Part shown: positions 1 through 64,000 of the stretch, piece by piece | Layout of the letters: every line of letters starts with the position of its first letter | How positions within the stretch are numbered: the first letter of the stretch is position 1 | Assembly (NCBI RefSeq): GCF_021389955.1 | Contig: NZ_CP089980.1 | Span: 2,413,001-2,477,000 of the forward strand | Direction: 5' to 3' | DNA length: 64,000 nt | Source of the DNA: Fulvivirga maritima | GTDB lineage: Bacteria > Bacteroidota > Bacteroidia > Cytophagales > Cyclobacteriaceae | Program-made: the position numbers and the translations under genes | Notes under the pieces: model-generated | Told to the model about the DNA's origin: nothing | The model's database searches: none | Seen by the model: only the letters and a program-made list of their open reading frames with translations

Positions 1-109
1 TACAATAGAAAAGGGAAAGATTAGTGATGTTATAGTACATATATTATTATTGGAAATGTGGCTTACTGATTTATAATTTTATTAACCCAATCTGGTTCAA
101 GATCATCAA

Positions 110-125
110 CTCTGGGCAAGTGTCC
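110..125. repeat. dispersed repeat, copy 1 (CTCTGGnGCAAGTGTCC family)
   Basis: CTCTGGGCAAGTGTCC matches the copy at 888-904 except for one missing base, and shares the GTGTCC core with 30386-30407. It lies just beyond the 3' end of the toxin gene. It is probably a degraded member of a REP-like intergenic repeat. Confidence 0.4.
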
Positions 126-148
126 TTTTCTGCTAATTGAAGTAAGTT

Positions 149-451
149 TTATTTTTCCATTTTCCACTTTTTGGAGTCTTTTGACGTGTGAAATACCGCA
201 AGGATAAGGATGGAATTTGTGGCTTCATTCACTCTAAAATGAATGCCAAATGGGAATTTTTTCAAGAAGAAAACCCGGATGCTGTCATACCGAATTTGAG
301 TTTTAAAAGGGTTACTGCGGATGCTTTCTACGGCTTTTAAAATATGCTTTTCGAAACGAAGCCCTAGATTATCGTTTTTGTCTTGGTACCAAAGAAACGC
401 TTCTCGGATATCTGCTTCAGCAGCCTCGGCAATAGAAACAGAGTAGTTCAC
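149..451 (-). CDS. RelE/ParE-family toxin of a type II toxin-antitoxin module
   Basis: A 100-residue protein with the usual RelE/ParE toxin layout: an N-terminal helix pair (A-E-A-D-I-R-E-A-F-L-W-Y-Q-D-K), then a sheet with a conserved basic strand (R-V-F-F-L-K-K-F-P-F-G-I-H-F-R) and a C-terminal strand ending in V-F-H-T-S-K-D. ParE members poison gyrase and RelE members cleave mRNA on the ribosome; the sequence does not say which applies here. The start codon overlaps the last 4 bases of the upstream antitoxin gene, so the two are translationally coupled. Length matches the family. The class call is firm; the target is unknown. Confidence 0.85.
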   Translation of the reverse strand: MNYSVSIAEAAEADIREAFLWYQDKNDNLGLRFEKHILKAVESIRSNPFKTQIRYDSIRVFFLKKFPFGIHFRVNEATNSILILAVFHTSKDSKKWKMEK

Positions 452-654
452 TTTTCGAAGAGATCCTCTTTAGCATCTTTCCAATTCCGTGTTTTCATGT
501 CTTGTTTATCAACTAGTTGCATTCTTCTGTGTACTTCATCTTTTTGCCATTGAGGTGTTCCATCTTCCTGATTAATAGAAACGTAATTCAATGTTTTGAT
601 GAATTTAAGAAAAGTATCATACTTGCTGTCTTGTATATCTAGTGTGATCTTCAT
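448..654 (-). CDS. antitoxin partner of the RelE/ParE toxin
   Basis: A 68-residue acidic/basic protein directly upstream of the toxin gene on the same strand, overlapping it by 4 bp. I recognise no named DNA-binding fold. Size, position and coupling are those of the small antitoxins that sit before ParE-like toxins in Bacteroidota. Such antitoxins usually bind their own promoter, which would lie in the AT-rich DNA above 654. The C-terminal part (R-R-M-Q-L-V-D-K-Q-D-M-K-T-R-N-W) is likely the toxin-wrapping segment, which is inference. The function call rests on context. Confidence 0.7.
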   Translation of the reverse strand: MKITLDIQDSKYDTFLKFIKTLNYVSINQEDGTPQWQKDEVHRRMQLVDKQDMKTRNWKDAKEDLFEK

Positions 655-887
655 GATTAATAAATTATAGATTGTTATAAAATATAGATAAATATATTTT
701 TAGCGGTTTCAACCTGGTGAAAAGTCTAATTTTAAGTAAATCAATGATTAAACTGTCTATGTACTTTTCCTTATTGTAATAATGAATGTTTTGTACAAAC
801 AAATATATATAATTAATCGATCCCGATCATTTTTAATTGGCTTAGTAATGCATGCTTTGAAGTCGCAATCTTTTCCAAAGACCTAAA

Positions 888-914
888 CTCTGGCGCAAGT
901 GTCCACTTGTGCTC
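888..914. repeat. dispersed repeat, copy 2, with hairpin potential
   Basis: CTCTGGCGCAAGTGTCC followed by ACTTGTGC. GCGCAAGT and ACTTGTGC are near-perfect inverted arms (7 of 8) around GTCC. The copy sits in the 291-bp gap between the antitoxin gene and the symporter gene, a gap in which I see no gene. The arm-loop-arm layout is that of a REP palindrome. A truncated REP-associated transposase is present at 28219. Confidence 0.45.
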
Positions 915-945
915 TTTACGATCCACTCCTGCCTCATCCCACATT

Positions 946-2727
946 CTAACTTGATAATTTCTTCCACATATAAATCAGCCATCCGAAGCCGGCAGCAGAA
1001 ATTAGAGTGAGTATAATGGCTACGCTCGTTCTGCCATAGATAAAATAGCCAGTGGCGAACAGGGCACTAAATACGGCTATGGTTCCTATGAATACACTTA
1101 GAATCTCAAGGGTTAAACTGTGCTTTTCTTTTTCTATAATAATTCCTTCTTCAGCTACAGCTTTTTTTACTTTAGCCCAGCCCGGGCCTGCTGGCCGTAC
1201 TTTTACATAGAACTGAACCAGTTGTTTCATGTCAGTTTCTCTAGTTAGGAAAGTTACAATCAACCAGACCACAGTAGTTACGGCTACACCTATTATTAGT
1301 CTTTCCCAGCCAGCTAGTGGAGCAAAGCCAATGGCCTCATGAATAAGCTCAAAATAGATAGCCATAAAAAAGGATATAAACATGCCTGCTAGTTCGGTGA
1401 AGGCATTAATTCGCCACCAAAACCACCTTAAAATAAAGATGAGTCCCGTTCCTGCTCCTATGGTGAGCAATATTCTGAAAGCCTGAATGGCGTTTTCTAA
1501 ATAGAGCGCTAGTATGGCCGAAAATACCATCAGCACTACCGTAGATATTCTGCCTACGTTTACTAAAGCCTTATCTGAGCTCTCGGGGTTCACAAAGCGT
1601 TTATAAAAATCGTTAACCACATAACTGGAACCCCAGTTAAGGTGCGTGGATATGGTAGACATAAATGCAGCAATTAATGAAGCTATAACCACTCCCAGCA
1701 AGCCATGCGGCAGATAAGTGAGCATGGCAGGATAGGCCAAATCATTTTTAATGATGCCCGGTGCTACATTAGGAAATGCTGCCTGAATAGACTCCAGGTT
1801 AGGAAATACTATTAAAGAGGCCAGTGCTATCAATATCCAGGGCCACGGTCTTAGGGCGTAGTGTGCTACGTTAAAAAACAAAGTGGCACCGATAGCATTT
1901 TTCTCATCTTTGGCAGAAAGCATACGCTGTGCTATATAGCCACCACCGCCAGGTTCTGCTCCCGGGTACCAAACGCTCCACCACTGTACGGCTAGTGGTA
2001 TTACAAAAAGAGGAACCAGCGTTTCTGTTTTAGTGAAGTCAGGCAATATGTCTAGCTTAGTGGCTACTACCTCATGAGAAAGCATGTTGCTGAGTCCGCC
2101 TACCTCGGGTAAGTTTATGATTACGTAAGAGGCCCATACAGAGCCAATCATAGCTATAATAAATTGAACAAAATCAGTGATCAATACCCCTTTTAGTCCA
2201 CCAAGGGAGCTATATATTACCGTTACTACTGAAGCTATTAATAAGGTTTGTACCGGAGTAAGGTCTAGCAGCACGCCTCCAATTTTAATGGCGGCGAGGC
2301 ACACGGTGGCCATAATCATGATATTGAAAAACACACCCAGATAAATGGCTCTAAAGCCTCTCAGAAAAGCCGCTGTTTTGCCGCTATATCGCATCTCATA
2401 AAACTCAAGGTCGGTAAGCACTTCGGAGCGGCGCCATAGCTTGGAGTATACAAACACGGTGAGCATGCCGGTGAGCAAAAAGGCCCACCATTCCCAGTTT
2501 CCTGAAACACCATTTTCTCTTACTATGTCTGTTACTAGGTTCGGGGTGTCAGCAGAAAAGGTGGTGGCCACCATAGATACCCCCAGGAGCCACCAGGGCA
2601 TTTCACGACCAGAGAGAAAAAATTCTGATACGCTGGAGCCAGCCTGTCGGGCTACCCAGATACCAATAAAAAGAGAGACAGCAAAAAAAGCAATTATGAA
2701 GAGCCAATCAACGGGTTCTAGTATCAT
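946..2727 (-). CDS. sodium:solute symporter (SSS/SLC5 family)
   Basis: A 593-residue polytopic inner-membrane protein with about 13-14 hydrophobic segments. It begins M-I-L-E-P-V-D-W-L-F-I-I-A-F-F-A-V-S-L and carries the SSS hallmark region near residue 40 (F-F-L-S-G-R-E-M-P-W-W) and the G-G-L-K-G-V-L-I-T-D-F-V-Q motif near residue 175-187. These proteins couple Na+ entry to uptake of a sugar, amino acid or similar solute; the substrate cannot be read from sequence. It is longer than the 487-residue SSS protein at 36629, with an extra C-terminal cytoplasmic/TM extension. It appears to be monocistronic. Confidence 0.88.
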   Translation of the reverse strand: MILEPVDWLFIIAFFAVSLFIGIWVARQAGSSVSEFFLSGREMPWWLLGVSMVATTFSADTPNLVTDIVRENGVSGNWEWWAFLLTGMLTVFVYSKLWRRSEVLTDLEFYEMRYSGKTAAFLRGFRAIYLGVFFNIMIMATVCLAAIKIGGVLLDLTPVQTLLIASVVTVIYSSLGGLKGVLITDFVQFIIAMIGSVWASYVIINLPEVGGLSNMLSHEVVATKLDILPDFTKTETLVPLFVIPLAVQWWSVWYPGAEPGGGGYIAQRMLSAKDEKNAIGATLFFNVAHYALRPWPWILIALASLIVFPNLESIQAAFPNVAPGIIKNDLAYPAMLTYLPHGLLGVVIASLIAAFMSTISTHLNWGSSYVVNDFYKRFVNPESSDKALVNVGRISTVVLMVFSAILALYLENAIQAFRILLTIGAGTGLIFILRWFWWRINAFTELAGMFISFFMAIYFELIHEAIGFAPLAGWERLIIGVAVTTVVWLIVTFLTRETDMKQLVQFYVKVRPAGPGWAKVKKAVAEEGIIIEKEKHSLTLEILSVFIGTIAVFSALFATGYFIYGRTSVAIILTLISAAGFGWLIYMWKKLSS

Positions 2728-2981
2728 TTAAGTAATTTTAGGTAAGGTGATGTTAGGTTTATGAAAAATAAAATCAAGAAAAATTTCTTCCAATATAACC
2801 TCAAACTAACGAAGAACAATGCCGTCTGTATAAATAATCTGCTCCATGTCAGGCCTACTTTTTTGAGTATGAATTAAAATATTGCAACTTCACAGCACAC
2901 AAACACATGCTTGTGTATGATTATATTGAGAATAAAATAACTTTTTCAGATTAAGGTATTAAAAAAATTCAATTCGATTTA

Positions 2982-3008
2982 TTTGACAATATTTCGTTTA
3001 TAAATTTG
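2982..3008 (+). promoter_or_regulatory. Bacteroidota-type promoter (TTTG ... TAAATTTG)
   Basis: A -33-like TTTG at 2982-2985 and a -7 element TAAATTTG at 3001-3008 (consensus TAnnTTTG) are separated by 15 nt. Transcription would start near 3013-3015, a few bases before the first ATG at 3016. The box fit is good; the spacing is on the short side. Confidence 0.5.
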
Positions 3009-3027
3009 CAGGTAAATGACTCTCATA

Positions 3028-4578
3028 ATGAAAGTAACTTATTCGGTCTTATTGGTTTTCGCTGTATTATTTGGTACAAAGGTTCAAGCTCAGGAGTTTA
3101 TTTTCCCCAGTGACCCAGACTGGAATATACTAGAAGAAGGAGACTCCCTATCTTTTACATTGAAAGTGGAAGGAGATACCAGTTATGATTATAAATTCTC
3201 TGTTTATGGAGATCGTGGATTAGAGCTACATTTAGATTCTCTAGGAAATTTCAACTGGGTGCCATCTTATGATTTGGTAGATCGGGTAACGGAGAAACAA
3301 GAGTTTAGCGTAATATTTGAAGCCATTTCCAGTACAGGAAATAAAATAAGGAAAGAAATTCCCTTTACAGTTATGCATAAAAACAGGCCGCCATCTATTG
3401 GTGAGCTGCCCGTGTTTTATGTAAGACAGTACTCAGAAAATGAGTTCAATCTCAAGCAGCTGGACCAAATCAATGATCCTGATGATGATCCTATTGTTTT
3501 CAAATCTATTTTATCAGAAATGCCCGAAGGAGCATCACTTTCTGAGTTAGGAATATTTAGCTGGAAACCATCTAGAAATCAGTTTAGAAGCATAAGAAGA
3601 GAACATTTAAAAGTGCATTTTCTGGTGCAGGATCAGCCAGAAAAATCAGAAACAATGGGTACGCTTATCATAGCACCTACTCAGCTGGATTTACCTCCAG
3701 AAATACTCATGGTACCGAATGACACCTTAGTAACCATGAAGGAAGATGAAGTGCTTAACCTTAATTTTTACGTTTCTGATCCTAATGGTGATGATAATAT
3801 CAGAGATGTATCCTTTGTGTCTAATGACTTGAGAATCCCTAAAAGTGGACTTACCAGTAATACCGCTACGCAGTGGGAGTTCACCTGGACTCCGGGCTAT
3901 GACTTTGTGGGAGAGCAAGAGCGTTCTGTAACTGTAGAGATCGTTTTTTATGTGTTAGACGAAAGTAATAAAAGAGCAGAGAAAAGTCTGAAGGTGGAGG
4001 TGCTTGACACTGAGAACCTGGAGCAGAAAGATAAAAGGCTTTATGCCAAATATAAAACTATGCTTATCCAGACCATGGATATGATTGATCAGCTAGACGA
4101 AAATCAGAAGAATCTTAACAAGCAGCTGAAGAGAGCCAAGAAAGGCAAAAGACACAGATCTATTGTTAACGCATCTTTAGGAGCGGTTACTGGTATTAGC
4201 CCTGTGTTTATGGAAGACAATAGCAAAGACTATGTTACCGGAGTAGGCGGTACGGCCGTACTTACCTTGGGTACGCTGGAGGCTACTGAAGTATTAGGTA
4301 AGTCAAAAGATGATATTCTGGAAAGACTAAAACTAAATATTGACATCAGAAATGCATTACAGGCAGAAGGTGATCAATTTGCCAGAAAATATGCTTTGCG
4401 CTCTCAAAGAAGAGATAAGAACTTTTTTAATGATGTTGATAAGCTGAAAGCACAGCTTAATAATAAGAAGATGATCCTGCTGGAACTGGATGCCAGCTGG
4501 GAAAACCCTACAAAACCCTCAGATAAGAACCTGAAAAAGCAGTTTCCTGATTTTAACAATGAAGGATTTGAAGACTAG
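3028..4578 (+). CDS. secreted protein with cadherin/Ig-like domains and a coiled-coil tail
   Basis: The preferred start is the second ATG (3028), because it gives a clean signal peptide (M-K-V-T-Y-S-V-L-L-V-F-A-V-L-F-G ... V-Q-A-Q). The ATG at 3016 would add four residues and be almost leaderless. Residues about 20-330 form three beta-sandwich units with cadherin/dystroglycan-type signatures: F-N-W-V-P, F-S-W-K-P and F-T-W-T-P strands and D-P-D-D-D-P or D-P-N-G-D-D turns that probably bind calcium. The last 190 residues are helical and charged, with a glycine-rich stretch (about 380-420) that could touch a membrane. It is a periplasmic or cell-surface protein of unknown role. Confidence 0.7.
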   Translation: MKVTYSVLLVFAVLFGTKVQAQEFIFPSDPDWNILEEGDSLSFTLKVEGDTSYDYKFSVYGDRGLELHLDSLGNFNWVPSYDLVDRVTEKQEFSVIFEAISSTGNKIRKEIPFTVMHKNRPPSIGELPVFYVRQYSENEFNLKQLDQINDPDDDPIVFKSILSEMPEGASLSELGIFSWKPSRNQFRSIRREHLKVHFLVQDQPEKSETMGTLIIAPTQLDLPPEILMVPNDTLVTMKEDEVLNLNFYVSDPNGDDNIRDVSFVSNDLRIPKSGLTSNTATQWEFTWTPGYDFVGEQERSVTVEIVFYVLDESNKRAEKSLKVEVLDTENLEQKDKRLYAKYKTMLIQTMDMIDQLDENQKNLNKQLKRAKKGKRHRSIVNASLGAVTGISPVFMEDNSKDYVTGVGGTAVLTLGTLEATEVLGKSKDDILERLKLNIDIRNALQAEGDQFARKYALRSQRRDKNFFNDVDKLKAQLNNKKMILLELDASWENPTKPSDKNLKKQFPDFNNEGFED

Positions 4579-4612
4579 GAATGCAGCGGCTTTTTCTATC
4601 TAAAATGTATGA

Positions 4613-6526
4613 ATGACTGACGATTTCAAACACCTGGCAGCGCTCCTTAAAAAGGAAAAGGAAGAGGATCTGCTGCAGTATAAACTAAAAATGACGGGCA
4701 CTTCTTTTAATGAAAGAAGGAAGCAAGGCGTGTGTTGGTATCCTGTGTTTTTAGACCGAACCAAGTTTGATGCAGGAGAAAGATTGGTAGTGAAAGTCTC
4801 CCGACCCAAGGAGCATACTGAGTCTCACATGTTTTCATCAGGAAAGTTAGTAAGTCTGTTTTCTACCGCAGGGGATAACAGTGAGACTGAAGAGACTGTA
4901 AGCGGAGTGGTTAATTATGTGAATAAGCAGGAAATGATGATCACGCTTAACCATGATTTTGCTCCTGACTGGCTGAGAGATGGGAATTTGGGCGTGCAGC
5001 TCCTATTTGATGAGAGTTCTTATCGGGAAATGGAAAAGGTGTTGAAATACCTGGCTAAAACCGATTCAGGCAGAATAAATCAGTTAAAGAAAATACTCCT
5101 TGGTGGTAGTGAGGCGGGGTTTAAGAAATTAGATCAGCTTAACAGCCCGGGTCTAAACCCAAGCCAAAATGATGCTCTCAATTTAGTGAACAGAGCGCAG
5201 GATGTAGCCATAATCCATGGCCCTCCGGGAACTGGTAAAACTACTACGCTCATAGAAGCCATACTTCAAACGCTCAAGCAAGAGCGGCAAACGCTGGTTT
5301 GTGCGCCTAGTAATGCTGCGGTAGATTTATTGGTAGAAAAGCTGGGCGAACATGGCGTAAATGTGTTGCGCATTGGTCATCCGGCCAGGGTTACGGAAGA
5401 AACACTCAGTAAAACGCTAGATGTGAAGGTGGCGCATCATCCGGATTATAAAGAGCTGAAAAACTTAAAGAGAAAGGCCGAAGAATACCGAAGTCTGGGT
5501 AAGAAATACAAACGCAATTTTGGCCATGCCGAAAGACAGCAGCGCCGTATGTTGTTAGATGAAGCTCGCAGCCTTAAAGATGATGCCGATCAGCTGAGTT
5601 ATTATATTACCAATGATATTTTAAATAAGTCTCAGGTGATAGCTTGTACACTGGTTGGAGCCAGTAACAATGTTATCAAAGGTATTTCTTTCAATACAGT
5701 TTTTATTGATGAAGCTGCTCAGGCACTGGAGCCCGCTTGCTGGATTCCCATCATTAAAGCTGAAAGAGTGATATTTGCGGGAGATCATCAGCAGTTGCCG
5801 CCTACCATAAAATCATTCCAGGCAGCGAAAGAGGGACTGGAAGTCACCCTTTTTGAAAAGGCCATTAAAAATAATAAGGCCGATGTAATGCTCAAAGAGC
5901 AATATAGAATGCATACTGATATTATGAATTTCTCCAGTAGCATTTTTTATAATAATGAACTCATAGCCAATAAAAATGTGGCTTCCTGGACGGTTTTTGA
6001 AGGAGACCTTGCCGTAGAATTTATAGATACTGCGGGTTGTGGATATTTTGAACAGGTAGATCCGGAAAGCAAAAGTTCTTTTAATAAGGAAGAAGCTGAA
6101 TTACTCGGTACACATCTGAAGCAATATATTGAGCAAATAGAGGCTGTTGGTAAAATTGATGAGGTGGAAAGTGTGGGGGTAATAGCGCCTTATAAAGCAC
6201 AAACCGGTGCGTTAGTAGATCACCTATTAGACAATAAACATTTGCCGGAATCAATTATTGATAAAACAGATATTAATACCATCGACTCATTTCAGGGGCA
6301 GGAAAGAGACATTATTTACATTACCCTGGTAAGGTCTAACGAGAAGGGCGAAATAGGCTTTTTGTCAAATACCCGTAGAATGAATGTGGCTATGACCAGA
6401 GCTCGTAAGAAGCTGGTAGTAATAGGAGACAGTGCTACCATCGGTCAGCATGAGTTTTATGCGGCCTTTTTAGACTATGTAAATGAAATTGGCGCCTATA
6501 AAAGTGCCTTTGAATATATTTATTAA
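4613..6526 (+). CDS. superfamily 1B DNA/RNA helicase, IGHMBP2/SMUBP-2-like
   Basis: A 637-residue ATP-dependent helicase. The N-terminal region (about 1-190) holds an OB-like insert. Walker A G-P-P-G-T-G-K-T-T lies near residue 203-211 and Walker B D-E-A-A-Q near 366-370. They are followed by G-D-H-Q-Q-L-P-P, the L-K-E-Q-Y-R-M-H motif, D-S-F-Q-G-Q-E-R-D and the C-terminal N-V-A-M-T-R-A-R-K-K-L. This set defines the UPF1-like SF1B group. Family members unwind RNA or DNA 5'-3'; the bacterial substrate is unclear. It follows the cadherin-like gene by 34 bp and may be co-transcribed with it, with no obvious functional link. Confidence 0.9.
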   Translation: MTDDFKHLAALLKKEKEEDLLQYKLKMTGTSFNERRKQGVCWYPVFLDRTKFDAGERLVVKVSRPKEHTESHMFSSGKLVSLFSTAGDNSETEETVSGVVNYVNKQEMMITLNHDFAPDWLRDGNLGVQLLFDESSYREMEKVLKYLAKTDSGRINQLKKILLGGSEAGFKKLDQLNSPGLNPSQNDALNLVNRAQDVAIIHGPPGTGKTTTLIEAILQTLKQERQTLVCAPSNAAVDLLVEKLGEHGVNVLRIGHPARVTEETLSKTLDVKVAHHPDYKELKNLKRKAEEYRSLGKKYKRNFGHAERQQRRMLLDEARSLKDDADQLSYYITNDILNKSQVIACTLVGASNNVIKGISFNTVFIDEAAQALEPACWIPIIKAERVIFAGDHQQLPPTIKSFQAAKEGLEVTLFEKAIKNNKADVMLKEQYRMHTDIMNFSSSIFYNNELIANKNVASWTVFEGDLAVEFIDTAGCGYFEQVDPESKSSFNKEEAELLGTHLKQYIEQIEAVGKIDEVESVGVIAPYKAQTGALVDHLLDNKHLPESIIDKTDINTIDSFQGQERDIIYITLVRSNEKGEIGFLSNTRRMNVAMTRARKKLVVIGDSATIGQHEFYAAFLDYVNEIGAYKSAFEYIY

Positions 6527-6535
6527 TTGAAAAGA

Positions 6536-6613
6536 GGTTGTACCAAAAGTGAATCATAAAGAGTATCAATATGACGCTCATTAAAGAAGTGACTACTTTT
6601 GATACAACCGTCT
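6536..6613. terminator. long-stem terminator between convergent genes
   Basis: Arms GGTTGTACCAAAAGT (6536-6550) and ACTTTTGATACAACC (6595-6609) pair over 15 bp with one G-T wobble, around a 44-nt loop. The repeat lies between the helicase stop and the AhpD-like stop and could end transcription from both sides. The T-run is weak (GTCTTT). Confidence 0.5.
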
Positions 6614-6639
6614 TTCTTAACTATTCATTAAACAAACCT

Positions 6640-7215
6640 CTATCTGATCACTTTAGTAGCGCTTACTATTATGGCTGCTAACTTCACAGAAGCAAAGATT
6701 TTCTCTTCAGTCACTCCCAATTCTATTAATGATTGCTCGTGAGATTTTACGCACATTTCGCATCCATTTACTGCTGATACGGCCAGGCTCATCAGCTCAA
6801 AGAATGCCTTGCCAGTAGCCGGTTTCATCATAATGTTCATTTTAATGCCGGCTGGTATAGTATTATATTTTTCTTTATCAGTGAAATGACGAAACCTGTA
6901 AAGCACATTATTGCTAGCTAGCAATGAGGCGCAGGCCACTGCTTCGCCTATTTCTTCAGCGTTGGCTTCGGCGTCATAAGCTTTTTGAATGAAGAAGCGC
7001 TCAAATACTTCAGCTCTTTCATTAGAAGCTATAGCCAAACCAATAAGCGCCACCTCTTTTTCGCTAAGCTGCCCTGGCTTTATAGCATTTTTAAGATTTA
7101 CTTTTAGGTCTCTTATCCATCGGCTTTCTCCTTCTGATAAGGCATCGAAAGCCGCATTACTGTTCTCTGGTTGTATATTTAAGTCTTCTGATATTTCTGC
7201 TAAATGAGTATTCAT
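6640..7215 (-). CDS. ahpD: AhpD-like alkylhydroperoxidase (carboxymuconolactone decarboxylase family)
   Basis: A 191-residue all-alpha protein with the AhpD signature C152-E-M-C155-x3-H159. In mycobacterial AhpD the CxxC pair and the histidine carry out disulfide reduction, linking AhpC to dihydrolipoamide-based electron donors. It lies 36 bp downstream of the peroxiredoxin gene on the same strand, the same ahpC-ahpD order as in Mycobacterium. Length (about 175-190) fits. The sequence shows the motif; the electron path is inferred from the family. Confidence 0.85.
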   Translation of the reverse strand: MNTHLAEISEDLNIQPENSNAAFDALSEGESRWIRDLKVNLKNAIKPGQLSEKEVALIGLAIASNERAEVFERFFIQKAYDAEANAEEIGEAVACASLLASNNVLYRFRHFTDKEKYNTIPAGIKMNIMMKPATGKAFFELMSLAVSAVNGCEMCVKSHEQSLIELGVTEEKIFASVKLAAIIVSATKVIR

Positions 7216-7251
7216 AGTCTATTTTTTTAGGATTAAGGAGTAAGTTGAAAA

Positions 7252-7797
7252 TTAGGCTACCAGTGTTTCTTGGCCTTTTTCCCAGTTACAAGGACATAAT
7301 TCATCTGTTTGCAGGGCGTCTAAAACTCTTATCACCTCTTCTACATTTCTTCCTACATTTAAATCATAAGCAGCTACCCATCTTACTATTCCGTCAGGAT
7401 CAATAATGAATGTGGCTCTGTAGGCTACTTTTTCATTGGCCTCTAAAATACCTAGTTCTTCAGCTAGTGATTTAGAAGTGTCTGCTAGCATTGGAAATTT
7501 CAGATCTCTTAAGTCATCATGATCTTTTCTCCAGGCCAGGTGAACATATTCTGAATCAGTAGATGCTCCGATAAGATTGGTGTCTCTGTCTACAAACTCA
7601 CTATAGTTGTTATTGAATTCAGCTATTTCTGTAGGGCATACAAAAGTGAAATCTTTTGGCCACCAGAACATCACTGTCCATTTGTCTTCATCATTTTTTA
7701 AGCTTTCTGAGCTGATAGATGTGAACTCTTTACCTTTTTCAATAGATACAGTGGCTTGTTTGTTAAATTCAGGAAAATGTGATCCGATAGTAATCAT
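7252..7797 (-). CDS. ahpC: peroxiredoxin, AhpC of the AhpD-dependent type
   Basis: A 181-residue two-Cys peroxiredoxin that reduces peroxides. The peroxidatic Cys54 lies in the motif F-T-F-V-C-P-T-E, and the C-terminal D-E-L-C168-P-C170-N-W carries two cysteines. This paired C-terminal Cys arrangement is typical of Mycobacterium AhpC, which is recycled by AhpD rather than by the flavoprotein AhpF. The ahpD-like gene follows 36 bp downstream. No ahpF is present in the window. The leader (7798-7830 on this strand) is A-rich, with a TTAAAACAAC stretch. Regulation, for example by OxyR, cannot be seen from motifs. Confidence 0.92.
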   Translation of the reverse strand: MITIGSHFPEFNKQATVSIEKGKEFTSISSESLKNDEDKWTVMFWWPKDFTFVCPTEIAEFNNNYSEFVDRDTNLIGASTDSEYVHLAWRKDHDDLRDLKFPMLADTSKSLAEELGILEANEKVAYRATFIIDPDGIVRWVAAYDLNVGRNVEEVIRVLDALQTDELCPCNWEKGQETLVA

Positions 7798-8037
7798 AGT
7801 TATGTCTTTTTTGTTGTTTTAATAATTAATTATGGTTCAAAGCTATCGGACAGCTTTCGATAGATCAAATTGATTGTATTAATAAAGATATAGATTTAGA
7901 CTATATTAAAAATAAAAATTCAATTTAATCTAAAATAGAGCAGATATTACGTATTTTTAGTAGACCCATAATTTCAACTTAACGTATGTTTCAACCTATT
8001 TACCAGAGAGGGAAGAGAAGTATTCAACATAATAGTA

Positions 8038-8436
8038 ATGAACATAGACATGAATTTATTAAACATATTCGGATCAGGGGATGACAAGAGAAAGAGTCAT
8101 GTGAAAAATCTAATTACCGTAGCCATGGCTGATGGGCACTTGGCTAAGGAAGAGTGGGACCTTCTGGTGACTATAGCTCGTAAGTTAGAAATGAGTAATG
8201 ATGATATTCAGAATATTAAGAACAATCCTGAGGACATTAAATTTACTCCACCGAAGAAGTATGATGAGAAGATCCAGCAGGTAGAGGATCTGGTAGCCGT
8301 AATGATGATTGACGGCGATGTAGATAAGAATGAGATGGAACTTTGTAAGAAGTTAGCCCTTAAGCTAGATCTCTTGCCGCGTGTAGTCAATGATCTTATT
8401 TATGAAACTTATAAAAAGAAGATTGCACATCGTTAA
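8038..8436 (+). CDS. TerB-like (tellurite-resistance/DjlA-type) helical protein
   Basis: A 132-residue protein with two copies of a TerB-type acidic helix-loop-helix: V-A-M-A-D-G-H-L-A-K-E-E (about 29-40) and V-M-M-I-D-G-D-V-D-K-N-E (about 88-99). The D-G-x-(L/V) turn is the family's metal-binding/structural mark. TerB-family proteins are cytosolic stress-linked proteins of unclear biochemistry. The upstream ATG at 8038 is used; an in-frame ATG five residues later is an alternative. It ends in a strong terminator and stands alone on its strand. Confidence 0.75.
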   Translation: MNIDMNLLNIFGSGDDKRKSHVKNLITVAMADGHLAKEEWDLLVTIARKLEMSNDDIQNIKNNPEDIKFTPPKKYDEKIQQVEDLVAVMMIDGDVDKNEMELCKKLALKLDLLPRVVNDLIYETYKKKIAHR

Positions 8437-8444
8437 TTGTCTAT

Positions 8445-8473
8445 AGGCCGGCTTTGTTTCCGGCCTTTTTTTT
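8445..8473 (+). terminator. intrinsic terminator of the TerB-like gene
   Basis: Arms AGGCCGG (8445-8451) and CCGGCCT (8460-8466) form a perfect 7-bp GC-rich stem with an 8-nt loop, followed by eight T's. It touches the stop codon of the convergent DUF892 gene. Confidence 0.9.
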
Positions 8474-8966
8474 ATGCTAATGCATGTTCATTTATTTTCT
8501 CTTCGGCCAGCTTAGTTAATTTTTCTGCGGCATCTTTTTCCTGTTCCAGGCTTTCCATTACTAAATCAGCTACTTCATCAGCATCCGCACATCTGGCATA
8601 ATGCAGGATGGCTCCGTAACCGGCTATTTCATAATGGGCCATTCTTTGGGCCTGAGCTATAAGTTTTGCATCTACTACATCAGCTTCAGCGCCTACTGTT
8701 ATAAAATCAGATAGTTCTTTAACAATTTCTGCTATGGCAGAGCAGATGTGGCCTTTAGGAGTAATGTCCAGTACCATGCATGCCTCTTCTAGTCTTCTTC
8801 TTTGTTCCTTGGTGTCTTTGAAATGTGCTTCTATTGTAGTTTTTAAACCTGAGTCAGTGGCCTTTTTTAGCATTATCGGCAGCACATCCAAAATTTGTGT
8901 TTCTGCACTGTAAAGATCTCTCAGCTCATGCTCTAAAAGATCCTGCAAGGTCTTTTTTTTACTCAT
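8472..8966 (-). CDS. DUF892 (YciE/YciF) ferritin-like stress protein
   Basis: A 164-residue four-helix protein of the DUF892/YciF family. It opens with L-L-E-H-E-L-R-D-L-Y-S-A-E-T-Q-I and continues with A-H-Y-E-I-A-G-Y-G near residue 110, the E/H pattern of a di-iron ferritin-like core. Members are induced by osmotic, oxidative or general stress; a biochemical activity is not established. The leader is notable. Thirteen bases, 16-28 nt before the ATG (8982-8994 on the opposite strand), are exactly complementary to the loop shared by the two putative sRNAs at 36.3 and 36.6 kb. A TAGGTTTG -7 box lies at 9021-9028, so the pairing site would be inside the mRNA. Confidence 0.88.
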   Translation of the reverse strand: MSKKKTLQDLLEHELRDLYSAETQILDVLPIMLKKATDSGLKTTIEAHFKDTKEQRRRLEEACMVLDITPKGHICSAIAEIVKELSDFITVGAEADVVDAKLIAQAQRMAHYEIAGYGAILHYARCADADEVADLVMESLEQEKDAAEKLTKLAEEKINEHALA

Positions 8967-8981
8967 GACTTATATTTTTTG

Positions 8982-8994
8982 TTTAGTTGGTTTT
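8982..8994 (-). promoter_or_regulatory. predicted sRNA pairing site in the DUF892 mRNA leader
   Basis: The mRNA reads AAAACCAACUAAA here, 16-28 nt upstream of the start codon. It is the exact 13-nt complement of UUUAGUUGGUUUU, found in the hairpin loops at 36302-36314 and 36584-36596, both transcribed from the other strand. Pairing would cover the A-rich leader in front of the start codon. This is inferred from sequence only. Confidence 0.5.
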
Positions 8995-9020
8995 CCTTTT
9001 AACATATGAGATTATAGTGC

Positions 9021-9028
9021 CAAACCTA
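9021..9028 (-). promoter_or_regulatory. -7 promoter element (TAGGTTTG) of the DUF892 gene
   Basis: TAGGTTTG on the minus strand fits TAnnTTTG and lies 55 bp before the DUF892 start. A 15-bp segment containing it (GCCAAACCTAAATCA, 9019-9033) recurs exactly at 63730-63744 in front of the SusC-like gene. No clear -33 element is visible. Confidence 0.45.
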
Positions 9029-9033
9029 AATCA

Positions 9034-9445
9034 GCCTTTAAACCGTTTTAATAACGGTGGTTTTCAGGTTGCTGATGATTTTTCACCACGTATGTGGTAT
9101 TAGCCATTCATCAGTTATAATTCAGAATAAGTTTCACTTCCGCTTTCGTAGCGATTGAAAGAGAAGATGAAGCCATTGTTCAGCATGTACAGTAGCAGCA
9201 CTTAAGATACTAATTATTTCAGAGTAAGGCCAGTAAATCAGGGCTTTATTATAGGCGCACTAGCAATAAAGCAATACGTACTTGTCATTATTCTATTATA
9301 AAACATAAAATGGCTGCAAAAGTTAATTCAAGGCCATTTTTTATGTTTACTTTCATTATTAGTATAGGTAAATGAGAAGCTGGGTGAATAAGAATATTCC
9401 TATGTTTGTGGTCACATAAAATATTATTTACTCTATTCATCAGGC
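9034..9445. other. intergenic region with a strong hairpin, no gene seen
   Basis: The 479-bp gap between the divergent DUF892 and TPR-LytS genes holds no convincing ORF. At 9301-9314 and 9333-9348, AAACATAAAATGGC and GCCATTTTTTATGTTT form a 14-bp stem with a T-rich descending arm, so a short transcript may end here. A TATGTTTG box at 9401-9408 is a likely -7 element for the kinase gene. Confidence 0.4.
9401..9408 (+). promoter_or_regulatory. -7 promoter element of the TPR-LytS operon
   Basis: TATGTTTG fits TAnnTTTG and lies 38 bp upstream of the kinase start. A clear -33 TTG at the right spacing is not visible. Confidence 0.4.
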
Positions 9446-11251
9446 ATGTTCATTAGAGATGTCACTTTTTCTTCGGTACCTATAGTTGCTCTGCTTATTA
9501 TTATGCTGGCTGGCTGCTCTACGCAAGATCAGGTATCTGTAGCCGATGTAGAGCTGGTGAAATCACTTTTGACAGATACTCCACAGCAATCGATCATGGC
9601 TCTCGATAGCGTTATAAAAAAACAAAAGTATGATGGTATCCAGAAAGGGCTCATGTATTTTGAGCAAGGTAAATTATGGTCTAAAATGCATAATTCTACC
9701 AAGTCTATTCAAAGTTTAGAGTCAGCATTAGAAATTTTTACAAGCCATGAAGACAAGGTTTATATCACTAAAACGCACTGGCTGCTGGGCTCAGAAAACG
9801 CTTACATTTCTAATAAAGAAGAGGCTGTAGAGCACTTGCTTAAGGCACTAAGTTATTCGCAGGAGCTACATAACCAAACAGATGAAGCCAATACCTATTC
9901 GGCGCTAGCGCATACTTATTTTCAATATCAGGATTTTAATAGATCTATTGAGTATACTGAGAAAGCCATTGCCATTCAAAAGGAGCTGCAAGACTCTGTC
10001 GGTCTTTCTGCCACTTATAATAATCTGGCTGTGATTTACAGAAATATCGGTAATTTCCCTGAGGCCATTGAGTATAACCTAAGGTCTCTGGATCTCAACC
10101 TACTACTGAACGATAAAAATGCCATAGCCAAATCGTACAATAACCTGGGTTTGCTTTCTGAAGAGTTGGGCGATGTACATGAAGCCGTTGATTATTTTTT
10201 GAAAGCAATAAAAATCAACTATGAGCTGGGTACCCTTAATGAGAACCCGCTTAAAAATTTGGGTGACCTTTACTTACGAACTGATGATCTGGAAAATGCA
10301 CAGAAATATTATGAGCAGGCTTTGTCTATTTCAGAACAAAATGAAGACCTGGCGAGCCAAAGAGATATTTATAATATTTTGCTCAATGTAGCACTTCGGC
10401 AAAAAGACTTTGAACGATCTATAGAGTATGCGCGGCTTCGAGATCATTACATGCGGCTGCAAAACAAACGTGATTTGCAGGAGAAACTAGAGTTAGCAGA
10501 AAATCAGTATAAATTGGCCGCTAAAGAGAAGGAGCTAAGCTTGGCACTGGAAGTGAACCGGAGAGAAAAGATTATTTTTATAGTGGCCATTGGTCTGTTG
10601 TTGCTATTAGTTTTATTCTGGATACAGTCAGTCAAAAACAAAAAGCTGCAGGCAGAAAAGGAGAAAATGGTGCTGGAACAAAGTGTTTTGCGCTCGCAGA
10701 TGAATCCTCACTTTATTTTTAATGCACTTTCAGCTATTCAAAACTCTTTATTAGATAACAAACCCATAGAGTCAGCCACTTATTTATCACGCTTTGCCAG
10801 GCTTATCCGCCAGAATTTCGAATTTATAAATAAGAAATATATTACCCTTGCTGATGAGATAGAGCTACTGAAAAACTATTTCAGCACCCAGATGATCCGT
10901 TTTAAAGATCGGTTTGATTATGAAATTAATGTAGACAATCTGGATGAGGAGGATACAGAAATACCACCTATGTTATTGCAGCCATTCGCTGAAAATGCCA
11001 TAGAGCATGGTTTTAAAAGTAAGAAAGAAAAAGGCCTTATTATCATTAATATTAAGGGAGAGGAAGAGCGGATTATTTTTGAGATTATTGATAACGGCAT
11101 AGGCTTCACTCCCAAAGAAAATGATGGAAAAACGCATTCTATAGATGTGTTTATGAAAAGGCTTCAGTTGATTGGCAAAGGAGATGAGCGCTCAGTAAGT
11201 ATAAACAGTTCGGAAGCAGGGACAACCGTAAAATTTCACCTCAGGAGATGA
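9446..11251 (+). CDS. TPR-containing LytS/YehU-type sensor histidine kinase
   Basis: A 601-residue membrane kinase. Its parts in order are an N-terminal lipoprotein-like signal (L-A-G-C at about 21-24), tandem TPR repeats over about 90-340 (for example E-A-I-E-Y-N-L-R-S-L-D-L-N and E-A-V-D-Y-F-L-K-A-I-K-I-N), a single membrane helix near 375-394, and a HisK_LytS domain with the phosphoacceptor H422 in Q-M-N-P-H-F-I-F-N. A HATPase domain follows (N-A-I-E-H-G-F and D-N-G-I-G-F). The TPR sensor faces the periplasm, and this layout is common in Bacteroidota. The stop overlaps the start of the LytTR regulator by 4 bp, so the two form one signalling unit. The signal is unknown. Confidence 0.92.
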   Translation: MFIRDVTFSSVPIVALLIIMLAGCSTQDQVSVADVELVKSLLTDTPQQSIMALDSVIKKQKYDGIQKGLMYFEQGKLWSKMHNSTKSIQSLESALEIFTSHEDKVYITKTHWLLGSENAYISNKEEAVEHLLKALSYSQELHNQTDEANTYSALAHTYFQYQDFNRSIEYTEKAIAIQKELQDSVGLSATYNNLAVIYRNIGNFPEAIEYNLRSLDLNLLLNDKNAIAKSYNNLGLLSEELGDVHEAVDYFLKAIKINYELGTLNENPLKNLGDLYLRTDDLENAQKYYEQALSISEQNEDLASQRDIYNILLNVALRQKDFERSIEYARLRDHYMRLQNKRDLQEKLELAENQYKLAAKEKELSLALEVNRREKIIFIVAIGLLLLLVLFWIQSVKNKKLQAEKEKMVLEQSVLRSQMNPHFIFNALSAIQNSLLDNKPIESATYLSRFARLIRQNFEFINKKYITLADEIELLKNYFSTQMIRFKDRFDYEINVDNLDEEDTEIPPMLLQPFAENAIEHGFKSKKEKGLIIINIKGEEERIIFEIIDNGIGFTPKENDGKTHSIDVFMKRLQLIGKGDERSVSINSSEAGTTVKFHLRR

Positions 11252-11979
11252 TAAAAGTAGTAATAGTAGAAGACGAAATTAATGCGAGAAACAGCCTTAA
11301 GAAGTTGCTTTCTTTGCTTAATAGTGATGTGGATATAGTAGGAGAAACGGGCTATGTTTCTGAGGCATTGGAGCTTTTAAGTACGCAGGAAGTAGATTTA
11401 GTGTTTTTAGATGTGAGGTTAGAAGATGGCACCGGATTGGATATTTTGGAGCAGCTGGAAGATATCTCCTTTAAAATTATTTTCACTACGGCTTATGATC
11501 AGTACGCCATTAATGCTTTTAAATACAGTGCCACAGATTATTTACTTAAACCGCTGGATCCGCTAGAGTTAGATGAGGCCATAAAAAAGGCTCAATCATC
11601 AATAGAAAATGAAAAGCAGCGGCAGGAATTATTGGAAGTGCTAAAAAATAATTTAGCCAAAAGGGAAGCTCAAATAGTAGTGAAAACTACTGAGCAGCAG
11701 TATATCCTTAAACTGCAAGACATAGTCAGGCTCGAAGCAGATGCTGCTTATACTGTTTTTATTACTACAGAATCACGAATTATCGCATCTAAGAACCTGA
11801 GGCACTATCAGGAAATGCTAAGTGAAGATTTTGTGAGGTGCCACCAATCACACCTGGTCAATATGAAGCATGTTAAAAGCTTGTACAAAGGCAAGTTTTT
11901 AAAAATGACTAATGATGATTTAGTAGCCATTTCCACTCGTAAGCGGGCCGATATCATTAGTTTGCTAGATCGAAATTAA
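11248..11979 (+). CDS. LytTR-family response regulator
   Basis: A 243-residue regulator. The receiver domain (1-120) has acidic residues E-D-E at 8-10, the phosphoacceptor D55 in V-F-L-D-V-R and the K in L-L-K-P-L. A LytTR DNA-binding domain follows (about 145-240: I-V-R-L-E-A-D-A-A-Y-T, then F-V-R-C-H-Q-S-H-L-V-N). It is the cognate partner of the overlapping TPR-LytS kinase. LytTR proteins bind paired direct repeats; the ankyrin block 170 bp downstream is a possible target, which is speculation from position. Confidence 0.93.
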   Translation: MIKVVIVEDEINARNSLKKLLSLLNSDVDIVGETGYVSEALELLSTQEVDLVFLDVRLEDGTGLDILEQLEDISFKIIFTTAYDQYAINAFKYSATDYLLKPLDPLELDEAIKKAQSSIENEKQRQELLEVLKNNLAKREAQIVVKTTEQQYILKLQDIVRLEADAAYTVFITTESRIIASKNLRHYQEMLSEDFVRCHQSHLVNMKHVKSLYKGKFLKMTNDDLVAISTRKRADIISLLDRN

Positions 11980-12085
11980 CCTTCTTCGTCGCCTTCTTCC
12001 AAGCTCAGATAGAGCACTTTTTATTCAAATATCAACTGATCATTGACACTTATCAATTGATTTTCGCAGTTATCAGGTAGCATCA

Positions 12086-12093
12086 TAGTTTTG
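12086..12093 (+). promoter_or_regulatory. -7 promoter element upstream of the ankyrin block
   Basis: TAGTTTTG fits TAnnTTTG, 57 bp before the 76-residue membrane gene. ATCAACTGAT and ATCAATTGAT, near-identical 10-mers just upstream (12031-12040 and 12052-12061), could be a paired regulator site. Confidence 0.4.
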
Positions 12094-12150
12094 AATTGTT
12101 AGCGCCGGAAAAAAATATTTCCAAAGGCATTTTTAAAACAAATTCAAAAC

Positions 12151-12381
12151 ATGAAAAGAATAGGTTCTTCATTTCTAATATTCGGCTTAGCAGCCATAGT
12201 TCTCAACTTCCTTGATCTTATGCCTCGCAGAGTCCGCTGGATCTACGCCTGGGGAGAAACCACCGCCTGGATCATCATGATCTCGCTCGTAGTGGTGGGT
12301 GCACTAATCACTTTTGCCACCAAAAAACAAAATCAAAGCGACTTAAAAGTACAGCCCCAAGGAAAAGAAACGGAGGCTTAA
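12151..12381 (+). CDS. small two-helix membrane protein
   Basis: A 76-residue protein with two hydrophobic segments (about 5-24 and 37-57) and a polar C-terminal tail (K-K-Q-N-Q-S-D-L-K). I recognise no family. It lies 48 bp before the first giant ankyrin gene on the same strand, downstream of the TAGTTTTG box, and is probably the first gene of that transcript. Whether it anchors the ankyrin proteins at the membrane is untested. Confidence 0.6.
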   Translation: MKRIGSSFLIFGLAAIVLNFLDLMPRRVRWIYAWGETTAWIIMISLVVVGALITFATKKQNQSDLKVQPQGKETEA

Positions 12382-12429
12382 TAAAAATTCGCTCATTAAT
12401 AATTACAGACTTTAATAACTGAAAATACC

Positions 12430-15400
12430 ATGTCATTTTTTAATCCATTTTTAAAGAAAAGCAAACCTTTAGATGAAGCCTTGCTAGAGGCCATAAAGAA
12501 GGATAATCATAAAAAGGTAGAGGAGCTGATAGCCAAAGAAGATATTAATAAAGAGGACAATGAATTTATGACGCCATTAATGCATGCTTTGAAGTATGAT
12601 AGCTTCAATGTATGTCAATTTTTAATGGATAATGGCGCTACTCTGGAGCCCTCTATAGATTCTGATTCCATTATTTCTTATCTGGTGAAATGTAATGCTT
12701 CTACCGAGTTAATCAACTATATGTATAACCGTGGGGCTTCTACTGAAGCACAATATGGCGTGCCACCTTTTGAAATGGCCGTGCAAGTGGATAGTGATTT
12801 TGAAACCTTCCAAAACGTGGCGCGTATCGCTGGCATTAAGGAGCGGGACGGGGCCAAACCAATGATCCATCAGGTAATAGAATCTGAGGCTATGGACCTT
12901 AAAACTAAGGTGCAGGTATTGACAATGCTTATAGAAGAATATAATTGTAACATTAATGAAGAAAGTAAAGAGCTGCCTGTAAGCACTAAGCTGTTTAATA
13001 AAAGAGATTTCGACCTGCTGGCGGAAGTGATAAAACTAGGTGCTTCTGTAAACAGCATAGCAGGGAACCTACAGCAATTTTTAGGCGCTAAAAAAGTGAA
13101 AGAGCTGGCACCGTATATCATGCAATACCCAGAGGTGAACAAGCCGGAGTATTTCCTTCAGATCTTAGATAAAAATACGTTTAAAGAATATATTCAAAAT
13201 CAGGGTAGCGTGGCTGGTCAGGGTGTTATTCCGGCTATTGTGCTAAACTCTGTTATTAATGATAAAGAAAAAGCTGAGGTAACAGAATTGGCTTTGCAAA
13301 AAGGAGCTGATATTAATGAGCTCAGCAGTGAGAATAACCCTACCAATGCGCTGTGTCTGTTTATAAGGAATTATGACATCGGTAAAAATGATCATTATGT
13401 AAAGTTCCTGTTGGAGCATGGTGCTAAAATAGAAGATGAAGGTTTTAGTGCGCTGATGTTTGCGGTAATGCATAATGACGCTCATTTGGTAGAGCTTTTA
13501 TTATCTCAAGGAGCTGATATTAACTATGTCAACTACTATGATAATACAGTGCTAAATGCAGTGATTATACCAGGAGATGAAGATTATTCCAATGAGCAAG
13601 AAAGGTTGGATATGCTTAAGCTACTGGTAAAACACAATGTAGATATTCATCAGCCCATTTCTCATTATAAAGATGCTACAACTAATGACACCTCATTTTT
13701 TGAGGCGGTTGTTGATCTGGAATATTCAGCAATAGGCCACTATCTGATTGATAATTTCGATGTGGAAATCAATGATGTTATTATGAGGATGAGCGTTAAG
13801 AAAGACCTGGATATCGATTTGGCAAAAAAGATAATTGATAAAAATCCGCAGGTAGTATTTACCAATTATCTCTATTGTAAGGTGAGAGATGCCCATTTTG
13901 ATACCGGCCTATTGCCACTGGCTATCAACCATGATAAAAATGAACTCGCCGAATATATTTTAGATAACTATGAGGGTATCATAGCCCACCAAGAAACCAA
14001 TGCTTTACCTATGATTGCCCTGCGCAGTGGCTATAGCCTTGATTTTGTGAAGAAGCTGATCTCTTTAGATCCTGATATTAACAGGTTATACTACAGTATT
14101 TATGATGATGATGTTGATGGAGCTCATTCTAAAAACATCATAGATATACTGCTCAGAGGTAATCAGGATTATGATGAAGATATAAGAGTAGAGTTAGGTG
14201 AGCTCATGATAGAGAAAGGAATAGACCTGAGCGAGCCCAACAAACGTCTGGTAGTAAGGCCTACTCACCTGGATGAAGAAGGAATAATCATTGGAGCTAT
14301 TAACTCTAAAAAATATGAAACTAAGGTGCTGAGCATGCTTATTAAGCATGGAGAAGACCCTAATAAGCCAGTAAACAATCAAAATGAATCACAAATTCAA
14401 AGCATTGTTAACCGCTACACAGGCATGCCTGATGACTTAATGGTACAGTACCTGGATTTCTTTTGGGAGGCCAGTGGAGTAGATCTCACCTATAGAAATA
14501 ATTATGGCACCACCATACTACTAGGTGCAGCCATGCAGTGTAGACCTAAAACTATCAAATGGTTGGCAGAAAAAGGAGCTGATGTACATGCTATTGGTGG
14601 TTTTGATAACTCACCTGCTTTGCATAAGGCTATTTCCAATTATAGTTCTAATAGCAAAACAGATCGTGCTAACACCGTTCAGGCATTAATAGACTGTGGA
14701 GCAGACATAGAGCAGTTTGACTCTGAGCAGTTCACTCCTCTTATGAGTGCGGCTAACTACGGCTGTTTTGAATCAGTAATTTGCTTGCTGAAAAATGGAG
14801 CTAACCCTAATGTTATGAACGAAGCCGGAGAAACGGCAGTACACAGAGCCATATTAGGAACAGAAACTTATGAAGATTCTGAAAACCCGGAGCTTACCAG
14901 GTCTAAAATATTGGCTGTTCTGAAAGACGGAGGAGCTGACCTGAATCTGGGCTCAGAGCAACAGTTACCACCATTATCATTAACTATTGTAAACCAGCAA
15001 AAGGAATTCTTTAATACCCTTATGCAGCTGGAAATTGATATTAACCAACCAGATATGGCCGGGCGTACCCCTATCATGCTGGCAGTGGCTTATGGTGATA
15101 GTTTCTTCATAAACACACTTCTGAGTCAGAAGCAAATACAACTGGATGTGATAGATGCTAATAATGAATCAATCCATTTCTCAGCGGTAATGCGCATGAA
15201 TGAAGAGGAAGGTGTAAATATGCTTAAGTATTTTCTGGAGCAGGGCATTCCGCTAAGTGAAGGACGAGACGGACTGAACTTACTGCATATAGCTGCTTAT
15301 TACGTTAATCCATCAGCATTTGAAGTGATCAAACCTTTGTTTAATGATATCAATCAGCCAGATATTAAAGGGTTTACGCCACTCTTCTGGGCTGCTTACT

Positions 15401-15648
15401 CTAATGTGGATGTAGATCCTCAGAAAAGGGTTTATATGTTAAAACTCCTTATTGAAAATGGAGCTGACCTGGAGCATCAGTTAGAAGATGGAGCCAATGC
15501 CTTAGCACTGGCAGTGCTGGCAGGTTACAAAGAGGTAGCGGATGCACTGATCGAAGCCGGAATAAACACAAAGGCCGCTTTATATTATGTGGAAAAAATT
15601 GAGGGAATAGCACCTGAAGCAATAGAATATCTAAAATCAAATATCTGA
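12430..15648 (+). CDS. giant ankyrin-repeat protein 1
   Basis: A 1,072-residue protein built almost entirely of ankyrin repeats. Clear units are F-S-A-L-M-F-A-V-M-H-N-D-A-H-L-V-E-L-L-L, F-T-P-L-M-S-A-A-N-Y-G and F-T-P-L-F-W-A-A-Y-S-N. Between them lie diverged repeats without a canonical T-P-L-H start. There is no signal peptide, no transmembrane segment and no catalytic domain that I can see. It is probably a cytosolic protein-binding scaffold. It starts M-S-F-F-N-P-F-L-K-K, like its neighbour (M-S-F-L-D-K-L-F), which follows after only 4 bp. The two share length and internal order and are a tandem duplication. Confidence 0.88.
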   Translation: MSFFNPFLKKSKPLDEALLEAIKKDNHKKVEELIAKEDINKEDNEFMTPLMHALKYDSFNVCQFLMDNGATLEPSIDSDSIISYLVKCNASTELINYMYNRGASTEAQYGVPPFEMAVQVDSDFETFQNVARIAGIKERDGAKPMIHQVIESEAMDLKTKVQVLTMLIEEYNCNINEESKELPVSTKLFNKRDFDLLAEVIKLGASVNSIAGNLQQFLGAKKVKELAPYIMQYPEVNKPEYFLQILDKNTFKEYIQNQGSVAGQGVIPAIVLNSVINDKEKAEVTELALQKGADINELSSENNPTNALCLFIRNYDIGKNDHYVKFLLEHGAKIEDEGFSALMFAVMHNDAHLVELLLSQGADINYVNYYDNTVLNAVIIPGDEDYSNEQERLDMLKLLVKHNVDIHQPISHYKDATTNDTSFFEAVVDLEYSAIGHYLIDNFDVEINDVIMRMSVKKDLDIDLAKKIIDKNPQVVFTNYLYCKVRDAHFDTGLLPLAINHDKNELAEYILDNYEGIIAHQETNALPMIALRSGYSLDFVKKLISLDPDINRLYYSIYDDDVDGAHSKNIIDILLRGNQDYDEDIRVELGELMIEKGIDLSEPNKRLVVRPTHLDEEGIIIGAINSKKYETKVLSMLIKHGEDPNKPVNNQNESQIQSIVNRYTGMPDDLMVQYLDFFWEASGVDLTYRNNYGTTILLGAAMQCRPKTIKWLAEKGADVHAIGGFDNSPALHKAISNYSSNSKTDRANTVQALIDCGADIEQFDSEQFTPLMSAANYGCFESVICLLKNGANPNVMNEAGETAVHRAILGTETYEDSENPELTRSKILAVLKDGGADLNLGSEQQLPPLSLTIVNQQKEFFNTLMQLEIDINQPDMAGRTPIMLAVAYGDSFFINTLLSQKQIQLDVIDANNESIHFSAVMRMNEEEGVNMLKYFLEQGIPLSEGRDGLNLLHIAAYYVNPSAFEVIKPLFNDINQPDIKGFTPLFWAAYSNVDVDPQKRVYMLKLLIENGADLEHQLEDGANALALAVLAGYKEVADALIEAGINTKAALYYVEKIEGIAPEAIEYLKSNI

Positions 15649-15652
15649 TAAC

Positions 15653-18600
15653 ATGTCATTTTTAGATAAACTTTTTGGAGGAGAGAAGAAAGAAGAGCCT
15701 ATTTTTCAGGCGACCCAAAAGTTTTTTGAAGACCACCCAGAAAGCCTGGAACAAGTGATAAAGGGTGGCAACCTGGAGCGCATCAAGTCTTTACTTGATG
15801 CCTCCAACTTTCAAAAGGCTGATGAGAATAATCACAAGCCCTTTTTCTATGCTACCTTATATGCTAAAACTGATGTAATAGAATATCTTTTCTCTTTAGG
15901 TAGCGTTTTTGAGGAAGCTCGTAAAACACCTATGAGCTCTGCTTTTAATACCCTTATTGAAAGTGGAAGTGCGGAGGTATTGCAGACTTTTATTAAACAC
16001 GGTTACATTGTGCCCTTGGGAGATAAAGGTGCTCCTGTAATTCAGAAGGCCATTCAGGCCAGAGCTTCTAAAGAATTTGTAGAGATCCTTCTGGATAAAG
16101 GCGCAGAGCTCAGTATTTATGAGGGCATGTCTCCTTTAGAAACGGCCATAGTAGAAAACAGTGATGAAGAGATTATTCTTTTGCTCATGGATGTGAACTG
16201 CCCGCTTAGTGAGGGGAGTAATATCAAGTTTGTGGAGCGACTGCTTTTGGCTCCATTAGGTCCGAATAAAAAAGGAAGAGTGTTGAAAAAGGCCGTGGAG
16301 CTTTACAATATTGACCTCAACCAACCCATTGAAGATAAAACCATTTTGGAATTAGCCATAGAATACAAGCTTAGCTCTTTTGTGTTGAATTTGATTATTA
16401 ATGGCGTTAAGTTTCAATCACATTTACATGAAGTAACTTCACTTTTATCTCATAAGCAGATGGAGAAGTTGGCTGAATTTTTGTCGACTGAGAAAAGTGA
16501 TATTTCTGAATATCTGTCACTGCTTTCATATACGTATTTGAAGGCTTATGTAGATGATAATAATGACCTCTCTGATAAGTATGTGGTAGAAGGAATTACG
16601 CTAAACAGAAGAATCAAGTCCGATGAAAGGTTAGCGTTATTGCAAACCTGCATAGAAAAAAAAGCAGATATTAACCTTTGTTCTGATGAAAAGCATAATC
16701 CGCTTTATGCCATGACTAAAAACATTCATCCTGAAGAGCCACTTGATGTTATTTCATTTCTTCTGGAAAATGGAGCGCTGATAGAATATAACGGTTATAG
16801 TGCGCTTTTTTATGCGCTCAGTAATTACCATATGGGTTTAATAGGGCTGTTTTTGGAAAATGGTGCTAATGTTAACTTCATAGATGTTAATAATGAAGGC
16901 GTGGCTAACTACTTCTTCAAAGAACATGCGAATCTTAATTCTTCTTTAAAAAGGCGGGAAGTACTTAAGCTTTTAATAAAGCATGGTATGGATGTGAACA
17001 ACAAGACTGTTTATATCTCAAATACAGATCAAGAAAATAACTCTGAAAAGGACCATAAACCAGAAAGGCAGGAAGTGAGTGCAGTTGGTCGTTTTATGAT
17101 AGAGAAGGAGTTACGATTGTTAGATGTGATTTTGGAAGATCCTGAAATAAAGATCACTGATGAAGACATTATTTTCTATGCTATTGAAAATGTTTCCAGA
17201 GACCATTTCATTAAAGAGCTCATAGCACTAAATCCTGCTTATGTTAAAAAGGATTATTACAAAAAAGGTGCGCAAAGTGCAGATGCTAATATCCTCAACC
17301 TGGGATTAAGGAAATTCACACCTCAGCTGCTGGATTATATTCTGGATAACTACCCTGAAATATCAGTAGATAATGAGGTAGAACCTGCTATACTGGATAT
17401 TCTTGATAATAATTATTATCCCATAGAATTGATGAAAAAGCTAATCAGCAAGCTCAGTGATATCAATCGAACTTATTTGTTTACTGAAGATAAAACGCAG
17501 TATACTAGCACTTTGCTCTTAGAATACGCTAAAAAGAATAGAAAGGTAAGGGGCAATGAAAGGTATCATACCATTCTAAGTTATTTATTAGAGCAAGGCG
17601 CTGATCCTAAAGCTACAGCAAAATCAGAAGAAGTAGCTGAGGGCCAACTCAAAGAGAGAAGCATTTTTATAGAAGCCAGACCTATAGATGTTTTGCCATT
17701 GGAGGTATACGATCTATTGTATGCATATGGAGCTTCATTGAGTGAGCCTGTAGGAGAATCACATGAAAGTCCATTGATGTCGCTAATCTCTCGTTATGAT
17801 GTGAGAGATGAAACCCTGGGGGAATTGATGGGCTATGCCTTTTCAAAAGAGGCCTTTGATCTTGAGCAAAAGGATAAGTCAGAATATACGCTTTTGTTGG
17901 CTGCAGCCGCCTATGGCTTGCCACATACCACACAAAGTCTGATTACACTGGGCGCCGATATTGAAGCCAAAGGAGGAGCAAATCAGTCACAGGCATTGCA
18001 TCATGCAATTACCAGTGTGCCTAATGTATTAGCTACTTTGCGCTTGCAGGTAGCTCAGAGACTGTTGGACGCAGGTATTAATTCCGAAGTCAAAGATAAA
18101 TTTCAGATGACACCACTTATGGCCGCAGCTGAAGTGGGAGCAGGCAGCGTGGCGCATGAGTTAATCACTCGCGGAGCTGATGTAAACGCTACTGATGCTA
18201 ATGGTAGTTCAGTATTGCACAGAGCTATTTTGGGTAGAAATAGCTATGATATGCCTCACCGACATGGTAGTGTTAAAAGCAAAATTATAGTGGAGCTTGT
18301 GGAGGCAGGTGCCAATATTAATCATGTGGCAGATTACGGCGGTTCAGCCCTGGTATATGCTATTGATTATGGTGATAGAGAGATTTTTGATACGCTACTT
18401 AGGTTAAATGCCGATATCAATACTACCTGTAGTGAAGGCTTTTTGCCACTCTATTACGCTCAGCTTATTAGGGATCAGTATTTTGCCAATACGCTATTCA
18501 GGAATCCAGATCTCCAAATCAATAAAGCCGATGGCCAGCATCGTACCATTTTACATCAGTTACTGGAAGTGGATTTTCCATTGGTGGTTTTCGAGAAAAT

Positions 18601-18874
18601 ATTGAAGAGCATGACAGATCATGGTGCCGATATTAACCATCATAATGAAATAGACCCGCTGCTACTTTACTATGTGAAGATGATGAGTTTTGTAAGCCGT
18701 AGAGAAGTAGGTTTTACCAGAAAAGAGAAAACCATTGATCCTGTAGAAGATAAAAAAGCAAAGGCTATTGTAAAGGCAGGAGCCGATGTGAAACTGGCAA
18801 TAGAAATAGCTGAAACGAATAAAGAAAGTGATGAAATTGTAGAATATTTAAAAACTTTACTTGCTGATAGTTAA
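15653..18874 (+). CDS. giant ankyrin-repeat protein 2 (tandem paralogue)
   Basis: A 1,073-residue ankyrin-repeat protein, one residue longer than the gene before it and 4 bp downstream. Matching blocks include M-T-P-L-M-A-A-A-E-V-G followed by S-S-V-L-H-R-A-I-L-G, against F-T-P-L-M-S-A-A-N-Y-G and E-T-A-V-H-R-A-I-L-G in protein 1. It has no signal sequence and no enzyme domain. The duplication is old: identity is concentrated in the C-terminal third, and the N-terminal halves have drifted. It is likely a scaffold that binds a different partner from its twin. Confidence 0.88.
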   Translation: MSFLDKLFGGEKKEEPIFQATQKFFEDHPESLEQVIKGGNLERIKSLLDASNFQKADENNHKPFFYATLYAKTDVIEYLFSLGSVFEEARKTPMSSAFNTLIESGSAEVLQTFIKHGYIVPLGDKGAPVIQKAIQARASKEFVEILLDKGAELSIYEGMSPLETAIVENSDEEIILLLMDVNCPLSEGSNIKFVERLLLAPLGPNKKGRVLKKAVELYNIDLNQPIEDKTILELAIEYKLSSFVLNLIINGVKFQSHLHEVTSLLSHKQMEKLAEFLSTEKSDISEYLSLLSYTYLKAYVDDNNDLSDKYVVEGITLNRRIKSDERLALLQTCIEKKADINLCSDEKHNPLYAMTKNIHPEEPLDVISFLLENGALIEYNGYSALFYALSNYHMGLIGLFLENGANVNFIDVNNEGVANYFFKEHANLNSSLKRREVLKLLIKHGMDVNNKTVYISNTDQENNSEKDHKPERQEVSAVGRFMIEKELRLLDVILEDPEIKITDEDIIFYAIENVSRDHFIKELIALNPAYVKKDYYKKGAQSADANILNLGLRKFTPQLLDYILDNYPEISVDNEVEPAILDILDNNYYPIELMKKLISKLSDINRTYLFTEDKTQYTSTLLLEYAKKNRKVRGNERYHTILSYLLEQGADPKATAKSEEVAEGQLKERSIFIEARPIDVLPLEVYDLLYAYGASLSEPVGESHESPLMSLISRYDVRDETLGELMGYAFSKEAFDLEQKDKSEYTLLLAAAAYGLPHTTQSLITLGADIEAKGGANQSQALHHAITSVPNVLATLRLQVAQRLLDAGINSEVKDKFQMTPLMAAAEVGAGSVAHELITRGADVNATDANGSSVLHRAILGRNSYDMPHRHGSVKSKIIVELVEAGANINHVADYGGSALVYAIDYGDREIFDTLLRLNADINTTCSEGFLPLYYAQLIRDQYFANTLFRNPDLQINKADGQHRTILHQLLEVDFPLVVFEKILKSMTDHGADINHHNEIDPLLLYYVKMMSFVSRREVGFTRKEKTIDPVEDKKAKAIVKAGADVKLAIEIAETNKESDEIVEYLKTLLADS

Positions 18875-18968
18875 ACGCTTACAGATTTTCTTCGTTATAG
18901 TACCTTCAAGTTAAAATTGTAAAACGATAATTACTGCCAGCATGTGGCAGACCTAAAAAGAATAAAGA

Positions 18969-20139
18969 ATGTCAAAATCATTTATAGAAGCCTGTGCTAA
19001 TGGTAATCGCAGGATTGCAGAGATGCTACTGGAGAAGGATGAAGAGATAGAAGTAAATTATACTGATGAGCAAGGCAGAACGGCTATGCACTTTGCTGCT
19101 GGCAAGGGATACCTTGATATCATTAAAAATCTTATTAATCAGGGGGCCGATAAAGACTATGAAGATCATAAAGGCATAACGCCGCTTTACTATGCTATTG
19201 AAGGCAGGCAGAAGCACGTGGCTCAGTTTCTTTTGGAAGAAGGTGCCCGACCTGATATTAAGGATAAGGAAGAAAATACCCTTTATCACTTGGTGGCTAC
19301 ATCCGGTCAAAAGGAACTTCTTCAGTTATTGCTAGATGCGGGAGTAGATGTAAATGTGGCTAATAGTCATTCTGAAACCCCTTTATTATTGGCTATAGCC
19401 AAAAGAAAAAAGAGACATAGTACAATCATTATTAGAAAATGGTGCTGACCTTTCTCTTACTGATGAAGATGGCAATAGCCCGCTTTTAGTGGCTACCAGT
19501 ACGCTGAATAAGCCTATTATTACCCTGCTTTTAGACAATGGTGCTGACTTAAATGAGACAAATGACTCTGGTTATACACCGCTTTTCTGGGCTTGCCTCA
19601 AGCGAAATAACATGCTGGTAAAATACTACTTGGAGCAAGGAGCAGATCCTTTTATAGAATCTAATGAAGGGCTTTCTCCTGTGTGGCTGGCTTGTTCAAA
19701 CAATCAAAAAGATTTGGTTAAGGCCTTTTTAGATTTTGGGGTAGATGTAAACACTACTAAAAACCATCATGGAAACTTCGTGCTGGAAAATTACCTCAAA
19801 TGGATAACAAATAGCTTTGACAGTGCCATAGAAGATTATAGTCAGATGGCTTGTGATGGTGAGAGCCTGCTACACGTGGCTGCTAAGAAAGGACACCTGA
19901 GCATGGTTAAGCTCCTGACTGATGCTGGCGCTGATATTGATCTGGTAGACCAGGCAGGAAATTCGGCATTGCACTATGCTGCTGCTGCGGGGAAAAAGGA
20001 TGTAGTAAAACATCTGTTGTCATTAGACGCTGATTATACTTTGGTGAATAAAGCAGAGCAAACCGCCATGGATTATAGCAACATCAAAGGGTATAACGAG
20101 ATTACAGAAATGCTTCTCGCTAAAAAAATGGAGGGATAA
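18969..20139 (+). pseudogene. ankyrin-repeat protein 3, split by a one-base frameshift
   Basis: Two ORFs (18969-19448 and 19489-20139) are the halves of one gene of about 390 codons. The first frame runs through six good ankyrin units, then becomes nonsense after A-I-A-K-R-K-K. Removing one A from the A6 run at 19406-19411 restores A-K-R-K-R-D-I-V-Q-S-L-L-E-N-G-A-D-L and joins directly to the second ORF. The restored length is close to the 395-codon ankyrin gene downstream. The break could be a real mutation, a homopolymer sequencing error or slippage. A -1 shift at the A-AAA-AAG site would reach a stop within three codons, so it does not explain the break. Confidence 0.8.
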
Positions 20140-20140
20140 G

Positions 20141-20665
20141 ATGGATAGAAAGAAGGCTTCTCTTACGGAAGTAATAGCCAATGACCTGAAGAAAGGATAT
20201 TGGAAAGCGTCAGATGCTGCCCGATATGCGCCTATGCTTTTTGCTATGGTGCCACCAGAAGAAATAGAGCGGCAGGCAGTAGCTGCCATACAATGCAGCC
20301 AGGAGAAGGAAGCAAACCTGAAGCAGCTACGGCTCTTTTTACAGAAGGAGCAAGATGGGCAAAGTATGATGAAAGACTTTGAGCAAATAATGCATGGCGG
20401 TAAAGATAAACTGCTAGGAGGTAAGGATGATAATAACCGTGATTATAAGGAAATTATCATGATGCTTTTGGCTACTAATTTTGCCTCTCATAAAAGCTCA
20501 GTGACACTATCAGCTAATGTAAATGATCTCTATAAGCAAGTCTATGAGCAGTGTAGTGGCTGTGAGCTGTTAAAAAATTGTAAAAGTGCCTCGGCTATAT
20601 TAACAGAATACATAGTGAAGGCGCTGAAAGAATTAGGTACAGATATTATAAATAACCCCTCATAA
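20141..20665 (+). CDS. unrecognised 174-residue protein embedded in the ankyrin block
   Basis: A soluble, mostly helical protein. It starts one base after the stop of ankyrin gene 3 and ends 12 bp before ankyrin gene 4, so it is almost certainly co-transcribed with them. Its only striking motif is C-S-G-C-E-L-L-K-N-C near residue 143-152 (C-x2-C-x5-C), a possible metal-binding knuckle or redox site. A glycine/lysine-rich linker lies at about 91-102. I recognise no family. Its position between two ankyrin genes makes a partner or client role plausible. Confidence 0.65.
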   Translation: MDRKKASLTEVIANDLKKGYWKASDAARYAPMLFAMVPPEEIERQAVAAIQCSQEKEANLKQLRLFLQKEQDGQSMMKDFEQIMHGGKDKLLGGKDDNNRDYKEIIMMLLATNFASHKSSVTLSANVNDLYKQVYEQCSGCELLKNCKSASAILTEYIVKALKELGTDIINNPS

Positions 20666-20677
20666 AACGATTTTAAT

Positions 20678-21865
20678 ATGACGCTTGTAGAAGCTATTAA
20701 CAATAAAGATTATGCTCTTGCTGCTGAGTTGGTAGAGGGAAGTATGAAAAAGGACATAAAAGCAGCGTTGGAACAAACTTATTTTTTCCAGAATATGCAT
20801 CAGCATGCTGCTGGTCTTGCTATGCTCAATGCTTTGGCAGATAAAGGGCTTATTGAGCTGGATGTATACGAATACAATAATCTGGATACTTCAATACTGG
20901 GTAAGGTTATATCCTATTTCAAATGGAATGACCCCACTGATTCACTTGAGGAGCTAAAATCACTGTTGCAAAAAGCTGAGAACATAGATGAGCCTATCCG
21001 AGGAACGAATTTATTTAGTTTTGCTATCAGTCAAAACGTTCCGGTAGAAGTACTCAAGTGTATGAATGAGGCGGGTTGTGATATCCAATTTGTTGATGAT
21101 AAGGGCGAGAATTACTTACATAAGATTGCTGTAAATGATGCGCAGCTCGCATCGGATTATATAGAATATTTAGTGAGTGAAGGCGTAGATATTGATGCCG
21201 CAAATAATTGGGAGCAGACACCCCTTCTGCGTCAGCTAACTAATAGTAATAGCTATTCTAAAGCAACCTTTATAGCACTGTTAGAGAATGGGGCGGATCC
21301 TTTTGTAGAATTGAATGGTAAGAATGCGTTGGAGTTGGCCTTGGTAAATTTCAATGAAGAGCAATTTGAAATACTAGAAAATCATGGATTAACCCTGGAG
21401 CTGGAAAAGCAGGATAATGAGCAGCAAAGCGTTGTTTTTCGCTTTTTGAATAGCACTTCTGACACGCTTAGCAGTACAGACGAGACCTTTTTCACTAAGT
21501 TACTGGAAATAGGTTTTGATCCTTACCAGATTAATAAAGGCAATTATCAGAAGGAGCAGACGCCATTAGACTTAATACTGAATAAAAAGGCAGAGTACTT
21601 AGAGCTGTTTTTGGAATACGTAGATTTCGATCCAAATGTGGTTGATCATGAAGGGAATAGCAGCTTGCATAAGGTTTGTAACTATAATGTAAACTTCGAG
21701 GATAGTAAGGCCAAAGAGGTATATCGGAAGGTAAAGCTTTTGGTGAAGGCTGGAGCAGATCCTATGCTGCAAAATAACAAAGGGCAAACCCCGCAAGACT
21801 TAGCTGCCCGAGACAGCAAAAAGTATATGACGGTAGAATATTTAATGAAGAAAGTGGATAAGTAG
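20678..21865 (+). CDS. ankyrin-repeat protein 4
   Basis: A 395-residue protein with diverged ankyrin repeats, clearest near the C terminus (D-H-E-G-N-S-S-L-H-K-V and L-V-K-A-G-A-D-P-M-L-Q-N-N-K-G-Q-T-P-Q-D-L-A). It has no signal peptide or membrane segment. It is the last gene of the ankyrin block and faces the convergent hemG gene 5 bp away. The N-terminal 90 residues do not look like ankyrin and may bind a specific partner. Confidence 0.82.
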   Translation: MTLVEAINNKDYALAAELVEGSMKKDIKAALEQTYFFQNMHQHAAGLAMLNALADKGLIELDVYEYNNLDTSILGKVISYFKWNDPTDSLEELKSLLQKAENIDEPIRGTNLFSFAISQNVPVEVLKCMNEAGCDIQFVDDKGENYLHKIAVNDAQLASDYIEYLVSEGVDIDAANNWEQTPLLRQLTNSNSYSKATFIALLENGADPFVELNGKNALELALVNFNEEQFEILENHGLTLELEKQDNEQQSVVFRFLNSTSDTLSSTDETFFTKLLEIGFDPYQINKGNYQKEQTPLDLILNKKAEYLELFLEYVDFDPNVVDHEGNSSLHKVCNYNVNFEDSKAKEVYRKVKLLVKAGADPMLQNNKGQTPQDLAARDSKKYMTVEYLMKKVDK

Positions 21866-21870
21866 TTAGT

Positions 21871-22422
21871 TTAAACGGGTTCAGCTTCTTGCTCAATCAT
21901 GAGGCTGACCTTTTTAGAAAACTCTTTAACCCGTTGCCAATTTGTAAATTCCATAGGCCCATCAGTATGGGTGGGGCCATCAGTCATTTTCATAATTAGC
22001 CTGATCATAAAGCGATCTAGTGGAGAATAGGAATCGTAGTCAAGTACTCCGGCAAAAACATCACAAATATCAGGATGCCAATTGATTTGCTTGAAGAATT
22101 TCACCACATAAGGATTGGTGCCGCAGGTGTTTTTGGCTTCTTTGCGCGCTACTAAATTGACAGAAAAAAAGGCCGTTTTAATATTAGAAAGAGGCTTATG
22201 GTGTTTTTTGATGAAGTTTAACACCTTTTTATTATGTTTTCCGTATCTGATGCTGGCTCCAATAATGAGGAAGTCATAATCAGTAACTTGCTGGTCAAAG
22301 GAGCCTAACTCCGCCAGTTCGCAGGCATGACCGTAGGCCTGCAAATGCCCGCTAATGCGCTGGCAAATTTTTAACGTCTGGCCATCCACCGTAGAGTACA
22401 AAATGCCTATTTTTTGACTCAT
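21871..22422 (-). CDS. hemG: menaquinone-dependent protoporphyrinogen IX oxidase HemG
   Basis: A 183-residue flavodoxin-fold enzyme for the penultimate step of haem synthesis, oxidising protoporphyrinogen IX to protoporphyrin IX with FMN and passing electrons to menaquinone. It keeps the HemG signature blocks: the FMN loop Y-S-T-V-D-G-Q-T, I-G-A-S-I-R-Y-G-K-H, F-F-S-V-N-L-V-A-R-K, and D-R-F-M-I-R-L-I-M-K-M-T-D-G near residue 136-149. These match E. coli HemG closely, including its long membrane-associating insert, which ordinary flavodoxins lack. It is convergent with the ankyrin block and has no visible operon partner. Confidence 0.9.
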   Translation of the reverse strand: MSQKIGILYSTVDGQTLKICQRISGHLQAYGHACELAELGSFDQQVTDYDFLIIGASIRYGKHNKKVLNFIKKHHKPLSNIKTAFFSVNLVARKEAKNTCGTNPYVVKFFKQINWHPDICDVFAGVLDYDSYSPLDRFMIRLIMKMTDGPTHTDGPMEFTNWQRVKEFSKKVSLMIEQEAEPV

Positions 22423-22869
22423 TTTTCTTCTCTCTTGTTGCTAACAAATTAACTCAAAATGAATGACTTTTGGTTAATGGAAAGAGGAAAGTTTGCCAAT
22501 AAAACAGGCCTGAAATCACTTCTTAACCAAGTAAGCACAGCGTCTGGCTCCGGCCAGGATATGGTCAATTCTTTCTATTTTAATTTCTTGATTCCTGTTG
22601 TTCAAAGCTTTAAATTAAGAATTATATTAACGGTAATGATTATTGCTTCTTTAATATAATGTTTTAAAAATCTATAAATTTAATTATTTGCAATGCCTGA
22701 AGAAGCTGGTCAAAATTAGATTCTTTAAGAATAAAAAGTCGTTGTCAGGTAAGAGACATTTTGGGTTTTCCTTTGGTAAGTCAGGCTGGTTGGTCAGGGT
22801 TTATGATTATATAAAAGTAAAATTCGAATTTTTAATACGGCAAACGTAAAGTTTGATTCCTATTAGTTT
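22423..22869. other. AT-rich gap between hemG and an IS element; one doubtful 66-codon ORF
   Basis: The only open frame, 22459-22659 on the + strand, gives 66 residues with a C-terminal hydrophobic stretch. It has no recognisable domain and no promoter box. It is probably not a gene, though a small membrane peptide cannot be excluded. The rest holds the likely hemG promoter and nothing I can name. Confidence 0.3.
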
Positions 22870-22877
22870 ATGTTTAG

Positions 22878-23854
22878 TATGATTATCCGTAATTACCCAT
22901 AATGTAAAAAAAGTATTAAATTAGTGTATGGATATATTCAGTTTCACTACCCACTTCAGTGATGAACAATCATGCAGAGAGCATTTTAAAGGAGAACGAG
23001 ACAAGTTAGGAGTTATATGTCACCGTTGCGGTCATGATCAGCATTATTGGATAAAAAGCCGATGGAGCTATGAGTGTAAAGCTTGCCGAAGTAGAACTTC
23101 TTTACGTAGCGGCACGATCATGCAAGACTCTAACCTTTCTTTTCTGGTTTGGTACAAAACAATGTTTTTAATGAGTGTTACCAAAAAAGGTTTTTCCAGC
23201 AAGGAGATTCAGAAGCAATTGGGATTGAAACGATATGAGCCCGTATGGGCAATGGTTCATAAACTGAGAAAAGCCATGGGAAATCGAGATTCCAGATACA
23301 CTTTAGAGGGAATGATTGAGATGGATGAGGGCTATTTTACAGTGGAATCAACTGAGATCGAGAAGAATAAAGGGAAAAGAGGTAGAGGAGCGGCAGGAAA
23401 ACAAAATGTAGCAGTAATGGCTGAATCTACTCCTTTAGAAGACTTGGAAACAGGAAAAAAAGAACGCCAATGTCGTTATTTCAAAGCTAAAGTACTTAAA
23501 GGCCACAGTTCACAGGAAGTAGATCATGTATTACAATCATCCATTGATGAACAAAGTATTGTTTTTTCAGACCAAAGCACTTCCTATGTTAACATTGCTG
23601 ATTATATAGAGCTTCACATTACTGAGAAATCTAATAAGCAAACCACTAACGAGACACTTAAATGGGTGCATATCACCATTAGCAATGCCAAAAGAACATT
23701 TCTAGGGAACTACCATAAGATTAAAGGAAAGTACCTTCAATTGTATCTCGATGAGTTTGTTTACAAACTCAATAGACGATACTTTGGTGATAAGCTCTTT
23801 GATAGGCTCGTTATAGCTAACATTACAGCATATGACTAATTACGGATAATCATA
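22878..23854 (+). mobile_element. complete IS1595-family insertion sequence (977 bp)
   Basis: Perfect 18-bp terminal inverted repeats, TATGATTATCCGTAATTA at 22878-22895 and its reverse complement at 23837-23854, flank one transposase gene. The 8-bp sequence ATGTTTAG is repeated directly outside both ends (22870-22877 and 23855-23862), the target duplication expected for this family. The right repeat includes the transposase stop codon TAA. All parts are intact, so the insertion is probably recent and the element may be active. Confidence 0.93.
22928..23839 (+). CDS. IS1595-family transposase (ISXO2-like DDE domain)
   Basis: A 303-residue transposase. The N-terminal zinc ribbon is C-H-R-C-G-H followed by C-K-A-C-R-S (about 36-60). 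The ISXO2-type catalytic core has E-M-D-E-G-Y-F (first D about 138), S-D-Q-S-T-S-Y (second D about 216) and a distal N-E-T-L-K-W-V-H block with a C-terminal helical region. Length is usual for the family. The reading frame is intact from ATG to a stop lying inside the right inverted repeat. Confidence 0.93.
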   Translation: MDIFSFTTHFSDEQSCREHFKGERDKLGVICHRCGHDQHYWIKSRWSYECKACRSRTSLRSGTIMQDSNLSFLVWYKTMFLMSVTKKGFSSKEIQKQLGLKRYEPVWAMVHKLRKAMGNRDSRYTLEGMIEMDEGYFTVESTEIEKNKGKRGRGAAGKQNVAVMAESTPLEDLETGKKERQCRYFKAKVLKGHSSQEVDHVLQSSIDEQSIVFSDQSTSYVNIADYIELHITEKSNKQTTNETLKWVHITISNAKRTFLGNYHKIKGKYLQLYLDEFVYKLNRRYFGDKLFDRLVIANITAYD

Positions 23855-24495
23855 ATGTTTAGATATACAAATCTATCTTACAAAAGACGGGTAAGTTAAT
23901 TCGTAATAGTTTTTAAAAGAATGAATAGATTCTTGATGATGTTAATACTTATTGTTAAGTGGAGTGGGTGGAATTCTTTTAAGAATAAAGGTTTGAGGGG
24001 AGATTGAAGATGATGCATGTTAAAAACGAATTGCCAACAGCAATTTTACATAATAAAAGATAACACCTGTGTAGGAAATGTATACCATATGAGGTTATTA
24101 AAAATTAAACGAAGCATTTTTGCTAACTTTCCATGTTTACATAAGCCGATAAAATATTTTACTTGCTTCCTGAGAGGCGCTATACTATAATATTTTTAAC
24201 TTCAGAAAACGCAATAATGGGGCTTTTGAAAAGAAGCAAATAGATCTTAAGATATTTTGACTAACACTCGCATCGCTCTTAGATACAAAATTTTAAGAGT
24301 TTAACAATTCAATCCTTCTCTTGTAAAACACTAAGATCAAAAAAATTGGCAAAGCCAACAGAATATCAGCCTTGAGGATTATGAAATTTATAGCTTCTTC
24401 TCAATGAGTTGAGATAATATTTATCTGATGTTAATCAAGTCCTTATCGAAGCATTATGGAACTTAAAATAGCACTGAAATATGGTTGAAAGTTGG
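23855..24495. other. 641-bp gene-free stretch between two IS elements
   Basis: AT-rich DNA with no ORF above noise on either strand and no recognised RNA. It begins with the right copy of the IS1595 target duplication. It may be decayed remains of earlier insertions or of a lost gene. Confidence 0.5.
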
Positions 24496-24520
24496 GAGTG
24501 TTAGCTCATCTCTGTCAGCT

Positions 24521-24556
24521 CCCCTCCCAGGGGCTAGCCCCTGGGAGGGGAATTTT
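24521..24556 (+). terminator. perfect 30-bp palindrome plus T-run inside the IS256 end
   Basis: CCCCTCCCAGGGGCT (24521-24535) is followed by its exact reverse complement to 24550, then AATTTTTT. On the + strand this is a strong intrinsic terminator. It would stop outside transcription from entering the element antisense to the transposase. Confidence 0.7.
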
Positions 24557-25796
24557 TTATTTTTTGGTTTGACTGGTTTTTAGTTCCAGTTCCAATCTTC
24601 CCTCAAATCTAATGGCTAATTGCTGCACCGTCAAACCCCAATTCCGCAAAGGTGAAGTCCATTTTTTCTCAATACGTCTGCAAACTAAGTAAACTAATTT
24701 CATCAAGGCCATATCACTGGTAAATGCTCCCTTACTCTTGGTAACTTTTCTTACTTGTCTATGAAAGCCTTCCACTGGATTTGTAGTGTATATTAACTTT
24801 CTTATGGGTTTACTGTAATCGAAATAAGTGCTAAGTAGTTCCCAGTTATCATTCCAAGATCGTATCACTACAGGATATTTCTTCCCCCATTTTTCTTCCA
24901 GTTCTAATAAAGCAGTCTCTGCCTGATCTTTTGTGTCTGCTTGATAAACTAATTTAAGATCTTGTATAAACACTTTCTGTTCTTTACTGGCTACATATTT
25001 CAAGCTATTTCGAATCTGATGAACTACACAAAGTTGAACATCTGTTTGTGGGTAGATGGAGTGTATCGCTTCACTAAAACCTTTCAAGTTATCAGTGCAG
25101 GCTATCAAAATATCTTTCAAGCCTCTATTTTGTAGCTCAGTAAGTATCTGAAGCCAAAAATTAGCTCCTTCGCTTTCTGATAGGTACATGCCCAATATCT
25201 CCTTGTTGCCCTGCTTATTGATCCCTAAAATATTATAAAGGGCTTTATGCTTTACCTTACCTTCATCTCGCACCTTGAAATGCATGGCATCTAGCCAAAC
25301 AATACAATAGACCGATTCTAATGGCCTATTTTGCCACTCCTTTACTTTAGGGATCACTCGGTCTGTGATATCACTTAACACCTCTGTTGATATATTTGTG
25401 TCATACATCTCCTTGATGTGCTCTTGAATATCTCTCAAACTATTACCTAGCCCATACATGGCTATTATTTGCTTCTCTAGGTTGTCAGCCAGTATACGCT
25501 GGCGTTTCTCTACTATTCTTGGCTCAAAGCTGCTATGACGATCTTGAGGAGTATTTATCTCAACGTCTCCTAAACTACTCTTAACTGTTTTCTGGCCTTT
25601 GCCATTGCGCTTATTACCATGAGAGCGTCCTTTTTTCTTCACTGGATAGGTGATCCTCCATTTCTGCTTCCAGAGCTTCTTCTAAGAACTCCTTCAACAT
25701 GGGGCTGAAAGCCCCATCCTTACCAAATAGAGATTCTCCTTTTAAAAATTGTTTAAGTGCTTTTTCCTTTAATTCTTCTTTCTCTTGTTTGTTCAT
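24557..25796 (-). pseudogene. IS256-family (mutator) transposase, broken by a frameshift
   Basis: Two overlapping ORFs (25614-25796 N-terminal, 24557-25642 C-terminal) together give the usual length of about 410 residues. The C-terminal part has the mutator DDE core: W-L-D-A-M-H-F-K, A-C-T-D-N-L-K-G-F, and T-N-P-V-E-G-F-H-R-Q-V-R-K with the catalytic E. The junction is an A6 run (25632-25637). Deleting one A joins E-D-H-L-S-S-E-E-K to G-R-S-H-G-N-K-R-N-G-K, the expected family sequence. The C-terminal ORF could start on its own at a GTG but would lack the N-terminal helix. It is likely inactive unless the A-run is a sequencing error or slippage site. Confidence 0.82.
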
Positions 25797-25859
25797 TGCT
25801 CTTTAGTCTAAACATTATTTCTTTATATCCAAAGTTTAGACAGAGATGAATTGACAGTC

Positions 25860-26166
25860 TCCTTTTGATCAATAATACTTTCGTACATTTTACCTAAACT
25901 GACAGACTTCAGGATTAGCCATCAACCAGATAAGTAGCCAACGACTGCTGGAGAACTTCTTATAATATCATTTAGAATAAGTCCTAATTTAAATGCAGGC
26001 TATCGAAGCCTCATTCTTATGTCTTTGTACTTCTGCTATTTTCAATAATTATCAGTTTTATTACTAATTATGGTTAATTAGTTTTATATTAATATACCAT
26101 TAGTTTAAATATAGAATTATGTTTATTGCATTGTGTTTATATCATAAAGTGTTATATTAAAAATAA
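25860..26166. other. leader region of the TonB receptor, AT-rich, no gene
   Basis: 307 bp without an ORF. The last 120 bp are extremely AT-rich (over 80 percent by eye) and probably hold the receptor promoter, but no exact TAnnTTTG box is present. The IS256 end lies at its left border. Confidence 0.4.
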
Positions 26167-28170
26167 ATGAAGAGAGCTATGAAAGGAGTTTTTGTTTATC
26201 TGATCTTTATTTTTTTGTGTCCCCATTTGGTATCCTCACAAGTTAAACCCGATTCTACTCTTGAAAGTGAGCTTACATTGGAAGAGTTGATGAACATCCC
26301 TATTGCAGTGGCATCTTCACAGGCACTTTCTCCACGTGAATCTCCAGGTATAGTTAGCTTAATAACAGCTGATGATATTGCCAAAAGTGGAGCGCGGGAT
26401 ATGATTGATGTTTTAAGAACGGTTCCAGGTTTTCAATTAGGTATGGATGTTTCAGGAGTTTTAGGTATAGGCATTCGAGGTAATTGGGCGTTTGAAGGAA
26501 AGGTTTTAATCCTTTTAGATGGCCATGAAATGAATGAAACTTCTTATGCCACTACGTCTATAGGAGATCGTTTCCCATTAGATCAAATAGAGAGAATTGA
26601 GATAATAAGAGGTCCGGGATCAGCGCTTTATGGTGGTTACGCAGAATTAGGCGTAATAAATATAATAAGTAAGAAGGCGGAGAATATTAGTGGTGCTTCG
26701 GCTGCTATCTCTTATGGTCAAATGCAGAGTGATTTTGGTAGGTTTAGTAGTACAGTGATGGTAGGGAAGGAGTTAGGAGATTTTGCTTTCGATGCAAAGA
26801 TCACATCCTCCAAACACCTAAGGAGCAATCGGACGTATACAGATATTGTTGGTTCTTCTTATGATATGACTGATTATTCAGATATAAAAAACATACATAT
26901 CAATGGGGGTTTTTCTTATAAAGGGCTTTCATTAAGATTGTTACACGAGAATCATATCATTGAACAAAGAGACTTATTCTATGACATCATGCCTGAAGCT
27001 ATCAATTTGGAATTTGAAACCACCGCGGTGAATATAAAGTATAACTGGGTGATATCAGATAAAGTAAATATAATACCTCAATTTCAATATAAAGATCAAT
27101 CTCCCTGGAAGTCTTATGGAGAGACTGCTCAAAGAATGGATGAATTAGGGTACATTGGCTCTTACTCATATAGGGAGGTGTCTAAGATATCAGGAAACAT
27201 TAAATTGAACGTTGACTTTAATCCTTCAATAAACCTAATTAGTGGTGTAGAGGTATATGAAAATAAAGGTGAATTCAAGACAGGAGTTTATCAATTCAAT
27301 AGTTCTCCGAATATTAGTTTTCAGAATTTGTCAATTTTTAGCCAAGCACTTTTTAAGACCAGCTTTGCTAATATTACTGTGGGTGCTAGGTTTAATGACC
27401 ATGAGCAGTTTGGTAGTTCTTTTGTGCCACGGGTGGCAATGACTAAAACCATTAATAACTTTCATTTTAAATTGCTAGCGAGTCAGGCTTTTAGGGCACC
27501 AAGTATTCAGAATATTGATTCTAATACAGAAATAGATCCTGAGCAAACGTCTGTATTAGAGGTGGAGGCTGGCTATAAGCTAACCGAAAATATGCTCATT
27601 ACAGCTAACTTATTTAAGACGGTAATTGATGATCCTATAGTTTATTTTTATGATGTAAACACAGATACGGAAGGATATGATAATTTCAATAAAACGGGCT
27701 CTCAAGGGATAGAATTAGTATATATTTATCAGAGCAGTAGAATTTCAGCAAACCTTAATTACTCATACTATCTTACTAAAGATAATAAGGTGGAATCTTA
27801 TAAGGTGCCAAGGCAAGATAATATGATGCTTGGATTTGCTAAAAGTCAGATTAATTTGCTGGCAGGCTTACATATTACTGATAATTTCACCATAAATCCA
27901 TCTGCAACATATCTTGGTAAACGCTACGGGTATAGTTCCATAGATGATAACTTTGAGCCTGTATTGGAAGAGTTCGATCCAGTACATTTCGTAAATGTCT
28001 ATTTAAATTACAATAACTTGTTCGTGAAAAACCTGGATGTGGGAGTAGGAGTGCACAATCTTACCAATAACGATTATTCCTTTATTCAACCCTACAATAG
28101 TGGACATGCTCCTTTGCCTTCAAAATCAACTGAGTATGGAATAAAATTAGTCTATAAAGTAGGCTTTTGA
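26167..28170 (+). CDS. TonB-dependent outer-membrane receptor
   Basis: A 667-residue receptor. A signal peptide (about 1-26) precedes E-S-E-L-T-L-E-E-L-M-N-I-P-I, where the TonB box lies in this group. The plug domain follows (about 50-170: G-I-G-I-R-G, V-L-I-L-L-D-G-H-E-M-N, I-E-R-I-E-I-I-R-G-P-G-S-A-L-Y-G), then a 22-strand barrel ending in a C-terminal aromatic (K-V-G-F). It lacks the N-terminal CarboxypepD_reg domain of SusC proteins and has no SusD partner, so it is of the classical BtuB/FepA size class. The ligand is unknown. It lies alone between an IS256 element and REP-like DNA. Confidence 0.9.
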   Translation: MKRAMKGVFVYLIFIFLCPHLVSSQVKPDSTLESELTLEELMNIPIAVASSQALSPRESPGIVSLITADDIAKSGARDMIDVLRTVPGFQLGMDVSGVLGIGIRGNWAFEGKVLILLDGHEMNETSYATTSIGDRFPLDQIERIEIIRGPGSALYGGYAELGVINIISKKAENISGASAAISYGQMQSDFGRFSSTVMVGKELGDFAFDAKITSSKHLRSNRTYTDIVGSSYDMTDYSDIKNIHINGGFSYKGLSLRLLHENHIIEQRDLFYDIMPEAINLEFETTAVNIKYNWVISDKVNIIPQFQYKDQSPWKSYGETAQRMDELGYIGSYSYREVSKISGNIKLNVDFNPSINLISGVEVYENKGEFKTGVYQFNSSPNISFQNLSIFSQALFKTSFANITVGARFNDHEQFGSSFVPRVAMTKTINNFHFKLLASQAFRAPSIQNIDSNTEIDPEQTSVLEVEAGYKLTENMLITANLFKTVIDDPIVYFYDVNTDTEGYDNFNKTGSQGIELVYIYQSSRISANLNYSYYLTKDNKVESYKVPRQDNMMLGFAKSQINLLAGLHITDNFTINPSATYLGKRYGYSSIDDNFEPVLEEFDPVHFVNVYLNYNNLFVKNLDVGVGVHNLTNNDYSFIQPYNSGHAPLPSKSTEYGIKLVYKVGF

Positions 28171-28196
28171 TTTTTCATTATTGTTTTAAAAATCTT

Positions 28197-28221
28197 CTAG
28201 CGCGTAGCGAAGCAATCCGTG
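28197..28221. repeat. REP-like sequence left of the RAYT fragment
   Basis: CTAGCGCGTAGCGAAGCAAT begins this unit. Its reverse complement resembles 28550-28576 (CACG...ATTGCTTC...AGCGCG), so the RAYT fragment is bracketed by inverted relatives. A similar CTAGCATGCGTAGCGAGTGC occurs near 30412. Confidence 0.5.
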
Positions 28222-28548
28222 TGCTACTACAGAGATTTTAAAAAGCATAGCAACAAAAAGCTTATAGAAGAAATTAAATTGATCAATGAAAGCAGAAGTG
28301 AATGGCTACTAAGAGCATATGAAAAAGCAGGAAGATTATTAAAAAGAATTACAGCTAATAAATTATGGAAAGATGGGAACCATCCTGTAGAATTGTATAG
28401 CGCGGAACTGGTAGAGCAACGTGTTGATTATATTCATAATAATCCAGTAGAGTCAGAGATAGTAGATGAGGCAGAAAATTATTGGTACAGTTCCGCACGG
28501 GATTATGCTGGAAGAAGGGGATTGATAGATGTTGAATTAGTGCGGTAG
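28219..28548 (+). pseudogene. C-terminal fragment of a REP-associated tyrosine transposase (RAYT)
   Basis: 109 codons match the C-terminal half of IS200-like RAYT proteins: R-D-F-K-K-H-S-N-K-K-L, then L-W-K-D-G-N-H-P-V-E-L-Y-S and V-D-Y-I-H-N-N-P-V-E-S-E-I-V and Y-S-S-A-R-D-Y-A-G. The N-terminal half, with the metal-binding HUH motif, is missing, and the ORF opens at a GTG inside REP-like DNA. RAYT enzymes cut and move REP palindromes. This copy cannot be active, but it explains why REP-like repeats occur nearby. Confidence 0.85.
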
Positions 28549-28549
28549 T

Positions 28550-28601
28550 CACGCGTATTGCTTCCCAGTTAGCGCGCGTTTAGCGATAGCGTAACGCGTG
28601 C
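28550..28601. repeat. REP-like repeat and palindrome right of the RAYT fragment
   Basis: 28550-28576 is an inverted relative of 28197-28221. At 28572-28580 and 28593-28601, GCGCGCGTT and AACGCGTGC form a stem (8 of 9) around a GC-rich loop. This is the GC-rich imperfect hairpin expected of a REP target in a genome that is otherwise AT-rich. Confidence 0.55.
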
Positions 28602-28659
28602 TTCTATCCCAGTTCTTTCGCATGTGTCCTGGATTTGCAACAAAAAACTGGACAATAAG

Positions 28660-29484
28660 TTAAGCGCATTTTGAATAGTTATGGTTATTAAATTGTTCAG
28701 GCGTCTTATATCCTAAGTACGAATGTTTTCTTTTTCTATTATACCATATTTCTATAAATTCGAACAGGTCATTCTTGGCCTGAAGAATACTATAGAAATT
28801 GGTATGTTTGACCAGTTCTGACTTCAGTATCTTAAAGAAGTTTTCTGCCACAGCATTATCCCAGCAATTACCTTTTCTACTCATGCTTTGTTGTATACCC
28901 TTACTTTTGAGGTGATCTGAAAAAGAATAGGTGGCATACTGCACTCCCCGGTCGGAATGAAATATTAATTGGTTTGTTATTGGCCTATTAATTAAAGCCA
29001 TTCTCCAGGCTGGCCATATTGTATCATGGCACGCCATAGACCTACTCAATGACCATCCTATAATCTTTCGATCGTACAAATCCATAATGATGGTTAAATA
29101 CATCCAACCTTGACCAGTGGGGATGTATGTAATATCAGAGACCCATTTATGCCCCGGAAGGTTTGCCTGAAAATCTCTGTTTAATAGGTTTTTAGCTACT
29201 GGATAGTTGTGTCTTGATTGGGTGGTAGTTCCTCTGAACTTTCTGCAAATAATACTTCTAATGCCCTGGTTACGCATGATCCTGGCCACTCTGGGGCGAG
29301 AGATACGCCAACCCAGGTCTCGTAACTCCTCGGTGATCTTCGGGCTACCATACCTTCCTCTGCTATTGCTGTGTATAGTCCTGATATATGCGGATACCTT
29401 TTCATTCTCCAACTTTCTCATTGATGGCCTTCTGTTGCTCCAATTATAGAAACCACTTCTACTGACTTTAAGTACTTTACACAT
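28660..29484 (-). CDS. IS3-family transposase OrfB (DDE integrase-like)
   Basis: 274 residues from the first in-frame ATG, with an HTH_21 segment followed by the retroviral-integrase core: W-V-S-D-I-T-Y-I (D), F-H-S-D-R-G-V-Q-Y (D) and N-C-W-D-N-A-V-A-E-N-F-F-K-I-L-K (E, with the downstream K). OrfB is normally made as the C-terminal part of an OrfAB fusion by -1 frameshifting. In the -1 frame the sequence upstream of this ATG reads F-I-K-E-Y-N-H-R-F-G-V-E-R, the expected linker, so the fusion is intact (about 390 residues from the preferred orfA start). Confidence 0.93.
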   Translation of the reverse strand: MCKVLKVSRSGFYNWSNRRPSMRKLENEKVSAYIRTIHSNSRGRYGSPKITEELRDLGWRISRPRVARIMRNQGIRSIICRKFRGTTTQSRHNYPVAKNLLNRDFQANLPGHKWVSDITYIPTGQGWMYLTIIMDLYDRKIIGWSLSRSMACHDTIWPAWRMALINRPITNQLIFHSDRGVQYATYSFSDHLKSKGIQQSMSRKGNCWDNAVAENFFKILKSELVKHTNFYSILQAKNDLFEFIEIWYNRKRKHSYLGYKTPEQFNNHNYSKCA

Positions 29485-29516
29485 CCTCTCAACACCAAAT
29501 CTGTGGTTGTATTCCT

Positions 29517-29831
29517 TTATGAACCGGAATATTTGTTGTCTCCCTTGGAGAAGATGCTTACTGCCTTTTTTAAAATATCCCTTTCTAGTTGGGCTTCACG
29601 CAGTTCTCGTTTTAAACGGGCTATCTCCTTTTGTTCTGAGGTTAAATTCTGATTACCATGACCTGAAAAACTACCTTCTTTGTACTCATTGTATTCACGT
29701 TTCCATCGGGTAACCAGCTCAGTCCTTAAACCAAGCTCATCAGCTACTTCTCTTGTACTTTTTCCTGACAGGCACAGGTTCACTGCCATCTGTTTAAACT
29801 CCTTGTCAAACTCTCTTCTTACTCTTTTCAT
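29517..29831 (-). CDS. IS3-family transposase OrfA (helix-turn-helix)
   Basis: 104 residues from the preferred ATG (M-K-R-V-R-R-E-F-D-K-E-F-K); a longer frame reaches into the inverted repeat and is unlikely. The HTH is G-K-S-T-R-E-V-A-D-E-L-G-L-R, followed by a leucine-zipper (L-K-R-E-L-R-E-A-Q-L-E-R-D-I-L-K-K-A). The slippery heptamer A-AAA-AAG lies at 29571-29565 in the correct zero frame (TTA AAA AAG). A -1 slip continues into OrfB without a stop. Confidence 0.92.
   Translation of the reverse strand: MKRVRREFDKEFKQMAVNLCLSGKSTREVADELGLRTELVTRWKREYNEYKEGSFSGHGNQNLTSEQKEIARLKRELREAQLERDILKKAVSIFSKGDNKYSGS
29565..29571 (-). other. programmed -1 ribosomal frameshift site of the IS3 element
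   Basis: A-AAA-AAG in the orfA reading frame, decoding L-K-K. After a -1 slip translation reads G-S-K-H-L-L-Q-G and runs into OrfB. This is the standard heptamer of IS3 and of dnaX. Confidence 0.88.
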
Positions 29832-29862
29832 ATTTAGTAAATTTAACTCAAATGCGCTTAAC

Positions 29863-30204
29863 TTACTGTCCAATCAAATGTAGCAGGTCCAAAGGTATTT
29901 TATGATAAACGAAAAACAAACCTGTGGTAGAGTCATCTATCCATTTAAATGAATGAACTTTTAGCTCTTCCACTTCTTCTTTTGAAGGTTTATCAAAATT
30001 TATAGAGTCTAATTCTTCTCTTAATGTGAGTAAAGTGGAATCAGTAGTAGAATAATCTGTAGAGAAATCATATCTAAAAAAAGCATCCTTAAATATTACT
30101 ATTTGATCTCTAGACAACTCCATAACTGTCTTTTTTGGCTCTTGATCTGTACATGAATATAGGAAGAAGCAAACTACAGTAAATATTAAACCTTTATACC
30201 TCAT
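29863..30204 (-). pseudogene. lipoprotein gene truncated by the IS3 insertion
   Basis: The preferred start (30204) gives M-R-Y-K-G-L-I-F-T-V-V-C-F-F-L-Y-S-C, a lipoprotein signal with C18 as lipid anchor. The 113-residue product continues with charged sequence and loses its natural end: the last codons (I-G-Q-stop) come from the IS3 inverted repeat. Beyond the far end of the element, 28648 and below on this strand, the frame could reopen for about 35 codons, but through REP-like DNA, so the original C terminus is unclear. No family was recognised. Confidence 0.65.
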
Positions 30205-30306
30205 CAATACCCTCCTTCTCTTTTTTTCATCACCGCTTCTTTTGTGTGGAATTCTTTCCTTAATCGTACTGTGTTCATAAAGCATCCTTTTCATACAAAA
30301 AAACAA

Positions 30307-30634
30307 TTTATTTTATATTCAATGTAGTTTAAAAGATGAAATTGGTTTAATCTTCCCACTTCGTCCAAGGTTATAAATAAAGCCTAGCGCACGTGTCCGC
30401 TTGGGTCTTATCTAGCATGCGTAGCGAGTGCTATAGGTATAGTGGCCTCTCATAAAGTCTAGCTTGGTAGCAATAGATTGCGGGTGAAATATCCATGGGC
30501 ATTTGTAATACTATTTCTTGGTTTTGTAAATAGGTCAGAGGAGATTATCTTGGTCATAATCATAATAGGAGGAGGCTATGAGGTGGTTGGTTATGGTTAT
30601 TAATCTATTTTAACTGCTAAACCTATTTCTGAAA
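30307..30634. other. intergenic DNA with REP-like remnants
   Basis: 328 bp with no gene. It holds a GCGCACGTGTCC-GCTTGGGT unit (30388-30405, related to 888-914) and CTAGCATGCGTAGCGAGTGC (30412-30431, related to 28197-28215). The right half probably contains the leader of the acyltransferase gene. Confidence 0.45.
30386..30431. repeat. dispersed repeat, copy 3, next to a RAYT-flank-like unit
   Basis: TAGCGCACGTGTCCGCTTGG shares the GCGCA-GTGTCC-CTTG pattern with 888-914. It is followed by CTAGCATGCGTAGCGAGTGC, a near match to the sequence left of the RAYT fragment. The two motifs side by side suggest one repeat family. Confidence 0.45.
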
Positions 30635-31714
30635 TTGACGAAACCTGACCGATTACTTTCTTTAGATGTTTTTAGGGGCATTACCATAGTGGCTATGCTT
30701 ATAGTAAATGATCCTGGCTCCTGGAGTTATATTTACCCGCCTTTAGAGCATGCATCCTGGCATGGATGCACTCCTACAGATCTCGTGTTTCCCTTCTTTT
30801 TGTTTATTGTAGGTGTTTCCATAAGTCTATCATTAAAAAAGGCGAGGTATGAGAAGGAGCATCATAGTAGCCGAATTGGGCATATTATTAAGCGGAGTAT
30901 AATACTTTTTGGCATTGGTTTATTTCTCAATGCTTTTCCTTTTTTTCATTTAGAAAGCATTCGTATTCCCGGGGTGCTGCAGCGGATCGCCATTGTATTT
31001 TTAGTTTGTGCTGTGCTCTTTCTGAAAACAAGTTGGAAGTCTCAAGTGATTATTTCCATTATTGTGTTGCTGCTGTATTGGCTTCTAATGGCGGTATTTC
31101 CTATGCCTTATAATCAAAATTTGCTTCCGGGAGATAATTTAGCCGCACATATAGATGCTTATTTTCTATCGGGGCATATGTGGTCGTCTACTAAAACCTG
31201 GGATCCGGAGGGGCTTATGAGTACCTTCCCGGCCATTGTAACAGGTGTAATTGGAATGTTGGCAGGGCAGTGGTTACAACTAAAGCAAAGCAAAGAAACG
31301 GTGGTCATAGGCCTGTTTGTGGTTGGAAATGTGTTAATAGTCCTTGGCTTGTTTTGGGATATGACCTTTCCTATTAACAAAAGCTTATGGACTAGCTCTT
31401 ATGTGTTGTACGCCGGCGGCATTGCATTAAATTTTCTTGCCATTTTGTACTGGTTGCTAGATGTTAAAATGTGGAGGAGCGTATTTTGGTTGCCTTTTAA
31501 AGCATTCGGGGTCAACGCTATTTTTGCTTTCATATTTGGGGTGTTACTTTCGTATGCTTTTGGTTATACTATCCAGGTGCCTTTATTTCAATTCTTAAAA
31601 ACCATAACCGGAAACCCGAAACTAAGCTCATTGATCTATGCGCTGTTTTTTGTCTGTGTTACTTTTATCCCGGTATGGATTCTGTATAAAAAGAAGATTT
31701 TTCTAAAAGTGTAG
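30635..31714 (+). CDS. DUF5009/HGSNAT-like membrane acyltransferase (NagX type)
   Basis: A 359-residue protein with about 10 transmembrane helices. The family signature is at the N terminus (R-L-L-S-L-D-V-F-R-G-I-T-I-V-A-M-L-I-V-N), then H-A-S-W-H-G-C-T-P-T-D-L-V-F-P-F-F-L-F, with the histidine thought to be catalytic in the human lysosomal enzyme HGSNAT. Bacterial relatives (NagX) go with uptake of amino sugars. The start is TTG: an in-frame stop lies eight codons upstream and no ATG intervenes. There are no sugar genes next to it, so the substrate is open. Confidence 0.85.
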   Translation: MTKPDRLLSLDVFRGITIVAMLIVNDPGSWSYIYPPLEHASWHGCTPTDLVFPFFLFIVGVSISLSLKKARYEKEHHSSRIGHIIKRSIILFGIGLFLNAFPFFHLESIRIPGVLQRIAIVFLVCAVLFLKTSWKSQVIISIIVLLLYWLLMAVFPMPYNQNLLPGDNLAAHIDAYFLSGHMWSSTKTWDPEGLMSTFPAIVTGVIGMLAGQWLQLKQSKETVVIGLFVVGNVLIVLGLFWDMTFPINKSLWTSSYVLYAGGIALNFLAILYWLLDVKMWRSVFWLPFKAFGVNAIFAFIFGVLLSYAFGYTIQVPLFQFLKTITGNPKLSSLIYALFFVCVTFIPVWILYKKKIFLKV

Positions 31715-31860
31715 GATGAGGCATCGGAGTCTACATTTTTGAGTAAAGTATTTCTCAATAATTCTTGCAAATACCTTCTAAAACGGCCTCAGTGGCTCAA
31801 AAATGCCATTTGGCATAGTTGTTTCATTTAGTCAGTCAAAATCAAACGTAAACTAAAAAT

Positions 31861-32499
31861 ATGAAACAAATTAATTTTAAACTAGGAATTGTGGCTGTCT
31901 TGTTAATGTTGGTAGGTGTTAAACAAGCGAGTGCTCAGGAGGCGAGATCTGGTATAAAAGGTGGTTTAAACTTAAGTAATTTATATGTAGATGATGTAGA
32001 TGATGAGAGTGTAAGAGTAGGTTTTAGTGCCGGTGTTTATACTCAGTTAATGCTTGGAGAATCATTCGCTATTCAGCCAGAATTGTTATACTCTACTAAG
32101 GGAGCAAGTACTGAGTATGGAAGTAATGACCTTTTTGATATTAACGGAGAAGCCGATTTCAACCTAAACTACATTGAATTGCCTGTGTTGGCTACTTTTA
32201 AGCTAGGTGATGCAGTGGATATTAATGTTGGTCCTTATGTGTCTTATCTGGTAGGTGCTAGTATAGATTCTGATGATGACTTATTTGGTGAAAATAGTTA
32301 TGATCTTGATAGAGATGACTTTAAGAAATTTGACTACGGTTTAGCAGGTGGAATAGGATTTAACTTCTCAGCTATAACTGTAGGTGCAAGGTATAACTAC
32401 GGTCTTGCAGAGATCGCTGATAGTGATGAAGCAGACACTTTTTTAGGAGATGCTAAAAACTCATCGGCTACAGTATTTGTTGCTTTTAACTTGCAGTAA
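31861..32499 (+). CDS. outer-membrane beta-barrel protein (PorT/OMP_b-brl family)
   Basis: A 212-residue protein with a signal peptide ending A-S-A-Q-E (about 25) and an eight-stranded barrel pattern. It opens with G-I-K-G-G-L-N-L-S-N-L-Y, the usual first strand of Bacteroidota OMP_b-brl_2 proteins, and contains F-A-I-Q-P-E-L-L-Y-S-T-K-G and Y-I-E-L-P-V-L-A. It ends in an aromatic-rich strand (V-F-V-A-F-N-L-Q). It probably has a structural or adhesive role at the outer membrane. A symmetric ATGCCA-TT-TGGCAT (31803-31816) lies upstream and may be an operator. Confidence 0.85.
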   Translation: MKQINFKLGIVAVLLMLVGVKQASAQEARSGIKGGLNLSNLYVDDVDDESVRVGFSAGVYTQLMLGESFAIQPELLYSTKGASTEYGSNDLFDINGEADFNLNYIELPVLATFKLGDAVDINVGPYVSYLVGASIDSDDDLFGENSYDLDRDDFKKFDYGLAGGIGFNFSAITVGARYNYGLAEIADSDEADTFLGDAKNSSATVFVAFNLQ

Positions 32500-32538
32500 C
32501 AACGACTCGAGATAAAATTGAATGCAATACATTTGAAG

Positions 32539-32572
32539 AAGCCTTTTGATAGAAATGTCAAAAGGCTTTTTT
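32539..32572 (+). terminator. intrinsic terminator after the barrel gene
   Basis: AAGCCTTTTGA (32539-32549) pairs perfectly with TCAAAAGGCTT (32558-32568), loop of 8 nt, followed by T's. It ends 5 bp before the bactofilin stop and can serve both convergent genes. Confidence 0.9.
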
Positions 32573-32576
32573 AATT

Positions 32577-33038
32577 TCATTTAGTAGTGCTTTCTACTTT
32601 AGTGGTAGATGAAGAAGAGGATAAACTATTGTTATTACTCTGTTCAAATTCAATTTTTTTTACGGCTTTGCCCATGTTGCATTTTCCATCAAATTTAGCT
32701 CCGGCTTCTACTACTAGTTTATTAGTTATAATATCGCCTTTAATACTACAATTTGGCTTTAAAATTAAAAGGTCAGAAACTTCTACCGAGCCTTTTACTT
32801 CTCCTTCAATTTCAGCTACCTGAGAGAGAATGTTGCCTTCTATAATAGCCGATTGACCTACCGCTACTTTAGATTTAGACCGCACATCACCAATAATTCT
32901 GCCCTCGACCCTAAGGTTACCATAGGTCTCAATGTTGCCAGAAAAGGTGCTGCCTTTACCTATTATGTTGTTAGAATTAATAAACTCCTGAGAAGATTTG
33001 TCTTCTCTTCCTTTCACTTGATTATTCTTATTAAACAT
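32577..33038 (-). CDS. bactofilin (polymer-forming cytoskeletal protein)
   Basis: A 153-residue protein with the bactofilin beta-helix: N-I-I-G-K-G-S-T-F-S-G-N-I-E-T-Y-G-N-L-R-V-E-G-R-I-I-G-D-V, then repeated six-residue turns (V-A-V-G, A-E-I-E-G-E-V-K-G-S-V, L-K-P-N-C-S-I-K-G-D-I). Disordered ends flank the core. Bactofilins polymerise without nucleotide into membrane-associated filaments that place cell-wall or motility machinery. No M23 peptidase partner is adjacent. Confidence 0.9.
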   Translation of the reverse strand: MFNKNNQVKGREDKSSQEFINSNNIIGKGSTFSGNIETYGNLRVEGRIIGDVRSKSKVAVGQSAIIEGNILSQVAEIEGEVKGSVEVSDLLILKPNCSIKGDIITNKLVVEAGAKFDGKCNMGKAVKKIEFEQSNNNSLSSSSSTTKVESTTK

Positions 33039-33153
33039 GAGTCACTTTTTTATCTAAGGTATAGAATGGAATTAATTGTAACTACCAGATGTCTGTAGTT
33101 AGCAGTAATACTAGGTTAAATACAAAATTCTAAGATTATTGGTTTTCAATATG

Positions 33154-34401
33154 TTAGTTTTTTGTTGGGACAAATTTTAAGCAATATTTCATCAGTGGAG
33201 CCGATGCAATTATGGTTACTACTACCATCACCAATATGGCTACAAAAATCTCATCAGTAATCAGTCCTTCGTTTAGTGCTATGGCTCCTAAAATTACTTC
33301 TAAAGTGCCGTGGGTGTTCATGCCAAAGCCTACTGCCATAGATTCGTATTTTGATAAACCACCCATTCTTGCACCCACCGTGGCTCCAAGTACTTTGAAT
33401 ATAAAGGCCAGCACCAGTAGCACTAATATAATCTGTAAGTTAAAGGCTGAAATAAAGTCAATACCAAGCCCTATGGAAATGAAAAATAGCGGGGCAAAGA
33501 TGTTATTGATAAACTGATGGATAATTTCTTTGGCTCTTTCTGATAGATGCTTGGAGTCTCCTAAGGCTACACCTATTATAAAGGCACCGAAAATGCTGTG
33601 AATACCTATGTATTCTGTAAAGGCGGCACCTAAAAAGCAAATGGCTAATGATAGTGACAGCAAGCCGCCGGGCCAGGCAAGTCTTTTGTTGATCCAGGGA
33701 AGAGCCTTGTTAATCAGTCCCTTGCCTACAGTGAGCATAAGTACGGTAAATCCTATAGATATCCATATAGTTTTGCTAAGGCTTAGAGACTCTGAGTTGC
33801 TGCCCATCATGTTCAGGATAATGGTGAATATAATCCACCCCACCAGGTCTATAATCATGGCAGAGGCAATGATGAGCATTCCCATTCTGGTTTTAAAAAC
33901 TTCCAGATCCATGAGCACACGAGCTACTACGGGCAGAGCAGTGATAGCCATTACAGTACCGATGAACATAGCAAAAACGAGCTGTTTGCTTTGATCAGTG
34001 TAATCAAATATTTCAGGAAAGAACCAGGTAACAATAAAGCCAGCCACAAAAGGTACTATTAAAGATACTAAGCTCACGTACAAGGCTTGCTTTCCTTGCT
34101 GCCAAACAATGTGAAGATCTACTTCCAGACCAGCAATAAATAATAGAAGTACTACCGCTATTTGTATAAAGCCATCTAGCACTACGGCAGAGGCTCCGGA
34201 GGTAGGGAATAACATTTCAAATGCCTCAGGGGTGAAATTTCCTAATATGGTAGGCCCAAGAATAATCCCGGCCAATATTTCTCCTACTACAGCAGGCTGT
34301 TTAAACTTTCTGGCTAGCTCAGCCATAAGTCGCCCTAAGCTAAGCATAACGCATAGCTGTATGAGTAGGTTGATTACTTCACTGTGGTTAAGCTTATCCA
34401 T
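33154..34401 (-). CDS. CPA2-family cation:proton antiporter
   Basis: A 415-residue membrane protein with about 12 helices. The start is M-D-K-L-N-H-S-E-V; seven upstream codons are possible but would lengthen the overlap with the previous gene. It has the CPA2 blocks P-A-V-V-G-E-I-L-A-G-I-I-L-G-P and, mid-protein, F-I-G-T-V-M-A-I-T-A-L-P-V-V-A-R-V-L, plus F-G-A-F-I-I-G-V-A-L. It exchanges Na+ or K+ for H+. It lacks the RCK/TrkA domain of KefC. It overlaps the upstream UspA gene by 8 bp, a common pair in which the UspA protein may be the sensor. Confidence 0.88.
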   Translation of the reverse strand: MDKLNHSEVINLLIQLCVMLSLGRLMAELARKFKQPAVVGEILAGIILGPTILGNFTPEAFEMLFPTSGASAVVLDGFIQIAVVLLLFIAGLEVDLHIVWQQGKQALYVSLVSLIVPFVAGFIVTWFFPEIFDYTDQSKQLVFAMFIGTVMAITALPVVARVLMDLEVFKTRMGMLIIASAMIIDLVGWIIFTIILNMMGSNSESLSLSKTIWISIGFTVLMLTVGKGLINKALPWINKRLAWPGGLLSLSLAICFLGAAFTEYIGIHSIFGAFIIGVALGDSKHLSERAKEIIHQFINNIFAPLFFISIGLGIDFISAFNLQIILVLLVLAFIFKVLGATVGARMGGLSKYESMAVGFGMNTHGTLEVILGAIALNEGLITDEIFVAILVMVVVTIIASAPLMKYCLKFVPTKN

Positions 34402-35239
34402 TCTTTCTCTTTGGGTTAACAATAAGGATGTCGCAAGGTAAGTCAGCGAAGATATACTCTAGATCATGCGGAAATACTCTGTCGAAAATACCCATTTTTC
34501 TATTCGGCGCGCCTACTATAAGCAAGTCCGACTTGGTGCGGTTGCAAAAGTTGGCCAGTTCAAAGCCTGATTTACCGGAAATAACTTTTATGTTGATTTT
34601 TAAGCCTTTGGTGTCTACTTCTTTAAGAATGTCCTCTACTATCTTAATCTCTTCGTTTACCAGATTTTTGCGTATTTCTGATAGTTCATCTTCGGTTCTT
34701 TCGCTGCTTACAGACATGGCGAGGCCATATAGTTTTATTTCTCTTACTATATGTAGCTGAGCGGTACTCTGTATCTTGCCTATATAGGTGCCCACTTTTA
34801 TAGCTTGCGTAGCATACGGACTGTCCTCAGCGTGTATCACCATTCTTTGAGAAGGATTACTCTTTAATGATGGTTCGGTGAGCATCAGTACTGAGCAATC
34901 AGCTTTTCTTAGTATTTTTCTGGCTATAGACCCCAGATAGTAGTTAATAAAATCTTCTTTTTTCAGAGCTCCAGCCACGAGCAGGTCTACTTTCTCCTTT
35001 TTGCAAACCGATAGTATGCGTTTAGCCGGATCGCCAGATTCCCATATCACTTTTATATTTTCCTGTAGGCCGGCCTCTTTTAAGCTGCTTTCCATTTTCA
35101 TGTCATCTTCCTGGGTATGGCTGCCCACATGGATGATGATCAGCTCACTATCAAAGAGCTGTTGTATGCGATTGGCTTCAGCCAGCAAAGTTTGTAGGCG
35201 AGGAGAAAAAGCTATGGCTATGGCTATTCGTTCAAACAT
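34394..35239 (-). CDS. tandem-domain universal stress protein (UspA)
   Basis: A 281-residue protein with two Usp folds (about 1-135 and 140-280). The second ends in the nucleotide-binding G-x2-G-x9-G-(S/T)-like loop region (L-L-I-V-G-A-P-N-R-K-M-G). The first has V-D-L-L-V-A-G-A-L-K-K-E-D. It is translationally linked to the antiporter that follows, so it may adjust ion exchange under stress or bind a nucleotide signal. It is the first gene of the pair. Confidence 0.85.
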   Translation of the reverse strand: MFERIAIAIAFSPRLQTLLAEANRIQQLFDSELIIIHVGSHTQEDDMKMESSLKEAGLQENIKVIWESGDPAKRILSVCKKEKVDLLVAGALKKEDFINYYLGSIARKILRKADCSVLMLTEPSLKSNPSQRMVIHAEDSPYATQAIKVGTYIGKIQSTAQLHIVREIKLYGLAMSVSSERTEDELSEIRKNLVNEEIKIVEDILKEVDTKGLKINIKVISGKSGFELANFCNRTKSDLLIVGAPNRKMGIFDRVFPHDLEYIFADLPCDILIVNPKRKNG

Positions 35240-35353
35240 ATTGTTACTTTACGGATACACCTAAAATAATGATTTTAAATTAACTTACTAATTGTTCACT
35301 TTACTAACTACCAATTAATTTGTGTAGTATATGTAAATGACTATTAAAAAATT

Positions 35354-35689
35354 ATGGCGGATAAAGGGAGCTTTTTTGAAGATGTATATGATGTGGTGCG
35401 CCTTATTCCTGAAGGGCGTGTTACCAGTTACGGAGCTATAGCTCATTACCTGGGAGCAGTTAAAAGTGCGCGTATGGTGGGCTGGGCTATGAATGCCGCC
35501 CATGGCTTAGATGATGTGCCGGCTCATAGAGTAGTTAACAGAAAAGGCATGCTGTCAGGCAAAGCTCATTTTGATCCTCCCGAAAAAATGCAACAGGCCT
35601 TAGAAGAAGAAGGTGTGAAAGTGAAAGATGATGCTATTCAGGACTTTACCACAGTATTTTGGGATCCCTCCGAAGAACTTTCTGTTTAA
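35354..35689 (+). CDS. alkyltransferase-like protein (ATL, MGMT family without active Cys)
   Basis: A 111-residue protein of the O6-alkylguanine-DNA methyltransferase C-terminal fold. The active-site motif P-C-H-R-V is P-A57-H-R-V here, so it cannot accept an alkyl group. It keeps the base-flipping T-S-Y-G (Y26) and the arginine finger (R40 in S-A-R-M-V-G). ATL proteins bind O6-alkylguanine and hand it to nucleotide excision repair. The usual change is Cys to Trp; Ala is known in a Thermus ATL. It stands alone. Confidence 0.88.
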   Translation: MADKGSFFEDVYDVVRLIPEGRVTSYGAIAHYLGAVKSARMVGWAMNAAHGLDDVPAHRVVNRKGMLSGKAHFDPPEKMQQALEEEGVKVKDDAIQDFTTVFWDPSEELSV

Positions 35690-35840
35690 TCCCAGAATTG
35701 GAAGAGTATTCCTGTTTTTGTATCTAATGGCATTATACTAGATGTAATAAATTGCCTTTAAATGAAGAATTTATGCGTTGGCATAATCTTAGGTAATAGA
35801 CTACATATTATTTTTAATCGCTATTATTTAAGTAAAATTT

Positions 35841-36176
35841 ATGAAGGCTTTCAGGAATTTGAATTCTCAGGAATTCGTTGAGCTTTATAATTCTACTCCA
35901 TTTGCGGTACTTTTAGATGTAAGAACTGAAAAGGAATTTAAGCAAGAGGCCTTTAAGAGTGCTCTTAATATTCCTTCAACACAACTGGATGAATTGAAGA
36001 AGCTGGATAAGAGTAAATCTTATTTTATCCACTGCAGAATGGGAGGAAGAAGTGCTATGGTTTCTATGATTATGGCACAAGAGGGGTTTAGCCATATTTA
36101 TAATCTGAATGAAGAGTTTAGTAAGCTACAAGCTCTGAGTATTAACGGAGATTTGAGAATTAGAAAAGTTTCCTAA
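35841..36176 (+). CDS. single-domain rhodanese-like protein
   Basis: A 111-residue rhodanese domain with D-V-R-T-E-K-E-F and the active-site loop H-C65-R-M-G-G-R-S-A, so the catalytic Cys is present. Such proteins transfer sulfane sulfur or act in stress and redox signalling. The six-residue loop fits a sulfurtransferase better than a Cdc25-type phosphatase. It has no signal peptide. It ends 61 bp before the first putative sigma-54 box. Confidence 0.87.
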   Translation: MKAFRNLNSQEFVELYNSTPFAVLLDVRTEKEFKQEAFKSALNIPSTQLDELKKLDKSKSYFIHCRMGGRSAMVSMIMAQEGFSHIYNLNEEFSKLQALSINGDLRIRKVS

Positions 36177-36236
36177 AATGAGACGGATTGTGTTAAAAGA
36201 AGGTGTTGTAGGCTTATTTGAGGTTGATTTGTTCTT

Positions 36237-36250
36237 TGGCACACCAGTTG
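36237..36250 (+). promoter_or_regulatory. sigma-54-type -24/-12 promoter, copy 1
   Basis: TGGCAC-N5-TTG at 36237-36250 matches the sigma-54 consensus TGGCACG-N4-TTGC, except T for C at the -12 dinucleotide. Transcription would start near 36262. The same box with identical spacing occurs at 36523-36536. Confidence 0.65.
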
Positions 36251-36261
36251 TTATCTCATTA

Positions 36262-36362
36262 TTAGGTTTAGGTTGATTAATAGAGCTGTATATTTTTCGT
36301 TTTTAGTTGGTTTTAATATACAGCTTAGAGCCGCCCTCTGGTAAAGGGCGGCTTTTTCTTTT
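36262..36362 (+). ncRNA. putative sigma-54-dependent small RNA, copy 1
   Basis: About 100 nt. The 5' segment TTAGGTTTAGGTT (36262-36274) is followed by a perfect 10-bp stem (AGCTGTATAT 36284-36293, ATATACAGCT 36316-36325) and an intrinsic terminator. The 22-nt loop holds TTTAGTTGGTTTT (36302-36314), also in the loop of copy 2 and exactly complementary to the DUF892 mRNA leader. It holds no ORF and precedes no gene on its strand. Homology between the two copies lies in the promoter, 5' segment, stem, loop and terminator and not in the spacers, which is what a structured RNA would leave. The boundaries are inferred. Confidence 0.65.
36329..36362 (+). terminator. intrinsic terminator of sRNA copy 1
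   Basis: AGCCGCCCT (36329-36337) pairs perfectly with AGGGCGGCT (36345-36353), loop of 7 nt, then TTTTTCTTTT. Confidence 0.93.
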
Positions 36363-36475
36363 ATTGATTAAATCTTGTAATATATTAAGTGCGTTTCAGA
36401 TGAGGGATATGAGAAATAATCATTTTTGGGTCGAAATCTCAAAATGAAACTACAAAACCTAAAATGGGAGAAAGT

Positions 36476-36492
36476 AGAGATTTGAAACCTCT
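36476..36492. promoter_or_regulatory. 17-bp palindrome upstream of sRNA copy 2
   Basis: AGAG-A-TTT-G-AAA-C-CTCT is symmetric at all positions but three. It is centred 64 bp before the predicted start of copy 2, a distance at which enhancer-binding activators of sigma-54 act. GAAATCTC at 36433-36440 is a partial inverted match. This is a candidate activator site only; no matching site was found before copy 1. Confidence 0.35.
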
Positions 36493-36522
36493 AAATTACG
36501 TTTTTTAGCCACTTTTTGCTGT

Positions 36523-36536
36523 TGGCACACCAATTG
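36523..36536 (+). promoter_or_regulatory. sigma-54-type -24/-12 promoter, copy 2
   Basis: TGGCAC-N5-TTG again, with flanks TTGGCACACCA identical to copy 1. The start would be near 36548. The spacing between this box and the conserved 5' segment is 4 nt longer than in copy 1, while the internal box spacing is unchanged. Confidence 0.65.
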
Positions 36537-36547
36537 ACTTATAGTTA

Positions 36548-36650
36548 AACGTTAGGTTTAGGTTAAAATAAGCTGTAGTTGTATTTAGTTGGTTTTAAGA
36601 TTTACAGCTTATGAAGCCGCCTTTGTGGTTAGGGGCGGCTTTTCTTTTTT
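36548..36650 (+). ncRNA. putative sigma-54-dependent small RNA, copy 2
   Basis: About 103 nt with the same parts as copy 1: TTAGGTTTAGGTT (36552-36564), a perfect 10-bp stem (ATAAGCTGTA 36568-36577, TACAGCTTAT 36603-36612), a 25-nt loop with TTTAGTTGGTTTTAA (36584-36598), then a terminator. The stem bases differ from copy 1 outside the AGCTGTA/TACAGCT core, yet both stems are perfect, which is compensatory support for structure. The 3' end runs over the last codons of the convergent symporter gene. Confidence 0.65.
36614..36650 (+). terminator. intrinsic terminator of sRNA copy 2
   Basis: AAGCCGCC (36614-36621) pairs with GGCGGCTT (36634-36641), extended by a T-G wobble, then TTTCTTTTTT. It overlaps the 3' end of the convergent symporter gene. 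Confidence 0.9.
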
Positions 36651-38092
36651 ACTAACATCAACAATCCCACAAAAGTAAAAGCTCCATTCAGGATTAATAT
36701 CTCAAAACCGAATTCGTAGCCTCCGAGTAATTCCTTAGAATAATTGTTTATAAGTAAGGATAAAATAGGAGATATGATACATACCAATGGTACCCATTTG
36801 TCTTTAATATCCATTTTAGTAAACAGGCCGAAAGAATAAAGTCCCAATAGTGGTCCATAAGTATAGCCCGCAGCTTTAAATACCGAGCTTATTACAGCTT
36901 CATTATTAATTTGCTTGAAAATAATAATCACCAGGAATAGTATAAACGAAAAGCTTAAATGAACCATAAGCCTTGTTTTCTTTTGTTTTTGCTGGGTTTC
37001 AGGAGAATCGTCTTGCGGGTTGAAGTTGATGAAGTCTACACAAAACGAAGTGGTGAGGGCGGTAAGTGCAGAGTCAGCGCTACTATAGGCTGCAGCTATA
37101 ATTCCTAATAGAAATACTACGCCAGCAAATAACGTAAAATGGTTCAGAGCCAATAATGGGAATAAGTCATCTGACTTTTCTGGTATGGCTATGCCATTAG
37201 CGTTTGCATACATGTATAAAAGGGCTCCCATGGTGAGGAAGAGTAAATTTACAAATACCAAAATGATTGAGAACCAAAACATGTTTTTCTGAGCCTCACC
37301 TATGCTTTTGCAGGTTAGGTTCTTTTGCATCATATCCTGATCAAGGCCAGTCATTACTATTGCAATAAAAGCTCCTGAAAAGAACTGCTTAAAGAAATTG
37401 TTGCCGCTTTTCCAATCCCAAAAAAAGACTTTTGAATATTCACTGCTTTCTACTGCGCTGATCATATCGCCTACAGAAAGCTTTAAGTCCTGGCTGATTA
37501 GATAAATAACAGTAACTACCGCTGTTATCATAAATAATGTTTGTAAAGTGTCTGTCCATACAATGGTTTTTATACCACTCCTAAAAGTGTAAATCCAGAT
37601 CAGCGCTATTGTAACTAGTACGGTAACAGAAAAGTCTACACCCAACTGACGAAAAACGGCAAACTGCAATACCCCAGCCACAAGAAATAGTCTGAATGAT
37701 GAGCCTACTATACGAGAAATTATAAAGTAGAAGGCTCCTGTTTTGTATGACCAAAACCCAAAACGCTGCTGCAGGTATTCGTAAATAGAAGTAAGGTTCA
37801 GTTTATAGTAGAGAGGCATGAGTACGGTTCCTATTACCAGATAGCCGACTAGGTAGCCCAGTACCACCTGCATATAGCCAAACTGAGTAGATGCCACCCA
37901 GCCCGGTATGGATACGAAAGTGACTCCTGAAAGTGAAGCGCCAATCATTCCAAAGGCTACCAGGTACCAGGGAGATTGCCTGTTAGCGGTGAAGAATGTT
38001 TTGGAATCCGTGTTTTTTCCTGTAATGAAGGAGATAAGGATTAATACTGCAAAATAGATTGCAATGACAGATAATACTAGGGTTGGGGTCAT
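36629..38092 (-). CDS. sodium:solute symporter (SSS family), second copy
   Basis: A 487-residue polytopic protein with about 13 helices and the SSS marks F-F-T-A-N-R-Q-S-P-W-Y near the N terminus, R-S-G-I-K-T-I-V-W-T-D-T-L-Q-T-L-F-M (about 170-187) and G-L-D-Q-D-M-M-Q-K-N-L (about 249-259). It is the length of typical bacterial SSS proteins and more distant from the 593-residue protein at 946. Bacteroidota relatives carry sialic acid, sugars or related solutes; the substrate is not defined here. The 3' end lies inside the terminator of sRNA copy 2. Confidence 0.88.
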   Translation of the reverse strand: MTPTLVLSVIAIYFAVLILISFITGKNTDSKTFFTANRQSPWYLVAFGMIGASLSGVTFVSIPGWVASTQFGYMQVVLGYLVGYLVIGTVLMPLYYKLNLTSIYEYLQQRFGFWSYKTGAFYFIISRIVGSSFRLFLVAGVLQFAVFRQLGVDFSVTVLVTIALIWIYTFRSGIKTIVWTDTLQTLFMITAVVTVIYLISQDLKLSVGDMISAVESSEYSKVFFWDWKSGNNFFKQFFSGAFIAIVMTGLDQDMMQKNLTCKSIGEAQKNMFWFSIILVFVNLLFLTMGALLYMYANANGIAIPEKSDDLFPLLALNHFTLFAGVVFLLGIIAAAYSSADSALTALTTSFCVDFINFNPQDDSPETQQKQKKTRLMVHLSFSFILFLVIIIFKQINNEAVISSVFKAAGYTYGPLLGLYSFGLFTKMDIKDKWVPLVCIISPILSLLINNYSKELLGGYEFGFEILILNGAFTFVGLLMLVKKKSRP

Positions 38093-38165
38093 AAAATGTG
38101 CTCTAATTCGGGCTAAAGTTCTAATTTTTTTTTTACTTTTGGCAAGTAACGCTAAAGCTCACTTT

Positions 38166-38441
38166 ATGGATTTTGGATATAAAGAAGAAGAATTAGTTGA
38201 TGTTTTAGAGGATGTGGAGGGTGTACGTGACCTCATGGTGTTCAATGATGACGTGAATACTTTTGATCACGTAATCGAAACATTGGTGAGAGTATGCAAG
38301 CACAGTACTACTCAGGCTGAGCAGTGCGCATATATTATCCACTACACTGGCAAATGCTCTGTGAAAAAAGGTGCTTTTGCTGATCTTAAGCCTATGAAAG
38401 AGGCTATTTGTGAGGTGGGTATCGATGCTCAGGTAGTCTAA
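38166..38441 (+). CDS. clpS: ClpS, adaptor of the ClpAP/ClpCP protease
   Basis: Start chosen at 38166 (M-D-F-G-Y-K-E-E-E); the longer frame from 38064 would run into the divergent symporter gene and add a spurious hydrophobic segment. The 91-residue product has the ClpS core: L-M-V-F-N-D-D-V-N-T-F-D-H-V-I-E-T-L and the later A-x2-C-A-Y-I-I-H-Y-T-G-K-C. In the family the N-D-D pocket and H bind N-degron side chains and deliver N-end-rule substrates to the Clp ATPase. No clp ATPase gene lies in the window. Confidence 0.9.
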   Translation: MDFGYKEEELVDVLEDVEGVRDLMVFNDDVNTFDHVIETLVRVCKHSTTQAEQCAYIIHYTGKCSVKKGAFADLKPMKEAICEVGIDAQVV

Positions 38442-38554
38442 CCATTCCTTTATTAAGTCAAAAATGCTATTACCCCTGATTGAAAGCAGGGGGTGGGAAG
38501 CGTTTATCTAAATTAAATCATTCTACCTTGTCTTTTTTGTAGGTGCAAGTCTTG

Positions 38555-38562
38555 TATCTTTG
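38555..38562 (+). promoter_or_regulatory. -7 promoter element of recR
   Basis: TATCTTTG fits TAnnTTTG, with a TTTTTTG -33-like element ending at 38539. The predicted start is about 38568, right at the ATG (38570), so the recR mRNA would be leaderless or nearly so. Confidence 0.55.
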
Positions 38563-38569
38563 AGGTGAT

Positions 38570-39184
38570 ATGGAATACCCTTCTAAATTAATAGAGCAGG
38601 CCGTGGAAGAAATTTCTAAGCTTCCAGGCATAGGAAAAAAAACAGCACTGAGGTTGGCTCTTTATTTATTAAAGGAATCTGAAGATCAGACGCTTGCCCT
38701 TTCTCATGCGCTCAATGAGCTGAGACAAAACATTCGCTATTGTAAATACTGTCATAACATCTCTGATGATGATGTGTGTAATATCTGTGCCAGCCACAGA
38801 CGCGATAAATCTATCATTTGTGTGGTGGAAGATACCAGAGATGTGATGGCCATTGAGAACACCTCGCAATATACTGGCTTGTATCATGTGCTGGGTGGGG
38901 TAATCTCTCCAATAGAAGGAGTAGGCCCTTCAGATCTGAATATAGATGCTCTGGTAAATAGAGTAAAAGATGCTCAGGGCGGAGTGAAAGAAGTGATTTT
39001 TGCGCTGAGCTCTACTATGGAAGGAGATACCACCACTTTTTATCTAACCAAAAAGCTTAAAGAATACCAAGTGTCATTAAGTACCATCGCCAGAGGTATA
39101 CCTATTGGAGGTGAGCTTGAGTACGCAGATGAAATAACTCTTGGCAGAAGTATTTTGAGTAGGACTGCTTACGCAAAAGACTGA
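38570..39184 (+). CDS. recR: recombination mediator protein RecR
   Basis: 204 residues, full length. It has an N-terminal helix-hairpin-helix ([12 protein letters not shown]), a Cys4 zinc finger (C58, C61, C70, C73), a Toprim domain ([15 protein letters not shown]) and the C-terminal [17 protein letters not shown] motif. With RecO and RecF it loads RecA onto SSB-coated single-stranded DNA at gaps. The usual dnaX and YbaB neighbours are absent, as is common in Bacteroidota. Confidence 0.97.
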
Positions 39185-39334
39185 TGCAGAAGGTGACACG
39201 ATCTTTATTTTAATAATTTTTGTTAAATCATAATTATTAGATTTAAATAAAGAGTTTCATTGAACGTTCACCTATCAATATCGGGGGTTCATTAAAAGTA
39301 TTTCAATTTTGTGGTAACTCTTTGGTAGAATCTA

Positions 39335-39342
39335 TACTTTTG
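39335..39342 (+). promoter_or_regulatory. -7 promoter element of the aminotransferase/heptose-kinase operon
   Basis: TACTTTTG fits TAnnTTTG, with TTTTG at 39307-39311 as a possible -33 element (23-nt gap). The start would be near 39347, about 20 nt before the ATG. Confidence 0.55.
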
Positions 39343-39367
39343 ACCCGTTTTTAAAAATAAAATTAAA

Positions 39368-40579
39368 ATGAGTGAATTACTAACCTTTCAATTGTCTGAC
39401 AGAATTGCAAACATGGAAGAATCCGCAACTTTAGCTATGGCAGCTAAGGCCAGGGAATTTAAGTCCAAGGGAATAAATGTTATTAGTCTTAGCCTGGGAG
39501 AGCCTGACTTCAAGACCCCTAAGCATATTCAAGATGGAGCCAAACAGGCGATTGATGAAGGTAAGTACTTTGCCTATCCTCCAGTACCTGGTTATCAGGA
39601 TCTGAGAGAGGCTATCGTTAAGAAATTTAAAGAAGAAAATAACATCTCTTATCAGCCGGAAAACATAGTAGTATCTAATGGTGCTAAGCAGTCTATTGCT
39701 AACGTTATGTTTGCCTTGCTTAATCCTGGAGATGAAGTGGTAGTGTACTCTCCTTACTGGGTAAGCTATTCTGCACTTATTCAACTAGCAGAAGGTAAGC
39801 CCGTGTTTATTAAAGGAGGAATAGAAAATGAATTTAAAGCCTCTGCTCAGCAATTAAGAGAGGCTATTACTGATAAAACAAAAGCGGTAATCTTTTCATC
39901 TCCATGTAACCCTACAGGTTCTGTATTTACCAGAAAAGAGCTTGAAGAAATGTCTCAGGTTATACTTGAGCATGATAATATCATGGTTATTGCTGATGAA
40001 ATTTATGAGCACATCAACTATACTGAAGAGAAAGTGAGCATCGCTTCTCTACCTGGTATGGTAGATAGAACTGTAACTGTAAACGGTTTTGCTAAAGGTT
40101 TCGCTATGACCGGCTGGAGAGTAGGTTATATAGGAGCACCTGCATGGTTAGCTAAAGGCTGTACTAAAATGCAAGGACAGTTTACTTCTGCTAACTGCTC
40201 TATAGCTCAGAGAGCTGCACTTACTGCACTTACTAGTGATCTAGGTCCTACTTTTGAAATGAAAAAGGCCTATGAAGAGCGTAGACAATTAGTATTTGAT
40301 CTGCTATCTGATATACCTGGCATTAAAACTAATATGCCTAAAGGAGCTTTTTACTTCTTTCCAGATGTAAGCAGCTATTTCGGTAAATCAGCTGATGGCG
40401 TTCAAATAAACAATGCTTCAGAGCTTTGTATGTACATTTTAGATAAAGCGCATGTTTCTTTAGTTACAGGAGAAGCCTTTGGAGATCCTAACTGTATCCG
40501 TTTATCTTATGCAGCATCTGAGGCAGAGTTGAAAGAAGCTCTTAAGAAAATTAAAGAAGTGTTGAGCCTATTATCATAA
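39368..40579 (+). CDS. class I PLP-dependent aminotransferase (aspartate type)
   Basis: 403 residues of the aspartate aminotransferase Ib subgroup. Key parts are S-L-G-E-P-D-F (about 42-48), N-P-T-G (about 181-184), D210 and Y213 that hold PLP, K243 as the Schiff-base lysine (F-A-K-G-F-A-M-T-G-W-R-V-G-Y), and the C-terminal R-L-S-Y-A-A-S that binds the substrate carboxylate. It moves an amino group between aspartate (or a related amino acid) and 2-oxoglutarate. The heptose kinase gene follows after one base, so the two are co-transcribed without an obvious shared pathway. Confidence 0.92.
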   Translation: MSELLTFQLSDRIANMEESATLAMAAKAREFKSKGINVISLSLGEPDFKTPKHIQDGAKQAIDEGKYFAYPPVPGYQDLREAIVKKFKEENNISYQPENIVVSNGAKQSIANVMFALLNPGDEVVVYSPYWVSYSALIQLAEGKPVFIKGGIENEFKASAQQLREAITDKTKAVIFSSPCNPTGSVFTRKELEEMSQVILEHDNIMVIADEIYEHINYTEEKVSIASLPGMVDRTVTVNGFAKGFAMTGWRVGYIGAPAWLAKGCTKMQGQFTSANCSIAQRAALTALTSDLGPTFEMKKAYEERRQLVFDLLSDIPGIKTNMPKGAFYFFPDVSSYFGKSADGVQINNASELCMYILDKAHVSLVTGEAFGDPNCIRLSYAASEAELKEALKKIKEVLSLLS

Positions 40580-40580
40580 A

Positions 40581-41573
40581 ATGTCGTACCGCTCAGTAGA
40601 AGAGATATTCGAGTCATTTAATAAACTAAAGGTATTAATTATAGGCGATGTTATGGTAGACGCCTATATATGGGGAGTGGTGGAGAGAATTTCTCCTGAA
40701 GCTCCCGTGCCTGTAGTGAGAACCACAAAGAGAGATTTTAGACTGGGCGGTGCAGCTAATGTGGCGCTGAATGTTCAATCATTAGGTGCCACTCCTTTAT
40801 TATGTGCCGTAGTAGGTGATGATGATAGTGGTAAAAGATTTATTGGCCGGCTCGAAGAAAAGGTTATTTCTGCAGAAGGAATAGTAGTGAGCAGTAGCCG
40901 ACCCACTACCGTTAAGACCAGGGTGATGAGCGCTCACCAGCACGTAGTGAGGGTAGATGAGGAGACAGACGCCTTACTTAATAAAAAAGAAGAAGCCGCT
41001 GTAGCGCAAAAAATTGAAGAGCTAATGCAGCAGGCCGATGTGGTGATCTTTGAAGATTATGACAAGGGTGTGCTCAGCAAAGGGCTTATTAGTAAGACCG
41101 TGGAGCTGGCTCGTGCCAAAGGAATACCTACCGTGGTGGACCCAAAAAAGAGAAACTTTCTGCACTATAAAAAGGTCACATTCTTTAAGCCTAACTTAAA
41201 GGAGCTGAAAGAAGGTCTGAAAGTGGATTTTGAAAAGCATGATCAAAAGGCCATTGAAAAATCTGTAGAGCAGCTCACTCAAAAACTTGAGAGCGAAGGT
41301 AGCCTGATAACACTTTCTGAAAGAGGTGTTTTTATATCCTATAAAGGCGAAAAACACTTAGTGCCTGCTCATATGAGAGAAATATCTGATGTTTCTGGTG
41401 CCGGTGATACTGTAATAAGTATAGCAGCTATGTGTGTGGCTCTGGGTTTACCACCATTTTTAATAGCCGCATTATCTAATCTGGGTGGAGGCTTGGTGTG
41501 TGAGCACATAGGTGTAGTGCCCATTAATAAAACTTCCCTTTTAAAAGAAGCTTCAAAACAAGGCTGGATCTAA
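40581..41573 (+). CDS. rfaE1: D-glycero-beta-D-manno-heptose-7-phosphate kinase (RfaE1/HldA type)
   Basis: A 330-residue PfkB/ribokinase-fold protein corresponding to the N-terminal kinase half of E. coli HldE, without the C-terminal adenylyltransferase. Signatures are I-G-D-V-M-V-D-A-Y-I-W-G, the R-L-G-G-A-A-N-V-A-L-N sugar-binding loop and the catalytic D-V-S-G-A-G-D-T. It phosphorylates heptose-7-phosphate at C1 for LPS inner-core heptose synthesis. The nucleotidyltransferase partner (RfaE2) is not in this window. A WaaY-like kinase gene near 53.2 kb fits with heptose-containing LPS. Confidence 0.9.
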   Translation: MSYRSVEEIFESFNKLKVLIIGDVMVDAYIWGVVERISPEAPVPVVRTTKRDFRLGGAANVALNVQSLGATPLLCAVVGDDDSGKRFIGRLEEKVISAEGIVVSSSRPTTVKTRVMSAHQHVVRVDEETDALLNKKEEAAVAQKIEELMQQADVVIFEDYDKGVLSKGLISKTVELARAKGIPTVVDPKKRNFLHYKKVTFFKPNLKELKEGLKVDFEKHDQKAIEKSVEQLTQKLESEGSLITLSERGVFISYKGEKHLVPAHMREISDVSGAGDTVISIAAMCVALGLPPFLIAALSNLGGGLVCEHIGVVPINKTSLLKEASKQGWI

Positions 41574-41606
41574 AGCCTTTGTTAAAACCAATGGATTTAA
41601 AACAAA

Positions 41607-41638
41607 AAACATCCGCGGCCCTTGGCTCACGGATGTTT
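41607..41638. terminator. hairpin terminator after the heptose kinase
   Basis: AAACATCCG (41607-41615) and CGGATGTTT (41630-41638) pair perfectly around a 14-nt loop. The T-run is short. Position between convergent genes suits a terminator. Confidence 0.6.
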
Positions 41639-41750
41639 CTGTTGTCTATAGTTGGCTTTAATTGATACTAAGTACGTGTTTTCCTTTCAAACAGGGAAGT
41701 ACTGATCGTCGGAGTGATTTTTTGTGACGTCGAGTGGCTGTATTTACCGA

Positions 41751-42968
41751 TCAATAATCGAATTGATCTTCCAAATCCCCCTGTTTTTCTAAATCGGCCA
41801 TTATTTCTTTATCCAGCGGTGTATCCTTAATTACGTTGTAGTTTTCCCAAAAGCTTTTGTTATACTTTTCGTCCTGATACTGGAGGCCGTATCTTCTCAT
41901 CTTTTTAGTATTCGCTATGCGATGCTCTGGCGAGGTATGGATTTTATTGATGAGCAGTTCCTGATAGAGCTCCGTTTCAAACTTTAAAGTATCTGTTTTA
42001 GCATCATACCAGTTAACTTTAGAGATTAGCTTCATATAGTTGAGGTACATTTTACCTTCATATTCCTTAAAGTCAATCACCTTTTTATCACTGATGTATT
42101 TACTTACCGCTTTGTTTTTTCTTTTTATGATGTAGTCTTTAGGGTAGCGCTGATCCAGCTCCAGTCTTATGATAGCATATGACTTGGTATCGATATAAAG
42201 TTTTAAGGTATAATCCTTATTAGCAGCCACCACAAAAACCCGATGTCCATTATAATAGGTAATCCGTTCTCTTTTGAAATTCTTATAGAAGCCCTCGGTT
42301 TCAGGGAATTGACGATATCTTATATTGTTATTGAGTAGCAGATCTTCTAAAAGATTGTTTTGGTCAAAATAGTTAGTGAACTTATTATTATATCCAAAAC
42401 TTTTTCTCACTTCTATAAGTGCCACGCGTTCTCTAAGGCGGTATTTATTTCTGGGTTCTTTGTAATCTTCATCATAAATTTTCACGGCAGCTTCCAGTAA
42501 TGAATAATAAGTGCCTCCAATTTTTTTCAGGTCACGGTAAAAACCGTCCAGAAGAAAGGGCGTGGTGGGGTAGTTCTGATCTATTCTGGAAAATGCGATG
42601 CCTACAATATCACCACCACTGAGAGAATCCTGAATAACAATTTCATCTAGTAGCTGTACTGCTTTTTTGAGCGCAAATATTATTGTATCTTGTTGAGGAA
42701 GGCTACGGATATTGGTTTCAACATTTTCATACCCGAGCATTCTTATAACCAATAATTTATTTTTATAATCTGCAGGTATATGGAAGTCAAACTCACCCAG
42801 TGCGTTAGAAACCGTGCTAATAGATTCTCCTTTAATACCTACAGAGGCAAAGACGAGAGGATCATTGGTCTCTTCGTCTACTATTTTACCAGATATGGTT
42901 ATAGTAGCCTGAGCTTGAGCTAGAACGGGTGATAAAAGTAATAATATTAGAAAGCAAAGCAGGCGCAT
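41751..42968 (-). CDS. secreted protein with CarboxypepD_reg-like domain
   Basis: Start chosen at the internal ATG (42968), which gives a clean signal peptide (M-R-L-L-C-F-L-I-L-L-L-L-S-P-V-L-A-Q-A-Q); the ORF can extend 13 codons further. The CarboxypepD_reg fold follows (I-S-G-K-I-V-D-E-E-T-N-D-P-L-V-F-A-S-V ... G-E-F-D-F). The rest, about 300 residues, is a beta-rich region with Y-Y-N-G-H-R-V-F-V-V and repeated Y/K segments, as in Bacteroidota outer-membrane proteins of unknown function. It is probably at the outer membrane. Confidence 0.78.
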   Translation of the reverse strand: MRLLCFLILLLLSPVLAQAQATITISGKIVDEETNDPLVFASVGIKGESISTVSNALGEFDFHIPADYKNKLLVIRMLGYENVETNIRSLPQQDTIIFALKKAVQLLDEIVIQDSLSGGDIVGIAFSRIDQNYPTTPFLLDGFYRDLKKIGGTYYSLLEAAVKIYDEDYKEPRNKYRLRERVALIEVRKSFGYNNKFTNYFDQNNLLEDLLLNNNIRYRQFPETEGFYKNFKRERITYYNGHRVFVVAANKDYTLKLYIDTKSYAIIRLELDQRYPKDYIIKRKNKAVSKYISDKKVIDFKEYEGKMYLNYMKLISKVNWYDAKTDTLKFETELYQELLINKIHTSPEHRIANTKKMRRYGLQYQDEKYNKSFWENYNVIKDTPLDKEIMADLEKQGDLEDQFDY

Positions 42969-43129
42969 ACGATTATTTGCGATAGAACTTAAAGCCACAT
43001 GTGACAAATATCAAAACGAAACCACAATTAATCAATATATAATCTCCTTATATTAAATCAAAATGATTGGTTTGCAAGTTTTTAATTATAATGATGTATT
43101 ATAAAAAACGTCTTGAATAGATAAAGTTA

Positions 43130-43137
43130 TATCTTTG
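43130..43137 (+). promoter_or_regulatory. -7 promoter element of the second LytS/LytTR operon
   Basis: TATCTTTG fits TAnnTTTG, with TTG at 43113-43115 (14-nt gap, short). It lies 54 bp before the TTG start codon. Confidence 0.45.
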
Positions 43138-43190
43138 AGTTTAACTTTAATTCTTTTTATTGAATTTATATTGAATAAAAATATTCCATC

Positions 43191-44303
43191 TTGAGAATTA
43201 TAGAGAAGATACCCAGGATTTGGAAGATTGCCTATTTACTGATATGCGCCTGGTATGCTATTAATTATACCATAGGCTCTATTATGAAATGGCAGATACT
43301 GCAGCCATATAATAATGCAGTGCTGTGGAATGGGTTTTATCTTTTTGAGGCTATTTGTATTCTTATAGCCCTGACTTTTATCTATAGTAATTGGCTTTTT
43401 AAATTTCGTCTGCCTTTTCAGGTAGCAGGGCATATGTGCGGACTGGTCGTGTATTTTATGATCATAAGCTATTTTTCCTACTACTTTGATTATTATTTAG
43501 ACGGAAGAGTTTATTTAGACGACTGGAAAGAGTACATGCAGGATCTGCTCAGCTTTGAAGCTATGCGGTTTTATGATCAGTACTTAATTACAGTGGCCGT
43601 GTATTACGTTATCCGGTATTTTGAAAGCCTGCAGAGGAAAGATCAGGAGAAGAGTGAGTTAGCCTTAAAAAATAAGGAGATGGAACTTTCTTTACTGAAA
43701 TCACAGATTAATCCGCACTTTCTTTTTAATACGCTGAACTCTATCAGTACGCTAATCAGCTCAAATAAAGAGAAAGCAAGGAAAGTGATCACCCAACTTT
43801 CTGATGTTTTCAGGTATGCTTTGGATTCACATTCAGGGCAGAATGTCAGGCTTATTCATGAGCTGGATTTTATTGAAAATTATTTAAAGATACAGCAAGT
43901 GCGATTTGGCGAAAGATTACGTTATGTAACTGATGTTGAATCTACTTGTTTAAGTGTGGAAATACCGCCGATGGTATTGCAGCCGTTAGTAGAAAATTCA
44001 GTGAAGTATGGCATAGGTCCTAAAGAAGATGGAGGTACCATTTGGATGATTGTAAAACGGACTGAATTTGGAATCTACTTTGAAATTACTGATGACGGAC
44101 TTGGGATTAATGCAAAGAAGGTGCTTGATGGGAAGTCATCAGGAGTAGGTCTCAAAAATTCTGATAAGAGATTGCAGAGTACTTTTGGGAAGTCTGCTTG
44201 TCTGCATATTAATGCAGGTAAATATGGTTATTCTGTTAGCTTTACTTTACCCTCTAACTGGGAAGAAGTGAGAGATAAACAGAGAAAACTGGAAGCGGTG
44301 TAA
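43191..44303 (+). CDS. LytS/YehU-type sensor histidine kinase, second copy
   Basis: A 370-residue kinase. About four membrane helices (about 10-140) are followed by a short coiled coil, then the HisK_LytS domain with H176 in Q-I-N-P-H-F-L-F-N-T-L and a HATPase with V-E-N-S-V-K-Y-G and D-D-G-L-G-I. It has no TPR. The start is TTG: an upstream in-frame TAA leaves no ATG. It is followed 24 bp later by its LytTR regulator. Confidence 0.92.
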   Translation: MRIIEKIPRIWKIAYLLICAWYAINYTIGSIMKWQILQPYNNAVLWNGFYLFEAICILIALTFIYSNWLFKFRLPFQVAGHMCGLVVYFMIISYFSYYFDYYLDGRVYLDDWKEYMQDLLSFEAMRFYDQYLITVAVYYVIRYFESLQRKDQEKSELALKNKEMELSLLKSQINPHFLFNTLNSISTLISSNKEKARKVITQLSDVFRYALDSHSGQNVRLIHELDFIENYLKIQQVRFGERLRYVTDVESTCLSVEIPPMVLQPLVENSVKYGIGPKEDGGTIWMIVKRTEFGIYFEITDDGLGINAKKVLDGKSSGVGLKNSDKRLQSTFGKSACLHINAGKYGYSVSFTLPSNWEEVRDKQRKLEAV

Positions 44304-44327
44304 AGAAATTATTAAATTGAAGAACTT

Positions 44328-45077
44328 ATGAAGATAGATTGCTTAGTTATAGATGATGAAAAATTGGCCCGGGATTTATTATTAGAATTTCTGGAGCCAT
44401 ACCCTGAAATAGAGGTGATAGCCGAGTGCTCTAAGGGCCAGGAGGCGGTAGAGAAAATAGATAAGCTAAAGCCTAAACTTATATTTTTGGATGTTCAAAT
44501 GCCAGGTATGAACGGTTTTGATGTGCTTGAGGCTATTACCCACAAGCCATATGTGATCTTTACCACGGCATATGATCAGTATGCGATACAGGCGTTTGAT
44601 AAAAATGCAGTTGATTATGTGTTGAAGCCTTTGGATGAGGAGCGGTTTAAGCTAGCCATAAAAAGAGCAACTGACAGAATATCAGCAGAGAAGTCAAATG
44701 TGGAAGACATATTGATGAACCTGCAAACTAATAAAAAGGAAGACGAGCAGTATAGCAGCCATCTCTTTGTGCAGAAATCTGAGAAGTTACTTAATCTGGA
44801 TGTAAATGATATTGTGCATCTTGAAGCTTCAGGTGATTATACTGTGCTTACCACTAAGAATGATCAGTATTTGAGTTCTTCCGGTATTGGTAAGTTGGAA
44901 GAAAAGCTGGATCCTAATAAGTTCATAAGAATACACCGCTCTACCATTATTAACCTTAGCTATCTGAAAGAAATAGAGAAGCACTTTAATGGAGGCTTAA
45001 TTGTGAAGATGGAGAATGGAAAGAGCTTCCCTGTAAGTAGAACTTATGCTAAGCAGATAAGGAAAAAAGTAGTCTGA
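44328..45077 (+). CDS. LytTR-family response regulator, second copy
   Basis: 249 residues. Receiver with D-D-E at 9-11, D55 in I-F-L-D-V-Q-M-P-G and the K in V-L-K-P-L. LytTR DNA-binding domain in the C-terminal half (I-V-H-L-E-A-S-G-D-Y-T, then F-I-R-I-H-R-S-T-I-I-N). It is the partner of the adjacent kinase. It resembles the regulator at 11248 in layout but has the more usual H-R-S motif, where the first has H-Q-S. Confidence 0.93.
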   Translation: MKIDCLVIDDEKLARDLLLEFLEPYPEIEVIAECSKGQEAVEKIDKLKPKLIFLDVQMPGMNGFDVLEAITHKPYVIFTTAYDQYAIQAFDKNAVDYVLKPLDEERFKLAIKRATDRISAEKSNVEDILMNLQTNKKEDEQYSSHLFVQKSEKLLNLDVNDIVHLEASGDYTVLTTKNDQYLSSSGIGKLEEKLDPNKFIRIHRSTIINLSYLKEIEKHFNGGLIVKMENGKSFPVSRTYAKQIRKKVV

Positions 45078-45623
45078 TTACTGACTACTTAGTTTATCTT
45101 TTATCAAAGTAGCCTCATCAGCAGTACTTACTTCTGGTGAGGACATATAGGTTACTATATAATCTACGATATCCTGACCCAACTCCTTTACATTGAGTTG
45201 GTCTAGATTTGCCATAATCACTTTTTTATCTTCCTTTATATTCTTGCTCATGCCCATGTAGCTGGGTATACTTCTTTGAATATAAAGTCTTAAAAAGCGT
45301 ATTTCCAAATTATCATCATCTTCAGAAACGGCTTCAGAAAGTAAAGATTCACTTTCTCTTAGGTAAGAATATTTGCTAACCGGGTTCCAGCTGTATTTGG
45401 CAATCAGGGCTTCAGAAGCTGCCAGATAGGCCTTTATCACTGGCGATTTAGAATCCATATCTTCTATGGTATCATGAAACTCCCAGCATTTGTCCAGATC
45501 AAAGTCTGAATAGAAAAGGTCTTCTCTAATAGACTTAATATCACCATCTTTAGGCTGTGCGTAGAGGTGATGCGAAGTGCACAGAAGCACTAGCGCAAGG
45601 ATGAGTGATAGGTGTTTTTTCAA
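45078..45623 (-). CDS. secreted protein of unknown function
   Basis: A 181-residue protein with a signal peptide (M-K-K-H-L-S-L-I-L-A-L-V-L-L-C-T-S ... Y-A-Q). The rest is helical and acidic, with an S-E-A-L-I-A-K-Y-S-W-N-P block reminiscent of TPR-like repeats, but no named domain. It abuts the stop of the LytTR regulator (convergent, no gap). Confidence 0.6.
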   Translation of the reverse strand: MKKHLSLILALVLLCTSHHLYAQPKDGDIKSIREDLFYSDFDLDKCWEFHDTIEDMDSKSPVIKAYLAASEALIAKYSWNPVSKYSYLRESESLLSEAVSEDDDNLEIRFLRLYIQRSIPSYMGMSKNIKEDKKVIMANLDQLNVKELGQDIVDYIVTYMSSPEVSTADEATLIKDKLSSQ

Positions 45624-45756
45624 CTTTACAAATACTTAATAATTTTTTAAAACGGCCTTCATTTTAGAAAGTTTGCAACTTTAGTGATTTTTTGATTTAC
45701 ATCATACACATTATTTTCAGTTTGTACCTCATACGGCTCCGCATGCATAAAAAAAC

Positions 45757-45786
45757 TTTGTTGTCTTGATTTATTTATTAGATTTG
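45757..45786 (+). promoter_or_regulatory. promoter of the AGCS symporter gene
   Basis: TTTG (45757-45760), 18-nt gap, TAGATTTG (45779-45786). Both elements and the spacing fit the Bacteroidota consensus, and the ATG follows 31 bp later. Confidence 0.65.
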
Positions 45787-45816
45787 CCAACCTATCCTAA
45801 ACTATAAACTTAAAGC

Positions 45817-47523
45817 ATGCAGACACTTAACGATTTTCTTGTTCTAATTGATAGCTACATAGGTAGTGCTTGGTGGTTTCCATACGCCTTATTAGGAACA
45901 GGACTTTTCTTCACTCTTTACCTTGGTTTTCCTCAAATTAGATATTTTGGCCACGCCCTTCGCATAGTTACCGGTAAGTATGACAAAGACGGTGATCAGG
46001 GAGATGCCACTCACTTTCAGGCATTAGCTACCGCACTTTCTGGTACAGTAGGTACGGGAAATATAGGAGGGGTAGCACTGGCTATTCACCTTGGCGGTCC
46101 CGGAGCTCTGTTTTGGATGCTCATCACAGCCTTCTTAGGTATGACCACCAAATTTGTAGAAGTAACACTTTCTCACAAATACCGAGAAAAGGATGAAACA
46201 GGCAGAATTGCTGGTGGACCTATGTATTATATGAAGAATGCAGAGTTTAAGATGTTCGGTAAGAAATTTCACTTAGGATGGCTCGGAGGTATATTCGCAT
46301 TCGCAACTATTCTTTCTTCTTTCGGTACAGGTAACTTACCTCAAATTAACCAGATAGCCAGTTCTATTTTTGCTTCTTTTGGATTAACACAATGGATCAC
46401 AGGAGCTGTGTTATCCGTGATTTTGGCTTTGGTAATATTGGGCGGTATTAAAAGGATTGTTAAGGTTACTGAAAAGTTAGTGCCTGGTATGGCTATACTA
46501 TATTTCTTAGGCGCATTAGCAGTTATATTCACTAACTATGAAAATATAGTGCCTTCATTTATCTCTATTTTTGAAGATGTACTTACCGGTTCTGCAGCTG
46601 CAGGAGGTTTCTTAGGGGCTAATTTTGCCTTTGCCTTTAACAGAGGTGTAAACAGAGGCCTTTTTTCTAATGAGGCTGGTCAGGGTTCTGCGCCTATTGC
46701 TCACGCCGCAGCCAAAGCGCATGAGCCTGTATCTGAAGGTATGGTAGCTATTTTAGAGCCATTTATTGATACTATTATTATCTGTACACTTACTGGTTTG
46801 GTGCTATTGTCTTCTGGCGCATGGAAAGATAAAGTTCACAATCAGTTTGAATATACAGAACTTGATATCCTCACCTCTAAGTTTGATGAAACTAAACCTG
46901 AAGATCGTAAGAAGCTTTATGACTACTTAGTGAATGATCAGGAAATGACTAAGTATACTGGTGATTTGGAGATTAAGGATGGTGAAATAATTAGTGATGT
47001 TACTTTAGTGCATTCACGTTCATTTGCTGACAATGTAGAGGTGCTTGGTGCTGATGGTCCTTACACTGGAGTATTGAAAGTAGAAGATGGAGATGTGATA
47101 GATCCGGACAGGTCTATAGCTTTCTGGGGAGAGTCGCTTGTACACAGTGCACCACTTACCGCGGAGGCCTTTAGAAGAAGCTTCTTAGGTAAATACGGAG
47201 AGTATATTGTAACCTTTGGGTTGCTCTTGTTTGCCTTCTCTACCGCTATTTCCTGGTCTTATTATGGAGATAGAGCTACTACCTTCTTATTCGGCAGTAA
47301 ATACATAGTAGTTTATAGAATATTGTATATAGTAGGGTTCTTCCTGGCGTCGTTTGCTGATACCACTATAATATGGACGCTCTCAGGTATTACCATCGCG
47401 CTCATGACATTACCTAACTTAATAGGAATATTGCTTTTGAGCAAAGAAATGAAAACTACGGTAAAAGAATACTGGGAGGACTTTAAAACAGGTTGGCCTG
47501 ATGATAAAGATTCTAAAAAATAA
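45817..47523 (+). CDS. AGCS-family sodium:amino-acid symporter with a large insertion
   Basis: A 568-residue relative of the Na+/alanine symporter. The AGCS motifs are [29 protein letters not shown] and the [15 protein letters not shown] loop. AGCS proteins are usually 440-490 residues. The extra length is one block of about 110 residues (about 337-446), hydrophilic and acidic, between two late helices. The insertion probably faces outside the membrane and has no fold I recognise. It cotransports Na+ with alanine, glycine or serine in the family. Confidence 0.9.
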
Positions 47524-47526
47524 TAT

Positions 47527-48870
47527 TTAAGGCGTGGGGTTAAATTTGATTTTAACCTTCACGTTTTCCTTTTCAGAAACAGAATTGCGGCTAGCCGGTT
47601 TCCAGGCTGGCCCTTCTTTTATCAGGCGTATGGCCTCATCATCATAAGCTTTGCCTAGGCTCTTCTTTATTTCAAAATTAGATAGCTCACCATCGGCTAC
47701 TACATCGAAGGTGATCACTACATTGCCTTTTAAGCTGTCTTTTGGGTACTGAATATTTTCTTCAATATATTGTTCAAAAGCATCCATGCCGCCTTCGGGC
47801 TCTACTTTGCTATACGATTTTGCTCTTTTTGTCTTACCATAGCCAGTAACCACTACTTCAGAAAGTTGTGCTATCTCATTCTTAAGTTCTACATCTATCT
47901 CACTTTGATCATCAATGGAGATCTCCTTAGAAGTAAGACCTATAGAGCTAAAAATCAGTGATCTGGACTGAATGTTATCAGGAGAGACAATGGTATATTC
48001 TCCGTTAGTGTCTGAAATTGTGCCGGTAGAGGTGCCCGCTATAATTACATTAACACCGGCCAGTGGAGATCCATTCTCATCTTTTATGACTCCTGTGATT
48101 ACTTTAGGGAAGTTTTCTTTAGGAGTTTTATTAGGTAAGGGTTCTTTCACATCGGCGGAGGCCTTTACTAATTCATTACTTGGGATGCGTGTGCCGGTGA
48201 GCCTGCCTTGTAAGTTGGGAGTGGGAGCTATGAGGGTGTCAGCTTCAAAAGCAATTTCTGAAAGCTCAGCTTCTTCAACATCTAGCGTACTTACTTTAGG
48301 AGGTGCTGGTGTAGCTTCATCTTTTGATAATATTCTTTTTCTGGCTTTGATGGCTGGTTGAGAAGCAGCAGCAGGTGCTTGTGGCTCTATGCTTTCTTCT
48401 TCTATAGGTTCAGCGGCTAACGGCGTCTTTTGTAAGGCCAGTAAGGAATCGCTATTATCTTGTTCTGAAGTGTTTTGAGCAGGCTCTTGGTCTTCTGTTG
48501 TTTCCTTTTTTTCTAGCGAAGAATCACTGTTTTGGGCGGTGTTTTCTTGAGTAGGTACCCCTTCATATTGAAAAACGAAAGTGAGGGCAACTGCTATCAG
48601 AAGGAGAGAAGCGGCTACTTTTAGCCAGATAGGGAAGGTTTTTTTCTTGGTTTTAATGCGCGAATCTAGCTGTTGGTTAAGCGCTTGGAGGTCATTAGGC
48701 ATATTTCCATCATACTGCTCAAAGCCTTCCATAGCTTCGGCTTCAAAGTCATTATTGAGCATAAGTTTTTCCACCCTGTTTCTTTCCATATGAGAAAGCT
48801 CATCATTGAGGTATTTCTCCATGAGTTCAGGGGTGAGTAAATCTTCAGTATGGTGATTATTATCTTTCAC
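47527..48870 (-). CDS. anti-sigma factor fused to CarboxypepD_reg and TonB C-terminal domains
   Basis: 447 residues in four parts. A cytosolic anti-sigma-like N terminus (about 1-80) is followed by one membrane helix (about 82-101), a long disordered periplasmic linker, and a CarboxypepD_reg fold (about 252-335: V-I-T-G-V-I-K-D-E-N-G-S-P-L-A-G-V-N-V-I-I). The last part is a TonB C-terminal domain (about 360-445: N-I-Q-Y-P-K-D-S-L-K-G-N-V-V-I-T-F-D-V). It overlaps the start of the sigma-factor gene by 11 bp. It may sense an envelope signal and release the sigma factor; whether it also energises a receptor is unknown. Confidence 0.83.
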   Translation of the reverse strand: MKDNNHHTEDLLTPELMEKYLNDELSHMERNRVEKLMLNNDFEAEAMEGFEQYDGNMPNDLQALNQQLDSRIKTKKKTFPIWLKVAASLLLIAVALTFVFQYEGVPTQENTAQNSDSSLEKKETTEDQEPAQNTSEQDNSDSLLALQKTPLAAEPIEEESIEPQAPAAASQPAIKARKRILSKDEATPAPPKVSTLDVEEAELSEIAFEADTLIAPTPNLQGRLTGTRIPSNELVKASADVKEPLPNKTPKENFPKVITGVIKDENGSPLAGVNVIIAGTSTGTISDTNGEYTIVSPDNIQSRSLIFSSIGLTSKEISIDDQSEIDVELKNEIAQLSEVVVTGYGKTKRAKSYSKVEPEGGMDAFEQYIEENIQYPKDSLKGNVVITFDVVADGELSNFEIKKSLGKAYDDEAIRLIKEGPAWKPASRNSVSEKENVKVKIKFNPTP

Positions 48871-49435
48871 TATTCTTCTCCATGCATATTTTTAAATTCC
48901 TTTTACCGTTTTGAATATAGCTTTTTACCTTTTTTAAATCATAGGCTGTGGCTACTTCTACTTCTTTATATGATTTGTTTTCAAGATAAAACAATTCTAT
49001 ACACCTTTTCTGTTCATTTTGAAGTTCTTCTATACATTTTTCTAATTCCTGAAGATTATCCTCCAAAAGGGGCTCATCATTATGATGCACCATTAGGTCA
49101 GATTCCACATGAGTGGTGTCAATATCTTTGTTAGTTTGTTGATTTTTATATTTAGCAGACCTAAGCTGCATTAAACAGTGATTTTTGGTAAGCACATAAA
49201 GCCAGCTTTTAAAATTATCCACTTCCTGAGTTTGTAATTTCTCCACCAGCTTCTCGAAGATCTGCATAACCGCATCCTGACTTTCTTCTCTGTTTTTGAA
49301 ATACTTAAGGCAGACACCATATACCAGATGCATATATTTTTTAAATAGCACGCCAAGAACCTGCATATCTCCTGAGTTTTTATACTCGAGAATAAGCGGA
49401 GCATCTTCATGTATGTCGGCTATTTGTTTTGGCAT
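48860..49435 (-). CDS. ECF-type RNA polymerase sigma factor (anti-sigma-TonB partner)
   Basis: 191 residues with region 2 (about 25-95: Y-M-H-L-V-Y-G-V-C-L-K-Y-F-K-N-R-E-E-S-Q-D-A-V-M-Q-I-F, then F-K-S-W-L-Y-V-L-T-K-N-H-C) and region 4 (about 125-180: E-Q-K-R-C-I-E-L-F-Y-L-E-N-K-S-Y-K-E-V). It directs RNA polymerase to its own promoters. Its gene overlaps the anti-sigma gene. A divergent gene for a vWA protein starts 103 bp away and may be part of its regulon. Confidence 0.92.
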   Translation of the reverse strand: MPKQIADIHEDAPLILEYKNSGDMQVLGVLFKKYMHLVYGVCLKYFKNREESQDAVMQIFEKLVEKLQTQEVDNFKSWLYVLTKNHCLMQLRSAKYKNQQTNKDIDTTHVESDLMVHHNDEPLLEDNLQELEKCIEELQNEQKRCIELFYLENKSYKEVEVATAYDLKKVKSYIQNGKRNLKICMEKNSER

Positions 49436-49537
49436 GTATTTGATCTTGCAGCTTTAAACTTAAAAAAAATCATTGGCATTTATGGAAAATTTTATGGCGC
49501 TGCATCCTAGGAGTAAGTTTCATTTAAATGTAGAGTC

Positions 49538-51367
49538 ATGAAGAATATTATTATTGTTTGTTTATTGCTGATGAGCAGTATGCTTTACGGGCAGAAAAAA
49601 GTAACCGGAGAGGTGATAGATGCTAATGATGGTAGCCCTATGCCTGGTGTAAGTGTAATAATTAAGGGTAATACAGTTGGAGTTTACACAGATGTAGCCG
49701 GAAGATATGAGATAGAAGTGAACTCAGAAAACGAGCTTGTATTTTCTTTTGTGGGATATAAAACTAAAGAAGTGCAGGTAGGAACCAAGTCAGTAATTAA
49801 TGTGGCTTTAGAAACCGATGAAGCTGAGTTAGAAGAAGTGATTGTTGCCGGTTATAGTCAGAAGAGCAAAGGGGTGACCAGGGCAATTAGCGGTGTGTTT
49901 AAAAGAAGGTCTCCAGCTCCTGCTTATGAGCCACAGCCTGTTGAATATAATACTGAAGGGTACAGTGCAATAGAAGAAAATGTATTTAAAGACGCATTTA
50001 AAAATCCATTATCTACTTTTAGTATTGATGTAGATGCGGCATCTTATAGTAATGTGCGTCGGTTTTTAAGTAATGGGCAGATGCCACCTAAAGACGCAGT
50101 GAGGGTTGAAGAGATGATAAATTACTTCAATTATGATTATACCGAGCCTACAGGAGATGATCCTTTTTCTATAAACGCAGAAATATCTTCGGCGCCATGG
50201 AATGACAAGCATAAGCTAGTTCATATTGGCTTGCAAGGGAAGAATATACCGGTAGATGATTTGCCGGCCGTCAATCTCGTGTTTTTAGTAGATGTTTCTG
50301 GTTCTATGAGTAGTGCTAATAAATTGCCTTTACTTAAATCATCTTTTAAAATGTTAACGCAGCAATTGCGCCCTCAGGATAGGGTAGCTATTGTAGTGTA
50401 TGCTGGTGCTGCAGGCGTGGTACTTCCTTCTACTGCCGGTGATCAGAAAGATAAAATATTGAAAGCTCTTGATGGCTTGGAGTCAGGAGGTTCCACAGCG
50501 GGTGGTGAAGGTATAAAACTGGCCTACAAAGTGGCAAAAGAGAATTTTATTGAAGATGGCAATAATAGGGTGATTTTAGCTACCGATGGCGATTTTAATG
50601 TGGGGGAATCTAGTGATGCTCAGATGCAGCGCCTGATAGAAGAAAAGCGAGAGGATGGTATTTTCTTAACAGCACTAGGCTTTGGAATGGGCAATTATAA
50701 AGATTCCAAAATGGAGACTTTGGCGGATAAGGGCAATGGTAATTATGCTTACATTGATAATATACTAGAAGCAAAAAAAGTACTGGTAAGCGAGTTTGGT
50801 GGTACACTATTTACCATAGCCAAAGATGTGAAAATACAGGTGGAGTTTAACCCCGCAAAAGTAAAAGCATATAGATTAATTGGCTATGAAAATAGGCAGC
50901 TTAATGATGAAGATTTTAATGACGATAAAAAAGATGCAGGTGAGCTTGGTGCGGGACATACGGTTACAGCCCTATATGAAGTTATTCCGGCGGGAGTTAA
51001 TAGCGAATTCTCTCCTATTGATGATCTAAAGTATCAGAAAAATGAATTATCTCAAAGTGCTGAAAGTTCTGATGAATTACTAACGGTAAAGCTGAGATAC
51101 AAAGAGCCAAAGGGAAGCAAAAGTAAACTGATATCCACTGCCTTGAAAGATGAACAAATGAAATTAGAGGATACTTCTGATAATTTTAGATGGTCTGCGG
51201 CTATAGCTGGTTTCGGTATGTTGCTAAGAGAATCTGAATATGCTAATGATTTGAATTATCAGGAAGTTTTAGATATGGCCAAGTCAGCCAAAGGAAATGA
51301 TGAAGAGGGCTACAGAACAGAGTTTATTCATTTGCTGAAAAGCTGTATGCTAATGGCTAGAAAGTGA
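49538..51367 (+). CDS. vWA-domain protein with CarboxypepD_reg N terminus (YfbK-like)
   Basis: A 609-residue protein. A signal peptide (about 1-18) is followed by a CarboxypepD_reg domain (about 20-100) and a conserved N-Y-F-N-Y-D-Y segment before the vWA domain (about 240-415). The metal-ion-dependent adhesion site is intact (D-V-S-G-S-M-S). A DUF3520-like C terminus follows (K-L-R-Y-K-E-P-K-G-S). Proteins of this type are common beside sigma/anti-sigma genes in Bacteroidota; their job is unclear, probably binding at the outer membrane. It lies divergent to the sigma gene and ends in a good terminator. Confidence 0.88.
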   Translation: MKNIIIVCLLLMSSMLYGQKKVTGEVIDANDGSPMPGVSVIIKGNTVGVYTDVAGRYEIEVNSENELVFSFVGYKTKEVQVGTKSVINVALETDEAELEEVIVAGYSQKSKGVTRAISGVFKRRSPAPAYEPQPVEYNTEGYSAIEENVFKDAFKNPLSTFSIDVDAASYSNVRRFLSNGQMPPKDAVRVEEMINYFNYDYTEPTGDDPFSINAEISSAPWNDKHKLVHIGLQGKNIPVDDLPAVNLVFLVDVSGSMSSANKLPLLKSSFKMLTQQLRPQDRVAIVVYAGAAGVVLPSTAGDQKDKILKALDGLESGGSTAGGEGIKLAYKVAKENFIEDGNNRVILATDGDFNVGESSDAQMQRLIEEKREDGIFLTALGFGMGNYKDSKMETLADKGNGNYAYIDNILEAKKVLVSEFGGTLFTIAKDVKIQVEFNPAKVKAYRLIGYENRQLNDEDFNDDKKDAGELGAGHTVTALYEVIPAGVNSEFSPIDDLKYQKNELSQSAESSDELLTVKLRYKEPKGSKSKLISTALKDEQMKLEDTSDNFRWSAAIAGFGMLLRESEYANDLNYQEVLDMAKSAKGNDEEGYRTEFIHLLKSCMLMARK

Positions 51368-51374
51368 TATAAAA

Positions 51375-51405
51375 AAAGAGCATCTGACCGCTAGATGCTC
51401 TTTTT
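51375..51405 (+). terminator. intrinsic terminator of the vWA gene
   Basis: GAGCATCT (51378-51385) and AGATGCTC (51393-51400) pair perfectly around a 7-nt loop, followed by TTTTT and preceded by an A-run that extends the stem. Confidence 0.92.
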
Positions 51406-51727
51406 AGTTACCTAAATAAACTAATTTGAGTTTTTTGACCTATTGCTGTAGCAATTTTGAGTTTTTTGACCTTGTTGTTGTGTTGATTCATCTTATACTA
51501 AGAGTGTGCCAAAAATTGAAAATCTGCTTTAGATGACACTAAGGGCTTTTAGCCTGATTGTATAGTCGAGTTTTGTTCAAATATGAACACTTAGGTGACC
51601 GGAATTATCTGATGAAATTTAAGGTGGTAAAATCAGTTAAGGGATTGTTAATAATTGGATTAATCCGTAGTTAATTGTAATTTGTAAGCATATTTTTAAA
51701 GAAATCCTAAAACCTTACCTATTCTTA
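51406..51727. other. intergenic DNA with a short direct repeat
   Basis: No gene seen in about 320 bp. TTTGAGTTTTTTGACCT occurs twice, at 51425-51441 and 51456-51472, with a 31-bp period (three turns of the helix), so it could be a paired protein site or chance. The right half leads to the glycosyltransferase gene. Confidence 0.4.
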
Positions 51728-53239
51728 ATGACTGCCAATTTTATTGCACATGCTCATGTGTTTAACAAGCGGTTTATCAGTGGCATCGCTCTGCTTTTAT
51801 TCTCTATTTTGCTAATAAGTTTATACCATAGATATATTCAACAAGATGAACCTTGGTTTGGAGAGCAAGCCTATTGGTTGCTAAAGGAGGGTCAGGTTAA
51901 GCTTAAGAGTATGCCTGGCATGTTTAATTGGGATTCGCATATGCTAATCTATCATAAGTTATTTGTGTGGATTGGAGCTGTTATAATCTCTGTGTTTGGG
52001 TGGTCTCTGTACCTGTTTAAAACATTTATATTTCTTAGCTTTATAGGAACCCTGTATTTTGTGAGGAGATATTTGCTTAAGGTTGAGAACGGAGCAAGTT
52101 TATTGTTTTGGTATACCATTCTGGTTTTAATTACCATCCCTGAATTGATTCATAGAAGCTTTATGTTTCGGCCTGAGGTGCTGATCATGTTCTTTGGTTT
52201 TTTATCATTTTACTTTACTAGTGTGGGATTGAAAAGTGAAAAAACATATGCTATAATCTTGTCAGGGTTATTTGCCGGACTAGCTTTTCTCACGCACCTC
52301 AATGCCTTACTTTTTCCTGTAGTCGGCTTTTTATTCTTGCTTTTTAATAAGGAATGGAAGGCACTTATTTATTATTCTATTGTTTGCTTTGGCGTGTGTT
52401 TGTTTTACACCCATGAGTTATGGAATGAGGCTAATATAGAAACCTTTCTTTATCAGTTAAAACATTGGCCTACCCATCAGGAAACTTTTGGTGAGAAGGT
52501 TGATGGAGGCATTTTTATGGCTGTTTGGAATAATATTCTTCGCGTATTAAATGAACATAAACGATATTTTTGGGATCAGGATGTATGGGGCATTAGTGCG
52601 CTGTTCCTTTTAACATTGATAGCCCAATTTAAATACCTATGGAATAATTATAAAAGCCTCACTATTTATACGCTTTTGCTGATGTTTTTTCTGGCAGTAC
52701 TTAGCAGTAGTCATGGAGCCAGATATCTGGTATATTTAATGCCCTTTATGTCTATTATTATAGGTTTGGGTGTTTATAGAGTAATGGCAAATGTCGGATT
52801 TAAGCTTTTAAAAGGAGTTTATGGCTTATTGTTTTTAGCACAATTCATTTTTGTAGGTATAACCTATAATTCCATTTTTAAAAAGAACTATGATCATGTA
52901 GAGGAACATGAAAAGTATCTGTCTAAGGTGGAGAAAGGTGCTCGTGTATTAGGCCCATGGGAGTTTATCTATAATGAAATAGACCAATACCATATTTTTT
53001 CATTTAAAACTTATGAGTACATCGAAGATCGAGAGCAAATAGAGCTTACTCAGCAGCAACTTTTAGAAAAGGCGGCATTAGATTTTAAAATGGATTACAT
53101 CATTTTAAATGAAGAGAGGAAGAATAGTAAAGAATTCCCTTGGTTTAAAAACTGGGAAATTGTTCCTAATTCATATTATAAGGAAGTATTTAGAGATGAG
53201 AAGTATTTGATTCTGAGGAGACAGAACTCATCGGGATAA
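51728..53239 (+). CDS. GT39-like membrane glycosyltransferase
   Basis: A 503-residue GT-C-fold protein with about 11 transmembrane helices. The first outer loop carries D-E-P-W-F-G-E-Q-A-Y-W-L-L (about 38-50), the acidic pair typical of PMT/ArnT-like enzymes that use lipid-phosphate sugars. A C-terminal soluble part (about 400-503) follows. It likely transfers a sugar from an undecaprenyl carrier to a glycan, lipid or protein in the periplasm; acceptor unknown. Its last 12 bp overlap the convergent WaaY-like gene. Confidence 0.82.
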   Translation: MTANFIAHAHVFNKRFISGIALLLFSILLISLYHRYIQQDEPWFGEQAYWLLKEGQVKLKSMPGMFNWDSHMLIYHKLFVWIGAVIISVFGWSLYLFKTFIFLSFIGTLYFVRRYLLKVENGASLLFWYTILVLITIPELIHRSFMFRPEVLIMFFGFLSFYFTSVGLKSEKTYAIILSGLFAGLAFLTHLNALLFPVVGFLFLLFNKEWKALIYYSIVCFGVCLFYTHELWNEANIETFLYQLKHWPTHQETFGEKVDGGIFMAVWNNILRVLNEHKRYFWDQDVWGISALFLLTLIAQFKYLWNNYKSLTIYTLLLMFFLAVLSSSHGARYLVYLMPFMSIIIGLGVYRVMANVGFKLLKGVYGLLFLAQFIFVGITYNSIFKKNYDHVEEHEKYLSKVEKGARVLGPWEFIYNEIDQYHIFSFKTYEYIEDREQIELTQQQLLEKAALDFKMDYIILNEERKNSKEFPWFKNWEIVPNSYYKEVFRDEKYLILRRQNSSG

Positions 53240-53953
53240 ACCGATGAGCTTTTTCAATTTTCTCCTATTACGCACAAACTTCCTTTCATAAATGTCATAG
53301 TAATAGGCTAATTTATAAAGCCACCAATCATTAATAGCTCCGAAATATTTTTCTATACCAGGAGCACTTTTTCTTAAATAAGCAAATTCATAGGCCTTTG
53401 AAAAGTTAAACAGACCGGCAGGTTTAGGATTACTGTCAATTACATATACTTCATCCTCTTCTGCTTCATAGAGGAAGTTTCGTATTTGAGAGTCTCCATG
53501 TAAATAGCCTTTGTTATGTATTTGCTGGAGCTTATCTATTACACGCGGGTATAGCGGTTCATTATCCAAGCAAGGCTGGCCGTCTAGATATTCATAAAGT
53601 AACCAGGAATCTACTACCATTCCTTTTTGCCTTTTTTCAGCGGCCATAACGGGCTTGGTAGAGGGTATTCCTATTTTTTGATAGGTGAGCATTCCTTTAA
53701 TATTCTTAAACGCTTCTCCATCTCTAAAAAGGGTGGTAAACCTAATCCACTTCTTTTTATTTTTCTCACGTGGTATCTTCAATACATATTTTTGATCACC
53801 TATTTTAACTACCCGAACCTTGCTCCTGTGGTTCTTTTTTAAGGTGCCTCTTTTTTTATATCTCTTTTTTTGTATCTCCTTGAATAAGTGTAAATCCTCG
53901 GGCTGACAGAGTATATTCCACTTTTTTTTCTTGTGCACATCCATGAAATACAA
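53228..53953 (-). CDS. WaaY/RfaY-like LPS core kinase
   Basis: A 241-residue kinase of the RIO/WaaP superfamily: K-Y-V-L-K-I-P-R-E (the ATP lysine about 58), L-L-Y-E-Y-L-D-G-Q-P hinge, catalytic H-G-D-S-Q-I-R-N-F-L (about 149-158) and the metal-binding D in V-I-D-S-N-P. E. coli WaaY phosphorylates heptose II of the LPS core. This protein is close in length and motif spacing. A heptose-7-phosphate kinase gene (40581) supports heptose in the core of this organism. It is convergent with the GT39-like gene. Confidence 0.8.
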   Translation of the reverse strand: MYFMDVHKKKKWNILCQPEDLHLFKEIQKKRYKKRGTLKKNHRSKVRVVKIGDQKYVLKIPREKNKKKWIRFTTLFRDGEAFKNIKGMLTYQKIGIPSTKPVMAAEKRQKGMVVDSWLLYEYLDGQPCLDNEPLYPRVIDKLQQIHNKGYLHGDSQIRNFLYEAEEDEVYVIDSNPKPAGLFNFSKAYEFAYLRKSAPGIEKYFGAINDWWLYKLAYYYDIYERKFVRNRRKLKKLIGLSR

Positions 53954-54157
53954 AATTACACTATAAAATTTATTTCCTTTTGATAAGACTTATTTTAACC
54001 AATCTATTAAATTGTTGTTTATAAAATAACTGTTCGAAAAAGCGGGAAATACGGAGGTGTAAATAAAATAAGTGCAAATAATAGCACCTATGCCTTTGGT
54101 TTTTCGTAGAGTAAGTTATTAAAGCTAGATAAGCTATTAATTAAAATGTATAATTAT

Positions 54158-54165
54158 TACTTTTG
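54158..54165 (+). promoter_or_regulatory. -7 promoter element of the ECF sigma gene
   Basis: TACTTTTG fits TAnnTTTG. It lies only 5 bp before the ATG at 54171, so transcription would start at or next to the start codon: a leaderless mRNA. Confidence 0.5.
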
Positions 54166-54170
54166 AAGCA

Positions 54171-54752
54171 ATGTCCGATAGCAACAGACAAAGTTATTCT
54201 CAGCGTGAAAAGGAAAAGACTTTTGAACAAGAGTTTTTACCCCACATTGACTCTATGTATAACTTTGCCTACCGGCTTACATTTGATGAAGATGATGCCA
54301 AGGATCTGGTACAGGATACTTACCTGAAAGCTTACCGTTTCATCCAATCATTTGAAAAAGGAACTAATGCAAAAGCATGGTTGTTTCGGATACTGAAAAA
54401 TAGCTTTATTAACGACTTTAGAAAGAAAAGTAAGCAGCCTGCCAAGGTAGATTATCAGGAGGTTGAAACTTTTTATAATTCTGAAGATGTTGATAAGTCT
54501 ATAACCACAGATTTAAGAATAGAGACTGTTCAGGATATGATTGGTGATGAAATCTCCAATGCCCTGAACTCACTGGATGTGGACTTTCGAACAGTAATTA
54601 TTCTGTGTGACCTGGAAGGTTTTAAATATGATGAGATGGCTAAGATATTAGACATCCCAATAGGTACTGTACGATCCAGATTGCATAGAGCCAGAAACCT
54701 TTTAAAAGAAAGGCTTAAGGAATATGCACAAAAAATGGGTTATAAAAATTAA
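54171..54752 (+). CDS. ECF RNA polymerase sigma factor (RpoE-like, second locus)
   Basis: 193 residues with sigma region 2 (about 28-95: Y-N-F-A-Y-R-L-T-F-D-E-D-D-A-K-D-L-V-Q-D-T-Y-L-K-A-Y) and region 4 (about 130-185: F-R-T-V-I-I-L-C-D-L-E-G-F-K-Y-D-E-M-A-K-I-L-D-I-P-I-G-T-V-R-S-R-L-H-R-A-R). The G-T-V-R-S-R-L-H-R-A-R end is the RpoE/SigR hallmark. Its anti-sigma gene follows after 8 bp. A redox or envelope stress role is likely from the family. Confidence 0.95.
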   Translation: MSDSNRQSYSQREKEKTFEQEFLPHIDSMYNFAYRLTFDEDDAKDLVQDTYLKAYRFIQSFEKGTNAKAWLFRILKNSFINDFRKKSKQPAKVDYQEVETFYNSEDVDKSITTDLRIETVQDMIGDEISNALNSLDVDFRTVIILCDLEGFKYDEMAKILDIPIGTVRSRLHRARNLLKERLKEYAQKMGYKN

Positions 54753-54760
54753 TAGTTTAT

Positions 54761-55054
54761 ATGTCATTATCCTCTACAAATTCATTTGAAAACAGTCCGG
54801 TTGAAAAACCGACTGAAGGAACACCTGATCATAGTGAGTGTCTCAAAGTATTAAATCTGGTATTAGATCAGGAAGCTACAGATGAGGAGCAAGCTTACTT
54901 CAAACAGCATATAGAGAACTGCATGCCTTATTATGAGATCTACAATGTAGATAAAGCCATTAAAAGCATGATTAAAGATAAGTGTCTCAATCAGAAAACG
55001 CCTTCTGACCTGGTAGAAAGTATAAAATCAAAAATCTATCAACAGGCAGATTAA
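54761..55054 (+). CDS. RsrA-like anti-sigma factor
   Basis: A 97-residue soluble anti-sigma domain partner of the preceding ECF sigma factor. It has H-S-E-C-L-K-V-L-N-L-V-L-D-Q-E-A (about 26-41) and a later H-I-E-N-C-M-P-Y-Y (about 61-69). RsrA/ZAS proteins use H-x3-C-x2-C for zinc. Here the second pair is reduced to C-M-P-Y, so one zinc ligand may be missing and redox sensing by the usual disulfide may not work. gmk follows after 3 bp, so stress control may be linked to nucleotide metabolism through the transcript. Confidence 0.83.
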   Translation: MSLSSTNSFENSPVEKPTEGTPDHSECLKVLNLVLDQEATDEEQAYFKQHIENCMPYYEIYNVDKAIKSMIKDKCLNQKTPSDLVESIKSKIYQQAD

Positions 55055-55057
55055 AAC

Positions 55058-55627
55058 ATGCATCAAGGGAAAGCTATTATATTTTCCGCTCCATCCGGAT
55101 CGGGAAAAACTACTATTGTTAAACATTTATTAGAAACTAATCCTAAGCTGGGCTTTTCTATCTCTGCTTGTACCAGAGATAAAAGAGGACGAAAAGAAGA
55201 GCATGGCAAAGATTACTACTTTCTTACTCCAGATGAATTTAAGAAAAGCATCGATAATGATGAGTTCATAGAGTGGGAAGAGGTGTATGCCGGAAACTTT
55301 TACGGTACTCTTAAAGCTGAGGTAAACAGAATATGGGCTGAAGGCAGACATGTTATTTTTGATGTGGATGTAAAAGGAGGACTACACCTTAAAAACTATT
55401 TTGGAGATAAGGCTTTGGCTGTTTTTGTGAAGGTACCTTCATTAGAAGAGCTAAAAGAAAGGCTTCATGATAGAAAAACAGAAACAGAAGATAGTCTCTC
55501 TCAAAGAATATTCAAGGCAAAGTTTGAAATGAGCTTCGAAGATAAGTTTGATACTACTTTAGTAAATCAGGATCTTGATGAGTCTTTAAAGAAAGCAGAA
55601 AAGCTTGTAAATGACTTTATAGGCTAG
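55058..55627 (+). CDS. gmk: guanylate kinase
   Basis: 189 residues, standard length. P-loop S-G-S-G-K-T-T (about 11-17), the GMP-binding R-x3-R-G-R-K and Y-Y-F-L, and [12 protein letters not shown]. It converts GMP to GDP with ATP, essential for GTP and (p)ppGpp supply. It lies between the anti-sigma gene (3 bp) and nadD (16 bp), one operon. Confidence 0.97.
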
Positions 55628-55643
55628 CAAATTTCAAAGCTCA

Positions 55644-56216
55644 ATGACAGTAGGTTTATTTTTCGGTTCATTTAACCCTATTCATATTGGTCATCTCATA
55701 ATAGCCAATGTAATGGCTGAGGCACCAGAGATCTCTCAGGTTTGGTTTGTGGTTTCTCCGCAAAATCCTTTCAAGCAGAGAAAGTCGCTGCTGCATGAGT
55801 TTGACCGATTAGATATGGTAAATGCGGCTATTCAGGATAACTTTAGCCTTAGGGCCTCAGATATTGAGTTTAATATGCCCAAGCCTAGTTACACCATAGA
55901 TACGCTTACTTACCTTACGGAAAAACATCCTGACTATACTTTTAAGCTCATCATCGGTCAGGATAATCTGAAGAGCTTCCCTAAATGGAAAAATTCTGAT
56001 CAAATACTCTCCAAATATGGCCTTTACGTATACCCCAGGCCAAACTCTCAACCATCCGATTTGTTAGATCATGAGAATGTGAAAGTAATAGATTCACCAA
56101 TGTTAGATGTTTCTGCTACTTTTATTAGAAATTGTATCAAAAAAAATCAATCTATAAGGTACCTTGTGCCTGCTGAAGTAGAAAAAATAATTCTAAGTAA
56201 GAAGTTTTATTTGTAA
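55644..56216 (+). CDS. nadD: nicotinate-nucleotide adenylyltransferase
   Basis: 190 residues. Nucleotidyltransferase motif G-S-F-N-P-I-H-I-G-H at 8-17 and the distal S-A-T-F-I-R-N (the ISSTxIR block) near 157-163. It makes deamido-NAD from nicotinate mononucleotide and ATP, a central step of NAD synthesis. It is co-transcribed with gmk; gmk-nadD order is common in Bacteroidota. Confidence 0.96.
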   Translation: MTVGLFFGSFNPIHIGHLIIANVMAEAPEISQVWFVVSPQNPFKQRKSLLHEFDRLDMVNAAIQDNFSLRASDIEFNMPKPSYTIDTLTYLTEKHPDYTFKLIIGQDNLKSFPKWKNSDQILSKYGLYVYPRPNSQPSDLLDHENVKVIDSPMLDVSATFIRNCIKKNQSIRYLVPAEVEKIILSKKFYL

Positions 56217-56306
56217 CACTTTGGTGCTATAGTTCGTCATTTTTGAACTGTAATTATATTTTATGGTTGATAATTGACGTTGATTATTTGATCTTTCCCT
56301 TTACTT

Positions 56307-58910
56307 ATGAAACAGTTTTTGTTGTTAATCTTTATCCTTTCAGCTTACTGTAGCTATGCAGGAGGTGTGAGAGGAGTGGTGAGAAATGAAAAAGGCGAAC
56401 CTTTGCCTTATGCTACCATTTATGTGAAAGAAACGGGTAGTGGTACCACTACTAATGATCAGGCTTATTATGAAATCAATCTTGAGCCGGGTAATTATCA
56501 GCTAATTTTTCAGTTTGTGGGATATGCATCTTTAACTAAAGAAGTAATAGTAGAAGATGGTTTTGTAGAGCTAGATGTAAAGTTAGAGTCTCAGGTGATT
56601 ATGCTGAAGGATATAGAGGTGAGAGCCGGAAAGGAAGATCCTGCTTACACCATTATGCGAAAAGCTATTGCTAAGAGTAAATTTCACACCCAGCAGGTAG
56701 ATAAATATACCGCTAAGGTGTATATGAAGGGTACAGGAAAGCTAAAGGATTATCCTTTTTTAATGAAAGGCCAGATCAAAAAGGCAGGAATAGACCCTGA
56801 CCGCGTTTTTATAACAGAGTCAGTAAGTGAAGTGGAGTACATTAGGCCTAACACCTATAATGAAAAGGTAATATCTATTTACACCACGGGCGATAATAGA
56901 AATACTATGCCTAATGCCTATATCAATGGATCTTTTTATGAGCCCGAGTTGGCTAAGTGTGTTTCCCCCTTATCTCCAAAGGCCTTTTCTTATTATAAAT
57001 TCAGGTATGAAGGCACTTATCAGGATCAAGGTGTTGAGATAAGTAAAATCAGAGTAATACCACGATCAAAAGGTGATAATGTATTTAGAGGGACAATAAA
57101 TATTGTTGAGGACTATTGGAGTATCTATAGCTTAGATTTACATGTGACCAAATTTGGCGTTGATTTTCATATAAAACAGGTTTATAAACCTATAGAGGAA
57201 GGTGTTTGGCTTCCTGTTACACATAAATTTCATGTAGAAGGTAAGGTTCTTGGTTTTGAGTTTGAAGGAGATTACCTGGCTACCGTTAGTAATTATGATG
57301 TTGAGACAAACCCTGATCTCGACATGGAAATAGAGGTGATAGATGAAAAGGTGGAAGAGGAGTTAGCCGAGGAGCTGGAAGATCAGGTGCAAGATGAAGA
57401 TGAAAAGGAAATTCAGGAAATATTAACTTCCGGCAAGGAGGTGACGAGGAAGCAGCTAAAGAAAGTTCTAAAAGCCTATGAAAAGGATGAACTAAGAGAG
57501 ACTGATAATGTAGATATTATATCCAATCGTACTTTTGAGATTGATTCTAATGCTTATTCACATGATTCTCTATATTGGGCGCAGATAAGACCGGTGCCGC
57601 TAAATAGGGGAGAGAAAAGAGGTTATGATATCTTGGATAGTCTGAATCAGGTAAGAGAAAGAGAGGAAAATGGAGATACGCTTCGTAATACAAAGAGAAA
57701 GGGTTTTCATGTTCAGGATTTGTTAGTAGGCAATAGTTATGATGTGGGAGATAAGGCCTATTTGAAGATTAGGAGTCCTTTTTTGGGATTTAATTACAAC
57801 ACAGTAGAAGGTTTTAATCTGGATTATAAACTTACCTATTCTAAAACCTTTAGTAAGAAAAGCTGGCTTAGTATTAGTCCGTTGCTGAGATATGCTTTTT
57901 CAAGAAAAAAGGTATCAGGTACATTAAAAACACATTATGGGTTTGGTGAGAATGACTCACGTAATAATTTGACAGTAACCGCCGGTAGGTATGTCAATCA
58001 GTTTAATAGAGATAACCCTATCCATCCTTATATAAATACTTTCATGAGCCTATTTACAGAGCGTAATTATATGAAAATATATGAGCAAGACTTCGTGAAT
58101 TTGACCTATGAGAAGAACTGGAATGAGGAGGTGAGTCTAAAACTGTATTCAGAGCTAAGTAGAAGAAGACAGCTTTATAATAATACAGATTTTACAATTT
58201 TTGATTGGGACGGCGACCATTTTACGCCTAATGCGCCTGTTAATTTAGAACTTCCTGATACATCCTTTCCAGAGAATAATGCCTTGATAGTAGGGGGAGA
58301 TATAGAGTATAAACCATTTATTAAGTATTCAATCTATAACGGTAGAAAAATAGAGATTAAAGACTCTTCTCCAATATTTGGAGTTTCATATAAAAAAGGA
58401 ATTTCTTCAGTGTTCAATAGTGATGTAGATTATGACTTATTGGAGGTTAGCTACAAAGATCAATATAAAATAGGTATTAGAGGTTTAGTAGATGTCTATT
58501 TGAAAGCAGGAACTTTCCTCACTTCAGAGAAGATGTATTTTACCGATTATAAGCACTTCCTTGGTGGCAGAACGCCTTTCACTACATTAGATCCGGTAGG
58601 AAGCTTTCGCTTGCTAGATTACTATGCTTATAGTACCAATGAAGAGTATTTTGCTGGCAATTTACACTATCAATTCCGTCAGTTTTTAGTGACTAGAATC
58701 CCTATTGTACGACTTTCAGGAGTGAGAGAAAACCTTTTTGTAAACTACTTAGCTAATGATGTTTCATCTAACTATACTGAATTGGGATATGGAATAAACT
58801 ACATATTTAGAGTATTTAGACTAGAAGTAGTTACCGCCTTCAAAGATGGCAAATATGAAGACTGGGGAGTGAGGGTAGGTATAGCTAGTAATTTAGCTAG
58901 TATATTTTAG
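56307..58910 (+). CDS. DUF5686 outer-membrane protein with CarboxypepD_reg domain
   Basis: An 867-residue protein with a signal peptide (about 1-18), a CarboxypepD_reg domain (about 20-100: G-V-R-G-V-V-R-N-E-K-G-E-P-L-P-Y-A-T-I-Y-V), then the DUF5686 region. The DUF5686 region has a long soluble part with an E/K-rich insert (about 345-395) and a C-terminal beta-barrel (about 500-867). DUF5686 proteins are widespread in Bacteroidota, with no assigned activity. The gene starts 90 bp after nadD and ends at a strong bidirectional terminator. Confidence 0.88.
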   Translation: MKQFLLLIFILSAYCSYAGGVRGVVRNEKGEPLPYATIYVKETGSGTTTNDQAYYEINLEPGNYQLIFQFVGYASLTKEVIVEDGFVELDVKLESQVIMLKDIEVRAGKEDPAYTIMRKAIAKSKFHTQQVDKYTAKVYMKGTGKLKDYPFLMKGQIKKAGIDPDRVFITESVSEVEYIRPNTYNEKVISIYTTGDNRNTMPNAYINGSFYEPELAKCVSPLSPKAFSYYKFRYEGTYQDQGVEISKIRVIPRSKGDNVFRGTINIVEDYWSIYSLDLHVTKFGVDFHIKQVYKPIEEGVWLPVTHKFHVEGKVLGFEFEGDYLATVSNYDVETNPDLDMEIEVIDEKVEEELAEELEDQVQDEDEKEIQEILTSGKEVTRKQLKKVLKAYEKDELRETDNVDIISNRTFEIDSNAYSHDSLYWAQIRPVPLNRGEKRGYDILDSLNQVREREENGDTLRNTKRKGFHVQDLLVGNSYDVGDKAYLKIRSPFLGFNYNTVEGFNLDYKLTYSKTFSKKSWLSISPLLRYAFSRKKVSGTLKTHYGFGENDSRNNLTVTAGRYVNQFNRDNPIHPYINTFMSLFTERNYMKIYEQDFVNLTYEKNWNEEVSLKLYSELSRRRQLYNNTDFTIFDWDGDHFTPNAPVNLELPDTSFPENNALIVGGDIEYKPFIKYSIYNGRKIEIKDSSPIFGVSYKKGISSVFNSDVDYDLLEVSYKDQYKIGIRGLVDVYLKAGTFLTSEKMYFTDYKHFLGGRTPFTTLDPVGSFRLLDYYAYSTNEEYFAGNLHYQFRQFLVTRIPIVRLSGVRENLFVNYLANDVSSNYTELGYGINYIFRVFRLEVVTAFKDGKYEDWGVRVGIASNLASIF

Positions 58911-58925
58911 GTAACAAGATGAAAT

Positions 58926-58964
58926 GTATAAAAAAGGCTTACTTCAAGTAAGCCTTTTTTATAC
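58926..58964. terminator. bidirectional intrinsic terminator
   Basis: 18-bp perfect arms (58926-58943 and 58947-58964) with a 3-nt loop, and A/T runs on both sides of the GGCTTACT core. It serves the convergent DUF5686 and SusD genes. Confidence 0.95.
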
Positions 58965-58981
58965 TAAAAATATTGAGTTTA

Positions 58982-60481
58982 TTAGTTTATGAAAGGATTA
59001 TTTTGAATTTCTGATTGTGGAATTTCAAAGCTTAATCTGTCATCATTATAATTGATTTCAAGGTTAGGGTATGTTAAATGATTAGAGCCAAGTTCTATAG
59101 TAAGCTTATTTCTTTTCATTGATAAATAACTTTTTCCTTCTCCCCATAATTCTATGCGAGTTTGAAGTATAGTCTCATCGATTAGTTCTTGTCCTGTCAG
59201 GCTACTAATGTATGAAGTGTCATCTGTTCTTTCTTCTAAAAGGGATCTCAATGCAAATTGAGCTTCAGTATCTCTTCCTAATTTCGCATTAGCTTCAGCA
59301 TTAAGTAAATACATCTCTTCTATCCTCATATAGACATAATCCGTTTCAATATTTCTCTGTCCTTGAAGTTGTTTTGCCGGAGCAAAAAATTTGTTGGCAG
59401 GGAAGTAGTTACCTTGTCTAATAAGGCTATCCGGGTATTCAATAAATTGTCCTTTTCTAGAGTCAGAAGCGGGAATAGTTTCATAAAGATCATTATTAAT
59501 AACCTTTCCATCACCAACAGAGGCATAACTATAAGTGTATATATCTACCTGCCCCCACCATGATACTAAGTCAAGGCTCATATTTAAGTCTATATTAAGA
59601 CCCCACATCCAATTTGATGAAGATACATCATTAAAACCATTGGTGGTTACTTCCTCTTTCTCTAAGATAGAAAAAGGTGATTGATTGATTATTTCCTCAG
59701 TTATCTCTGCTACTTTCTCGTTTTCTCCTTGAGCAGCATAAGTGTATGCTAAAAGGCCTTTAGCTACATTGGCATCTATTTCATATTTGTAATCTCTAGA
59801 ATAGTTCTCTAAGTATGATATAGCTGTTAATAAATCCTCTTCTATCAAAGTATAAACAGCAGCAGTAGTGCTTAAAGGTTTATTTGAATCACTTACACCT
59901 GTGTAAATGGGAAGTATTTCATCCGTTGGGATATAGTCAGTTGTTAACAGATTTGCTAGATAAAAATAGGCATAAGCGCGCATTGCTTTTGCTTGAGCCA
60001 TAAACACTTTTGACTCCTCAGTTTCTGGAGTGGCATCTGTACCTCCTAATATATCAATAACATTATTAGCTGAATTAATTATTTTAAAATAATATGTCCA
60101 TACTATGCTACTGTTTGGGGAGGTGTAGTCAGTAGTCGATTGTAAATCTGAAACATTACTATACCAGCCATAAGTTTTAGACTCCAGCACCATGTCAGAT
60201 GAGAGTAAATCGGTGTAAATATCTATCCCTTTTTGACCAAAGTCATCGTGATCATAATCACCGGGATCAGTGCTTGGTGCAGTGCCACCTGCTCCTGGGG
60301 TAGACATAAGAGAGTAGATGCCTTTCAGAGATGCACGAATTGCGTTAGCATCTATTTCTCCGAGTTTTTCAAGACGATCTGATGAGATGTACTCTGTGGG
60401 CTCAGATTCTAAAAAATCATCACTACAAGCAAATAAAATTCCTGAGAGTAATGATATATATATATAATTTTTAATATTCAT
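58982..60481 (-). CDS. SusD/RagB-family surface lipoprotein
   Basis: A 499-residue nutrient-binding lipoprotein. Lipoprotein signal with lipid Cys at about 19 (L-F-A-C-S-D-D-F-L-E), TPR-like helical core (A-K-A-M-R-A-Y-A-Y-F-Y-L-A-N-L) and the C-terminal R-I-E-E-M-Y-L-L-N-A-E-A region usual in SusD. It forms a lid over the SusC channel and binds glycan or peptide at the cell surface. It starts 3 bp after the SusC stop. No glycosidase or peptidase lies in the window to name the substrate. Confidence 0.93.
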   Translation of the reverse strand: MNIKNYIYISLLSGILFACSDDFLESEPTEYISSDRLEKLGEIDANAIRASLKGIYSLMSTPGAGGTAPSTDPGDYDHDDFGQKGIDIYTDLLSSDMVLESKTYGWYSNVSDLQSTTDYTSPNSSIVWTYYFKIINSANNVIDILGGTDATPETEESKVFMAQAKAMRAYAYFYLANLLTTDYIPTDEILPIYTGVSDSNKPLSTTAAVYTLIEEDLLTAISYLENYSRDYKYEIDANVAKGLLAYTYAAQGENEKVAEITEEIINQSPFSILEKEEVTTNGFNDVSSSNWMWGLNIDLNMSLDLVSWWGQVDIYTYSYASVGDGKVINNDLYETIPASDSRKGQFIEYPDSLIRQGNYFPANKFFAPAKQLQGQRNIETDYVYMRIEEMYLLNAEANAKLGRDTEAQFALRSLLEERTDDTSYISSLTGQELIDETILQTRIELWGEGKSYLSMKRNKLTIELGSNHLTYPNLEINYNDDRLSFEIPQSEIQNNPFIN

Positions 60482-60484
60482 AGT

Positions 60485-63400
60485 TTAAAATTTAACGTTA
60501 GCTCCTATTGAAACTGTACTTAAAGGACTGTAGCTATAAGTGCTTGATGAACCGTCTATACTGGTTGATGGGTTGAAACCGTCTCTTTTTGATGATAACC
60601 ATAGGTTGTCTCCAGATACAAAAATATTAAGAGTTTGAATTCCGATTTTGTTAATTAATTTTTCTGGCACAGTGTAGCCTAATCTAACATTTGAGAGGTT
60701 AATGTAATCTGCCTTCGTTAGGAACCTGGTTGATCTTGAATTAACGTGCAGGTCGCTGCCATTTGAAAGACGTGGCACATCTGTCTCATCATTTTCGTTT
60801 TGCCATCTATTGAGCATGTCTTTATGCCAGTTATTGCTACCAATCTGATCACTTCCCATTAAGCCTGCGTATACACCATCATAAGAATACCCGCCTATGC
60901 TATACAAGAATAATATACTCAAATCAAAGTTTTTATAACCTGCTGATAAGCTGATACCACCTCTAAGGTCAGGTATGGCTGACTTATTAACGAATTTCTG
61001 AGTAGCATTAGAATAAGTTGTTGTAGTGGTGTTAAGAATACTTTCTGAGCGGTTGGGGTTCTCTGCCAGGTAATCCGTTATAGATTTTATTTCTTCCCCT
61101 TCATCATATTGATTGTTTCCATTCAAATCATCATAGTTCATATTCCATAAAGCTTGACCGGTTTCTGAATCTACGCCAGCATATTCTCTTAAATAAAAAT
61201 CATAAATAGAATGACCCGCTGCCCTACCATATACTCCTGATAAGTTTAATAGTTTTTCGGTATTGGTACTTGGGTCTATTGGTAAACTTTTTAATTCATT
61301 ATTAATAATTTCCCCATTTAATCTTAGGTCGATGTACGCATCATTTGTGTTTAATAAATGTCCGGTAAGGTCAAATTCAATACCGGTATTGCGCAACATT
61401 CCTCCATTTACCATAACAGAAGAATAACCTACTGATGAGCCTACTTTTCTGTTGAAAATCAAGTCATCTGTGTTTTTTAGGTAATAATCAACAGATCCGT
61501 CTATATAGTTACCGATAGTGAATTCTGCTCCAACTTGAAACATTTTGGATGTTTCCCATGTCAAATCCGGATTTCCTTTAATTAAGAAAGATGCTGATGG
61601 TGTTCCACTTACAGGAATTACTTGATTTAGATCATGACCGGGGTAGTATCCAACACCTGCCTGGTCACCAGTGATACCGTAACTAGCTTTAAGTTTAAAA
61701 TAAGTAAGGATATTGTTGTCCTTTAGAAAGCTTTCATTGCTGGCCACCCAAGCTGCGCCAAGAGCTCCGAATGTGCCCCACTTTTCTTTCAAGAATCGAG
61801 ATGAACCATCTCTTCTTATAGAAGCGGTTAAATAGTAGGTGTCTTTGTAATCATAGTTTACCTGTCCAAAATAACTTTCAATAGAGTAGCCCTGAGAGTA
61901 TGAATTTAATGATGTGGTTACTGATCCATTATTAAATTCAGTGGCAAAAGGGTCTAGTAGTTGACTTCTTGATCCGCTTAAGAATTTTTCTTCCCATTTA
62001 TTATTTTCATGTGCAATTAGTGCTTCAATGGAGTTTGCCCCATATTGCTTACGGAATCTTATCAGATTGGTGAAGTTATAGGTGAAAATTTCAGTTTTTG
62101 CTTTGTAAATTGAGCCGTTTGAGCTTGCAGATGAACCATAGTAAGCTGAGCCTAATTGGTTGTTGCTGCTGTTTGCATATTGCCAGCCGTATCTGGTTTC
62201 GAAGCTTAACCAGTCGGTAAAGTCTACGGTCAAATTAGCATTTCCATTCAAATCATGTCTGATCGTTTCGTTTGTACTATTAGTGGCATCGCCGATAGCG
62301 TTGGTCTGTGAGGCGAAACCCCTTCCGTCACCATAATCAAAAATAGATCCTCCGTAATATGGGTCTTGAATTTTATTTCCATTTTCGTCTCTTAGGAAGA
62401 GTGGGTATATGGAAGGTATATTATCAACGAACCAGAATATACTTCCTGAGTCATTAGATTGTCCTGCATTATTAGATTCTGATCTTGCATATCCTAGGTT
62501 TACTCCTCCCGATAACCATTCTTTCACCTGATGGTTTACGTTTACTCTTGCAGAGTATCTTTCGTAGTCAGAATTGATTGAATAACCTATGTCATTCAGG
62601 TATCCAAATGAGGTGAAATAATTCACTTTTTCACTACCACCTCCCATTTTTACAGTTCCTTCAACTCGGTTGGAGGCTTGGAATGCATAGTCTTCCCAAT
62701 CTTCAGGATTATATTTTCTAGTAACTCCAGACCTTACTTTTCCTGTAGTAGGGTCAATTAGTTCTCCTCCATTATTTACATTCCACAGGTTGTATTTAGT
62801 CGAAATTCCATTTCTGCCGAATAAATTTTCGTTAGCGTATGTTTCTGGAGAAGCATTGCCATTTATTAAACCTTGGTTGTAAAGTGATTCCCAGCCTAAT
62901 TCAGCGTATTGCTCAGGAGAGGAAATGGTATTGTATCTAGGCAGAAGGTTGAAGTTTTGCCCATATTTAGCATCTACTTGAACAAAGCTCTCGCCTGCTT
63001 TTCCTTTCAATGTATTGATAAGGATAACACCGTTTGCTCCTCTGGATCCGTATATTGCAGTTGCAGTTGCATCTTTTAATACTGTTACAGAAGCTATGTT
63101 AGATGGGTTAATTGCATTGATACTTCCAAAATAGGGAACGCCATCTACCACATATAATGGGCTGCTATTGCCATTAACCGAACCTATCCCTCTAATTCTT
63201 ACATTGGCCTCTGTGCCCGGCTGTCCGGAGCTATTTACTATGCGTACGCCCGCAACTTCTCCAGCTAAAGCCTGAGATACGTTAGATACACTCTTTTTTG
63301 ATATTAGTTCAGCATCAACCTGTTTCATTGACCCTGCAAATGATTCTTTAGTGGTGGTGCCATAGCCAACTACTACTACTTCTGATAGTTGCTTTGCGTC

Positions 63401-63697
63401 ATCAGACATTTCAACATTGATTGTTGAGCGGCCTCCAATTTCTATTTCTTGCGTGGCTAGTCCAATGAATGAAAAGACTAGAACGTTGCTTTCATTGGGA
63501 ACAGATACAGTATAGTTTCCATTTATATCTGTTACTGCCCCTCTTGAAGTTCCTTTAACCATGACGTTTACACCCGGAAGGCTGCTCCCGTCGGTTGTTG
63601 AGGTAACTTTGCCTGAAATTGTGGTTTCTTGAGCCCATGTTTCATTCGATATGAAAGAGAACATCAGCAAGAAACTAACTAGTAAAAAGTTCTTCAT
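60485..63697 (-). CDS. SusC/RagA-family TonB-linked outer-membrane protein
   Basis: 1,070 residues. Signal peptide (about 1-22), CarboxypepD_reg domain (about 25-105: I-S-G-K-V-T-S-T-T-D-G-S-S-L-P-G-V-N-V), the SusC signature (V-V-V-G-Y-G-T), plug domain (V-R-I-R-G-I-G-S-V-N-G ... S-V-T-V-L-K-D-A-T-A-T-A-I-Y-G-S-R-G-A-N-G-V) and a large barrel to the C terminus. It imports the ligand held by SusD using TonB energy. It is upstream of susD in the usual order. A TAGGTTTG -7 element lies 35 bp before the start. Confidence 0.96.
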   Translation of the reverse strand: MKNFLLVSFLLMFSFISNETWAQETTISGKVTSTTDGSSLPGVNVMVKGTSRGAVTDINGNYTVSVPNESNVLVFSFIGLATQEIEIGGRSTINVEMSDDAKQLSEVVVVGYGTTTKESFAGSMKQVDAELISKKSVSNVSQALAGEVAGVRIVNSSGQPGTEANVRIRGIGSVNGNSSPLYVVDGVPYFGSINAINPSNIASVTVLKDATATAIYGSRGANGVILINTLKGKAGESFVQVDAKYGQNFNLLPRYNTISSPEQYAELGWESLYNQGLINGNASPETYANENLFGRNGISTKYNLWNVNNGGELIDPTTGKVRSGVTRKYNPEDWEDYAFQASNRVEGTVKMGGGSEKVNYFTSFGYLNDIGYSINSDYERYSARVNVNHQVKEWLSGGVNLGYARSESNNAGQSNDSGSIFWFVDNIPSIYPLFLRDENGNKIQDPYYGGSIFDYGDGRGFASQTNAIGDATNSTNETIRHDLNGNANLTVDFTDWLSFETRYGWQYANSSNNQLGSAYYGSSASSNGSIYKAKTEIFTYNFTNLIRFRKQYGANSIEALIAHENNKWEEKFLSGSRSQLLDPFATEFNNGSVTTSLNSYSQGYSIESYFGQVNYDYKDTYYLTASIRRDGSSRFLKEKWGTFGALGAAWVASNESFLKDNNILTYFKLKASYGITGDQAGVGYYPGHDLNQVIPVSGTPSASFLIKGNPDLTWETSKMFQVGAEFTIGNYIDGSVDYYLKNTDDLIFNRKVGSSVGYSSVMVNGGMLRNTGIEFDLTGHLLNTNDAYIDLRLNGEIINNELKSLPIDPSTNTEKLLNLSGVYGRAAGHSIYDFYLREYAGVDSETGQALWNMNYDDLNGNNQYDEGEEIKSITDYLAENPNRSESILNTTTTTYSNATQKFVNKSAIPDLRGGISLSAGYKNFDLSILFLYSIGGYSYDGVYAGLMGSDQIGSNNWHKDMLNRWQNENDETDVPRLSNGSDLHVNSRSTRFLTKADYINLSNVRLGYTVPEKLINKIGIQTLNIFVSGDNLWLSSKRDGFNPSTSIDGSSSTYSYSPLSTVSIGANVKF

Positions 63698-64000
63698 GTG
63701 ATCTTATTTTTTTAGAAAAATTTTAGAGCGCCAAACCTAAATCAAAAAAGTTTGATCACATAATATTTATGTAAGATAAATCTGTTTTAAGTATAAAAAG
63801 AGAAATATAATTCGGTGTAATCGATAGTTGAGTTGGATGGATATCTTAATTCTATTAAAGAAATGTGTTTATTTTTAGTTTATGTATGATATGATGAGAA
63901 ATTAATACAAGTCAATATTATATTCTAATAAAAGATACATGTGTAATAAAAAAATTCTTTTATTATTAAAAAATAAGACTGAAAATTTGGTTTTGATTTT
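63698..64000. other. upstream region of the SusC gene, very AT-rich
   Basis: 303 bp to the window edge without an ORF. Apart from the -7 element, it holds only a weak inverted repeat (TAATAAAA at 63944-63951, TTTTATTA at 63958-63965). Confidence 0.4.
63732..63739 (-). promoter_or_regulatory. -7 promoter element (TAGGTTTG) of the SusC/SusD operon
   Basis: TAGGTTTG on the minus strand, inside a 15-bp sequence (63730-63744) identical to one in front of the DUF892 gene. A -33 element at the right spacing is not clear. Confidence 0.45.

Follow-up and report, generated by a model that had tools for sequence, protein, structure and literature searches.

The stretch of DNA that we analysed (the window) comprises 64 kb of the 6.39-Mb genome of Fulvivirga maritima (G000 among the genomes compared). 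Its features of interest are a DUF892 gene and a pair of putative small RNA (sRNA) genes, flanked by genes for a rhodanese and an SSF symporter:

8472..8966, minus strand: DUF892 gene, 164 aa (PF05974, 1.6e-41), ATG at 8966; predicted target
8982..8994, minus strand: AAAACCAACUAAA at -28 to -16 of the DUF892 mRNA leader, fully complementary to the sRNA loop
36170..36184, plus strand: upstream dyad TTCCTAAAATGAGAC of sRNA copy 1, a putative activator site overlapping the end of the rhodanese gene
36237..36250, plus strand: sigma54-type -24/-12 element TGGCACACCAGTTG of sRNA copy 1 (motif)
36261..36359, plus strand: sRNA copy 1 (covariance model R1, 99.8 bits)
36302..36314, plus strand: loop of sRNA copy 1, UUUAGUUGGUUUU (predicted fold, alignment)
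36330..36357, plus strand: terminator hairpin and U tract of copy 1 (predicted fold)
36457..36472, plus strand: upstream dyad ACCTAAAATGGGAGAA of sRNA copy 2 (motif)
36523..36536, plus strand: sigma54-type -24/-12 element TGGCACACCAATTG of sRNA copy 2 (motif)
36551..36646, plus strand: sRNA copy 2 (covariance model R1, 78.3 bits)
36584..36596, plus strand: loop of sRNA copy 2, UUUAGUUGGUUUU (predicted fold, alignment)
36615..36645, plus strand: terminator hairpin and U tract of copy 2 (predicted fold)

An earlier note on this DNA had reported a 13-mer common to both sRNA loops and the DUF892 leader, 16–28 nt before the start codon, and we confirmed it: TTTAGTTGGTTTT is matched exactly at three places on the plus strand of the window, namely 8982-8994, 36302-36314 and 36584-36596. 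The DUF892 gene is read from the minus strand, starting from the ATG at 8966, and its mRNA therefore has AAAACCAACUAAA at -16 to -28. The accompanying claim that such a 13-mer is not expected by chance in 64 kb agrees with the absence of TTTAGTTGGTTTT from 100 of 100 shuffles (which, here and below, keep single-base composition only). In the whole genome it occurs six times against two for the backwards word and is therefore rare, not unique. These six are the two sRNA loops, the DUF892 leader, the leader of a subtilase gene (L005), an antisense position within a coding frame (L004) and L006 (minus strand, near 6001301 of contig G000:C1), where the 13-mer precedes a terminator-like hairpin; the covariance model described below does not match there, and the site may belong to a further RNA with the same seed. 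By predicted duplex with the loop, the DUF892 leader ranks second among 346 sampled leaders of its own genome, and 12 of 100 shuffled loops found an equally strong duplex somewhere in this sample. Taken alone, the DUF892 match does not reach genome-wide significance, and chance is not negligible for a single pairing. RNAcofold, applied to the whole sRNA and the DUF892 leader, left the loop site unused; we set this result aside because loop–loop pseudoknots cannot be formed by the program.

Both sRNA stretches fold more stably than their shuffles (z = -4.2 and -4.1), and each closes with a terminator hairpin. In the predicted folds the 13-mer occupies the apical part of a hairpin and forms few, weak internal pairs. 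Signals that would suit an independent transcript, a promoter-type motif and a terminator, are present at both genes, as read from sequence. No Rfam family was matched at gathering score anywhere in the window, and sub-threshold matches yielded names at chance level only. The symporter gene adjoins an sRNA cluster in all three other species read at this place (G014, G002 and G008; identified through Pfam in G002 and by a similar N-terminus in G014 and G008). A second cluster of the F. maritima genome lies one gene from rpoN, with a class II tRNA synthetase gene between, and an sRNA copy of G004 occupies the same rpoN-side place, as judged by protein starts.

A nucleotide search of 38 genomes, including F. 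maritima, gave matches in 11, that in G032 being short and outside the sRNA family. The covariance model R1, built from 34 sRNA copies, matched all 15 Fulvivirga genomes at E ≤ 0.01. Strong matches (E ≤ 1.7e-7) number 50 in 14 of the 15, with 1–6 per genome: 12 genomes hold 2–6 copies, G005 and G011 one each, and G010 none, its single weak copy standing without a promoter. The five strong copies of F. maritima are the two in the window and three near 2.60 Mb. When 291 genomes of the order were sampled, only the four Fulvivirga genomes among them gave matches at E ≤ 2.3e-9; outside the genus, 7 of 287 genomes gave weak matches (E 1.4e-4 to 7.4e-4), with a promoter-like motif in two, the loop core in one and both in none. 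L175 and L179, weak model matches in another family of the order, carry TGGCATCAGATTTGG and TTTTAATTGTTG before a terminator and are perhaps distant relatives. A pattern scan of contigs returned 44 stretches, 28 of them outside Fulvivirga and its relatives; we treat these 28 as chance because none matches the model at E ≤ 0.1. Copies share one anatomy: a 5′ element, mostly GGTTTAGGTTGA or GGTTAGGTTGA, the stem AGCTGTA/TACAGC, the loop and the terminator. GUUGG is present in 33 of the 34 aligned copies, and both-side changes are found in five of nine consensus pairs, four of these in the terminator.

Most sRNA copies that we read are preceded by a sigma54-type -24/-12 element (TGGCAY-N5-TTG) and an upstream dyad. 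Among 10 strong diverged copies, nine have the element and the tenth, L153, reads TGGTAT; one copy each of G007 and G008 has a variant form. The sets of 36 and 46 copies used to describe element and dyad are no measure of promoter frequency because both were picked with the promoter pattern. Among the 46 promoter-bearing copies, a TTCTC-N5-GGGAA-like dyad has its best match centred 58–62 nt upstream of TGGCAY in 35 and at 68–72 nt, about one helical turn further, in six. Its mean score (8.78) exceeds those of all 200 shuffles (maximum 8.09), although the consensus was drawn from the same sequences, and the dyad resembles a binding site for an activator common to the copies. RpoN is encoded in the F. 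maritima genome, where the sigma54-activator domain PF00158 has 13 strong matches. We infer that the sRNA genes are most likely transcribed by sigma54 RNA polymerase under one shared enhancer-binding activator. Hfq gave no match in 15 of 15 Fulvivirga genomes; of 14 control genomes, five were matched.

We then asked where the loop complement lies. In six Fulvivirga genomes, 62 of the 65 places of AACCAACTAAA outside sRNA genes were read by one fixed rule (three in G001 were omitted), with mechanical ORF starts taken as gene starts. At 31 of the 62 the word falls, in sense orientation, -1 to 18 nt before a frame-opening ATG; at none does it do so in antisense. The share of leader sites varies by genome (3/10 in G000, 7/12 in G004, 2/8 in G006, 6/12 in G008, 7/12 in G002 and 6/8 in G001). 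The composition-matched word AAACCACTAAA fell in leaders at only 2 of 50 places in the same genomes (Fisher p 2e-8; 50 of 55 places, five in G006 being omitted), the reversed word at 1 of 23 in G000, G004 and G006 (p 4e-5), and the outgroups gave 3 of 35 (p 2e-5 versus Fulvivirga; 35 of 102 places, in 15 of 23 genomes), all p values to be read in light of the related genomes not being independent. Excluding L093, which is a leader by the rule and overlaps an upstream frame, gives p = 4e-8. The possibility, raised in the earlier note, that the complement is common and randomly placed is thus answered for placement, which is not random. Raw counts of the 11-mer gave no clear excess in the genus (178 versus 157 for the reversed word in 15 genomes, sRNA genes included); the corresponding counts are 34 versus 106 in nine genomes of the family and 68 versus 181 in 14 of the order. 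The signal is the placement of the complement, not its genus-wide count. In bulk leaders, CCAACTAA occurs five times among 671 from Fulvivirga, none of the five in G004, against 0.9 for its permutations, and not at all among 245 from outgroups (0.35 expected).

Such a distribution could also arise if the CCAACUAAA leader element acted by itself on translation or mRNA stability in this genus, its complement being resembled by the loop for other reasons or the sRNAs merely modulating it. The offsets of the leader sites peak 10–12 nt before the ATG, a ribosome-proximal position that could suit a ribosome-linked element, and another leader word, TAAACCTA, clusters near -12 to -17 in leaders of G004. 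We nevertheless find this explanation unlikely: the composition-matched word, which has the same ACTAAA end, reached only the two leaders in 50 noted above, the DUF892 site is retained though its spacing to the ATG changes between species, and TAAACCTA is itself complementary to an sRNA part, the 5′ element of G000 and G004.

Duplex energies were calculated for the leaders of sampled genes, numbering 346, 319 and 279 in Fulvivirga and 301 in outgroups. In G000, G004 and G014, respectively, 0, 3 and 1 of 150 shuffled loops had at least as many leaders with a duplex of -11 kcal/mol or better as the loop itself, versus 16 of 150 in the outgroup G027. At -13 kcal/mol the loop count is unexceptional in G000 and G004 (reached by 12 and 33 of 150 shuffles) and stands out only in G014. 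The mean duplex energy of outgroup leaders is also below that of shuffled loops (14 of 150 as low), and part of the effect is therefore general leader composition. As for the 5′ element, TAAACCTA is the second strongest leader 8-mer (11 versus 1.25), behind one that we take to be the promoter box, and duplexes at -13 kcal/mol with the 5′ element of G000 and G004 are in excess in both these genomes (0 of 150 shuffles reach). The same element showed no -13 excess in leaders of G014 or G027 (34 of 150 shuffles each), nor did G014's own 5′ element in G014 leaders (38 of 150). L186 and L189 (G004:C1:6108153-6108216 and 6108619-6108682, minus strand) have promoter, 5′ element and terminator without the loop hairpin, as if in these short relatives the 5′ element acted alone. 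In the window, the leader of the ORF at 45816-47523 is predicted to pair fairly strongly with the sRNA 5′ element (-15.0 kcal/mol).

The DUF892 site itself was followed through 14 loci. Both close orthologs retain it, as AAACCAACTAA in G006 (78% identity) and AACCAACTAAAA in G004 (63% identity), with differing flanks and spacing to the ATG; the predicted loop duplexes of the F. maritima leader and these two are -15.3, -14.8 and -13.9 kcal/mol. Among nine scored distant leaders (25–46% identity; L041, cut at a contig end, and L050 were left unscored), seven are without a strong site; the other two belong to G002 and have duplexes of -12 kcal/mol or better. The conservation that the earlier note looked for in sRNA-bearing relatives therefore holds for close orthologs but not for most distant ones. 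The seven distant leaders, together with the 12 shuffled loops that found an equally strong partner, would suit a DUF892 match that is coincidental within a real sRNA family and regulon; we judge this improbable given the rank of the leader among the 346 sampled and the retention of the site in both close orthologs despite their changed surroundings. That the motif is instead the DNA-binding site of a transcription factor, as its presence both within sRNA genes and upstream of genes might suggest, is very improbable in view of the 31 sense versus 0 antisense leader sites and of a distance from the ATG that more likely places it inside the transcript than in a promoter.

Upstream of the DUF892 gene, TTTGGCACTATAATCTCAT (window ~9005-9030; also at L038 and L039) is kept in G006 and partly in G004; it may be a promoter and lacks the TTG that a sigma54 -12 box would have. 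The weaker, bulged site that the earlier note had proposed in the ahpC leader found no support, its duplex of -7.9 kcal/mol comparing with a sample mean of -5.8 for leaders of the genome. The neighbouring CMD-domain gene was rejected as a target (-5.8 kcal/mol, no notable site).

Taking together the sequence evidence, namely the family, its conserved loop, the promoter-like and dyad motifs, the site in close orthologs and the strand-specific concentration in leaders, we consider it likely that these are multi-copy, trans-acting sRNAs of Fulvivirga, probably sigma54-driven, whose loop pairs with mRNA leaders including that of DUF892. The pairing interpretation of the earlier note is thereby supported. 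Each RNA would consist of a single-stranded 5′ element, a hairpin and a terminator, the apical loop of the hairpin, strongly conserved and in most copies UUUAGUUGGUUUU, serving as the seed; a conserved loop complementary to sites in mRNA leaders, as expected of a trans-acting base-pairing sRNA, is present. Pairing of the loop is predicted at sites that are centred on CCAACU and lie shortly before start codons. Given that sites -1 to 18 nt before the ATG are covered by a starting ribosome, pairing would most simply block initiation, and we infer repression through blocked ribosome binding, without Hfq, as its most likely outcome; activation is possible.

The Qrr sRNAs of Vibrio occur in several copies, have sigma54-type promoters with upstream activator sites and pair with target mRNAs; five Qrr RNAs reportedly act post-transcriptionally. 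The Fulvivirga family resembles them (RF00378) in its several similar copies per genome, its sigma54-type promoter motifs with putative upstream activator sites and its predicted pairing with target mRNAs. It differs in phylum, in the lack of an Hfq match in its genomes and in a predicted seed that is a hairpin loop, and the Qrr covariance model gave a non-significant 22.6 bits (gathering 50, E 0.083). The models of GibS (RF04182) and rteR (RF04181), which we take to be Bacteroides sRNAs, likewise scored at chance level (25 versus 115 and 23 versus 72 bits gathering). To our knowledge, few sRNA regulons have been worked out in Bacteroidota. One sRNA of this phylum, Rfp18 of Flavobacterium psychrophilum, is similar by description in having a predicted pairing region, one stem-loop, that is common to several targets; the passages on Rfp18 mention neither sigma54 control nor tandem copies (PMC9723704). 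The Fulvivirga family offers a seed, copies, promoter type and candidate target list that are readable from sequence, so that loop-swap and copy-deletion tests in an environmental Fulvivirga strain become direct.

Candidate targets among the 31 leaders include SodC, an Ohr family peroxiredoxin, DUF892, YceI and DJ-1/PfpI proteins, as well as five pinensin lanthipeptide precursors, a subtilase, an AMP-binding enzyme, a MacB-type permease, along with several proteins that have no family assignment; a redoxin candidate (L057, G005) lies outside the 62 places read. Orthologous sites recur in G000 and G006 for SodC and the subtilase. Among 17 sodC-type loci in 11 genomes, four reach -13 kcal/mol (G000, G006, G011 and one of G014) and 13 do not, three leaders (L377, L378 and L383) having been assessed by eye only. 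The link to stress genes suggested in the earlier note is borne out in part, by SodC, Ohr, the redoxin and DUF892; at the sites read, however, lanthipeptide precursors and secreted or envelope proteins turn up no less often. Family score served to choose 30 pinensin-precursor loci out of 91 matches within the genus; of the 29 scored (L425 was not found), five have leaders at -13 kcal/mol or better, versus a mean of 0.09 for shuffled loops (0 of 300 reach). Two of these five are orthologs of each other and three are already among the 31.

More tentatively, the family might form a genus-wide hub in which near-redundant sRNAs, under sigma54 and one dedicated activator, use an Hfq-free loop seed on dozens of leaders and so couple the defence against peroxide and superoxide to the output of lanthipeptides and secreted proteins. 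Such a hub would have arisen in Bacteroidota independently of its Vibrio counterpart, Qrr, with the 5′ element as a second seed in one lineage.

In the literature searched, we found no publication that links pinensins with small RNAs. Upstream of one pinensin precursor, L408:1433-1468 is a DUF805b RNA (RF02914, 39.6 bits), and GAAAAGC...GAGTAGG-like stretches precede several other pinensin precursors.
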